DNA from: Sinomonas atrocyanea
GTDB lineage: Bacteria; Actinomycetota; Actinomycetes; Actinomycetales; Micrococcaceae
Length of the DNA: 37,437 nt
Direction: 5' to 3'
Assembly (NCBI RefSeq): GCF_030812675.1
Contig: NZ_JAUSTE010000020.1
Span: 1-37,437, forward strand
Shown: in pieces, positions 1 to 37,437 of the stretch
How positions within the stretch are numbered: position 1 is the first letter of the stretch
How the letters are laid out: every line of letters starts with the position of its first letter
Notes under the pieces: generated by a model
The model's database searches: none
What the model was told of the DNA's origin: nothing
What the model saw: only the letters and a program-made list of their open reading frames with translations
Position numbers and translations under genes: made by a program

Positions 1-33
1 CACCCTGGTGGGCACCCCCACCCGGCTTACGCC

Positions 34-75
34 GGCGGCCCGGTCGCCTTCCGCGCGGAAGGCGACCGGGCCGCC
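34..75. terminator. 42-bp perfect palindrome, possible bidirectional terminator
   Basis: The left arm at 34-52 is exactly complementary to 57-75, and the four bases between them (GCGC) are themselves palindromic. The whole 42 bp is therefore a perfect palindrome, and as RNA it folds into a very stable hairpin. It lies about 50 bp past the stop of the minus-strand gene ending at 128. No T-tract follows on either strand, so it is a stem-only terminator or a structured intergenic element. A smaller hairpin (GGTGGG/CCCACC, 7-22) lies beside it. Confidence 0.5.
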
Positions 76-124
76 GTCGTGCTTCGGGCCGTCGCCGTGC
101 TTCGGGCCGCCGTCGTGCTGAGGG
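71..124. repeat. Three tandem copies of an 18-bp repeat
   Basis: Three 18-bp units lie head to tail at 71-88, 89-106 and 107-124. The core is CCGYCGYCGTGCTTCGGG and the third copy diverges at its end (CTGAGGG). The first unit begins inside the right arm of the adjacent palindrome. The copy number may vary between strains. No coding function is seen. Confidence 0.6.
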
Positions 125-127
125 GTG

Positions 128-448
128 CTAGCCGATCTGCAGCTCGCCCATCTCGCCCCAGCCCTCGCCGTCGACCTGACGGGAGATGATGCTCGGGGTC
201 CTGACCAGGCACGGCCGCATGGACTCGAGGCCCTTCGCGAAGTGCGCACTCTGCACGTGCGGGGCGGCGCCGTCGTCCGTGAAGCCCTCGACGAGCACGT
301 ACTCGGCCGGGTTCTCGAGCGAGCGCGACCACTCGAAGAACAGGTTCCCGGGCTCCTTGCGCGTTGACTCGGTGAACTCGCGCACGATCTCGGGGAACTG
401 CTCCGCGTACTCGGGCTTGGTCTCGAACTTCACGACGATGAAGTACAT
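128..448 (-). CDS. Putative quinol monooxygenase / antibiotic biosynthesis monooxygenase (ABM) fold protein
   Basis: This 106-residue protein looks like a single dimeric ferredoxin-like ABM domain. It opens with a beta strand (MYFIVVKFETKP), has an EFTESTRKEPGN helix, then FFEWSRSLENPAEYVLVEGF, and near residue 70 the 'H...FAKGLESM' region usual for YgiN-like proteins. Such proteins act on quinols or on reactive aromatic intermediates without a bound cofactor, but many family members have no known substrate. The ATG has a good ribosome site (AAAGGAA) in the 21-base gap after the TPR-like gene, so the two are probably cotranscribed. The family call is fairly secure; the substrate is unknown. 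Confidence 0.75.
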   Translation of the reverse strand: MYFIVVKFETKPEYAEQFPEIVREFTESTRKEPGNLFFEWSRSLENPAEYVLVEGFTDDGAAPHVQSAHFAKGLESMRPCLVRTPSIISRQVDGEGWGEMGELQIG

Positions 449-469
449 GGGTTCCTTTCGGTAGTTTGG

Positions 470-1090
470 TCAGCCGCCGGTGGCGCGGCAGGCCTCGATC
501 CCCTCGCGCGCCCACGCCACCTGGGCCGGGGTGCCCACACGTTCGGCCCATTGCTCGGCGAGCTGGAACTCGACCAGCGCGCGGTGGGGCTCGCCCGCGT
601 CGAGGAACATCCAGCCGAGGTTCCCGTGGAGCGAGGCGCACCACCGCTGGGCCCGCTGGCTGTGGGAGCTGCTGGCGTACTCGATCCCGGCGCGGGCCCA
701 CGCCTCCGCGTGCTCGGTGTCCGCAATCGCGAGCATGTGGAACGCGTCAGCGGCGAGGAACTCCTCCCCGAGGTGCTCGCCGAGTTCGGCGGCCTGCTCG
801 AACAGCGGCACGGCCATGGCGGCGTGCCCAGAGGAGTTGAGGAGACGGCCGCGCTCGAGGACGACCCGCACGCCGATCGTGGGGTCCGGCCCGCAGTCGA
901 TGCCGTCGAGGAGCGCATCGGCCTCCTCGACGCGGCCCTGCAGGCCGATCGCGCGGCCGAGCTGCGTCATGAGCTCGCAGCGCTCCGCGTCGTCGAACCG
1001 CGGGTCCTCGAGGGCGCGGCGGAAGGCCGCCTCCGAGGCGGCCGGGTCGGAGAAGTCCCACAGGGCATCGAGCGTGGACTGTTCGAGCAC
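470..1090 (-). CDS. TPR-like hypothetical protein
   Basis: This 206-residue, alanine-rich, all-helical protein has repeated pairs of helices of about 34 residues (for example AELGEHLGEEFLAADAFHML and HRALVEFQLAEQWAERVG), which resembles tetratricopeptide repeats. It has no signal peptide or membrane segment, so a cytoplasmic protein-binding role is the most that can be inferred. The start is GTG at 1088-1090, preceded by GGGAGC. It sits directly upstream of the ABM-fold gene in a probable two-gene unit. The function is not recognised. Confidence 0.65.
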   Translation of the reverse strand: MLEQSTLDALWDFSDPAASEAAFRRALEDPRFDDAERCELMTQLGRAIGLQGRVEEADALLDGIDCGPDPTIGVRVVLERGRLLNSSGHAAMAVPLFEQAAELGEHLGEEFLAADAFHMLAIADTEHAEAWARAGIEYASSSHSQRAQRWCASLHGNLGWMFLDAGEPHRALVEFQLAEQWAERVGTPAQVAWAREGIEACRATGG

Positions 1091-1108
1091 GCTCCCACCC
1101 TAGCCTGC

Positions 1109-1504
1109 TCAGCGGGCGAGCCGGCTCCAGCCCAGCGCCTCGCGGTGCGCCCTGGGGAGCCCCGCCACGACGAGGTCGTACGAGTCCTCGACGAGGTCCC
1201 GGACGTCCTCCTCGGTGAGGGCGCCGTCGAGGCGCACGTCGCTCCAGTGCCTCTTGTTCAGGTGCCAGGCACCGGTGATCTCGGGATGGGCGGCCCGCAG
1301 CTGGACCGCGAGCGCAGGGTCGCACTTGAGCGCGACCCTGAGCGGGACCGCGTCGAGGGTGGAGAGGGCGAACATCTTTCCGGGCCGCTCGTCGCCCCCG
1401 CGCGGGGACCGGACCTTGAACACCGAGGCCTCGGGTCCGAAGGGGAAGTCCTCGTACGCCCCCGGGAATCCCAGGCACAGTTCCCTGAGCTGGGCCGCCT
1501 CCAT
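1109..1504 (-). CDS. MmcQ/YjbR family protein
   Basis: This 131-residue protein has the hallmarks of the MmcQ/YjbR fold: an N-terminal LCLGFPGAYEDFPFGPE segment, FKVR, GKMFAL, 'LKCDP', and 'GAWHLNKRHWSDVRLDG' in the second half. The family has a CyaY-like, double-wing fold; DNA binding is suggested for it but little tested. The chosen ATG (1502-1504) overlaps the TGA of the upstream CoA-binding gene by one base, implying translational coupling. A longer frame starting at 1531 would overlap that gene by 28 bases and is less likely. Confidence 0.8.
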   Translation of the reverse strand: MEAAQLRELCLGFPGAYEDFPFGPEASVFKVRSPRGGDERPGKMFALSTLDAVPLRVALKCDPALAVQLRAAHPEITGAWHLNKRHWSDVRLDGALTEEDVRDLVEDSYDLVVAGLPRAHREALGWSRLAR

Positions 1505-1938
1505 CACGCGGTCCTGCGGCCGCGCCGCCACAGCTCACGCTCGGGGCAGGCGTCCATGACCACGTCGAGTCCGGCCGCCTGCGCCCGCTCGGCCGCGGCC
1601 TCGTCCACGACGCCGAGCTGCATCCACACTGCCCGGGCGCCCACGGCAATGGCCTGGTCCACGACCTCCCCGACCCGGGTGGAGTTCACGAAGCAGTCGA
1701 CCACGTCGATCGGGTGCAGCTCCGCCGGGAGGTCCGCGAGCCGCGCGTAGCCCTTCTCCCCGTGCACGTCCTCGCCGCGCAGGTTCACCGGGATGATGCG
1801 GTTGCCCATGACGTCGCGGACAGTGAGGGAGACGGCGTGCGCGGCGCGCCATTCGTTGCGGGTCAGCCCCACGATGGCCCACGTCCCGGGCGTGCTCATG
1901 AGGCGGTCGATGACAGCAGGATCATTCACGTGCCGCAT
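1504..1938 (-). CDS. CoA-binding protein (YccU-like)
   Basis: This is a 144-residue single-domain protein of the CoA-binding Rossmann family (YccU type). It has the start 'TWAIVGLTRNEWRAAHAVS', the 'IIPVNLRGEDVHGEKGYARLADLP' strand-loop, and 'VDCFVNSTRVGEVVDQAIAVGARAVWMQLGV' followed by the conserved 'AAGLDVVMDACPE'. This matches the stand-alone CoA-binding domain related to succinyl-CoA synthetase alpha and acyl-CoA synthetases. The physiological role is unknown. It is cotranscribed with the MmcQ-like gene through a stop/start overlap, and its full length is normal for the family. Confidence 0.85.
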   Translation of the reverse strand: MRHVNDPAVIDRLMSTPGTWAIVGLTRNEWRAAHAVSLTVRDVMGNRIIPVNLRGEDVHGEKGYARLADLPAELHPIDVVDCFVNSTRVGEVVDQAIAVGARAVWMQLGVVDEAAAERAQAAGLDVVMDACPERELWRRGRRTA

Positions 1939-1960
1939 GGGGCCATGCTACTGCGGCGCG

Positions 1961-2752
1961 CTACCGTCCGGAGTCCTGGGCGTCCCCGCCCTGCCCCTCT
2001 CCTCCTTGGCCGCCTCCAGCCCCGCTCCCGCTGGGGGTCGGGCGCGGGGTGCCCTGCGAGGGGCGCGCGGGCTCGGTGGAGTCGCCGGAGGCACGCCCCC
2101 GCGCGCTGCCCTGGGGCTGCTGCTGGTCCTGCCGGCCCTGGTCCCCGGCGTCGCGGGGCGCCGGGGAGGCCCCGTCGCCCCGGCCCTGGACCGGCCGGGC
2201 GGCGCCCCGGTCTCCGGCCTCCCCCGCCCCGGCGACGCCCGCGGCGGCGCTCGCCGCGCCTGCGCCCAGCGGGGGCGCCGGGGTACCGGTGGGGGTGCCG
2301 GTGGGCGCGGCCTCGCCCGGGGCGAGCGGCTCGGCGGCGTGGGCCAGCGAGGGCCCGACGGCGGGGCGCAGCGGTGCGTGCCAGTCCCAGGCCTGGCCCG
2401 TCATCGCGGCGACGCCGCTTGCCCCGAGGCCCATGCCCGCCGCGACGAGCACGCCGACCATCGCCCCGCGGTGGCGCTTGATCCAGCGCGGCCTCGGGGC
2501 GGCGGCGGCAGCCTCGGCCTTCCGGGCCGCCGCCCGGGTGAGCGGGAGCACGACGGCGAGCGGCGCCGTCGCACTGTCCGTCGCCTGTCCGCCCGCGAGG
2601 AGGCGTGCCAGCTCGCCGGTGGGCGCGGGCGGCTCGGCGAGCCGGAGCGCGGCGATCCGCCCGAGCGCGGCCGTCAGCGCGGCGTCGTGCTCGAGCCCCT
2701 CCTCGGCGAGCACCGCCTGCACCTGCGTCCTCTTCACGCTGATCGGACCCAC
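1961..2752 (-). CDS. Putative membrane-anchored sigma-associated protein (anti-sigma-like)
   Basis: This 263-residue protein overlaps the 3' end of the sigma-factor gene by 19 bases. It has a GTG start and a good ribosome site (GAGGAAGA). The N-terminal ~85 residues are a helical, probably cytoplasmic domain. A basic stretch (PRPRWIKRHRG, about 92-102) leads into a single membrane segment (GAMVGVLVAAGMGLGASGVAAMTG), and the remaining ~130 residues are low-complexity Gly/Ala/Pro/Gln, presumably outside the cell. This topology and the coupling with a sigma gene suggest an anti-sigma or sensor partner. No zinc-binding HxxxCxxC motif is visible, so it is not a classical ZAS anti-sigma. The role is inferred from context. 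Confidence 0.6.
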   Translation of the reverse strand: MGPISVKRTQVQAVLAEEGLEHDAALTAALGRIAALRLAEPPAPTGELARLLAGGQATDSATAPLAVVLPLTRAAARKAEAAAAAPRPRWIKRHRGAMVGVLVAAGMGLGASGVAAMTGQAWDWHAPLRPAVGPSLAHAAEPLAPGEAAPTGTPTGTPAPPLGAGAASAAAGVAGAGEAGDRGAARPVQGRGDGASPAPRDAGDQGRQDQQQPQGSARGRASGDSTEPARPSQGTPRPTPSGSGAGGGQGGEGQGGDAQDSGR

Positions 2753-3291
2753 TCTTCCTCTGCTACGTGCTCCCGCAGGGCCAACAGGGCCCTGCGCTGG
2801 AGCTGCTTGACCGCGCCCGGCGTCTTGCCGAGCACGGAGGCGACTTCCTCGATGCTCAGTTCCGCCACGATGCGGAGCGTGAGCACTTCCTTCTGGTCCC
2901 CCTTGAGCCTGCCGATCAGGATCTCCGCATCGGTCTGGCCGGCGGCGAGGAGGGCATCGTGCTCGGCGGAGGCGGTCTCGCGGGTGTCGAGCAGCGGGTC
3001 GTAGTCGACGATCCGCGGCCGGCGCTCGGTCCGGCGGTAATGGTCCACCACCCGGGCGTGTGCCACGGAGAAGACGAGCGTCTTCAGCCCCGCCGCCCCG
3101 CCCGTGATCGAGCCAAGGCGCGGGAGCACCGCGACGAACACGTCCTGCGCGAGCGCCTCGGGGTCGTCCACCCCCCGGGCGGACATGTAGCCGATCACCG
3201 CGGGTGCCAGCGAACGGTAGACGAGGGTGAACAGCTCGTGCTCCGTCAGCGCGCCCGGCGCGAGATCGTCGTCGGTGATCGATTCGAGCAC
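2734..3291 (-). CDS. RNA polymerase sigma factor, sigma-70/ECF-like
   Basis: This 185-residue protein carries sigma region 2 (residues ~13-80: LVYRSLAPAVIGYMSARG, then DPEALAQDVFVAVLPRLG and VVDHYRR) and region 4 (about 120-175: LKGDQKEVLTLRIV, then LSIEEVASVLGKTPGAVKQL and QRRALLALRE). That is the two-domain ECF layout. I chose the GTG at 3289-3291 because AGAGGA precedes it at proper spacing and because the extra 38 residues of the longer frame do not look like protein. The target promoters are unknown. The downstream gene overlaps it and probably encodes a regulator of its activity. Confidence 0.85.
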   Translation of the reverse strand: MLESITDDDLAPGALTEHELFTLVYRSLAPAVIGYMSARGVDDPEALAQDVFVAVLPRLGSITGGAAGLKTLVFSVAHARVVDHYRRTERRPRIVDYDPLLDTRETASAEHDALLAAGQTDAEILIGRLKGDQKEVLTLRIVAELSIEEVASVLGKTPGAVKQLQRRALLALREHVAEEEWVRSA

Positions 3292-3627
3292 GGCTATCCT
3301 CTGGATTCCTGACCCTGGATTCTGAAGGCAGAACCCGCCCAGTCTAGCCGTGGGCCAGCTGCGCCGACGGCCCGACTGGGCAGAGAGGAAGCCGGGCTGG
3401 AACATGATGGGGGACAGATTCCAGCCCGGCTTACATCCACGTAATCGTCCGCGGCCCCCGGAAGGTTACGCGGATTCCGGATTTTCTTTCGGGAGCCCCT
3501 TCCGGCCCCGCTGGGGCCGGCGCGGCGCGGTCCGCCGCCGGCGCGGTCGGTTACTTTCCGCCGCCCACTGGGTACGGCGTAGGTGGTGTTCCTGGATCCG
3601 GCACGGCAAGGACGGGGTGATGTCTCG
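3292..3627. other. 336-bp intergenic region between divergent sigma and phosphatase genes
   Basis: No convincing protein gene is present. The region holds the two-hairpin RNA candidate at 3389-3469. After it comes a very GC-rich stretch (3500-3560) with CCGGCCCC/GGGGCCGG self-complementarity, and then the ribosome site of the phosphatase gene. Promoters for the sigma gene (minus) and the phosphatase (plus) must lie here, but I see no clear -35/-10 pair. Confidence 0.6.
3389..3469 (+). ncRNA. Candidate structured RNA, copy A (two hairpins, possible kissing loop)
   Basis: Hairpin 1 has perfect 14-bp arms (AAGCCGGGCTGGAA 3389-3402, TTCCAGCCCGGCTT 3419-3432) around a loop containing GATGGGGGACAG. 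Eight bases on, hairpin 2 is closed by GTAATC (3441-3446) and GGTTAC (3464-3469), six pairs with one G-U, around a loop with CCCCC. The G5 run of loop 1 can pair with the C5 run of loop 2. A second copy lies at 37198-37273 on the minus strand with identical spacing and a different but still paired stem 1. Strand is inferred from the GTAATC/GGTTAC wobble and from copy B. Not matched to any family I recognise. Confidence 0.6.
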
Positions 3628-4431
3628 ATGGACACGTCAGTGAACAGCGGTTCGGCCGACGACGGCGGCCTGGCGGAGGCCGTCCAAGGGCCCGGGGCGG
3701 TGGAGCTGCTGCTGATCCGCCATGGTGAGAGCGAGGGCAACGTCGCGGCGACGGAAGCGCGTGAGGCCGGGGTGGAGGTGATCGACGTCCCTGCCCGCGA
3801 TGCCGACGTGGACCTGTCCGGGACCGGCCGGGACCAGGCCAAGGCGCTCGGCACCGCGCTGGGCCGGGTCGCCGCAGAGCTCCGGCCGGACGCGGTGGTG
3901 TCCTCGCCCTACGCGAGGGCCCGCCAGACGGCCGAGATCGCGGTGGAGACGGCAGGCTGGCCGCTGCAGGTGCGCACCGACGAGCGGCTGCGCGACCGCG
4001 AGCTCGGCATTTTGGACCGGCTCACACGAGTGGGTGTGGAGCAGCGCTATCCCGAGGAGTCCGAGCGCCGGGCATGGCTAGGCAAGCTGTACTACCGGCC
4101 GCCGGGCGGGGAATCGTGGGCGGACGTGGCCCTGCGGCTGCGGTCTGTCCTCGCGGACGTGAACTCGCTGGGCATGGGGCACCGGGTGATGCTGGTGTGC
4201 CACGACGCCGTGATCATGCTTTTCCGGTATGTGCTCGAGGGGCTCAGCGAGAGGGAGCTGCTGGACCTCGCCTCCCGCGAAGCGATCCTCAACGCCTCGG
4301 TGACGCGGTTCGTGCGCCCCTCCGGCGTGGGACCGTGGACGCTGGAGAGCTTCAACGTGGCCGACCACCTGACAGAGCTGGGCGTCGAGGTCACCGAGCA
4401 CGCGGGAGACACCAGTGCCCGGCCGCGCTGA
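3628..4431 (+). CDS. Histidine phosphatase (phosphoglycerate mutase) family protein
   Basis: This 267-residue protein has the RHG catalytic motif of the histidine phosphatase superfamily near residue 31 (LLLIRHGESEGNVA); the His is the phospho-acceptor. Further motifs are 'VSSPYARARQTAEI' at ~92, 'LRDRELGILDRL', and the second catalytic His in 'VMLVCHDAVIMLF'. The substrate cannot be told from sequence; a metabolite phosphatase is likelier than a glycolytic mutase because of divergence around the active site. The ATG at 3628 follows GGGGTGA by seven bases. Its 3' end overlaps the GTG of nnrD by 17 bases, so the pair is probably cotranscribed. Confidence 0.85.
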   Translation: MDTSVNSGSADDGGLAEAVQGPGAVELLLIRHGESEGNVAATEAREAGVEVIDVPARDADVDLSGTGRDQAKALGTALGRVAAELRPDAVVSSPYARARQTAEIAVETAGWPLQVRTDERLRDRELGILDRLTRVGVEQRYPEESERRAWLGKLYYRPPGGESWADVALRLRSVLADVNSLGMGHRVMLVCHDAVIMLFRYVLEGLSERELLDLASREAILNASVTRFVRPSGVGPWTLESFNVADHLTELGVEVTEHAGDTSARPR

Positions 4432-5350
4432 CTCCTCCGGCGCCACCCCCGTGACGCCGTCGCTCCTGCGGGAGTGGCCGCTCCCTGCCCCGGGCCAGGA
4501 CAAGTACTCGCGCGGGTCTGTGCTCGTGGTGGGCGGTGCGCGGGCCACGCCCGGCGCCGCCCTGCTGGCGGGGACGGCCGCCCTGCGCGCCGGCGCCGGG
4601 AAGCTCACACTGGCCGTGGCCGAATCGGTGGCCGTGCAGGTGGGGGTGGCGCTGCCCGAGTGCGGGTCGATCGGCCTGCCGGAGACCGCTGCCGGCTCGG
4701 TCAGGCCGGAGCTGGACCGGATCTCCGCGCCCCTGGACGAGGCGGACGCCGTCCTGGTGGGTCCGGGGCTCGACGATCCCGAGCTCGCCGGGCAGCTGCT
4801 CGCCGCGCTGCTCGAGCGCGAGGCCGCCCGCGGCGACCGGCCCGGCGGCGACCCGGGCAGCCGCGGAGGGCCCGCCGTCGTCCTCGATGCCTACGCCCTC
4901 GGCGCCCTGGCGTCCCTCGAGGACCAGCTGGCCCCGTGGCGCGGGCGGCTGATCCTGACCCCGAATCGCAAGGAGGCGGCGGTCCTGCTGGGCCGGGACG
5001 TGGACGACCTCGAGAAGGACCTGGCCGAGATCTCCGACAGGTTCCACGCCGTGGTCACCTGCCAGGGGTTCATCAGCCAGCCGCCCGGGCTCGAGCCGGA
5101 GGAGCCGGAGCGGTGGAGGATCACCACGGGGTACGGCGGCCTGGGCACCTCCGGCAGCGGGGACGTCCTGGCTGGCGCGATCGCCGGGCTTCGGGCGCGC
5201 GGAACCAGCAGCGCGCAGGCGGCCTGCTGGGGCACCCACCTGCACGCCTCGGCCGGCGACCGGCTGGCCAGCAGGTGCGGTCCCCTCGGGTTCCTCGCCC
5301 GCGAACTCGCCGACGAGCTGCCCGCCCTGATGCTCGAGTTCAGCGTCTGA
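4415..5350 (+). CDS. nnrD: ADP/ATP-dependent NAD(P)H-hydrate dehydratase
   Basis: This 311-residue ribokinase-fold enzyme should repair hydrated NAD(P)H to NAD(P)H using ADP or ATP. It shows the family's glycine-rich start (KYSRGSVLVVGG, ~29-40), 'GAALLAGTAALRAGAGKLTLA', 'VLVGPGLDD', 'LILTPNRKEAAVLLGR', and the nucleotide-binding/catalytic 'YGGLGTSGSGDVLAGAIAGL' near residue 240-260, whose Asp is the expected catalytic residue. There is no fused NnrE epimerase domain, so this is the stand-alone form. It starts with GTG inside the end of the phosphatase gene. A clear assignment by motifs and length. Confidence 0.9.
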   Translation: MPGRADSSGATPVTPSLLREWPLPAPGQDKYSRGSVLVVGGARATPGAALLAGTAALRAGAGKLTLAVAESVAVQVGVALPECGSIGLPETAAGSVRPELDRISAPLDEADAVLVGPGLDDPELAGQLLAALLEREAARGDRPGGDPGSRGGPAVVLDAYALGALASLEDQLAPWRGRLILTPNRKEAAVLLGRDVDDLEKDLAEISDRFHAVVTCQGFISQPPGLEPEEPERWRITTGYGGLGTSGSGDVLAGAIAGLRARGTSSAQAACWGTHLHASAGDRLASRCGPLGFLARELADELPALMLEFSV

Positions 5351-5401
5351 CGCGCGCGCCGTGCACGTGGCAGCCCCAGCGATCCCTGCGGGAGGACCGC
5401 C

Positions 5402-6688
5402 CTAGTCGATGAGGTCGCGGACCACGATCGTCTGCTCGCGGTCGGGGCCGACACCGATGGCCGAGAACCGCGTCCCGGAGAGCTTCTCGAGCGCCAGGAC
5501 GTAGTCGCGGGCGTTGGCCGGGAGCTCGTCCAGGGTCGTGGCGCCCGAGATGTCCTCGGTCCAGCCGTCGAAGTACTCGAAGATCGGCTTGGCGTGGTGG
5601 AACTCGGTCTGGGTCATGGGCATCTCGTCGTGCCGCACACCGTCGACGTCGTACGCGACGCAGACCGGGATGCGCTCGATGCCGGTGAGCACGTCGAGCT
5701 TGGTCAGGAAGTAGTCCGTGAAGCCGTTGACGCGCGAGGCGTGGCGGGCCAGCACGGAGTCGTACCAGCCGCAGCGGCGCGGCCGGCCGGTGTTGACGCC
5801 GAACTCGCCGCCGGTCTTCTGCAGGTACTCGCCCATCTCGTCGAACAGCTCCGTGGGGAACGGCCCGGCCCCCACGCGGGTGGTGTATGCCTTGATGATG
5901 CCGATGGCCCGGGAGATGCGGGTGGGGCCGATGCCCGAGCCCACCGAGGCGCCGCCGGCGGTGGGGTTCGAGGACGTGACGAACGGGTAGGTGCCGTGGT
6001 CCACGTCGAGGAACGTGGCCTGGCCGCCCTCCATGAGGACCACCTTGCCGTCGTCGAGCGCCTTGTTGAGCTCGTACGTCGAGTCGATGACGAGGGGACG
6101 CAGGCGTTCCGCGAAGCCGAGGAAGTAGTCCACCGTCTCGTCGATGTCCACGGCCCGGCGGTTGTAGACCTTGACGAGGAGCTCGTTCTTCTGGTGCAGC
6201 GAGCCCTCGACCTTCTGCCGCAGGATGGACTCGTCGAAGACGTCCTGGACTCGGATGCCGAGGCGGGCCACCTTGTCCATGTAGGCCGGCCCGATCCCCC
6301 GGCCGGTGGTGCCGATCGCGCGCTTGCCGAGGAACCGCTCGGTGACCTTGTCGAGGGTCTGGTGGTACGGGGCCACGAGATGGGCGTTGGCGGAGACGCG
6401 CAGCCGGGACGTGTCGGCGCCGCGGGCCTCGAGCCCTTCGATCTCCTGGAAGAGCGCCTCGAGGTTCACGACGCAGCCGTTGCCGATGATCGGGATCGTG
6501 TTCGGGCTCAGGATGCCGGCGGGCAGGAGCTTGAGCTCGTACTTCTCGCCGCCGACCACCACGGTGTGGCCCGCGTTGTTGCCCCCGTTGGGCTTGACCA
6601 CGTAGTCCACGCGGCCCCCCAGCAGGTCCGTTGCCTTGCCCTTGCCCTCATCGCCCCACTGGGCTCCGACGATCACGATTGCTGGCAT
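5402..6688 (-). CDS. purA: Adenylosuccinate synthetase
   Basis: This 428-residue enzyme catalyses GTP-dependent condensation of IMP and aspartate, the first committed step to AMP. Signature motifs are '[17 protein letters not shown]' at residues ~7-23 (P-loop and catalytic Asp13), '[14 protein letters not shown]' with the catalytic His, '[14 protein letters not shown]', '[20 protein letters not shown]' and the C-terminal '[12 protein letters not shown]'. The ATG at 6686-6688 follows GGGGAGGAA and matches the normal N-terminus; the frame stays open further upstream but without resemblance to PurA. The leader carries an inverted repeat at 6764-6791. It converges on nnrD. Confidence 0.98.
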
Positions 6689-6763
6689 GGATTCCTCCCC
6701 GGACACCGCCCACGGCCCGGCTGGCCGTCGGCCTACATGCAAAGGCCCCGTCTCTCGCGCGTC

Positions 6764-6791
6764 GTGGCAAGACTTCCGGGGCTCTTGCCAC
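6764..6791. promoter_or_regulatory. 9-bp inverted repeat in the purA / DUF1206 divergent region
   Basis: GTGGCAAGA (6764-6772) and TCTTGCCAC (6783-6791) are perfect inverted arms separated by 10 bp. The element is 76 bp upstream of purA and 69 bp upstream of the DUF1206 start, placed to act as an operator for either gene, or as a hairpin in the purA leader. The binding protein is unknown. Confidence 0.45.
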
Positions 6792-6859
6792 CCAAGTCTA
6801 CCGAAGCGGGGCAAGGGGCACCGAAGATGATGGGAAGCACTCACCTCAGGAGGTCATCA

Positions 6860-7717
6860 GTGGACGATCATTCACGCGGGGGCGGCGGGGCCGACAACTC
6901 GGCCCAGCGGGGCGCCAAGGACGCCGCCCACCATGCGGAGCGGGCCGCGAGCTCGCCCGCCGCACGCACGGTGGCGCGCGCGGGCTTCGCGTTCGTGGGT
7001 CTGCTGCACATCCTCATCGCGTGGCTGGCGCTCCAGGTGGCGCTCGGGGGCAGCAGCAAGAGCGCCGACCAGTCGAGCGCGGTCCAGCAGATCGCCTCGG
7101 CGCCGGGCGGCCCTGTGCTGCTCTGGGCCGCCGTCGTCTGCTGCGCCGCCCTCGCCGTGTGGATGGTCATCGACGCCGTCGCGAAGTGGCGGCGCGAGGG
7201 CAAGCCGACCAAGGCCCTCGGGCCCGGCGGCACGGCGCTCGCCTACTTCGCCCTCACGTGGCTCTTCGTCAGCTTCGCCCTCGGCAACCAGAAGAACTCG
7301 AGCCAGCAGTCCCAGCAGACCACCGCCAACGTGCTCTCGATTCCCTTCGGTCCGGTGGTGCTCTTCATCGCCGGGCTCGTGGTCCTCGGCATCGGGGTGT
7401 ACTTCGGCTTCCGCGGGGTGACCCGCGGCTTCCTGGGCAAGGACGCCCAGCCGACCGAGTCCGCGCCGGACTGGGTGAAGGTCGTGGGAAGCGTCGGCTA
7501 CACGGCGAAGGGGATCGCCGTGGCCGTGGTGGGCATCCTGATCCTGGTCGCGGCCGTGCACCATGACCCGAAGCAGCAGTCCGGCCTCGACGGAGCCCTC
7601 AAATCGCTGGCCTCGCAGCCCTTCGGCACTTGGATCCTCGCGGCCGTGGCCCTCGGCCTCGCCTGCTACGGCGTCTACAGCGCGGCGCGGGCCAAGTACG
7701 GCAACTTCGACCAGTAG
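6860..7717 (+). CDS. DUF1206 integral membrane protein
   Basis: The protein has 285 residues. After a hydrophilic N-terminus of ~35 residues there are six hydrophobic spans arranged as three two-helix repeats, typical of DUF1206: FAFVGLLHILIAWLALQVAL and VLLWAAVVCCAALAVWMVI; LAYFALTWLFVSFAL and VVLFIAGLVVLGIGVYFGF; VGYTAKGIAVAVVGILILVA and WILAAVALGLACYGVYSAA. Each repeat contains a small-residue 'R.GF..G'-like or 'GYTAKG' start. The family is common in Actinobacteria and its function is unknown. The GTG start at 6860 is set by a perfect AGGAGG (6848-6853) six bases upstream. It converges on the ligase gene. Confidence 0.85.
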   Translation: MDDHSRGGGGADNSAQRGAKDAAHHAERAASSPAARTVARAGFAFVGLLHILIAWLALQVALGGSSKSADQSSAVQQIASAPGGPVLLWAAVVCCAALAVWMVIDAVAKWRREGKPTKALGPGGTALAYFALTWLFVSFALGNQKNSSQQSQQTTANVLSIPFGPVVLFIAGLVVLGIGVYFGFRGVTRGFLGKDAQPTESAPDWVKVVGSVGYTAKGIAVAVVGILILVAAVHHDPKQQSGLDGALKSLASQPFGTWILAAVALGLACYGVYSAARAKYGNFDQ

Positions 7718-7746
7718 CCCGCGCCGCCCACTGCTCTGAGACAGTC

Positions 7747-9303
7747 CTACCGCGCGAACTGCTTCCGCAGCTCGGCCTTGCGGATCTTCCCGCTCGCGGT
7801 GCGGGGCATCTCCTCGACGAACACGACCGACTTGGGGATCTTGTACCGGGCGAGCCGCCCGTCGAGGTGGGCGCGGATGTCCTCCGGAGTGAGCGAGGTT
7901 CCCTCCCGCAGGGTCACGACGGCGCGGGGGACCTCGCCCCACTTCTCGTCCGCCACCCCGATGACGGCCACGGAGGCCACCTGGGGGAGCTCGACGATGG
8001 CGGCCTCGACCTCGGCGGGATAGATGTTCTCGCCGCCGGAGATGATCATGTCCTTGAGCCTGTCGGAGACGAACAGGAAGCCCTCCTCGTCGCGGTAGCC
8101 CATGTCGCCGGACTTGAACCAGATCCCGTCCGCGTAGGAGTCCCGGGTGGCCTCGGTGCGGTTCCAGTACTGCTTGATCACGTTCGGTCCGGAGATCTGG
8201 ATCTCCCCGACCTCCCCCGGGCCGAGGACCTCGCCGAGCGGATCGGCGATCCGGATGTCGGTGAAGAACTGGGGCAGCCCGGACGAGCCGGCCTTCTCGC
8301 GGGACCGCCACACGGGCAGGGTCGTCGCCCCGGGGGCCGTCTCGGTCATGCCGTACCCGTTCGAGAACCCGAGCCCGCGCTCCTCGTAGGCCTCGAGGAC
8401 GCGCAGCGGCACGGCCGAGCCGCCGCAGGTGAGCTTGTCGAGCGAGCTGAGGTCCGTCGTCGCCCAGTCGGGGTGCTCGGCGAGGAGCTGGTACGTGGTC
8501 GGGACGCCGCTGAGGGCCGTGATGCGGTGCCGCCCGATGAGCTCGAGCGCACGGCCGGGGTCGAACTTCTGCTCGAGCACCACGGTGGCGCCCTTGAGCA
8601 GCATGGGCAGCAGGCCCATGTCGAGGGAGGCCACGTGGAACAGCGGGGAGATCATGAGCGCCACGTCGTGGCGGTTCACGTCCATGTCGGTGATGACGTT
8701 GATGCAGTTCCACGTGATGTTGCCGTGGGTGAGCAGCGCCCCCTTGGGCCGGCCGGTGGTCCCCGACGTGTAGAGGATCATCGCCCCGTCGTCGAGGCCC
8801 ACCGTCTCGTCGATCCATTCGTCGGGCGCCGCGGCGAGGGCGTCCTCGTAGCGCCCGACGACGGCGGTGCCGCCCGCGCTGGGAGCGGCACGGGCGCCGT
8901 CGTCCGCGGATCCGACGACGAGGCGGTGCTGCACCCCGGTGCCCGCCGCGGCCGAGGCGGCGAGGCCCTCGAGGGGGGCGCCGTGGACGAGGAGGCGGGC
9001 GCCGGAGTCCTGCAGCTGGAACTGCAGCTCGGGGGCCGCGAGCCGGGTGTTGAGCGGGATGAAGATCGCGCCCAGGAGGCCCGCGGCGAAGAACGTCTCG
9101 ACGAAGGCCGGATCGTTCTCGCCGAGGTACGCCACGCGGTCGCCCCGGGCCACGCCCCGGCGGCGCAGCGCGTTGGCGAGCCTGTCCGTCCGCTCGGACA
9201 GCTCCGCGTAGGTCAGCGTGCGGTCGCCGGCAATGAGGGCGGTCTGGGGCCCGGACTTGGGGCGGCGGCGGTGGAGCCACGAGCCAACACCGTTGTTGTA
9301 CAT
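7747..9303 (-). CDS. Acyl-CoA ligase, couL-like (hydroxycinnamate/fatty acid CoA ligase)
   Basis: This 518-residue ANL-family ligase activates a carboxylic acid as acyl-adenylate and then acyl-CoA. The P-loop motif ILYTSGTTGRPKG lies at ~177-189, the A5-type motif 'NGYGMTETAPGA' follows, then 'WFKSGDMGYRDEEGFLFV', the hinge 'SDRLKDMIISGGENIYP', and the catalytic Lys in 'PRTASGKIRK' near residue 508. It is the last gene of a five-gene operon with SDR, amidohydrolase, acyl-CoA dehydrogenase and MaoC genes. In that setting a p-hydroxycinnamate or dihydro-hydroxycinnamate substrate is likely. A medium-chain fatty acid ligase cannot be excluded from sequence alone. Confidence 0.85.
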   Translation of the reverse strand: MYNNGVGSWLHRRRPKSGPQTALIAGDRTLTYAELSERTDRLANALRRRGVARGDRVAYLGENDPAFVETFFAAGLLGAIFIPLNTRLAAPELQFQLQDSGARLLVHGAPLEGLAASAAAGTGVQHRLVVGSADDGARAAPSAGGTAVVGRYEDALAAAPDEWIDETVGLDDGAMILYTSGTTGRPKGALLTHGNITWNCINVITDMDVNRHDVALMISPLFHVASLDMGLLPMLLKGATVVLEQKFDPGRALELIGRHRITALSGVPTTYQLLAEHPDWATTDLSSLDKLTCGGSAVPLRVLEAYEERGLGFSNGYGMTETAPGATTLPVWRSREKAGSSGLPQFFTDIRIADPLGEVLGPGEVGEIQISGPNVIKQYWNRTEATRDSYADGIWFKSGDMGYRDEEGFLFVSDRLKDMIISGGENIYPAEVEAAIVELPQVASVAVIGVADEKWGEVPRAVVTLREGTSLTPEDIRAHLDGRLARYKIPKSVVFVEEMPRTASGKIRKAELRKQFAR

Positions 9304-9333
9304 GCAGAACTCCTGAGGGGGCGGCGGGACGGC

Positions 9334-9807
9334 TTACTTGTAGAACCGCGCGAGGAACTCGGCGACGACGGCCGGGCGCTCCTGGCCCTCGATCTCGATT
9401 GTGGCGTTGACCTTGATCTGGGCGCCGCCCTTGACCTCGGTCACCTCGGCGATGGTCCCGGCCATGCGGACCTTGGAGCCGACCTTGACGGGCGAGGTGA
9501 ACCGGACCTTGTCGAGCCCGTAGTTGACCTTGGTGGTGACGCCCTCGACGTCGAACAGCTCGCCCCAGAACGGGATGACGAGGGAGAGCGTGAGGAAGCC
9601 GTGGGCGATCGGGGCGCCGAACGGGCCCTCCTTGGCGCGCTCGGGGTCAGTGTGGATCCACTGGTGGTCGTCGGTCGCGTCGGCGAAGAGGTTGACGCGG
9701 TCCTGGGTGATCTCCATCCAGTCGGTCGTGCCGAGGTCGGCGCCGGCCAGGGTGAGGAGCTTGTCGAAGTCGACGACGAGCCTCGGCTCGGAGGTGCGTG
9801 CGGTCAT
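9334..9807 (-). CDS. MaoC-type enoyl-CoA hydratase, couM-like
   Basis: This 157-residue single hot-dog domain carries the R-hydratase motif around 'FADATDDHQWIHTDPERAKEG' (Asp and His of the catalytic dyad, residues ~43-51) and 'PIAHGFLTLSL'. In the proposed pathway it hydrates hydroxycinnamoyl-CoA to the 3-hydroxyacyl-CoA. The ATG at 9805-9807 follows AAGGAG. The gene lies 20 bases after the acyl-CoA dehydrogenase and 30 bases before the ligase. Stand-alone MaoC proteins also occur in other acyl-CoA pathways, so the substrate rests on the operon. Confidence 0.85.
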   Translation of the reverse strand: MTARTSEPRLVVDFDKLLTLAGADLGTTDWMEITQDRVNLFADATDDHQWIHTDPERAKEGPFGAPIAHGFLTLSLVIPFWGELFDVEGVTTKVNYGLDKVRFTSPVKVGSKVRMAGTIAEVTEVKGGAQIKVNATIEIEGQERPAVVAEFLARFYK

Positions 9808-9827
9808 GGTGTTCTCCTTGGAGTTCT

Positions 9828-11015
9828 CTATTTGGTGAAGGCGCTCTGGCCGGTGAGGGCCCGGCCCACGATCAGCGCGTTGATCTCGTGGGTGCCCTCG
9901 TAGGAGTAGACGGCCTCGGCGTCCGCGTGGAAGCGCGCCACCTCGGCATCCAGGGTGATCCCGTTGCCGCCCACGACCTCGCGGGCGAGGGCCACGGTCT
10001 CGCGCATGAGCAGCGAGGTCTGCATCTTCGCCAGGGCGGAGTCCTGGTCGCGGTAGACGCCCTTCTCCTGCTGCTCGGTGAGCCGGACCACGAGCGCGAG
10101 GCTCGAGGTGAGGTTGCCGAGCATCCGGGCGAGCTTCTCCTGGACGAGCTGGAACCCGCCGAGCTGCCGGCCGAACTGCTCGCGCCCGGTGACGTAGCGC
10201 AGGGCGGCCTCGAAGGCGCCGGCCTGGATGCCGGTGGCGATCCAGGCGACGTCCGAGCGCATGGCCCGGAGCATGGCGGCGACGTCCCGGAACGAGTTCA
10301 CGTCGTGGAGCCGGTCCGCCTCGGTGACGCGCACGCCCTCGAGCGTGATGTGCGCGTTCTGCATCATGCGCAGGGCCGTCTTGCGGTGGATCTTCTCCAG
10401 GGTGACCCCGGGGGCCTCGCGCGGGACCAGGAACGCCTTGACCTGCCCGTCCGCGACGTCGCGGGCGAACACGGCCAGGACGTCCGCCGTGAAGGCCCCG
10501 CCGATCCAGCGCTTGGCGCCGTCGAGGATCCAGGTGTCCGTCCCCGGCTCGCGCCGGGCGGTGGTGGCCAGGCCGCCGGCGATGTCGGAGCCGTGCTCGG
10601 GCTCGGTGAGGCAGAAGACGCCCTTGAGCGAGAAGTCGATGACCTTGGGCATCCACTCCCGCCTCTGCTCCTCGGAGGCGCCGACGCGGATGGCCGTGCG
10701 GAACAGGCCCGCCTGGGCCGTGTAGAACGTGGCGATGGAGGCGTCCGTGCGTGCCAGCTCGAAGATGCGGAAGCCGTGGTAGAGCCCCCGGGCGGGGCGC
10801 GTCCGGTTCGCGGTGAGCTCGGCGGGCTCCATGAGGTCCAGGTCGATGAGCGGCTGGGCGATCTCGTAGGGGAACTCGCCGCGCTCCCAGTAGTCGCCCA
10901 CGAGCGGCCTGGCGGCCGTGTCGAGGAAGTCGCGCAGCCGGCCCAGGACCAGGCGCTCATCGTCGGTGAGCAGGCCCGCGGCGTCGTACCAGTCGCAGAC
11001 GGAGTACAGGTCCAT
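9828..11015 (-). CDS. Acyl-CoA dehydrogenase (glutaryl-CoA-dehydrogenase-like subgroup)
   Basis: This 395-residue flavoprotein oxidises an acyl-CoA to the 2,3-enoyl-CoA. It shows 'FCLTEPEHGSDIAGG' (FAD/substrate binding), 'LDGAKRWIGGAFTADVLAVFAR', the 'RHQFGR'-type sequence 'GREQFGRQLGGFQLVQEKLARML', and the C-terminal 'YEGTHEIN' with the catalytic Glu at ~373. The ATG at 11013-11015 lies one base after the amidohydrolase stop (TGAGATG), so translation is probably coupled. Its presence in the operon suggests that saturated side chains, such as dihydro-p-coumarate, can enter the same route. That substrate is inferred. Confidence 0.85.
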   Translation of the reverse strand: MDLYSVCDWYDAAGLLTDDERLVLGRLRDFLDTAARPLVGDYWERGEFPYEIAQPLIDLDLMEPAELTANRTRPARGLYHGFRIFELARTDASIATFYTAQAGLFRTAIRVGASEEQRREWMPKVIDFSLKGVFCLTEPEHGSDIAGGLATTARREPGTDTWILDGAKRWIGGAFTADVLAVFARDVADGQVKAFLVPREAPGVTLEKIHRKTALRMMQNAHITLEGVRVTEADRLHDVNSFRDVAAMLRAMRSDVAWIATGIQAGAFEAALRYVTGREQFGRQLGGFQLVQEKLARMLGNLTSSLALVVRLTEQQEKGVYRDQDSALAKMQTSLLMRETVALAREVVGGNGITLDAEVARFHADAEAVYSYEGTHEINALIVGRALTGQSAFTK

Positions 11016-11016
11016 C

Positions 11017-11922
11017 TCAGTGCTTCCCTTCCGCGGCGGCCCCGAGCCCGAGGAGTTTGACGGCATTGTCCTTGAGGATCTTGGGCCGGACCTCGTCCTT
11101 GAGCGGGAGGTCCGCGAACGCGCCGAGCCACTTCGCCGGGGTGATGAGCGGGAAGTCGGTGCCGAACAGGACCTTGTCCGCCAGCATCGAGTTCGCGGCC
11201 CGAACGAGGGACTGCGGGAAGTACTTCGGGGACCAACCCGAGAGGTCGATGTAGACGTTCGACTTGTGGGTGGCGATGGAGATCGCCTCGTCCTGCCAGG
11301 GCACCGAGGGGTGCGCCATGATCACGGTCAAGCCGGGGAAGTCAGCGGCGACGTCGTCGAGAAGCAGCGGGTTGGAGTACCTGAGCTTGATCCCATGGCC
11401 GCCCGGCAGCCCGGCGCCCATGCCGTTCTGGCCGGTGTGGAAGACGGCGGGGAGGCCGAGCTCCGCCAGGGCCTCCCAGAGCGGGTAGAACTCCTCGCTC
11501 GAGGGGTCGAAGCCCTGCAGCGACGGGTGGAACTTGAATCCGCGGGCGCCGAGCTCGAGGGCCTGGTGCTTCGCCCGGGCGATCGCCTCCTCACCCATGC
11601 GCGGGTCGACGGAGCCGAACGGGATGAGGACGTCGCTGTGCTCGGCGGCACCGGCGATGAGGTCCTCGATCGAGTTCGGCTCGTGCTTCAGTGCTGTGCG
11701 CGCGTCCACGGTGAAGACGACGGCGGCCATGTTCAGCGAGCGGTAGGTGTCGGCGATCTTCTCGAGCGTGGGGTGGCGGTCCTCGGCCTTGAAGTACTTC
11801 GAGGAGGCCTCGTTGAGGTCGTCCGGGAGGGAGCAGTGGCCGTGGCCGTCGATCTCGATGTGCACGTGCATGTCGATCGCGTTGAGCTCCTCGACGTCAA
11901 GGCCGAGTTCGTAGCGGGACAT
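11017..11922 (-). CDS. Amidohydrolase, couO-like 4-hydroxyphenyl-beta-ketoacyl-CoA hydrolase
   Basis: This 301-residue TIM-barrel amidohydrolase (amidohydrolase_2 type) has the metal-binding HxH at His19/His21 (IDMHVHIE), 'RGFKFHPSLQGFDP', 'AVFHTGQNG', 'VIMAHPSVPW' and the metal Asp in 'VLFGTDFPLI' near residue 250. In R. palustris and R. jostii an enzyme of this family cleaves 4-hydroxyphenyl-beta-ketopropionyl-CoA to 4-hydroxybenzoate and acetyl-CoA, replacing a thiolase. The operon has no thiolase, which supports the same job here. Start and stop are nearly fused to the neighbours on both sides. Other C-C or C-N hydrolase activities remain possible. Confidence 0.82.
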   Translation of the reverse strand: MSRYELGLDVEELNAIDMHVHIEIDGHGHCSLPDDLNEASSKYFKAEDRHPTLEKIADTYRSLNMAAVVFTVDARTALKHEPNSIEDLIAGAAEHSDVLIPFGSVDPRMGEEAIARAKHQALELGARGFKFHPSLQGFDPSSEEFYPLWEALAELGLPAVFHTGQNGMGAGLPGGHGIKLRYSNPLLLDDVAADFPGLTVIMAHPSVPWQDEAISIATHKSNVYIDLSGWSPKYFPQSLVRAANSMLADKVLFGTDFPLITPAKWLGAFADLPLKDEVRPKILKDNAVKLLGLGAAAEGKH

Positions 11923-11924
11923 GC

Positions 11925-12860
11925 TCAGCGGGCCTCTGCCCCAGAGGGCTGGAGCTCGGCCGGGAGGGGGAGGAACTCCTCGCCCACGCTCTGCAGGTGT
12001 CCGCCGATCAGCTCGGCACCCTTCTCCTGCAGGGCCTCGTAGGTCCAGCCGCCCTCGCGGTAGTCGGTGGTGGCGGGCTCGGGGTGGGTCCAGACCTGGA
12101 GGCGGTCGCCGCCGGCCCCGATCGCCTGGCCCGTGATGCCGGCCGCCTCGTCGGAGGCGAGGTACGCGATCAGGCCCGCGACGTCGTCGGCCGTGCCGAA
12201 GCCGAGGTCGTGGCGGAAGAAGTCAGGCATGGCCTCGCCGCGCTCGTCTGCCTCGACGGCCTTCGCGAAGTACGGCACCGTCTTGGTCATCGCGGTCGCG
12301 GCGACGGGGATGACGGCATTGACGGTCACGCCGGCCTTCTTCATCTCCAGGGCCCAGGTGCGCACCATGCCCACGATCCCGGCCTTGGCGGCGGCGTAGT
12401 TGGTCTGGCCGAAGTTGCCGCGCTGGCCCGTCGGGGAGCCGATCGTGACGATGCGGCCAGCGACGCCGTTCTCCTTGAAGTAGGCATAGGCCTCGCGGAC
12501 GCAGGTGAAGGTGCCCTTGAGGTGGACATTGATGACGAGGTCGAAGTCCTCGTCCGTCATCTTCAGCAGGCTCTTGTCCCGCAGGATGCCGGCGTTGGTG
12601 ACGAGGATGTCGAGGCGGCCGAACTCCTTCACGGCGCCGTCCACGAGCGCTTTCGCGGCCTCAGTGGTCCCGACGGGGACGACGACGGCGGTCGCCTTCC
12701 CGCCCTCCGCCTGGATCTGCTCGACCGCGGCGGCGGCTGTGGCCTCGTTGACATCGTTGACGACGACGGCGGCGCCCTGACGCGCGAGCTCCCTGGCGTA
12801 GGCGAGGCCGAGACCCTGTCCGCTGCCGGTGACGATCGCTACTTTGCCTGCCAGGCTCAT
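11925..12860 (-). CDS. SDR 3-hydroxyacyl-CoA dehydrogenase, couN-like
   Basis: This 311-residue short-chain dehydrogenase resembles the MFE-2 type 3-hydroxyacyl-CoA dehydrogenase. The NAD(P) motif TGSGQGLG is at 11-18, NAG at 89-91, and the catalytic Ser142, Tyr155 and Lys159 lie in 'IGSPTGQRGNFGQTNYAAAKAG'. A C-terminal extension of ~50 residues beyond the usual SDR core (after 'GQAIGAGGDRLQVWTHPEP') is typical of this subgroup. It should oxidise the 3-hydroxy-3-aryl-propionyl-CoA to the ketone. It is the first gene of the operon; the ATG at 12858-12860 follows GGGAGCAGG. An operator-like palindrome overlaps its -35 box. Confidence 0.85.
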   Translation of the reverse strand: MSLAGKVAIVTGSGQGLGLAYARELARQGAAVVVNDVNEATAAAAVEQIQAEGGKATAVVVPVGTTEAAKALVDGAVKEFGRLDILVTNAGILRDKSLLKMTDEDFDLVINVHLKGTFTCVREAYAYFKENGVAGRIVTIGSPTGQRGNFGQTNYAAAKAGIVGMVRTWALEMKKAGVTVNAVIPVAATAMTKTVPYFAKAVEADERGEAMPDFFRHDLGFGTADDVAGLIAYLASDEAAGITGQAIGAGGDRLQVWTHPEPATTDYREGGWTYEALQEKGAELIGGHLQSVGEEFLPLPAELQPSGAEAR

Positions 12861-12894
12861 GCCCTGCTCCCTTGCGGTCTGTGGCTGTGGCCTC

Positions 12895-12960
12895 GTCCAT
12901 GAGACCCTTGTCACAGTCCATGAGATACTGGATCATTGAAAATGTCAACGATTGAATTTT
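12895..12960. promoter_or_regulatory. Divergent promoter/operator region of the cou-like operon and marR
   Basis: An imperfect palindrome at 12939-12960 has arms AAAAT-G-TCAA and TTGA-ATTTT around CGA, one base bulged. It covers a perfect TTGACA -35 box on the minus strand (12943-12948), followed 15 bp on by TATCTC (12922-12927), the likely SDR promoter. A 10-bp direct repeat GTCCATGAGA occurs at 12895-12904 and 12916-12925, offset by 21 bp (two helix turns), the second copy overlapping the -10 box. The AT-rich patch stands out from its surroundings. The divergent MarR protein is the natural candidate to bind here. Confidence 0.65.
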
Positions 12961-12980
12961 GATGAGGTTTGGAGGCCCCG

Positions 12981-13445
12981 GTGAGCATTGGCCAAGGCGT
13001 GGATGCGGCCGACACCCCGCGGCTCGCGACGTCGGCGATCGCGGACGACATCGGGCTCCTGCTCGCGAAGGTCCGTGCTGCCGGTTCGGTCCTGAACAAC
13101 CGCACGCTCGCGGACTTCGGCCTGCGCGAGCGCTCCTACTCGGTGCTGCGGCTCGCGTGCAGCGGCCTCGAGCCCACCCAGCGCGAGCTCGCCGACTTCC
13201 TGAGCCTGGACCCCAGCCAGATCGTGGCGCTCATCGACGACCTCGAGGGGCAGGGCCTCGTGACGCGCGAGCAGGGAAGGACCGACCGGCGGCAGAAGAT
13301 CGTGCTCGCGACCCCGGCCGGCGAGCGCCTGCACGCCCAGGCGGAGGCGGCCCTGAAGTCCTGCGAATCGGAGCAGTTCGCAGCCCTCAGTGCCGCCGAG
13401 GTCGCGTCGCTGCGGGCCCTGCTCCAGCGGACGCTCTGGGGCTAG
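12981..13445 (+). CDS. MarR family transcriptional regulator, couR-like
   Basis: This 154-residue protein has the MarR winged-helix layout: helix 'IADDIGLLLAKVRAAGSVLNNRTLADFGL', HTH region 'PTQRELADFLSLDPSQIVALIDDLEGQGLV' (~residues 65-95), and wing 'TREQGRTDRRQKIVLATPAGERL'. The GTG at 12981 is preceded by GGAGG at five bases; a TTG twelve bases earlier is the alternative. It is divergent from the five-gene operon with a palindrome in between, the usual arrangement for a local repressor relieved by an aryl-CoA or aromatic ligand (as CouR with p-hydroxycinnamoyl-CoA). The ligand is inferred. Confidence 0.88.
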   Translation: MSIGQGVDAADTPRLATSAIADDIGLLLAKVRAAGSVLNNRTLADFGLRERSYSVLRLACSGLEPTQRELADFLSLDPSQIVALIDDLEGQGLVTREQGRTDRRQKIVLATPAGERLHAQAEAALKSCESEQFAALSAAEVASLRALLQRTLWG

Positions 13446-13471
13446 CCCGGCCCGGCCGGGGCACAGGCCCG

Positions 13472-14740
13472 TCAGCCGAGGACGCGGTCCAGGTAGGCGT
13501 TGCGGAATACGCCGGCCGGGTCGCGCCGGGCCACGAGGCTCCGGAAGTCCTCGAACCGGGGGTAGAGCGCGGCGATCGCGGCCGAGGGCATGGCGTTCAG
13601 CTTGCCCCAGTGCGGTCGGGCGCCGAACGGGGCGAGGGCGTCCTCGAGCTCGGGCAGGATGGCTTCGACCTCGCGCTGGAGCGGCTTCCAGGTGAAGTGG
13701 AGGGCCACGCTGTCCTGGCGGTAGGAGGGGCTGAGCCAGAACTCGTCCGCCGCGACAGTGCGGACCTCGGAGACGTAGAGGAGCGGTGCCAGCCGCGCAG
13801 CGAGCGTCCGCACCGCGCAGAGGGCCTCCGCCGCCCGGGCCCGCGGCAGGAGGTACTCGGTCTGCAGCTCGTCCCCGGCGCTCGGGGTGAACTCGTGCCG
13901 GAAGTGCGGGAGCCGGTCGAGCCACGGGCCGGGAACATCGAGCTGCTGGGTGCAGTTGCCCGCATCCATCTCGGGCAGCGGGTGCCGCGGCCGCCCGGCG
14001 GGAGCCGCACCGAAGAAGGACGCCGGCGCGGCGCCGGCGCTTCCGTCCTCGCCGGCGCCGACGCGCACCTTGCGCCAGGCGTGTGGCACGGTGTCCCCGG
14101 CATAGTCGGTGAAGAGCGAGACGCTGTAGGCGTCCCCGGCCACCGCGTCGAAGTCGGCGAGCACTGCGTCCCACGGCAGCCCCTCGAACACCTGCTGCCG
14201 TACCCGGTAGGTCGGCTCGATCGCCAGCTCGAGCGCCGTCACGATGCCGAGGGCCCCCAGGCCCACGACGCTGCCGAGGAACTCCTCGCCGCTGGCCGCG
14301 TCAAGCCGGTCGAGCTCGCCGGAGGCCCGCACGAGCTCGATCGCCGTCACGGCAGAGGCCAGGGCCGGGCTCGCGATGCCGGAGCCGTGGGTGCCGGTCT
14401 GGACGGCACCGCCCACCGAGATGTGGGGCAGCGACGCCAGGTTGTGCAGCGCCCAGCCCTCGCGTTCGAGGGCTGCCCCGAGCGCTCCGTAGGTGGTGCC
14501 GGCCGGCACGCGGACCGTCCGGCGAGCGGAGTCCACCTCGATCCCGCCGGGCAGCCGGTCCAGGACGACGTGGACCCCGCCGGTGTCCGCGATGTCGTTG
14601 AAGCAGTGGCGCGAGCCCAGCGCCTTGACCCGCTCCCCCCGTTGCGCGGCGCCGGCGACGAACTCGGCGAGCTCCTGCGCCGATTCCGGCCGCACGACCG
14701 CCGCCGCCGCGTACTCGAGATTTCCAGCCCAGTTCCTCAT
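13472..14740 (-). CDS. FAD-dependent alditol/xylitol oxidase-like protein
   Basis: This 422-residue protein is of the vanillyl-alcohol-oxidase flavoprotein family, closest in look to alditol oxidase (AldO). The N-terminus 'RNWAGNLEYAAAAVVRP' is characteristic; 'LGSRHCFNDIAD' places a His at 45 where AldO binds FAD covalently; 'HISVGGAVQTGTHGSG' is the PP-loop/FAD region; the C-terminus has 'HWGKLNAM', 'YPRFEDFRSLVARRDPAGVFRNAYLDRVLG'. It would oxidise a terminal hydroxyl of a polyol such as xylitol or sorbitol to the aldehyde, forming H2O2. A sugar-lactone oxidase is the alternative. It lies 24 bases downstream of an epimerase gene. Confidence 0.8.
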   Translation of the reverse strand: MRNWAGNLEYAAAAVVRPESAQELAEFVAGAAQRGERVKALGSRHCFNDIADTGGVHVVLDRLPGGIEVDSARRTVRVPAGTTYGALGAALEREGWALHNLASLPHISVGGAVQTGTHGSGIASPALASAVTAIELVRASGELDRLDAASGEEFLGSVVGLGALGIVTALELAIEPTYRVRQQVFEGLPWDAVLADFDAVAGDAYSVSLFTDYAGDTVPHAWRKVRVGAGEDGSAGAAPASFFGAAPAGRPRHPLPEMDAGNCTQQLDVPGPWLDRLPHFRHEFTPSAGDELQTEYLLPRARAAEALCAVRTLAARLAPLLYVSEVRTVAADEFWLSPSYRQDSVALHFTWKPLQREVEAILPELEDALAPFGARPHWGKLNAMPSAAIAALYPRFEDFRSLVARRDPAGVFRNAYLDRVLG

Positions 14741-14764
14741 CGTCTCGCTTCCAGGTCCGTGCCG

Positions 14765-15766
14765 TCAGTGGGGGGCCGGGGCGACGCGGAACCGGTCCGC
14801 GAGCTCGTCCATCAGCCGGTCGATGTGGGGATCCACCGCCTTGCGTGCCTGGTCCTCGTCATGCCACGCCACCATCTCCCGCGCGCCCTGCTCGTAGGGG
14901 ATGCAGGGAGCGAAGTCGGGGACGATGCTGCGGAGCTTGGAGGTGTCGAAGACCGCCGAATGGGTCTTGTCGCCCAGGAGCGAGGCACCCCATTCGGGGT
15001 CCACGGCCGCGATGGCCTCGGAGGGAACGTGGACGATCCGGGCCTCCGCCCCGGCGGCGTGGGCCAGGACGTGGGCGATCTGGTCCCACGTCAGCACATC
15101 GTCCGAGGTGATGGTGAAGGCCTCGCCGAGCGCCCTCGAGTGCCCGAGCAGGGGGACGAAGCCGCGGGCAAAGTCCTCGTGGTGGGTCAGGGTCCACAGG
15201 GAGGAGCCGTCGCCGTGGACCACGACCTCCTTGCCCTGCCGCATCCGCTCGACCACCGTCCAGCCGCCGTTGAACGGGGGCCGCGTCCTGTCGTAGGTGT
15301 GCGAGGGCCGGATGACGGTCGCGGGGAAGCCGCGCTCCCGGTAGGCCGAGGTCAGGACGTCTTCGCACGCGATCTTGTCGCGGCTGTACTGCCAGTACGG
15401 GTTCCGCAGCGGCGTGGACTCACGGATGGGCAGCCGCGCCGGCGGGGTCTGGTAGGCCGATGCGGAGCTGATGAAGACGTACTGGCCGGTGCGGCCCTCG
15501 AACAGCCCGAGGTCGGTCTGCACGTGGTCGGGGGTGAACGCGACCCAGTCCACCACGGCATCGAACTCGCGCCCGCCCAGCACATCCCGGACGGACTGGG
15601 GATCGCGGATGTCTGCCACGAGCTGTTCGGCGCTGGCGGGGACCTCGCGCCGGCCGGTGCCGCGGTTGAGGACCGTCAGCTCGATCCCGCGCTCCACGGC
15701 GAGCCGCGCGCACGCCGAGCTGATGGTGCCGCTGCCGCCGATGAAGAGGGCCTTGAGTGGACTCAT
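14765..15766 (-). CDS. NAD-dependent epimerase/dehydratase family protein
   Basis: This 333-residue extended SDR has an N-terminal Rossmann motif 'ALFIGGSGTISSA' (GGxGxI) and 'LTVLNRGTGR'. The expected catalytic Ser/Tyr/Lys lie in 'YVFISSASAYQ' and the later 'YWQYSRDKIACEDVL'. The 'VLNRG' binding loop and the 'FARGFVPLLGHSRALGEAFTIT' region recall atypical SDRs acting on sugar derivatives. The chosen ATG (15764-15766) lies at the Rossmann start; further upstream the frame is open but not protein-like. Probably one operon with the polyol-oxidase-like gene, suggesting a polyol or sugar-acid pathway. The substrate is unknown. Confidence 0.8.
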   Translation of the reverse strand: MSPLKALFIGGSGTISSACARLAVERGIELTVLNRGTGRREVPASAEQLVADIRDPQSVRDVLGGREFDAVVDWVAFTPDHVQTDLGLFEGRTGQYVFISSASAYQTPPARLPIRESTPLRNPYWQYSRDKIACEDVLTSAYRERGFPATVIRPSHTYDRTRPPFNGGWTVVERMRQGKEVVVHGDGSSLWTLTHHEDFARGFVPLLGHSRALGEAFTITSDDVLTWDQIAHVLAHAAGAEARIVHVPSEAIAAVDPEWGASLLGDKTHSAVFDTSKLRSIVPDFAPCIPYEQGAREMVAWHDEDQARKAVDPHIDRLMDELADRFRVAPAPH

Positions 15767-15966
15767 GGGGCCTGCCTTTCGCGTTGTCCGCACCGTGCAC
15801 GTGTCCGCAGTCTGCCACCCCTGATCAGCGCCGCGGGAGAGGTTCTGGCCCCAGCAGCCGCATCCCGACACAGCAGCACCACAGGTTCGCCCTACAGATC
15901 CCATAGTTTCCCGCCATAGCCTTCGGGGCAGGCGCGGCGAAGGTCCGCGCATCGAAGGGACACCCC

Positions 15967-17460
15967 ATGTTTGCTCGGTACCTGCGGCGGGAGCTGTCAG
16001 GGCGGCGGAAGCAGACCGCCATCATCGCCATCGCCCTGGCCCTGGCCATCGCACTCGTCATCGTCGTCAACGCCCTCTCCGCGGGCGTCCGCGATGCCCA
16101 GAAGGCCGCCCTCGCGTCGGTGTACGGGGTGGGCACCGACATCACGGTGACCAAGGCCGCGGCCCCCCCGACCGCCGGCGCGCAGCCCGGACAGCGGTTC
16201 GACTTCAACGGGGGCACGGGCGGCACCGCGGGCTCGTCGACCTCGGTGAACCAGTCGCGGCTCGTTTCGGGCCGCGGCGCCTCGACCTTCGCGTCGACCT
16301 CGCTGGCCACGGTCAAGGGCACCGGCGGCGTCCAGGCCGCCTCGTCCGCGCTCTCGCTCATGAACCTCACCCTCAACGGCCAGGTCAACCAGAATGGCAG
16401 CGCCACCGCCGCCCCCAGTGCCCCGGCGCAGTCCGCCACGGGTTCCCGGCAGGGCGAGTTCCGCCGCGGCCCGGGCGGATCGTTCGGCATCAACTCCTTC
16501 AGCGTCCTCGGGATCGACTCCGATGCCTCGACGGTCGGCCCCCTCGCCGCCGCGACCGTCGCCCAGGGCCGTGCCCTCGGGACCCAGGACGTCGGCAAGC
16601 ACAACGCCGTCCTCGATTCGTCCTACGCGACGACCGCGAGCCTGAAGCTCGGCGGCACCGTGAACGTGGGCGGGACGGACTTCACGATCGTGGGCCTGGT
16701 CTCCGCGACCGGCTCCGAGTCGGAGACCGCCGCGAACGTGTACATCCCGCTGGACGTCGCCCAGACCCTCTCGAGCCAGCCCAACGTCGTGAGCACGGTC
16801 TACGTCAAGGCCGCGTCCTCGGACCAGCTCTCCACGGTCAAGTCCTCCCTCCAGAAGGCCCTGCCGGACGAGACGGTCAACACCCAGGACGACCTCGCGT
16901 CGAATGTCTCCGGCTCCCTCGCCAACGCCTCGAGCCTGGTCTCGGGACTCGGCCTGTGGCTCTCGATCGCGGTCCTGCTGGCCGCATTCCTGCTCGCAGC
17001 GCTCCTGACCCTCTCAGGCGTCTCCCGCCGCACGCGGGAGTTCGGCACCCTCAAGGCGATCGGGTGGCGCAACTCGCGGATCGTGCGCCAAGTCGCGGGC
17101 GAATCCTTCGTGCAGTCGGCGATCGGCGCCGTGGGCGGGATCGCCATCGGCCTCCTCGCCGTCCTCGCCCTGAACATCTTCTCCCCGACCCTGAGCGCCT
17201 CGGCCGGCGTAGGCCGCGGCGCCGGCCAGGCGGCCCGGCAGGCCGCGGGCGGTGCAGGCCAGGGCGGCGGCTTCGGCGGCGGCGGGTTCGGCCGAGCCGG
17301 AGCGGCGGCCACCCAGGTGGTCCTGGGCGCCCCGGTGACCCCCTCCGTCATCCTCATCGCGGTGGTCATCGCGATCGCGGGCGGCCTCATCGCCGGCATG
17401 GTCGGCGGATGGCGTGCGGCCCGCCTGCAGCCGGCAGCGGCCCTGCGGAGCGTGGCCTGA
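15967..17460 (+). CDS. ABC transporter permease, MacB/FtsX type
   Basis: This 497-residue permease has one N-terminal membrane helix (QTAIIAIALALAIALVIVV), a large extracytoplasmic MacB-type domain (~45-310), then helices at 'LWLSIAVLLAAFLLAALLTL', 'QSAIGAVGGIAIGLLAVLAL' and a last one 'VILIAVVIAIAGGLIAGMVG', ending in 'GWRAARLQPAAALRSVA' as usual for FtsX/MacB. Two low-complexity extracytoplasmic stretches are unusual: a Gln/Ser/Ala-Gly part (~140-170) and a Gly-rich part (~415-450) between the last two helices. The substrate is unknown; a role in cell-envelope export or mechanotransmission is typical of the family. The ATPase gene follows with overlapping stop/start. Confidence 0.85.
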   Translation: MFARYLRRELSGRRKQTAIIAIALALAIALVIVVNALSAGVRDAQKAALASVYGVGTDITVTKAAAPPTAGAQPGQRFDFNGGTGGTAGSSTSVNQSRLVSGRGASTFASTSLATVKGTGGVQAASSALSLMNLTLNGQVNQNGSATAAPSAPAQSATGSRQGEFRRGPGGSFGINSFSVLGIDSDASTVGPLAAATVAQGRALGTQDVGKHNAVLDSSYATTASLKLGGTVNVGGTDFTIVGLVSATGSESETAANVYIPLDVAQTLSSQPNVVSTVYVKAASSDQLSTVKSSLQKALPDETVNTQDDLASNVSGSLANASSLVSGLGLWLSIAVLLAAFLLAALLTLSGVSRRTREFGTLKAIGWRNSRIVRQVAGESFVQSAIGAVGGIAIGLLAVLALNIFSPTLSASAGVGRGAGQAARQAAGGAGQGGGFGGGGFGRAGAAATQVVLGAPVTPSVILIAVVIAIAGGLIAGMVGGWRAARLQPAAALRSVA

Positions 17461-18278
17461 TGAGCGTCCAGGACGAGAAGCGACTCGGAACAGAGGAACC
17501 CAGCATGCACCGCACCACGACCCCCGACGAGGACCAGAACCCCGTCCAGGCCCCGACCACCGCCCCGGACCCGGATCAGACAAGCTCCGCACCGGCCGGC
17601 TCGGCGCCGATGTTCGAGCTGGTCGACGTCGCCAAGACCTACCAGCAGTCCAAGCGCGTGGTCAGGGCACTCGACGGCGTGAGCCTGAGCATCCCCGCCG
17701 GGCAGCTCGTGGCGATCCAGGGCCCCACGGGCGGCGGCAAGTCCACGCTCCTGCAGATGCTCGGCGCACTGGACCGGCCCACCTCCGGCACGGTCACCCT
17801 CGCGGGCCGGGAGATCTCCCGGCTCCGGGACCGGCAGCTCGCGGACATCCGAGCCCGCGAGATCGGGTTCGTGTTCCAGTCCTTCAACCTCATCCCGACC
17901 CTGACCGCGCAGGAGAACGTCGAGATGGGCCTCGCACCCCTCGGCCTGCCCGCCAAGGAGCGGGCAGAGCGTGCCACCCAGGCCCTCGCCTCGGTGGGTC
18001 TCGGCGAGCGCGCAGCGCACCTGCCCGGCGAGCTCTCCGGGGGCCAGCAGCAGCGCGTCGCCATCGCCCGTGCCCTCGCGAAGCGCCCCAAGGTCCTCCT
18101 CGCGGACGAGCCGACCGGCAACCTCGATGAGGGCACCCGGGACGAGATCATGGACCTCTTCGAGACGCTCTGGCGGCAGGGGCTCACGATCGTGCTCGTC
18201 ACGCACGACTCCTCGGTGGCGCGCCGCGCCGAGCGCCGCCTCCGGATCGCCGGCGGCACGCTGACCGAGAAGGACTAG
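17460..18278 (+). CDS. ABC transporter ATP-binding protein, MacB/LolD type
   Basis: This 272-residue ATPase has Walker A GPTGGGKST (~88-96), Q-loop 'GFVFQSFNLIPTLTAQENVEMGL', signature 'LSGGQQQRVAIARAL', Walker B 'VLLADEPTGNLD' and H-loop 'LVTHDSSVARRA'. The first ~50 residues are a Pro/Thr/Asp-rich tail without resemblance to the family. The ATG at 17460 overlaps the permease TGA; an in-frame ATG at 17505 with AGAGGA seven bases upstream is an equally good start and would shorten the tail by 15 residues. It forms a two-gene exporter with the permease; no membrane-fusion protein is nearby. Confidence 0.87.
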   Translation: MSVQDEKRLGTEEPSMHRTTTPDEDQNPVQAPTTAPDPDQTSSAPAGSAPMFELVDVAKTYQQSKRVVRALDGVSLSIPAGQLVAIQGPTGGGKSTLLQMLGALDRPTSGTVTLAGREISRLRDRQLADIRAREIGFVFQSFNLIPTLTAQENVEMGLAPLGLPAKERAERATQALASVGLGERAAHLPGELSGGQQQRVAIARALAKRPKVLLADEPTGNLDEGTRDEIMDLFETLWRQGLTIVLVTHDSSVARRAERRLRIAGGTLTEKD

Positions 18279-18306
18279 CGAAGAAGTAGGGCACCACGCA
18301 CGACGG

Positions 18307-18339
18307 CGGGCGGCGGCTTCCGTGGGAGGCCGCCGCCCG
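18307..18339 (+). terminator. Transcription terminator after the ABC operon
   Basis: A 15-bp stem (18307-18321 with 18325-18339, one G-U pair, three-base loop GTG) begins 28 bp past the ABC ATPase stop and is followed by GTTTCCC. Stem strength and position fit a terminator separating the ABC genes from the GH13 gene, though the T-tract is short. Confidence 0.7.
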
Positions 18340-18353
18340 TTTCCCGTGCTCCG

Positions 18354-18374
18354 ATGGGGGGAATGTCCCCCCAT
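18354..18374 (+). promoter_or_regulatory. Inverted repeat covering the ribosome site and start of the GH13 gene
   Basis: ATGGGGGGA (18354-18362) and TCCCCCCAT (18366-18374) are perfect 9-bp arms around a 3-bp centre. The purine run GGGGGGA is the only plausible ribosome site for the ATG at 18373, and the right arm runs into that ATG. In the mRNA the hairpin would hide both, so it may limit translation. The 3-base loop is tight. Confidence 0.45.
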
Positions 18375-20094
18375 GCGCATCACGGACACCTCCGACCTGT
18401 GGTGGAAGACCGGCATCATCTACTGCCTGGACGTGGAGACGTTCTACGACTCCAACGGCGACGGCTGCGGCGATCTGGCAGGACTGGCCGAGCGCGTGGA
18501 CTACCTCGCCGAGCTGGGGATCACCTGCCTGTGGCTCATGCCGTTCTACCCCACACCCCACCGCGACGACGGCTACGACGTGACGGACCTGTTCGGCGTC
18601 GACCGGCGCCTCGGCCACCACGGTGACCTCGTGGAGTTCATCCGCATGGCGCAGGACCGCGGGCTGCGGGTGATCGTCGACCTCGTGGTCAACCACACCT
18701 CGGACCAGCATCCCTGGTTCAGGGCTGCCCGTTCCTCCAAGGACAGCCCGTACCGCGATTTCTACATCTGGCGCTCCGACCCTCCCCCGGACACCTCGGG
18801 CGACGTCGTCTTCCCCGATCAGGAGACGTCGATCTGGACCTTGGACGAGACATCCGGGGAGTGGTACCTGCACCACTTCTACAAGGAGCAGCCTGACCTG
18901 AACGTGGCGAACCCCAAGGTTCGCGACGAGATCGCCAAGGTGATCGGCTTCTGGCTGCATCTGGGCATCAGCGGGTTCCGCGTCGACGCGGTGCCGTACT
19001 TCCTCTCGATGGAGGGGGTCAGGAAGGAAGAGCTCCACAAGGTCCACAATCCCCATGACTATCTGCGCGCGCTCCGGAAGTTCATGGGACGCCGCGCCGG
19101 CGATTCCATCCTCCTGGGCGAGGTGAACCTCCCGTACCAGGAGCAGTTGGACTACTTCGGGGGCCCGGACGGCGACGAGCTGACGATGCTGTTCGATTTC
19201 ATCGTCATGCAGAAGATCTACCTGTCGTTGGCCCGACAGGACGCTCGCCCCCTGGCGGACGCCCTCCGCGACCGGCCGCCGCTCCCTCCGGACAGCCAGT
19301 GGGCAACGTTCGTGCGGAACCACGACGAGCTGACCTTGGACAAGCTGACGGACGAGGAACGCCAGGAGGTATTCGCCGCTTTCGGCCCCGAACCGCAGAT
19401 GCAGGTCTACGGCCGTGGCCTCAAGCGCAGGGTCCCGCCCATGCTCGACGGCGACCCCCGCCGGATCCGTCTGGTCTACTCACTGCTGTTCGCGCTTCCT
19501 GGCACCCCGGTGCTGTACTACGGCGAGGAGATCGGGATGGGGGAGGACCTCGCTGCCGAGGGCCGGATGGCGGTGCGGACGCCGATGCAGTGGACCGCGG
19601 AGCCGAGCGCTGGCTTTTCCACCGCGGCACCGGCGGACCTTGTGAGCCCGCTGCCCGAAGGAGGCTACGGGCCGCAGCACGTGAATGTCGCCTCCGCGAG
19701 GCGCGACCCGGACTCCCTGCTGAACTTCATCATCCTGCTCACCCAGCGCTATCGGGAGTGTCCCGAGCTCGGCTGGGGCACGTGCCGGGTCCTGGACCCC
19801 CCGCACAAGGCTGTCCTGGCCCACCTGAACACCTGGGAGGACGCCTGCATGCTCGCGCTGCACAACTTCTCCCCCGAGGCCGTGATCGTGCCGCTCAATC
19901 TCGGGGAACCTCCCGACCGGCCCGACGGAGAATCCGGCTGGAGCGGCTTCCTGCTGCTTGACCTGCTCAAGTCCAGCACCTTCCCGGAAGAGGCGCTCCG
20001 GGTGTCCGAGGGCGGCGACGTCGAGATCTCCCTCGACAGCTACGGCTACGCCTGGTTGCGGGTGCAGCCACCGGGCCAGCGGCGCCTGCTGTGA
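18373..20094 (+). CDS. GH13 alpha-amylase family protein, trehalose-synthase-like
   Basis: This 573-residue GH13 enzyme opens with 'DLWWKTGIIYCLDVETFYDS' like trehalose synthase (maltose alpha-D-glucosyltransferase). Conserved sites from this start are His108 in VVNHTSD, nucleophile Asp205 in GFRVDAVPYF, acid/base Glu250 in LLGEVN, and His317/Asp318 in RNHDE. A beta-sandwich C-terminal domain ends at ~573 and there is no fused maltokinase. Interconversion of maltose and trehalose is likely; an alpha-glucosidase-like role is possible. An earlier in-frame ATG (18322) falls in the terminator and is less likely. A maltokinase-cap-like gene is found ~4 kb on. Confidence 0.8.
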   Translation: MRITDTSDLWWKTGIIYCLDVETFYDSNGDGCGDLAGLAERVDYLAELGITCLWLMPFYPTPHRDDGYDVTDLFGVDRRLGHHGDLVEFIRMAQDRGLRVIVDLVVNHTSDQHPWFRAARSSKDSPYRDFYIWRSDPPPDTSGDVVFPDQETSIWTLDETSGEWYLHHFYKEQPDLNVANPKVRDEIAKVIGFWLHLGISGFRVDAVPYFLSMEGVRKEELHKVHNPHDYLRALRKFMGRRAGDSILLGEVNLPYQEQLDYFGGPDGDELTMLFDFIVMQKIYLSLARQDARPLADALRDRPPLPPDSQWATFVRNHDELTLDKLTDEERQEVFAAFGPEPQMQVYGRGLKRRVPPMLDGDPRRIRLVYSLLFALPGTPVLYYGEEIGMGEDLAAEGRMAVRTPMQWTAEPSAGFSTAAPADLVSPLPEGGYGPQHVNVASARRDPDSLLNFIILLTQRYRECPELGWGTCRVLDPPHKAVLAHLNTWEDACMLALHNFSPEAVIVPLNLGEPPDRPDGESGWSGFLLLDLLKSSTFPEEALRVSEGGDVEISLDSYGYAWLRVQPPGQRRLL

Positions 20095-20138
20095 GCTCCC
20101 GGCGGGGCAGCATCCGGGCCCTCGCTAGAGTGGAAGCC

Positions 20139-20495
20139 ATGAGCGAAGGAATCGTGGTCGGCAGCACGGGCGAGATCGAGGAGGGCACGGCGAAGGTCGT
20201 GGAGCCCGAGGAGTCCGGCTTCGACGAACCGATCGCGGTCTTCCATGCCGAGACGGGCTGCTTCTTCGCCCTCAACGACACGTGCACGCACGAGGACGCC
20301 TCCCTCGCCGAGGGCTGGATCGAGGGCGAGACGGTCGAGTGCCCCCTCCATTCCTCGAGCTTCAGCCTGCGCACGGGGAAGGTCCTGTGCCTGCCCGCCA
20401 CAGAGGACACCCGCACCCACCGGGTCGAGGTCCGCGATGGCCAGGTGGTCCTGTATCCGGGCACGGGCGCCGATCCCGACGCCTGCGCCCAGTAG
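20139..20495 (+). CDS. Rieske-type [2Fe-2S] ferredoxin
   Basis: This 118-residue soluble Rieske ferredoxin, like the ferredoxin subunit of aromatic-ring dioxygenases, has cluster ligands Cys49 and His51 (CTHED) and Cys68 and His71 (CPLHSSSF), with 'FSLRTGKVLCLPA' after them. It should pass electrons from the reductase encoded 7 bases downstream to an oxygenase. No oxygenase alpha subunit is encoded nearby, so the partner is unknown. The ATG lies 44 bases after the GH13 stop; the ribosome site (GAGTGGAAG) is modest. A NirD-like role is less likely because no nitrite reductase is seen. Confidence 0.88.
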   Translation: MSEGIVVGSTGEIEEGTAKVVEPEESGFDEPIAVFHAETGCFFALNDTCTHEDASLAEGWIEGETVECPLHSSSFSLRTGKVLCLPATEDTRTHRVEVRDGQVVLYPGTGADPDACAQ

Positions 20496-20502
20496 CACCG
20501 CG

Positions 20503-21744
20503 GTGGGCACGCCGAACCGCGTCGTCATCGTGGGCGGCGGCGTCGCCGGCTTCAGCGCGGCGCAGGAGCTCCGCGCCCGCGGCTACGCCGGCGCCCTCAC
20601 CCTCGTCTCCCCCGAGGGCCTGCCCTACGACCGGCCGCCCCTGAGCAAGGGCTACCTCCTCGGCACGGAGGACGCCGGCCGGATCCTGCTCGCCCCCGAG
20701 TCGTGGTACACCGAGCACGGCATCGAGGTCGTCGCCGCCCGCGCCGCGGCCCTCGACCTCTCCCCCGGCCGCCCGGCGGTAGCCCTGGAGGACGGCACCC
20801 GGCTGCACGCCGACCGCCTCCTCCTGGCCACCGGCGCCCTGCCCCGCCGACTCGGCATCCCCGGCGGCGACCGTGCCGTCGCGCTGCGCTCCCGCACCGA
20901 CGCCGACGCGCTCCGCCGCGTCCTCGTCCCCGGCGCCCGCATCGCCGTGGTCGGTGCGGGCCTCATCGGCGCCGAGGTCGCCTCCGCGGCCGCGGCCCTC
21001 GGCGCCGAGGCCACGCTCATCGACCCTGTCGCGACCCCGCTCGTGCCGGCCGTCGGCGAGGAGCTGGCCCTCAGGCTCCACGCGATGCACAGCGGGCGCG
21101 GCGTCGCCACCCTCGTGGGGGCGCCCGTCGCGATCGAGGAGGGGGCGCGCGACGCCGGCCCGCACCTCGTGCGCCTGGCCGACGGCGGCACCGTGCGCGC
21201 CGATGCTGTGGTGGTGGGCATCGGGGTCATCCCGGACACCGCGCTCGCCTCGGCAGCCGGCCTCGCTGCCGAGGACGGGATCGTGGTCGGGTCCGACGGC
21301 TCGACGTCCCATCCTGCGGTCTACGCGGCCGGCGACGCGACGCGCGTGCGGCGGCAGGACGGCGTCGTCCACCTGCAGCGGCGCGCGGAGCACTGGGAGG
21401 CCGCCGTCCGCTCGGGCCAGGCCGCCGCGGCGGGGATCCTCGGTGAGGCGTCGCCCGAGTTCGGCTCGCCGTGGTTCTGGTCGGACCGCTACGGCGTGCA
21501 CGTCGAGGCCGTCGGGACCATGGACGCCCGGCAGGTGCCCGGCGCCCGCACGGTGCTGCGGGAGGCGGACGGCGTGCCGGCCGCGGCATTCCTCGTCGCC
21601 GAGGACGGGCGCCTGCTCGGAGCCGCCGCGGTCGACCAGCCGCTCGTGGTCCGGGCGGCGCGGCGGATCATCGACCGGGGCCTGGTCCCCGACCCGGACC
21701 GGCTCGCGGACCCCTCAGTGGACCCGAGGAAGCTCGCCCGCTAG
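20503..21744 (+). CDS. FAD-dependent ferredoxin reductase (BphA4/rubredoxin reductase type)
   Basis: This 413-residue pyridine nucleotide-disulfide-family oxidoreductase has FAD motif 'VVIVGGGVAGFSAAQELR' at the N-terminus, 'YDRPPLSKGYL' (diagnostic for the ferredoxin reductase group), 'LLLATGALPRRL', NAD motif 'IAVVGAGLIGAEVAS', and FAD motif 'VYAAGDATR' plus 'HWEAAVRSGQAAAAGIL'. It lacks a CxxC redox pair, as expected for this group. The GTG at 20503 is the best fit to family length, though its ribosome site is weak; coupling to the ferredoxin (7-base gap) may compensate. It likely reduces the upstream Rieske protein with NADH. Confidence 0.88.
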   Translation: MGTPNRVVIVGGGVAGFSAAQELRARGYAGALTLVSPEGLPYDRPPLSKGYLLGTEDAGRILLAPESWYTEHGIEVVAARAAALDLSPGRPAVALEDGTRLHADRLLLATGALPRRLGIPGGDRAVALRSRTDADALRRVLVPGARIAVVGAGLIGAEVASAAAALGAEATLIDPVATPLVPAVGEELALRLHAMHSGRGVATLVGAPVAIEEGARDAGPHLVRLADGGTVRADAVVVGIGVIPDTALASAAGLAAEDGIVVGSDGSTSHPAVYAAGDATRVRRQDGVVHLQRRAEHWEAAVRSGQAAAAGILGEASPEFGSPWFWSDRYGVHVEAVGTMDARQVPGARTVLREADGVPAAAFLVAEDGRLLGAAAVDQPLVVRAARRIIDRGLVPDPDRLADPSVDPRKLAR

Positions 21745-21762
21745 CCGCACCCGATCGGGCCC

Positions 21763-23583
21763 TCACTCCACGGTGACCGACTTGGCGAGGTTGCGCGGCT
21801 TGTCGATGTCGTGGCCGAGGGCCAGGGCCGCGTGGTACGCGAGGAGCTGGGTCGGGATGGTGAGCAGGATGGGGTCCAGCTCCGGCTCGTTCTTGGGGAC
21901 CTCGATGCTCTCCACCCCCGGCAGGTCCAGCCCGACCCCCTCATGGGTGATGGCGAGGACTCGGCCCTTGCGGGCGAGCACCTGTTCGGCTGCGGCGATG
22001 TTGCGCTCCGTCAGCTCGTCGTCGGGGATGACCGCGATGGTGGGCATGTCCTCGTCGATCAGGGCGAGCGGGCCGTGCTTGAGCTCGCTCGTCTGGTACG
22101 CCTCGGCGTGGACGTAGCTGATCTCCTTGAGCTTCTGGGCCCCCTCGCGCGCCACCGGGAATCCGCGCACACGCCCGATGTAGAACGCGCTCTGCGCCGA
22201 GGCGATCCGCCGGGCGACGGCGGCGACCTCGCCCTCCGCGTCCAGGATCTGCTGGATCTGGGCTGGGATGGCCTTCAGCCCGCGGAGGATGCGCTGCCCG
22301 TCGGCGTGCGAGAGGTCGTGCAGGCGGCCCAGGTGCAGCGCGAGGAGCGCGAACGCCAGGCCCATGTTGGTCAGGGCCTTGGTGGACGCGACGGCGACCT
22401 CGGGTCCCGCGTGGAGGTAGATGCCGCCGTCGACCTCGCGGGCGATGGTCGACCCGACGACGTTCACGAGGCCGATCACGCGGCCGCCCTTGCGGCGGAT
22501 CTCGTTGACCGCGAAGGCGGTGTCGGCCGTCTCGCCGCTCTGGCTGACGGCGACGTAGAGCGTGTCGTGCTCGATGATCGGCTGGCGGTAGCGGAATTCC
22601 GAGGCCGGTTCGGCGTCGGCGGGGATGCGGGCGAGCTCCTCGATGAGCTGCGCGCCGAGCTGGCCGACGTAGTAGGCCGAGCCGCAGCCGAGGATCTTGA
22701 CGCGCCGGAAGCTGCGGAGCTCGCGGGGCTCGAGGCCGAGACCGTCGAGGCGGGCGGTGGCGAAGCGCTCGTCGAGGCGTCCGCGCAGGCACGTCTCGGC
22801 GGCGGCGGGCTGCTCCTGCATCTCCTTGAGCATGTAGTGCTCGTGCCCCGAGAGTTCGAGGTCCTCGGCGGCGACCGCGATCTCGACCGGGACGCGGTCC
22901 GTCTCATTCGCGGCCCGGTCGAAGGTGCGGAAGCCCGAGGAGGTGACCGTGGCCAGCTCGCCGTCCTCGAGGTGCACCACGCGGTTGGTGTGGCGGACGA
23001 GGGCCGCGACGTCGCTCGCGACGAACATCTCCTTCTCGCCGACGCCGATGATGAGCGGGGACCCGCTGCGGGCCACGACGATCCGGTCCGGGTGCCGGCT
23101 GTCCACCACGGCGAGGGCGTAGGTGCCGGTGATCCTGCCCAGGGTCTCGAGGAGGGCGGCTTCGAGGGTCTCGGCCTCGGAGCGGGCGATGAGGTGGGCG
23201 ATCACCTCGGTGTCGGTGTCGCTCGCGAGCGTGACGCCGGCGGCCCTGAGGGAGGCCCGGAGGTTGGCGGCGTTGTCGATGATGCCGTTGTGCACCACGC
23301 TGATCCGGCCGTCGGCGCTGCTGTGCGGGTGGGCGTTCCGCTCGGCGACGGGCCCGTGGGTCGCCCAGCGGGTGTGGCCGATCCCGACCTTGCCGGCCAG
23401 GCGCTTCGGGAGCGCCGCCTCGAGCGCGCGGACGCGGCCCACGGTGCGCACGAGCGTCGTGCCGTTCGTGCCGAGGACGGCGATGCCGGCCGAGTCGTAG
23501 CCGCGGTACTCGAGGCGGGCCAGTCCTTCGATGAGGAAGGGCGCAGCGGCCTCCGTGCCGATGTAGCCGACGATTCCACACAT
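21763..23583 (-). CDS. glmS: Glutamine--fructose-6-phosphate aminotransferase
   Basis: This 606-residue enzyme makes glucosamine-6-phosphate from fructose-6-phosphate and glutamine for peptidoglycan and other amino sugars. The N-terminal class II glutaminase domain starts MCGIVGYIG (catalytic Cys2), with 'LEYRGYDSAGIAV', 'GHTRWATHG' and 'NAHPHSS'. Two SIS domains follow, with 'ILGCGSAYYVGQLGAQLIE', 'VSQSGETADTAFAV', 'YIGRVRGFPVAREGAQKLKEISY' and the invariant C-terminal 'LAKSVTVE'. It is full length. No glmS-ribozyme-like core is seen in the 64 bases upstream. It converges on the ferredoxin reductase gene. Confidence 0.98.
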   Translation of the reverse strand: MCGIVGYIGTEAAAPFLIEGLARLEYRGYDSAGIAVLGTNGTTLVRTVGRVRALEAALPKRLAGKVGIGHTRWATHGPVAERNAHPHSSADGRISVVHNGIIDNAANLRASLRAAGVTLASDTDTEVIAHLIARSEAETLEAALLETLGRITGTYALAVVDSRHPDRIVVARSGSPLIIGVGEKEMFVASDVAALVRHTNRVVHLEDGELATVTSSGFRTFDRAANETDRVPVEIAVAAEDLELSGHEHYMLKEMQEQPAAAETCLRGRLDERFATARLDGLGLEPRELRSFRRVKILGCGSAYYVGQLGAQLIEELARIPADAEPASEFRYRQPIIEHDTLYVAVSQSGETADTAFAVNEIRRKGGRVIGLVNVVGSTIAREVDGGIYLHAGPEVAVASTKALTNMGLAFALLALHLGRLHDLSHADGQRILRGLKAIPAQIQQILDAEGEVAAVARRIASAQSAFYIGRVRGFPVAREGAQKLKEISYVHAEAYQTSELKHGPLALIDEDMPTIAVIPDDELTERNIAAAEQVLARKGRVLAITHEGVGLDLPGVESIEVPKNEPELDPILLTIPTQLLAYHAALALGHDIDKPRNLAKSVTVE

Positions 23584-23647
23584 GGTGCTTCTCCCTCTGG
23601 TCGTCGCACCCGCGGGGCCGAGGGTGCGGATGGTCGGTGCCGACCCC

Positions 23648-23908
23648 TCAGCCGTAGACGATGCGGCGCAGCTGGCGCTCGGTGAGCGGCGGCGCCTTCA
23701 CCGGCCTGCTACCGAGCTCGTCGGCGATGATCGCGAAGGCCTCGGCGTTTCGGGTGCCGTGGGTCTGGAGGTGGCTGTGCCGGCGGCGCACGTACTCCTC
23801 GACCGGCTCCCCGTACCAGGCGATGACGTCCTCGATCACGCGCGCCGCTTCCCCAGGGGTCAGACCGGTGCTCCCGGCGATGCGTCGAACGATTTCCTCA
23901 TCAGGCAC
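23648..23908 (-). CDS. Conserved-looking small protein of unknown function
   Basis: This 86-residue charged protein has no signal peptide or membrane segment. It starts with a helical part (PDEEIVRRIAGSTGLTPGEAARVIEDVI) that resembles a short HU-like or DUF-type helix pair. The middle has 'EYVRRRHSHLQTHGTRNAEAF' and the end 'PPLTERQLRRIVYG'. The basic His/Arg-rich centre could bind nucleic acid, but I do not recognise the family. The ATG at 23906-23908 lies 30 bases past the T-tract of a strong terminator, so the promoter must be close. It is 64 bases upstream of glmS and may be in the same transcript. Confidence 0.7.
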   Translation of the reverse strand: MPDEEIVRRIAGSTGLTPGEAARVIEDVIAWYGEPVEEYVRRRHSHLQTHGTRNAEAFAIIADELGSRPVKAPPLTERQLRRIVYG

Positions 23909-23937
23909 GCCACCGAGTGTGCCCTGCGGGACGTGCG

Positions 23938-23968
23938 AAAATCAAAAATCTGCCCGAAATCGGGCAGA
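23938..23968 (-). terminator. Canonical intrinsic terminator of the maltokinase-cap-like gene
   Basis: On the minus strand a perfect 8-9-bp stem (TCTGCCCGA/TCGGGCAGA, 23949-23968) is followed by TTTTTGATTTT (23948-23938). It starts 6 bases past the stop of the gene ending at 23975. This is the clearest rho-independent terminator in the window. Confidence 0.9.
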
Positions 23969-23974
23969 AATCAC

Positions 23975-24553
23975 TCAGCCGACCGCCACGAGAGCGACGT
24001 CGGCCCCGTCCAGCGAGGCGACCAGGAGCCAGCGGCCGGTGACAGCGTCCCCGGGACGGCCGTGGATTCCGAGCCATCGGGCGACCCTCAGTGCTGCGCC
24101 GTCCTCCTCGGCCCCGGTCGGAGTGCCCTGCGCCGCGCCGACGCGCACGTCGGACTCCCGGACCGTCACGCCCTCGGGGCCGTGGTCCTCGAGCACCGCC
24201 TGGGGCTGCTCGCCGCGGGCGCCGCGGGTGAGCGCAGCGCGTCCCACCGGGTCGCCGGCGGCGTCGTAGACCCAGCGGGTACCGAGCACCGAGTGCTCCA
24301 TCGTGCCGACGAGGGCGTCCTCGCCGCCCTCGAGCGGCGCCCCGCGGTAGGTGAGGACCGCGTGGACGACCGCGTCCCCGCACCGCAGGAGGAAGCCCTC
24401 GATGCCCACCCCGCCCGCGGGGTCGTCGAAACGGTAGGTTCCCAGCCGCTCGAGGCCTGCCAGGCCAGAGGGCGCCCACGGCTGGCGCTCGAGCCAGGAA
24501 CCGATGAGGTCGAGTTTGCCGGGCACGAGGGTCGCGTGATGGATGATCGCCAC
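23975..24553 (-). CDS. Maltokinase N-terminal cap-like protein without kinase domain
   Basis: This 192-residue protein resembles the N-terminal cap of actinobacterial maltokinase and related proteins: 'MAIIHHATLVPGKLDLIGSW', 'RFDDPAGGVGIEGFLL', 'VVHAVLTYRGAPLEG' and 'LVGTMEHSVLGTRWVYDA'. The rest (~105-192) is a beta-rich region ending 'GRWLLVASLDGADVALVAVG'. No aminoglycoside-phosphotransferase-like kinase lobe follows; the stop is followed at once by an intrinsic terminator, so it is a stand-alone protein, not a visible truncation. It may bind or modulate a glucan or sugar-phosphate enzyme, a guess supported only by the GH13 gene a few kb away. Confidence 0.7.
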   Translation of the reverse strand: MAIIHHATLVPGKLDLIGSWLERQPWAPSGLAGLERLGTYRFDDPAGGVGIEGFLLRCGDAVVHAVLTYRGAPLEGGEDALVGTMEHSVLGTRWVYDAAGDPVGRAALTRGARGEQPQAVLEDHGPEGVTVRESDVRVGAAQGTPTGAEEDGAALRVARWLGIHGRPGDAVTGRWLLVASLDGADVALVAVG

Positions 24554-24614
24554 GCAGCCATCGTAGGCCGCGGAGCGGGCGCCGCCCGCGGGCCGGCGGC
24601 GCGCCCGACAGAAG

Positions 24615-24656
24615 CGGCGCGTGGCCGGCCTCCGAGCGGAAGCCGGCCACGCGCCG
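24615..24656. terminator. Strong hairpin after the DUF3151 gene
   Basis: A 15-bp perfect stem (24615-24629 with 24642-24656) plus an inner TCCG/CGGA extension lies 24 bp past the minus-strand stop at 24680. No T-tract is present. It probably ends the fba-DUF3151 transcript before the maltokinase-cap-like gene. Confidence 0.65.
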
Positions 24657-24679
24657 TCGTGCGCTGAGAATGCCGGGCG

Positions 24680-25113
24680 CTACGACTCGGCGCCGAGCGC
24701 CTCGATCGCGGCCTTGGCGGTCGGGTCGGCACCGGCGAGGAACTCGTCGATGCGCTCGGGCTCTCCCGGCTCGCCGATGGCGGAGGCGGCGCGGCCGAGG
24801 GCATGCAGCGAGCGGAGGAAGCCCCGGTTGGGCTCGTGCTCCCACGGCACCGGCCCGGCGCCGCGCCACCCGCTCTTGCGGAGGGCGTCGAGGCCGCGGT
24901 GGTAGCCCACGCGGGCGTAGGCGTAGGACTCGACGGTGCGGCCCTTCGCCCACGCCTCGTCGGCGAGGATGGCCCAGAGGAGGGACGAGGCCGGGTAGTC
25001 GGCCACGAGCTCCTCGGCGGACTCCCCGAGGGCCAGACCGCGGTAGACCTCCGTCTCGGCCGGCAGCCGGGTGGGCTCCGGGCCGAGGAGGTTGGTGCGG
25101 TGCTCCCCCGCCA

Positions 25114-25114
<1 letters not shown>
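24680..25114 (-). CDS. DUF3151 family protein
   Basis: This 144-residue cytoplasmic protein matches the actinobacterial DUF3151 family: 'NLLGPEPTRLP', 'YPASSLLWAILADEAW', 'ESYAYARVGYHRGLDALRKSGWRGAGPVPW' and 'NRGFLRSLHALGRAASAIGE'. It is mostly helical, with no known function. Its ATG overlaps the TAA of the fructose-bisphosphate aldolase gene by one base, a coupling commonly seen for DUF3151 next to fba, which hints at a link to glycolysis. The family call is firm and the role is unknown. Confidence 0.88.
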
Positions 25115-26136
<1,022 letters not shown>

Positions 26137-26159
26137 TGAGTGCTCCTCGACGGTGGGTC

Positions 26160-26190
26160 CACGCGAACCGCGTGTTATGGGCCACTGCCC
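26160..26190. promoter_or_regulatory. Two adjacent palindromes in the fba leader
   Basis: CACGCG-AAC-CGCGTG (26160-26174) and, two bases on, GGGC-CACT-GCCC within TGGGCCACTGCCCA (26177-26190) sit 24-54 bp upstream of the fba ATG. A TAGGAT sequence (minus strand, 26192-26197) just beyond could be a -10 box, which would place both palindromes in or near the 5' leader. The function is unknown. Confidence 0.35.
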
Positions 26191-26257
26191 ATCCTAGCGA
26201 CGGGCCCCGCGGGTGGTCCCTCTCGGTCGCGGCAGATGACGGCGGCGCGCGGCCGGC

Positions 26258-27238
26258 CTACTGGCACGACGAGCGGGCAGCTGCGCCGTCCCCGGCGCCG
26301 GCCTCCCGCGGGAGCCGGGCGCGGACCTCGTCGGCGTCCGGGTACGAGGGCTGGGCCCCGTGCCGCATGGTCGCGAGCGCGGCGGCGACGCAGGCGTAGC
26401 GGGCCGCGTCCTCGAGGCCGTCGCCGGCGGCGAGCCGGGCCGCGAGGGCGCCGGCGAACCCGTCGCCGGCGCCGGTCGTGTCCACGGCATCCACCCGGAG
26501 TGATTCGATCTGTGCGATCCCCTCTCGTCCGAGCACGACCCCGCCGCGGGGGCCGAGGGTCACGATCGCCGGCCCGAATCCGAGGTGCGCCACGCCGGCC
26601 CGCACGAGCTCCCAGTCCTGCGGCTCGGCGCCGAGGCCGTCCTGTCCGAGCAGCTGCCCGGCCTCCTGCGCGTTCACGAGCAGCACGTCGACGCAGGCCA
26701 CCAGCTCGGCGGGGATGCCGGCGTAGGGAGAGAGGTTGAGGATCACGGCCGCGCCGGCCGCCCGCCCGGCCCGGGCCGCCGCGAGCACGGCGGCCTGCGG
26801 GACCTCGAGGCAGAGGCACACGGCGGCGGCCCCGGCGAACGCGGCGGAGGGCGGGGCCGCCGCCTCCGCCACCTCGTCCCGGCCGAGGAGGGCGTTCGCC
26901 CCCGGCACGATCACGATGCTGTTCTCGCCCTCGGCGTCGACGGTGATGCCCGCGACCCCCGTGGGCACCCCGTCGACCGTGCGGACCGAGGACACATCGA
27001 CGCCCGCGGCAGTGGCGGAGGCGAGGAGCAGGCGCCCGTGGGCGTCGTCGCCGACGCTCCCCACGAGCCGGACGGAGGCGCCGAGCCGTGCCGCGGCGAC
27101 GGCCTGGTTCGCACCCTTGCCGCCGGGATGGACCGCGAAGCCCGTCCCCGCGACGGTCTCTCCGGGCGCTGGCATCCGGTCCGCGGAGAAGACGAGGTCC
27201 GCGTTGAGCGATCCGACCACGACCACGGTGGAATCCAT
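26258..27238 (-). CDS. rbsK: Ribokinase-like PfkB family carbohydrate kinase
   Basis: This 326-residue PfkB kinase has 'VVGSLNADLVFSADRMPAPGE' at the N-terminus, the ribokinase signature 'HPGGKGANQAVAAARLG' (~37-53), 'NLSPYAGIP', 'LLVNAQEA' and the anion-hole/catalytic 'DTTGAGDGFAGALAARL' at 253-269, with Asp259 as general base. This pattern fits ribokinase (ribose to ribose-5-phosphate) better than fructokinase or adenosine kinase. No ribose transporter is adjacent. The ATG at 27236-27238 lies at the usual N-terminus behind AGGATGG; upstream ATGs exist but add non-family residues. Confidence 0.85.
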   Translation of the reverse strand: MDSTVVVVGSLNADLVFSADRMPAPGETVAGTGFAVHPGGKGANQAVAAARLGASVRLVGSVGDDAHGRLLLASATAAGVDVSSVRTVDGVPTGVAGITVDAEGENSIVIVPGANALLGRDEVAEAAAPPSAAFAGAAAVCLCLEVPQAAVLAAARAGRAAGAAVILNLSPYAGIPAELVACVDVLLVNAQEAGQLLGQDGLGAEPQDWELVRAGVAHLGFGPAIVTLGPRGGVVLGREGIAQIESLRVDAVDTTGAGDGFAGALAARLAAGDGLEDAARYACVAAALATMRHGAQPSYPDADEVRARLPREAGAGDGAAARSSCQ

Positions 27239-27272
27239 GCGACCCATCCTAGGGTCGCCGCGGCAGACGGAA

Positions 27273-27317
27273 GCGGGGCGCACGACGCCGGTTCCCACCC
27301 GCCGTCGTGCGCCCCGC
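27273..27317. terminator. Terminator hairpin after the sedolisin gene
   Basis: GCGGGGCGCACGACG (27273-27287) and its exact complement (27303-27317) form a 15-bp stem with a 15-base loop. It begins 30 bp past the stop of the S53 peptidase gene on the minus strand and precedes the rbsK start. No T-tract is seen. Confidence 0.65.
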
Positions 27318-27346
27318 CGTGGGAGGCCCGCTCCCTCAGGAGCGGA

Positions 27347-29341
27347 TCAGTGCGCCGCCGCCACCTGCTGGGCGAAGGCCTCGGTCATGCTGCCGACGCC
27401 GGTGACGTCGTCGTAGCCGTGGGCCGTCGCGAGGGACGAGTCGTGGTCCATGCCCACCAGGTACGTGTTGCCGCTGACCGTGCTCGAGAAGGCGACGGAG
27501 ACCGGGTCGGCCGGGGGAGCGACGTCGTGCTCGGCGCCGCCCTGGGCCGCGCCGTAGATCGCCGGGTTCGCGAAGCCGATCACCTTGTTGCCGGCCGCCT
27601 GGGCGATGGCCATCTGCGCCGCGGTCAGGGGGCTGGCGAGCGAGGTGCCGCCGTACGTCTCGAAGCCGAAGCTGCCCGTCTTGAGGACGTTGTCATTCGT
27701 GATGGGGCTCAGGCCGATCCGGTAGCCCGTGTACGGGTCGGCGAGGGACGCGACGTCCGGAGAGACACGGTGGCCGTCCGCGAGCGCGGCCGGAACCACG
27801 CCGCTCTGGTACGCGGGCTGGACGAAGACGGCGCTCGTGCCGCCGCCGGCACCGAACCGGAACGGCCCGGGCAGGGCGCCCGCGTAGGCCAGGTTGCCCG
27901 TGGCATCCTGCACCACGCGCTGGCGCGCGGTGCCCCACCCGGTCTCGAACTTGTAGGTGTCATCGGCGCCCACCGCGAGGCTCGTGCCGCCCACGGCGGT
28001 GACGTACGGCGAGCTGGCGGGGAAGTCGGGCGACGCATACCCGAGGGCCGCGTGCTCGTCGCCGGAATCGCCGCTGGAGAAGTACAGGCCGATGCCCTCC
28101 GCGGCCGCCTGCAGGTGGATGTTCTGCTCCCCCTGGAGTGCGTCCGGCGAGAGCGCCTCGCCCACGTTGCCGTAGCTGTTGGAGACGATGTTGGCGAGGT
28201 GCCCGTCGAGGATCGTCGACATGGCGATGTCGAGGCCGGCCCCGCAGTTGAAGCCGCCGACGTAGAGGATGTTGGCCCCCGGGGCGACGCCGTGGACGGC
28301 CTGGACGTCCAGGGTCTGCTCGCCCTGCCAGCCGCTCGGCTGGGCGCAGAGCGCCTGGTCGAGGAACATGCGCGAGTCCGGGACGATCTGGCTGTACTGC
28401 CCCTGGGCGAGCGCGGGGACGCCGCTGGCGGCGGCCCACGTGTTGGTGTCAGACTCGATGGTCGGCGAGGCGTACGCGTCGATGATCGCGACCGTCTGGC
28501 CTGCGCCGGCCCCGGTGCTCACGGTCCCCGGCTCGGACACGCCGTAGGCCCCCTGGAGCTGCTTGGGGGTGTACCCGCAGATGTAGGTCGGGAAGCTCGT
28601 GGCGCCGTAGGCCTCCGGCAGGGTGATGCTCTTCTCGCCCCACGAGGTGGAGCACGGAGCCGTCACCGGCGGCTGGATCGGCTTGCTGGCGTTGGGGGAC
28701 GACGGCGACGCCTCACCCGCGGTGGGCGAGGCGAGGGCCGGGCGCGTCAGCAGACGGCCCTGGTCGATCGAGACGGACTGGACGGACGCGGCGATGTCCG
28801 CGGGGAGCGAGGGCGCCGTTGCGGGGCCGATGAGGGTCTGGCCGCCGAACGAGTAGTTCTGCTCCGTCGTGCTGAAGACCTGGTTGATCTGGGCGACGGT
28901 GCCCCGGAAGACCACGTACAGGCGGCTCTGCGGGACGCCCATGATCACGAGGCCCTGCGACTTGAGCCAGTTGACGGTCGCGTCCACCGTGTCCTGGGCC
29001 GGGGCGTACTTCGAGATCCAGTCGGCGGGCTTGAGGTACTGGCCGTAGGCGGCGGTGCCGGGGGTGGAGACGGCGTCCGCCGTGTCCTTCGCGCCGGCGA
29101 CGTCGGGGAGGCTGAAGTAGATCTCGCCCTCGACCGTCGTGTTGCTGAGCGGATTGCCCGTCTTGGTCCGCGATCCTGCCCAGGACGGGACCGAGCCCGG
29201 GAACGACTTCGAGCTCTTGGGCGGGGGGTTGGGCGGGGCGGCTGCCGCGCTCGTCGCGGCGAGCCCCACTGCGCTGGCCACGGCCGCGGTGACGGCCAGG
29301 GCGCGCAGGGAAAGCCGGCGGGAATTGTGATCTGGTGCCAT
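27347..29341 (-). CDS. Secreted S53 family peptidase (sedolisin/kumamolisin-like)
   Basis: This 664-residue secreted serine-carboxyl peptidase has a signal peptide at ~1-34 (basic start, LRALAVTAAVASAVGLAA, then ATSAAAAPPN). A pro-kumamolisin domain (~60-215, with 'YGQYLKPADWISKYAP') is followed by a Ser/Pro linker and the catalytic domain. Catalytic residues can be placed: Glu341 and Asp345 (GEQTLDVQAV), oxyanion Asp425 (SSGDSGDE) and Ser567 (GGTSLASP). The C-terminal 'YDDVTGVGS' fits the calcium site. Such enzymes are autoactivated and work at acid pH, probably scavenging peptides outside the cell. The gene is single, with its own terminator. Confidence 0.92.
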   Translation of the reverse strand: MAPDHNSRRLSLRALAVTAAVASAVGLAATSAAAAPPNPPPKSSKSFPGSVPSWAGSRTKTGNPLSNTTVEGEIYFSLPDVAGAKDTADAVSTPGTAAYGQYLKPADWISKYAPAQDTVDATVNWLKSQGLVIMGVPQSRLYVVFRGTVAQINQVFSTTEQNYSFGGQTLIGPATAPSLPADIAASVQSVSIDQGRLLTRPALASPTAGEASPSSPNASKPIQPPVTAPCSTSWGEKSITLPEAYGATSFPTYICGYTPKQLQGAYGVSEPGTVSTGAGAGQTVAIIDAYASPTIESDTNTWAAASGVPALAQGQYSQIVPDSRMFLDQALCAQPSGWQGEQTLDVQAVHGVAPGANILYVGGFNCGAGLDIAMSTILDGHLANIVSNSYGNVGEALSPDALQGEQNIHLQAAAEGIGLYFSSGDSGDEHAALGYASPDFPASSPYVTAVGGTSLAVGADDTYKFETGWGTARQRVVQDATGNLAYAGALPGPFRFGAGGGTSAVFVQPAYQSGVVPAALADGHRVSPDVASLADPYTGYRIGLSPITNDNVLKTGSFGFETYGGTSLASPLTAAQMAIAQAAGNKVIGFANPAIYGAAQGGAEHDVAPPADPVSVAFSSTVSGNTYLVGMDHDSSLATAHGYDDVTGVGSMTEAFAQQVAAAH

Positions 29342-29471
29342 GCTTCATCTCCCATTCGGCCGGACACCCCAATGCATCCGGCTTCGAGCGACACTAGTTG
29401 CACCGAATGCCTTACAGGGAGTGTCCAGAAGCTGGGAGTTCGCCATGAGTTGGTGCCCGGCAGGGGCGCCC

Positions 29472-29606
29472 GGTAGGCTTGGTAGCGCGCAGGGGAGTAT
29501 CCCAAGCGCTGCACACGTCAGCACGTCGGGCGCCGGAGCCCGGCCGGGTGCAGCGGCCATCTGGAACCCACAGGTGGTGGAGAGACTTGTGGCGATATCG
29601 CCTACC
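29472..29606 (+). promoter_or_regulatory. yybP-ykoY-type manganese riboswitch upstream of terC
   Basis: The leader contains AGGGGAGTA (29491-29499) and TGGAGAGAC (29578-29586), the conserved pair of the yybP-ykoY motif. Between them fold an 8-bp stem (CGCTGCAC 29507-29514 with GTGCAGCG 29548-29555), an inner CGGGC/GCCCG stem (29527-29531/29538-29542) and a 7-bp stem (CCATCTG 29557-29563 with CAGGTGG 29571-29577). An outer GGTAGGC/GCCTACC pairing (29472-29478/29600-29606) ends just before the ribosome site AAAGGG. The GCCTACC strand also overlaps a GGCGATATCGCC palindrome (29591-29602), so the two pairings exclude each other and could form the switch. The family senses Mn2+ and often controls terC genes. 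Confidence 0.85.
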
Positions 29607-29622
29607 TGCGAAAGGGACATCA

Positions 29623-30810
29623 ATGTCCGTCTCTCCCCTTGTCTGGGGTATCACCATCGTGGTGATCCTGGCCCTGCTGGCCTTCGACTACTTCTTCCAC
29701 ATCCGCAAGGCGCACGTTCCCACGCTCAGGGAAGCGTCCATCTGGTCGGCGATCTATGTGGGCGCGGCCATCCTCTTCGGCGTCGTGGTCTTCGCATTCG
29801 GCGGCGCCACGATGGGCAGCGAATACTTCGCCGGCTTCATCACCGAGAAGGCCCTCTCGGTGGACAACCTCTTCGTGTTCCTCGTGATCATGGCCAGCTT
29901 CCGCGTGCCGCGCGAGGACCAGCAGAAGGTCCTCCTGTTCGGCATCGTGTTCGCCCTGATCGCCCGCTCGGCGTTCATCTTCGCCGGCGTCGCCCTGATC
30001 AACGCGTTCTCGTGGGTGTTCTACCTCTTCGGCATCATCCTGCTGATCACCGCCGGCAACCTGCTCAAGGGCGAGGACTCCGGCGAGGACGAGGCGGACA
30101 ACTTCATCATCCGGCTCGCGCGGAAGCTCTTCCACACCTCCGAGCACTACGACGGGGACAGGCTCTTCACCGTGGAGAACGGCAGGCGCGTCCTGACGCC
30201 GATGCTCCTGGTCATGGTCGCGATCGGCGGCACCGACCTCCTGTTCGCCCTCGACTCGATCCCCGCGATCTTCGGCCTCACGCAGAACCCGTACGTCGTG
30301 TTCACGGCCACCGCGTTCTCGCTCATGGGCCTGCGCCAGCTGTTCTTCCTCCTGGACGGCCTGCTGGACCGCCTCATCTACCTCTCCTACGGGCTCGCCG
30401 CGATCCTCGCGTTCATCGGCGTGAAGCTCGTCCTCCACGCGCTGCACGAGAACAACCTGCCCTTCATCAACGGCGGCGGGCACGTCCAGGTCTTCGAGAT
30501 CACCACAGGCCTGTCGCTCACCGTGATCATCGGCGTGCTGGCCGTCACGATCGTCGCCTCGCTCTACAGCAGGGCGGGCAAGGCGCACGCGGCCGTCAAC
30601 AACGCCCGCCGGCACGCGGAGAGCTACCTCGACCTCGAGTACACCGCCGATCTCACCGAGCGCGAGCGCGTGTACCGGGCCCTCCTGGAGGAGGAGCGGG
30701 ACATCCTCGAGATGGACAGGAAGTACCGTGACAAGGTGAAGGACATCGAGGCGATCCGCGCCAAGGTGGCCGAGGCCCACGAGCGGCACGCGGACTTCAC
30801 CGCGCGCTGA
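29623..30810 (+). CDS. TerC family membrane protein (Alx/metal efflux type)
   Basis: This 395-residue protein has about eight or nine membrane helices and the TerC hallmarks: 'FFHIRKAHVPTLREA', 'FAGFITEKALSVDNLFVFLVI' (acidic residues in the second repeat), 'QQKVLLFGIVFALIARSAFIF' and 'IGGTDLLFALDSIPAIFGLT'. The last ~80 residues are charged and helical ('ERERVYRALLEEERDILEMD'), probably a cytoplasmic coiled coil. TerC/Alx proteins export manganese or protect against metal stress, in keeping with the riboswitch in the leader. The ATG at 29623 follows AAAGGG and opens the hydrophobic part. Confidence 0.92.
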   Translation: MSVSPLVWGITIVVILALLAFDYFFHIRKAHVPTLREASIWSAIYVGAAILFGVVVFAFGGATMGSEYFAGFITEKALSVDNLFVFLVIMASFRVPREDQQKVLLFGIVFALIARSAFIFAGVALINAFSWVFYLFGIILLITAGNLLKGEDSGEDEADNFIIRLARKLFHTSEHYDGDRLFTVENGRRVLTPMLLVMVAIGGTDLLFALDSIPAIFGLTQNPYVVFTATAFSLMGLRQLFFLLDGLLDRLIYLSYGLAAILAFIGVKLVLHALHENNLPFINGGGHVQVFEITTGLSLTVIIGVLAVTIVASLYSRAGKAHAAVNNARRHAESYLDLEYTADLTERERVYRALLEEERDILEMDRKYRDKVKDIEAIRAKVAEAHERHADFTAR

Positions 30811-30856
30811 CCCGGGGCGCGGGCGCGGGCGCGAACGGGCGGGAGGCGATGGGCCG

Positions 30857-31141
30857 ATGCAGCTGACCTTCGACGGCACCGTGATCGAGTGGCGCGGGCC
30901 GGCACCCTTCGTGTTCGTCCGTGTCCCGGACGAGGAATCCGAGGAGATCCACGCCGTGGCGAACGAGCTGACCTACGGCTGGGGCTGCATCCCGGTGGGG
31001 GTGCGGCTGGGCGCCTCCGAATGGACCACGGCCCTCATGCCGAAGGATGGCGCCTACCTCGTCCCGCTGCGCAAGGCCTTCCGCGAGGCCGAGGGGATCG
31101 AGGTCGACGACGTCGTCCCGGTCACCCTCACGCTCGGATGA
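30857..31141 (+). CDS. DUF1905 family protein
   Basis: This 94-residue small beta-rich protein matches DUF1905: 'FDGTVIEWRGPAPFVFVRVPDEES', 'YGWGCIPVGVRLGASEWTTALMPKDGAYLVPLRKAFREAEGIEVDDVVPVTLTL'. The last part is the characteristic 'PLKKAVRKAEGI..GD.V.V.L' pattern. The function is unknown. The ATG at 30857 is nine bases behind GGGAGGCG; a nearer ATG at 30850 leads to a stop within six codons. It lies 46 bases after terC and may be read from the same transcript. It converges with the HAD gene, one base apart. Confidence 0.88.
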   Translation: MQLTFDGTVIEWRGPAPFVFVRVPDEESEEIHAVANELTYGWGCIPVGVRLGASEWTTALMPKDGAYLVPLRKAFREAEGIEVDDVVPVTLTLG

Positions 31142-31142
31142 C

Positions 31143-31811
31143 CTAGCGGAGCGCCGCCTCGAGCTCGGAGAGGGAGGAGACCACGACGTCCGGTGCGGCG
31201 AAGTGGCTCGGGTACGGGCCGCCGTCGCGGTTCACCCAGGCGGTGCGCAGTCCCGCCCTGGCGGCGCCGTGGATGTCCCACGGATGCACGGCGACGAGCG
31301 CCATGTCCTCTGCGCGGGCCCCGCAGGCCTGCGCCGCGAAGGCGTAGGACGACGGGTGGGGCTTCCAGTTCGGCGCGTCCTCGACCGAGAGGAGCTTCTC
31401 GAACGCGCCGAGGATGCCGGCCGCGGCGAACAGCTGCTCCGCGACCTTGGCCGACCCGTTGGTGAGGGTGACGAGCCGGTACCCGGCCGCACGGAGTGAG
31501 CGGACGGCGTCGGCCACGTCCGCATGGAGGGGGAGGTCGCCGAGCGACCCTGCGAGGCGCCTCGCGGCCTCCCCCGGGTGGGAGATCCCGCCGGCGTCGA
31601 GGAGCGGCGCGAGGATCCCGGCGCCGACCTCCGCGAAGCCAGCGGAGTCGCCGGTGGCGGCGAGCGCGAAGCCGTCGCGCAGGAGTGCGGCGAACCACTG
31701 CTTCGCGAGGTGTGCCGGGGCGCCGATGTCGGCGAACCGCTGCGCCATCGGCGACATGTCGGACAGGGTCTCGTTGACGTCGAAGACGATGATGCTGGGA
31801 GCTGTGGGCAT
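31143..31811 (-). CDS. HAD superfamily hydrolase, haloacid dehalogenase type II-like
   Basis: This 222-residue HAD enzyme has motif I 'IIVFDVNETLSD' with nucleophile Asp11, a helical cap (~20-90), motif II 'LVTLTNGS', motif III Lys in 'NWKPHPSSYAFAAQACG' and motif IV 'MALVAVHPWDIHGAARAGLRTAWVNRDG', which is typical of L-2-haloacid dehalogenases (the phosphatase-type second Asp of motif I is Asn). Dehalogenation of a 2-haloacid is thus likelier than phosphatase activity, but the natural substrate is unknown. Its start codon is only 17 bp from that of the divergent VOC gene. Confidence 0.83.
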   Translation of the reverse strand: MPTAPSIIVFDVNETLSDMSPMAQRFADIGAPAHLAKQWFAALLRDGFALAATGDSAGFAEVGAGILAPLLDAGGISHPGEAARRLAGSLGDLPLHADVADAVRSLRAAGYRLVTLTNGSAKVAEQLFAAAGILGAFEKLLSVEDAPNWKPHPSSYAFAAQACGARAEDMALVAVHPWDIHGAARAGLRTAWVNRDGGPYPSHFAAPDVVVSSLSELEAALR

Positions 31812-31828
31812 GGACGTAGCCTAGAACC

Positions 31829-32227
31829 GTGGCAGGCGCAGTGCCCTATCTCAGCTACGCGGACGCACCCCGGGCCATCGACTGGCTCGTGCAGCTCGGG
31901 TTCTCGGTCGTGGCCCGCCAGGACGACGGCGGCCGCGTGGTCCATTGCGAACTCCGCCTCGGCGGCGCGGTCATCATGGCTGGCAGCGACGATGCGGACT
32001 ACACCGTCGCTCCCCTGAGCGGGCAGTCGACCGGGGCGGGTGTCTACCTCGTCGTGGACGACGTCGACGGCACGTTCCGCCGCGCGGTGGCCTCGGGCGG
32101 CACCTCCGTGATCGAGCCGGAGGACACTCCCTGGGGCTCGCGCCGGGCCCGGGTGCTCGACCCGGCCGGCCGCGAATGGACGTTCGGTTCGTACCGACCC
32201 GGCGGCCAGGAGGACCCGGGCCAGTAG
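31829..32227 (+). CDS. VOC/glyoxalase fold protein
   Basis: This 132-residue protein has one vicinal-oxygen-chelate domain: 'VPYLSYADAPRAIDWLVQLGFSVVAR', 'VVHCELRLGGAVIMAG', 'GVYLVVDDVDGTFRRAVASGGTSVIEPEDTPWGSRRARVLDPAGREWTFG'. This is the PhnB/bleomycin-resistance-like subgroup with two babbb modules. The activity cannot be told from sequence. The start is GTG, 17 bp from the HAD ATG on the other strand. TAGCCT (31817-31822) lies six bases upstream, so the transcript may be leaderless. No ribosome site is visible. Confidence 0.8.
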   Translation: MAGAVPYLSYADAPRAIDWLVQLGFSVVARQDDGGRVVHCELRLGGAVIMAGSDDADYTVAPLSGQSTGAGVYLVVDDVDGTFRRAVASGGTSVIEPEDTPWGSRRARVLDPAGREWTFGSYRPGGQEDPGQ

Positions 32228-32267
32228 ACACCCGCCTCGAGGCGACGTGGGTCGACGGGCGTCCCGG

Positions 32268-33590
32268 TCAGATCCTCACGATCGGTTCGCCGCTGTCCGC
32301 GGTGACCTCGATGCCCGCAAGATCGGGTGCGCCGTCTCCGAGGTGCACGGCGTCCGAGCCCTTCCCGTGCGCGTGGATGCCTCCGGCAACCTCGAGCGAC
32401 ACGACGGAGCCCTCGACCTCGAGCGTCGTCACGCCGCTCCCCATGGTCGCGAGCCGGCCGCCGATCGCGATCGACCCGATCTCCGCGCCGGCCTTGACGC
32501 TGAGCGCCACGGCCTTGAGGGGCATCTGCACGCCCTTGACGAGGCTGGTTCCCTCGCCGCCGCTCGTCGTCACGTCGCCCGAGACGGCCAGGGACCCGAG
32601 CGGCTTGCTGATCTGGATGCCCACGGAGCCGTCGCCCGTCGTCTCGATGGAGGCGAAGCGGGCGTCCCGCAGGGACCCGTCGTAGAGGTTGAACCCGCGG
32701 GCGCCCCTGCCCGTGGTGCGGATCGTGTCCGTGACCTCGAGGAGGTCGATGTCCCCGAAGTTCACGAATCCTATTCCGCTGGGGCCGTTCGAGGTCACCG
32801 GCGCGTGCGCCGTCCAGACCCTGACGATCCCCCAGTTGTCCAGCACCATGTCGTTCTGCCCGTAGGTCGTGACCGGCCCCGCGGTGACGACGCTGTCCAC
32901 GGTGGCGCCGGAGATCACGAACACGCCGCCCGAGATGAGGTCGGGCGTGCCTTCGGGGATGCCGCCATGGGTGTGGATCTCTCGGGTGCGCAGCTCCCCC
33001 ACGGAGAGGACGCCGCCGTCGGCCTTGCCGGCCCAGTCGCCGTGGCCGCCCACGAACACGCCGCTGCCGCGCACCGGCGCCTCCCGGGTCCCCACCGCGA
33101 CGTCGAGCACCTCCGCGGTGATCGTCACCACCGGTTCCGGCTGCCGGTTCCAGACCGTCAGCGCCCCCTGGAGCGCCTCGACGCCGAAACCGTGTGGGCG
33201 CAGAGGGCGGCCGCGCACGTCCGCCGTCTCGATGGTGAGGCCCTCGATCTGCACGTGGCCGGCGCGGACGGCGTCTTCCGCCACGAGGTACACCTGGCCC
33301 CTCGTCGTCACGCCACGGAGCGTGAGCCGGCCGAGGTCCGGCACCGAGGTGTCGTTGAGGATCGCGACCTCGTCCGGTTCGGTCAGGATCGTGACGCCGT
33401 CGAGGGTGTTGTCCGAGGTCAGGCGCACCCCCTTCGCACCGAAGCGCAGCGTTCCGCCGCGCAGCGTGGCCCCGGGAGGCAGGGTGATCATGGGCGAGCC
33501 CGTGATCACGCCCTCGACGTCGATCTCCAGCGCACCCGAGTCCAGGGCAGCTGCGAGTTCTTGGGCGGTCGTGACGGTGGTGCTGGCCAT
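32268..33590 (-). CDS. Predicted right-handed beta-helix protein of unknown function
   Basis: This 440-residue protein is built of short, irregular beta-strand repeats (for example LPPGATLRGGTLRFGAKGV, LTSDNTLDGVTILTEP, LTLRGVTTRGQVYLV), rich in Gly, Thr, Val and Asn/Asp turns. This is typical of a single-stranded right-handed beta-helix such as in polysaccharide lyases or autotransporter passenger domains. There is no signal peptide, membrane segment or recognisable catalytic motif, so it is probably cytoplasmic or exported by a route not seen here. The ATG at 33588-33590 follows AGGAGC. The fold is inferred from the repeat pattern and the function is not recognised. Confidence 0.65.
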   Translation of the reverse strand: MASTTVTTAQELAAALDSGALEIDVEGVITGSPMITLPPGATLRGGTLRFGAKGVRLTSDNTLDGVTILTEPDEVAILNDTSVPDLGRLTLRGVTTRGQVYLVAEDAVRAGHVQIEGLTIETADVRGRPLRPHGFGVEALQGALTVWNRQPEPVVTITAEVLDVAVGTREAPVRGSGVFVGGHGDWAGKADGGVLSVGELRTREIHTHGGIPEGTPDLISGGVFVISGATVDSVVTAGPVTTYGQNDMVLDNWGIVRVWTAHAPVTSNGPSGIGFVNFGDIDLLEVTDTIRTTGRGARGFNLYDGSLRDARFASIETTGDGSVGIQISKPLGSLAVSGDVTTSGGEGTSLVKGVQMPLKAVALSVKAGAEIGSIAIGGRLATMGSGVTTLEVEGSVVSLEVAGGIHAHGKGSDAVHLGDGAPDLAGIEVTADSGEPIVRI

Positions 33591-33674
33591 GGAGAGCTCC
33601 TTGCCTCGATGTTGCCGATCCCCACGAACAGGTGCCCCCGACCACACCTTAGGAGCGCAGCACCCCGAAGGCCA

Positions 33675-34310
33675 CTACCCGGCGGCCTGCCCGAAGACCC
33701 AGCGGCGCACCCACGCGTGCATCGCGATGGCGGCCGCCGAGGCGGCGTTGATGGAGCGGGTCGACCCGAATTGCTCGATGGAGAGGGTGGCCTGCGCCGC
33801 CGTGTGCACCTCCGCCGTGAGGCCGGGGCCCTCCTGCCCGAAGACGAGCACGCAGCGGCGGGGGAGCTCGTAGGTCTCGAGCGGCACCGAGTCGGGGAAG
33901 ATGTCCACGCCGAGGATCGGCAGGTCCTCACCGCGGGCCCACTCGACGAAATCCCCGACGGTCGCATGGTGGCGGACGTGCTGGTAGCGGTCGGTGACCA
34001 TCGCGCCGCGGCGGTTCCACCGCCGTCGCCCGATGATGTGCACCTCCTTGGCGAGGAACGCGTTCGCGGTGCGCACCACGGTGCCGATGTTGAGGTCGTG
34101 CTGCCAGTTCTCGATGGCCACGTGGAACTCGTGCCGCCGGGTGTCCAGCTCGGCGACGATCGCCTCGTGCCGCCAGTACCGGTACCTGTCGAGGACGTTG
34201 CGGCGGTCGCCGTGCTCGAGCAGCTCAGGATCCCACTGCTCGCCTTCGGGCCACGGGCCCTGCCAGGGCCCGACGCCCACCTCGTGCTCCACGGTCACCT
34301 GATCTGCCAC
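33675..34310 (-). CDS. SpoU/TrmH family RNA 2'-O-methyltransferase
   Basis: This 211-residue SPOUT methyltransferase should transfer a methyl from SAM to a ribose in rRNA or tRNA. Motif 1 'WQHDLNIGTVVRTANAF' (Asn and Arg of the catalytic site), motif 2 'VLVFGQEGPGLT' and motif 3 'STRSINAASAAAIAMHAW' form the SAM-binding trefoil knot. No separate RNA-binding L30e-like domain is present; a ~55-residue N-terminal stretch replaces it, as in TrmH/TrmL types. The exact target cannot be told. The GTG start at 34308-34310 is divergent from ligJ with 69 bp between. Confidence 0.85.
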   Translation of the reverse strand: MADQVTVEHEVGVGPWQGPWPEGEQWDPELLEHGDRRNVLDRYRYWRHEAIVAELDTRRHEFHVAIENWQHDLNIGTVVRTANAFLAKEVHIIGRRRWNRRGAMVTDRYQHVRHHATVGDFVEWARGEDLPILGVDIFPDSVPLETYELPRRCVLVFGQEGPGLTAEVHTAAQATLSIEQFGSTRSINAASAAAIAMHAWVRRWVFGQAAG

Positions 34311-34342
34311 CGGACAAGGGTAGGACGAAATCCCGACCGGAT

Positions 34343-34372
34343 ATTGTCAACAATTTTGTGTGCACCTATGCT
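34343..34372 (+). promoter_or_regulatory. ligJ promoter with overlapping operator-like palindrome
   Basis: TTGTCA (34344-34349) and TATGCT (34367-34372) are separated by exactly 17 bp, close to sigma-70 consensus. A palindrome ATTGT-CA-ACAAT (34343-34354) covers the -35 box. The start point should fall at about 34379-34380, at or next to the ligJ ATG, so the mRNA is probably leaderless. TGTCAACAATT here matches TGTCAACGATT at the cou-like operon promoter in 10 of 11 bases. Confidence 0.65.
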
Positions 34373-34379
34373 CGTCCTC

Positions 34380-35405
34380 ATGATCATCGACATCCACGGC
34401 CACTACACGACCGCGCCCCCCGCTCTCGGGCAGTGGCGCGACCGTCAGGTCGACGCGGTCGGCCGCGGCACCGCGGAGCCCGACCCGGCAGAGCTGCGCA
34501 TCAGCGACGACGAGCTGCGCGAGAGCATCGAGGCGAACCAGCTCAGGTTCATGGACGAGCGCGGCATCGACGTCACGGTGTTCTCCCCGCGGGCGTCGTT
34601 CATGGCGCACCACGTCGGCGGGTTCGGGACCTCGTCGGCGTGGGCGAGGATCTGCAACGACCTGTGCCACCGCGTCAGCGAGCTCTTCCCGGAGCGGTTC
34701 GCCCCCGCCGTCATGCTCCCGCAGTCCCCCGGCGTGGACCCAGCCACGTGCGTGGACGAGATCAAGCGGGCCGCGACCGAACTCGGGGCCGTCGCCGTGA
34801 ACCTCAACCCGGACCCCTCGGGCGGCCACTGGAGCGCCCCGCCGCTGACCGACCGCTCCTGGTACCCGGTGTACGAGGCGCTCGTGGAGCACGGGCTCCC
34901 GGCCATGGTCCACGTGAGCACAAGCGTGAACCCCTGCTTCCACACCACCGGCGCGCACTACCTCAACGCGGACACGACGGCGTTCATGCAGCTGCTCCAG
35001 GGCGACCTCTTCGCCGACTTCCCCGAACTCAGGCTCGTCATCCCGCACGGCGGCGGCGCGGTCCCCTACCACTGGGGGCGCTTCCGCGGGCTCGCGCAGG
35101 CGCTCGGCAAGCCGGAGCCGGAGGAGCACCTCCTGGGCAACGTCTTCTTCGACACGTGCGTCTACCACCAGCCGGGGATCAACCTCCTGCTCGAGGTGAT
35201 CCCGCACGGGAACGTGCTCTTCGCCTCTGAGATGATCGGCGCGGTGCGCGGCGTCGACCCCCGCACCGGCCACCACTTCGACGACACACGCCGCTACGTC
35301 GAGGCGGCCGGCCTCACCAGCGAGGACCTCGCCGCGGTCGAAGAGGGCAACGCCCGCCGCGTCTACCCGCGCCTCGACGCCCGCCTCGCCGGCCAGGGCC
35401 GCTGA
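34380..35405 (+). CDS. ligJ: 4-oxalomesaconate hydratase
   Basis: This 341-residue amidohydrolase-family zinc enzyme hydrates 4-oxalomesaconate to 4-carboxy-4-hydroxy-2-oxoadipate. The N-terminus '[21 protein letters not shown]' (His6/His8) is the LigJ signature, with '[17 protein letters not shown]', '[16 protein letters not shown]', 'GLPAMVHVS', '[19 protein letters not shown]' and '[17 protein letters not shown]'. The first ATG upstream (34368) would add four residues; 34380 matches the family. First gene of ligJ-ligK-ligI. The start is probably leaderless, as no ribosome site is seen. Confidence 0.92.
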
Positions 35406-35428
35406 CCGCCCGGCCCTGCCCCGTCACC

Positions 35429-35460
35429 CCCGCTGTCCCACCCGCCCGCTGTCCCACCCG
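35429..35460. repeat. 16-bp tandem duplication between ligJ and ligK
   Basis: CCCGCTGTCCCACCCG occurs twice head to tail (35429-35444 and 35445-35460) in the 80-bp gap before the ligK ribosome site. It probably arose by slippage. No secondary structure is evident. Confidence 0.7.
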
Positions 35461-35485
35461 CTCGCCCGAGGAGAACTCCAGCACC

Positions 35486-36169
35486 ATGTACGAGATCGGA
35501 GTCGTGCACCGCACGATCACCCGCGCCGAGGCCGCCGCGGTGAAGGCCCTGGCAGCGTTCGGCGTCGCCACCGTCCACGAGGCGATGGGCCGCACCGGGC
35601 TCATGCGCCCCTACGTCCGGCCGGTCTACGGGGGTGCGGCCCTCTGCGGAACCGCCGTCACCGTCCTGCTCCAGCCGGGCGACAACTGGATGTTCCACGT
35701 CGCCGTCGAGCAGCTCACCCCCGGGGACGTGCTCGTCGCGGCGTGCACCACGGAGTGCGAGGACGGCTTCTTCGGCGAGCTGCTGGCCACATCGGCCCGC
35801 GCCCACGGCTGCGCCGGGCTCGTGATCGACGGCGGCTGCCGCGACGTCGACGCGCTGCGTGAGATGGACTTCCCCGTCTTCAGCCGTGCGGTCAACGCCA
35901 AGGGCACCGTCAAGGCGACCCTGGGCTCGGTCAACGTCCCGGTGGTGTGCGCCAACGCCCTCGTGCACCCGGGCGACGTCGTGGTCGCGGACGCCGACGG
36001 CGTCGTCGTGGTCCCTGCCGGCCGCGCCGCCGAGGTGGCCGAGGCCGCCGCGCGGCGCGAGGAGAACGAGGAGGGCAAGCGCGCCCGCTTCGCCGCGGGG
36101 GAACTCGGCCTCGACATCTACGGCATGCGCGAGAAGCTCGACGCCGCAGGCCTCCGCTACCTCGACTGA
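35486..36169 (+). CDS. ligK: 4-carboxy-4-hydroxy-2-oxoadipate aldolase / oxaloacetate decarboxylase
   Basis: This 227-residue member of the RraA-like class II aldolases has '[20 protein letters not shown]' (~21-40), '[37 protein letters not shown]', and the metal/substrate site '[25 protein letters not shown]' with Arg119 and Asp120, followed by '[25 protein letters not shown]'. It splits 4-carboxy-4-hydroxy-2-oxoadipate into pyruvate and oxaloacetate, the last step of protocatechuate 4,5-cleavage. The ATG follows AGGAGAAC. It sits 80 bp after ligJ and 12 bp before ligI. Confidence 0.92.
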
Positions 36170-36181
36170 CCCAATGGACCC

Positions 36182-37102
36182 ATGACAACGCTCTTCGAGA
36201 AGACCCCCGGCTGGCTCGACTGGTACGCCTCACCTTCGGTGCCCGCCTTCACCCTCCCGCCCGGCGCCGTGGACGCGCACTGCCATGTCTTCGGGCCCGG
36301 CAGCGAGTTCCCCTTCGCGCCCGAGCGCAAGTACACCCCGTGCGATGCCGGCAAGGACCAGCTCTTCGCCCTCCGCGACCGCCTCGGCGTGAGCCGCAAC
36401 GTGATCGTCCAGGCCACCTGCCACGGGACCGACAACAGCGCCATGGTGGACGCCGTCCGCTCCGCCGGCGGCCGGGCACGCGGCGTCGCGACTGTGCGCC
36501 CCGACGTGTCCGAAGCCGAGCTCGGCCGGCTTCACGAGGCTGGCGTCCGCGGTGTCCGCTTCAACTTCCTCAAGCGCCTCGTCAGCGCCGCGCCCCAGGA
36601 CGAGCTCACCGAGATCGCCCAGAAGGTCGCCCCGCTGGGCTGGCACATCGTCATCTACTTCGAGGCCCCAGACCTGCCCGACCTCGAGCACTTCTTCGCC
36701 TCGCTCCCGACACCCCTCGTGGTGGACCACATGGGCCGCCCCGACGTCTCCCAGCCCGTGGACGGGCCGGAATTCACGCGCTTCCTCCGCTTCGTCGAGC
36801 GCCACGACGTCTGGGTCAAGGTCTCGTGCCCCGAGCGGCTGAGCCTGACTGGGCCGCCCGCGCTCGACGGCGAGCGGGACGCCTACCGCGACGTCGTGCC
36901 CTTCTCGCGGCGCGTCATCGCGGAATTCCCCGACGCGGTGCTGTGGGGCACCGACTGGCCCCACCCCAACCTCACGGACCACATGCCCGACGACGGCCTC
37001 CTCGTCGACGTCATCCCGCACATCGCCGTCACAGCGGAGCAGCAGCACCGGCTCCTCGCCGCCAACCCGATGCGCCTCTACTGGCCCGACGAGGCCGTCT
37101 GA
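36182..37102 (+). CDS. ligI: 2-pyrone-4,6-dicarboxylate hydrolase
   Basis: This 306-residue amidohydrolase opens the lactone 2-pyrone-4,6-dicarboxylate to 4-oxalomesaconate. The metal-free LigI type is recognised by 'AVDAHCHVFGPGSEFPF' (His33/His35), 'ERKYTPCDA', 'GVRGVRFNFLKRLV', 'VVDHMGRPD' (His183) and 'VLWGTDWPHPNL' with catalytic Asp258. The ATG lies 12 bp after ligK. It feeds LigJ encoded two genes upstream, so the operon order is the reverse of the reaction order. The ring-cleavage dioxygenase (LigAB) and dehydrogenase (LigC) genes are not in the window. Confidence 0.93.
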   Translation: MTTLFEKTPGWLDWYASPSVPAFTLPPGAVDAHCHVFGPGSEFPFAPERKYTPCDAGKDQLFALRDRLGVSRNVIVQATCHGTDNSAMVDAVRSAGGRARGVATVRPDVSEAELGRLHEAGVRGVRFNFLKRLVSAAPQDELTEIAQKVAPLGWHIVIYFEAPDLPDLEHFFASLPTPLVVDHMGRPDVSQPVDGPEFTRFLRFVERHDVWVKVSCPERLSLTGPPALDGERDAYRDVVPFSRRVIAEFPDAVLWGTDWPHPNLTDHMPDDGLLVDVIPHIAVTAEQQHRLLAANPMRLYWPDEAV

Positions 37103-37197
37103 GACCCCCAAGAACTTCAGGAACGGCCTCGGTCTCCTTCTGGAACGTCTCGCTCGGGGCAGCTTCCTGCTCCGGCACTGAAAGGTCGGGACGGCGC

Positions 37198-37273
37198 GTA
37201 ACCTTTGGGGGGCGCCCGACGATTACAGCGGTGGACGTCGGATCGGAACCTGTCCCCCATCGAGTTGCGATCC
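37198..37273 (-). ncRNA. Candidate structured RNA, copy B
   Basis: Reading the minus strand, hairpin 1 has arms GGATCGCAAC (37273-37264) and GTTCCGATCC (37249-37240), one mismatch, around TCGATGGGGGACAG. Hairpin 2 is GTAATC (37226-37221) with GGTTAC (37203-37198) around a loop with CCCCCC. From GATGGGGGACAG to GGTTACGCG it aligns without gaps to copy A at 3406-3472, 51 of 67 bases identical, with most differences in the stem-1 arm and linker. It lies beyond the terminator of the partial minus-strand gene, so it would need its own promoter or read-through. Confidence 0.6.
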
Positions 37274-37290
37274 GGCGGACACTGTCCACT

Positions 37291-37334
37291 GCAGCCGGGC
37301 CGGAGCCCTCCCCCAGACGCTCCGGCCCGGCTGC
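37291..37334 (-). terminator. Terminator of the partial gene at the window end
   Basis: GCAGCCGGGCCGGAGC (37291-37306) and its exact complement (37319-37334) form a 16-bp stem with a 12-base loop, 8 bp past the minus-strand stop at 37343. No T-tract follows, as is common in very GC-rich genomes. Confidence 0.75.
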
Positions 37335-37342
37335 GGGTCACT

Positions 37343-37437
37343 TCACTGGCACTTGCCCGGGTTGGCGGTGCACCACTGCTCGTACTGGGCCACGTAGCCC
37401 TGGTGCTCGGCGTAGGTCTTGGCGAACTTCGTCTCGC
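37343..37437 (-). CDS. C-terminal end of an unidentified protein (partial)
   Basis: Only the last 31 codons are in the window. The frame ends 'YVAQYEQWCTANPGKCQ' before TGA and is followed at once by a strong hairpin, which supports a real gene. The two cysteines six residues apart at the extreme C-terminus could form a disulfide in an exported protein, but the family cannot be told from this fragment. Confidence 0.6.
   Translation of the reverse strand, partial: ETKFAKTYAEHQGYVAQYEQWCTANPGKCQ

Follow-up and report, generated by a model that had tools for sequence, protein, structure and literature searches.

A candidate SigD/BldN-type promoter followed by a C-loop hairpin RNA beside an ECF sigma factor gene in Sinomonas atrocyanea

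The two-copy element of Sinomonas atrocyanea is best read as a promoter of the SigD/BldN type, served by an ECF sigma factor, followed immediately by an RNA whose hairpin exposes a C5-C6 loop and which would act on mRNAs much as the mycobacterial F6 RNA does. Drawn from sequence comparison and from the analogy with F6, this reading is considered quite probable. Both copies are found in the window, that is, the whole stretch of DNA analysed (37,437 nucleotides of contig NZ_JAUSTE010000020.1), with the following features:

1961..2752, minus strand: probable anti-sigma factor gene, judged by position and look (one hydrophobic segment and a Pro/Ala/Gly-rich end)
2734..3294, minus strand: gene of the ECF sigma factor, downstream of copy A (the open frame used in searches; likely GTG start near 3291)
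3389..3469, RNA predicted on the minus strand: copy A of the two-copy structured element
3389..3432, minus strand: copy A, 5'-terminal hairpin with loop CTGTCCCCCATCAT
near 3434-3436, minus strand: copy A, predicted start site at the conserved RTG
3441..3446, minus strand: copy A, –10 box GATTAC (CGAT with the C before it), after a 17-bp spacer
3464..3469, minus strand: copy A, –35 box GTAACC (from the genome pattern search and the published SigD consensus)
3470..3491, minus strand: copy A, A-rich-tract stretch upstream of the –35 box, previously noticed on the other strand as a downstream T run (locus L001)
37198..37273, RNA predicted on the plus strand: copy B of the element
37198..37203, plus strand: copy B, –35 box GTAACC
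37221..37226, plus strand: copy B, –10 box GATTAC
near 37231-37233, plus strand: copy B, predicted start site
37228..37285, plus strand: copy B, first hairpin with loop CTGTCCCCCATCGA (from the stem finder and the strand comparison of folds)
37289..37336, plus strand: copy B, second hairpin with loop CCTCCCCCAGAC (stem score 18)

The promoter on the transcript strand

The preliminary description of this DNA had placed at both sites a structured RNA of two hairpins, read on the strand opposite to the one listed above, with a possible kissing loop between them. Copies A and B were indeed found there, sharing GATGGGGGACAGNTTCC exactly, and their stems are self-complementary with different letters. 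A pattern search of the 4.12-Mb genome returned these two exact matches only and seven further matches with two mismatches each. None of the seven was among the covariance-model matches of the same genome, where the strong ones were copies A and B only and a third, of 28.6 bits, was the copy A hairpin on the opposite strand. Similarly, GTAACC-N17-GATTAC, with up to one mismatch, matched copies A and B only.

Judged from the alignments, the second hairpin of that description (hairpin 2) is a promoter on the opposite strand and no helix. Read in that direction, GTAACC-N17-GATTAC is preceded by an A-rich tract in most copies and followed a few bases downstream by a conserved RTG. In the alignment of a covariance model built from 12 sequences (R2; rows down to 39 bits, three partial rows dropped, hairpin 2 modelled as a helix), the spacing between the boxes, which had been left free, was exactly 17 bp in all 74 distinct rows, and the sequence between them varied throughout. 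Hairpin 2 pairs in copies A and B, and 430 of its 444 cells were paired in this alignment, yet no cell was compensatory and 14 of the 16 changed cells broke the pair. In alignment A4, GTAAC was present in 47 of 48 sequences and column 5 of the alignment was A in 47/48; the 75 elements behind A4 were gathered with most promoter letters and their spacing prescribed by the search pattern, and only the R2 alignment counts above are free of this constraint. An earlier idea of a terminator/antiterminator switch on the originally proposed strand was dropped because the fixed spacing and the sigma locus point to a promoter.

The boxes conform to GTAAC-N17(16)-CGAT, given as the SigD consensus of C. 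glutamicum in the cited passage of PMC7283102, and resemble the BldN box pair CGTAAC-N16-CGTTGA (PMC2375139, passage cited). Moreover, the sigma and anti-sigma genes adjoin in the C. glutamicum SigD regulon as they do here, whereas the SigD passage of that source makes no mention of a C-loop hairpin like the one present at the elements (PMC7283102). Since hairpin 2 is read as a promoter on the other strand, the RNA would start just before hairpin 1 and run opposite to the direction originally proposed.

The C-loop hairpin and its strand

The comparison of 48 sequences, copies A and B included, supports hairpin 1 as a true RNA hairpin. Of its 624 cells, 97.0% were paired, and double compensatory changes occurred at 10 of 13 pairs, compared with a mean of 7.6 after shuffling (one of 500 shuffles reached 10); the covariation score was 0.51 against 0.22 in shuffles, none of 500 reaching 0.51, and fell to 0.04-0.12 in slid controls, it being understood that these sequences share kinship and that neither the covariation nor the strand counts below are independent events. 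The proposal of a family of structured RNAs, its stem covarying and its loop invariant, was borne out for hairpin 1, for which homologues and covariation were found; of the two stems, covariation was confined to this one.

The orientation given in the preliminary description was reversed by the promoter orientation, the G-U pairs and the folding energy of copy B. Standard pairs filled 605 of the 624 cells on the transcript strand and 573 on the other, and G-U pairs numbered 130 against 60 in the 75 elements, a set that includes one probably false member (L128). The transcript strand folded better in 53 of the 75 and no better in 22. The minimum free energy of copy B was –29.3 kcal/mol on the transcript strand and –18.1 on the opposite one, while the two values were almost the same for copy A (–30.6 and –30.2 kcal/mol). 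On the originally proposed strand, copy A was more stable than its shuffles (z –4.0) and copy B was not (z –0.02).

These results also bear on the reading of the element as a two-hairpin RNA on that strand, with an internal kissing loop or as a mobile repeat. Both hairpins do pair in copies A and B and copy A folds well; against this, hairpin 2 is devoid of covariation, that strand gives copy B a poor fold, the G-U pairs favour the opposite one, and the C run required for the kissing loop is not conserved, with C4 or longer between the boxes in 13 of 48 sequences and C5 or longer in 6 of 48 (on the strand of that reading). It is regarded as extremely improbable.

On the transcript strand the loop of hairpin 1 reads CUGUCCCCCAUCA and holds C5 or longer in all 48 sequences. 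A simple stem finder placed one C-loop hairpin within 250 nt of the promoter in 63 of 74 cases, two in 10 (copy B among them) and none in one, compared with a C-loop hairpin in 4 of 74 controls taken 900-1150 nt downstream, a few of which were empty where the locus ended. The stem begins 9-12 nt past the –10 box in the 48 sequences, a nearness that would suit a DNA-level site, namely a promoter with a palindromic operator for a protein and no RNA at all. That explanation is very improbable, given that the stem letters vary freely while pairing is kept, unlike those of an operator recognized by a protein, that the G-U pairs prefer one strand, and that all four mycobacterial relatives checked correspond to a known RNA, F6.

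Judging from its sequence, copy B seems to stand alone as an RNA carrying two C5-loop hairpins. The outermost pairs of its first hairpin extend 5' of the predicted start site and may not form; the second lies just past what appears to be the stop codon of a frame occupying the minus strand at the contig end, and the contig continues for only 211 nt after the promoter. Copy B is without a clear A tract, and a relative has the same two-hairpin arrangement at its corresponding locus (L072). Separately, leaders with extra tandem hairpins and CCTGCCCCCATCAGG-like loops were seen by eye at L100, L101, L102, L086 and L110.

The sigma factor gene and the element

The ECF sigma factor gene and the likely anti-sigma gene start beside copy A, on the strand opposite to the one originally proposed, and this place is conserved. 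The sigma protein has a Pfam Sigma70_r4 match; its best NCBIfam models were the BldN family and ShbA, both below their curated cut-offs (79.9 against 206.45 and 77.9 against 209, respectively), and its PDB relatives include SigD region 4. The probable anti-sigma protein gave no match in Pfam, NCBIfam or PDB. The genus was searched in 15 genomes, and in each of them the same sigma gene follows the copy-A element; because the element keeps this place, there is no sign of the mobile repeat once suggested. Spread by phages or plasmids was likewise rejected as an explanation: there was no phage match, and three matches came from the plasmid collection, one of which spans most of the query and lies on a 1.0-Mb Arthrobacter replicon. 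One element locus (L022) comes from Arthrobacter sp. StoSoilB13, by way of a plasmid-collection record.

Of 148 genomes covered by a pattern search, 11 had the element, the Sinomonas genome itself counted. With the R2 model it was found in 163 of 395 family genomes, spread over 15 of 32 genera; none of the 15 genomes of the genus lacked it, and weak matches (e.g., E above 1e-7) are doubtful. The sigma gene (E up to 1e-8) was present in 159 of the 395, and the two co-occurred: both in 153 genomes, neither in 226, element only in 10 and sigma gene only in 6 (Fisher p 3e-88, relatedness ignored). All 10 element-only genomes had a best E of 1.7e-7 or weaker, and in one of the sigma-only genomes (G168) the element was found by a later model, R3. 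The location of copy A before an ECF sigma gene suggests, as far as gene order can tell, that the sigma factor autoregulates through the copy A promoter.

Among the 75 distinct elements, 65 read directly into the sigma gene on the transcript strand, at +119 to +840 nt, and 10, copy B among them, have no sigma gene downstream, although the downstream sequence is short in two of these (L002, which is copy B, 211 nt; L083, 614 nt). The frequency of this arrangement, together with the T density past the stem (5.1 per 10 nt compared with 2.1 in the promoter spacer), is what would be expected if the hairpin were an attenuator or a stability element in the sigma mRNA, acting in cis only and on no other RNA. 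Such a purely cis-acting leader is unlikely, since some copies lack the sigma gene (L087, L088, L095, L104 and L072, which matches copy B) and since, in the 80 listed loci of the wider scan described below, F6 loci included, tblastn with two such sigma factors returned no sigma-like gene at E up to 1e-5, a limit that a distant sigma factor could escape. In addition, the conservation of the loop appears to exceed what a terminator would need. Termination after the stem is uncertain because TTTT was present 3' of it in only 12 of 48 sequences.

Some further arrangements were noticed at these loci. A sigma-less copy recurs at one place (L087, L088, L095 and L104), where it faces genes for a CoA-binding-domain protein and a Cys/Met-metabolism PLP enzyme (Pfam, one example each). 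In several species (L024, L087, L088, L099 and L101), the hairpin is separated from the sigma gene by a frame for a small secreted-looking Ala/Pro-rich protein (MKSVS...). At about 1500-1620 of L126 and L127, a paralogous sigma gene of the same genus has, by eye, a seemingly similar layout with different boxes (GCGTGACC and CGGTTG) and a GC-rich hairpin after them.

Relationship to F6, distribution and possible targets

F6 (SfdS, RF01791) has a short 5' hairpin with a C5-C6 loop right behind a GTAAC-type promoter, as here: such a hairpin directly after a GTAAC-N-CGAT promoter, a feature worded from the F6 loci, was found at the elements. In contrast, the stems of the window copies differ from those of F6, and F6 lies between convergent fadA2 and fadE5 (PMC8557902, passage cited), whereas copy A precedes a sigma gene, copy B is a two-hairpin RNA, and the fadA2/fadE5 setting is absent from the neighbour genes of both. 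The Rfam F6 model did not match copies A and B at gathering score, although the Micrococcales intermediates, relatives in two other families of the order, gave weak F6 matches at the element (30.7 and 27.9 bits against 46). On this comparison the elements are F6-like RNAs outside the reach of the Rfam model; by analogy, the element would work like F6 without belonging to the family that Rfam defines.

No Rfam family reached gathering score in the whole window, and a permissive scan around copy A gave weak matches to unrelated families only. The 6C RNA (RF01066) has two hairpins. According to a cited title they carry C-rich loops, like copy B; membership of this family was rejected, as no 6C match in the genome exceeded the cut-off and the best (31.5 bits against 47) lay away from the elements. 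Another RNA with a C-rich loop, Caulobacter GsrN, is described in the cited passage as a stress-sigma-dependent sRNA whose loop pairs with an mRNA leader and whose homologues are often close to a sigma gene (PMC5869019); this likeness is an analogy only, GsrN belonging to Alphaproteobacteria and to another sigma factor. In the literature covered, which holds few subscription papers, no paper on the element in Arthrobacter or Micrococcales was found, those on Micrococcales being judged by the titles listed.

Beyond the family, model R3 gave matches in 34 of 396 genomes of the order, the strong ones in Micrococcaceae, and two genomes of other families (G521 and G111) showed the same layout with GTAACG and the loop GGACCCCCGAG. 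A pattern scan of GTDB for an A tract, GTAACG-N16-CGAT and a C5 run returned at least 118 stretches, 80 of them listed. By record title, 53 of the listed 80 were actinobacterial, and a stem score of at least 9 around the C run was obtained in 52 of these 53 as opposed to none of the 27 others, two untitled 'bacterium' records being counted among the latter. Among these listed matches, Crossiella was the lone actinobacterial exception, with a stem score of 8, most others scoring 13-20. Rfam assigned to F6 five of 13 scan loci checked, that is, the four mycobacterial ones and Actinophytocola. Judged by these matches, the promoter-hairpin unit is found across Actinobacteria, although the lack of a gene like this sigma factor near the units of other actinobacteria speaks against the favoured reading. 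The unit also precedes a dihydrodipicolinate-synthase gene in L178 and L187 (Streptosporangiales) and L403 (a Micrococcales genome), with a ribonuclease J gene next in L178 and L403. The Rfam RNA Ms_IGR-2 was observed downstream of F6, on the same strand, at L170 556-637 (about 30 nt away) and L173 6605-6685 (about 970 nt away).

In the mechanism favoured here, an anti-sigma partner would release the sigma factor, and the promoter-hairpin units would then be transcribed. At copy A, the sigma factor of the adjoining gene would use the promoter to drive its own gene, with a transcript opening with the hairpin, while at copy B the same type of promoter would make the free-standing RNA with two C-loop hairpins. 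Termination or processing may set the hairpin free as an sRNA, and the exposed C-rich loop would pair with G-rich leaders of target mRNAs and alter their expression, as proposed from mycobacterial F6. It is also possible, at slightly less than an even chance, that a SigD-type promoter with a C-loop hairpin is an ancient actinobacterial module of which F6 is one case, fused in Micrococcaceae with the sigma gene so that the leader is a regulatory RNA, sometimes with tandem hairpins. If so, a mycobacterial sRNA would become part of a widespread sigma-factor-RNA module, the ECF sigma factor of Arthrobacter-like bacteria would gain a promoter as well as an initial regulon and an RNA output, and soil bacteria would offer hosts for the study of C-loop RNAs.

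In the passages cited, F6 of M. tuberculosis is reported to be SigF-dependent and to affect GroEL2 and GroES (PMC8557902), and that of M. smegmatis, reported with the SigD consensus GTAACG, represses RpfE2 through an 8-nt loop seed that pairs with a loop of the mRNA leader, as supported by compensatory mutations (PMC8583896). The loop-loop contact once proposed within the element may, by this analogy, take place between molecules instead, and since the M. smegmatis loop pairs in this way, the loops of copies A and B are expected to act on G-rich mRNA leaders. The target searches gave no convincing conserved G-rich target. The rpf leaders, an idea taken from the M. smegmatis F6 paper, were rejected: a motif-found frame was obtained in 15 of 29 rpf loci, and a G5 run was absent from 350 nt of the seven with a visible region before the signal peptide (L289-L295), one other locus (L309) having such a run. 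In L289-L295 the rpf-like gene leader holds a long conserved block that is possibly a riboswitch. In 15 genomes, ATGGGGGACA occurred 138 times against 37 for its reversed control, with elements accounting for at least 16 of the 138, an excess that may be coding because the control differs in codon content. The 55 stretches with non-element matches in 7 of the 15 genomes represent every such match, and 54 were compared, L377 being off-centre and left out; conserved antisense sites were rejected, as the group common to all 7 genomes is an in-frame Met-Gly-Asp and the other shared groups look coding. At about 695-715 of L353 and in three relatives, TTGTCCCCCATGG was observed, which is made of the loop letters themselves and not their complement and which, by eye, spans the likely start codon of a tRNA-synthetase-like frame.
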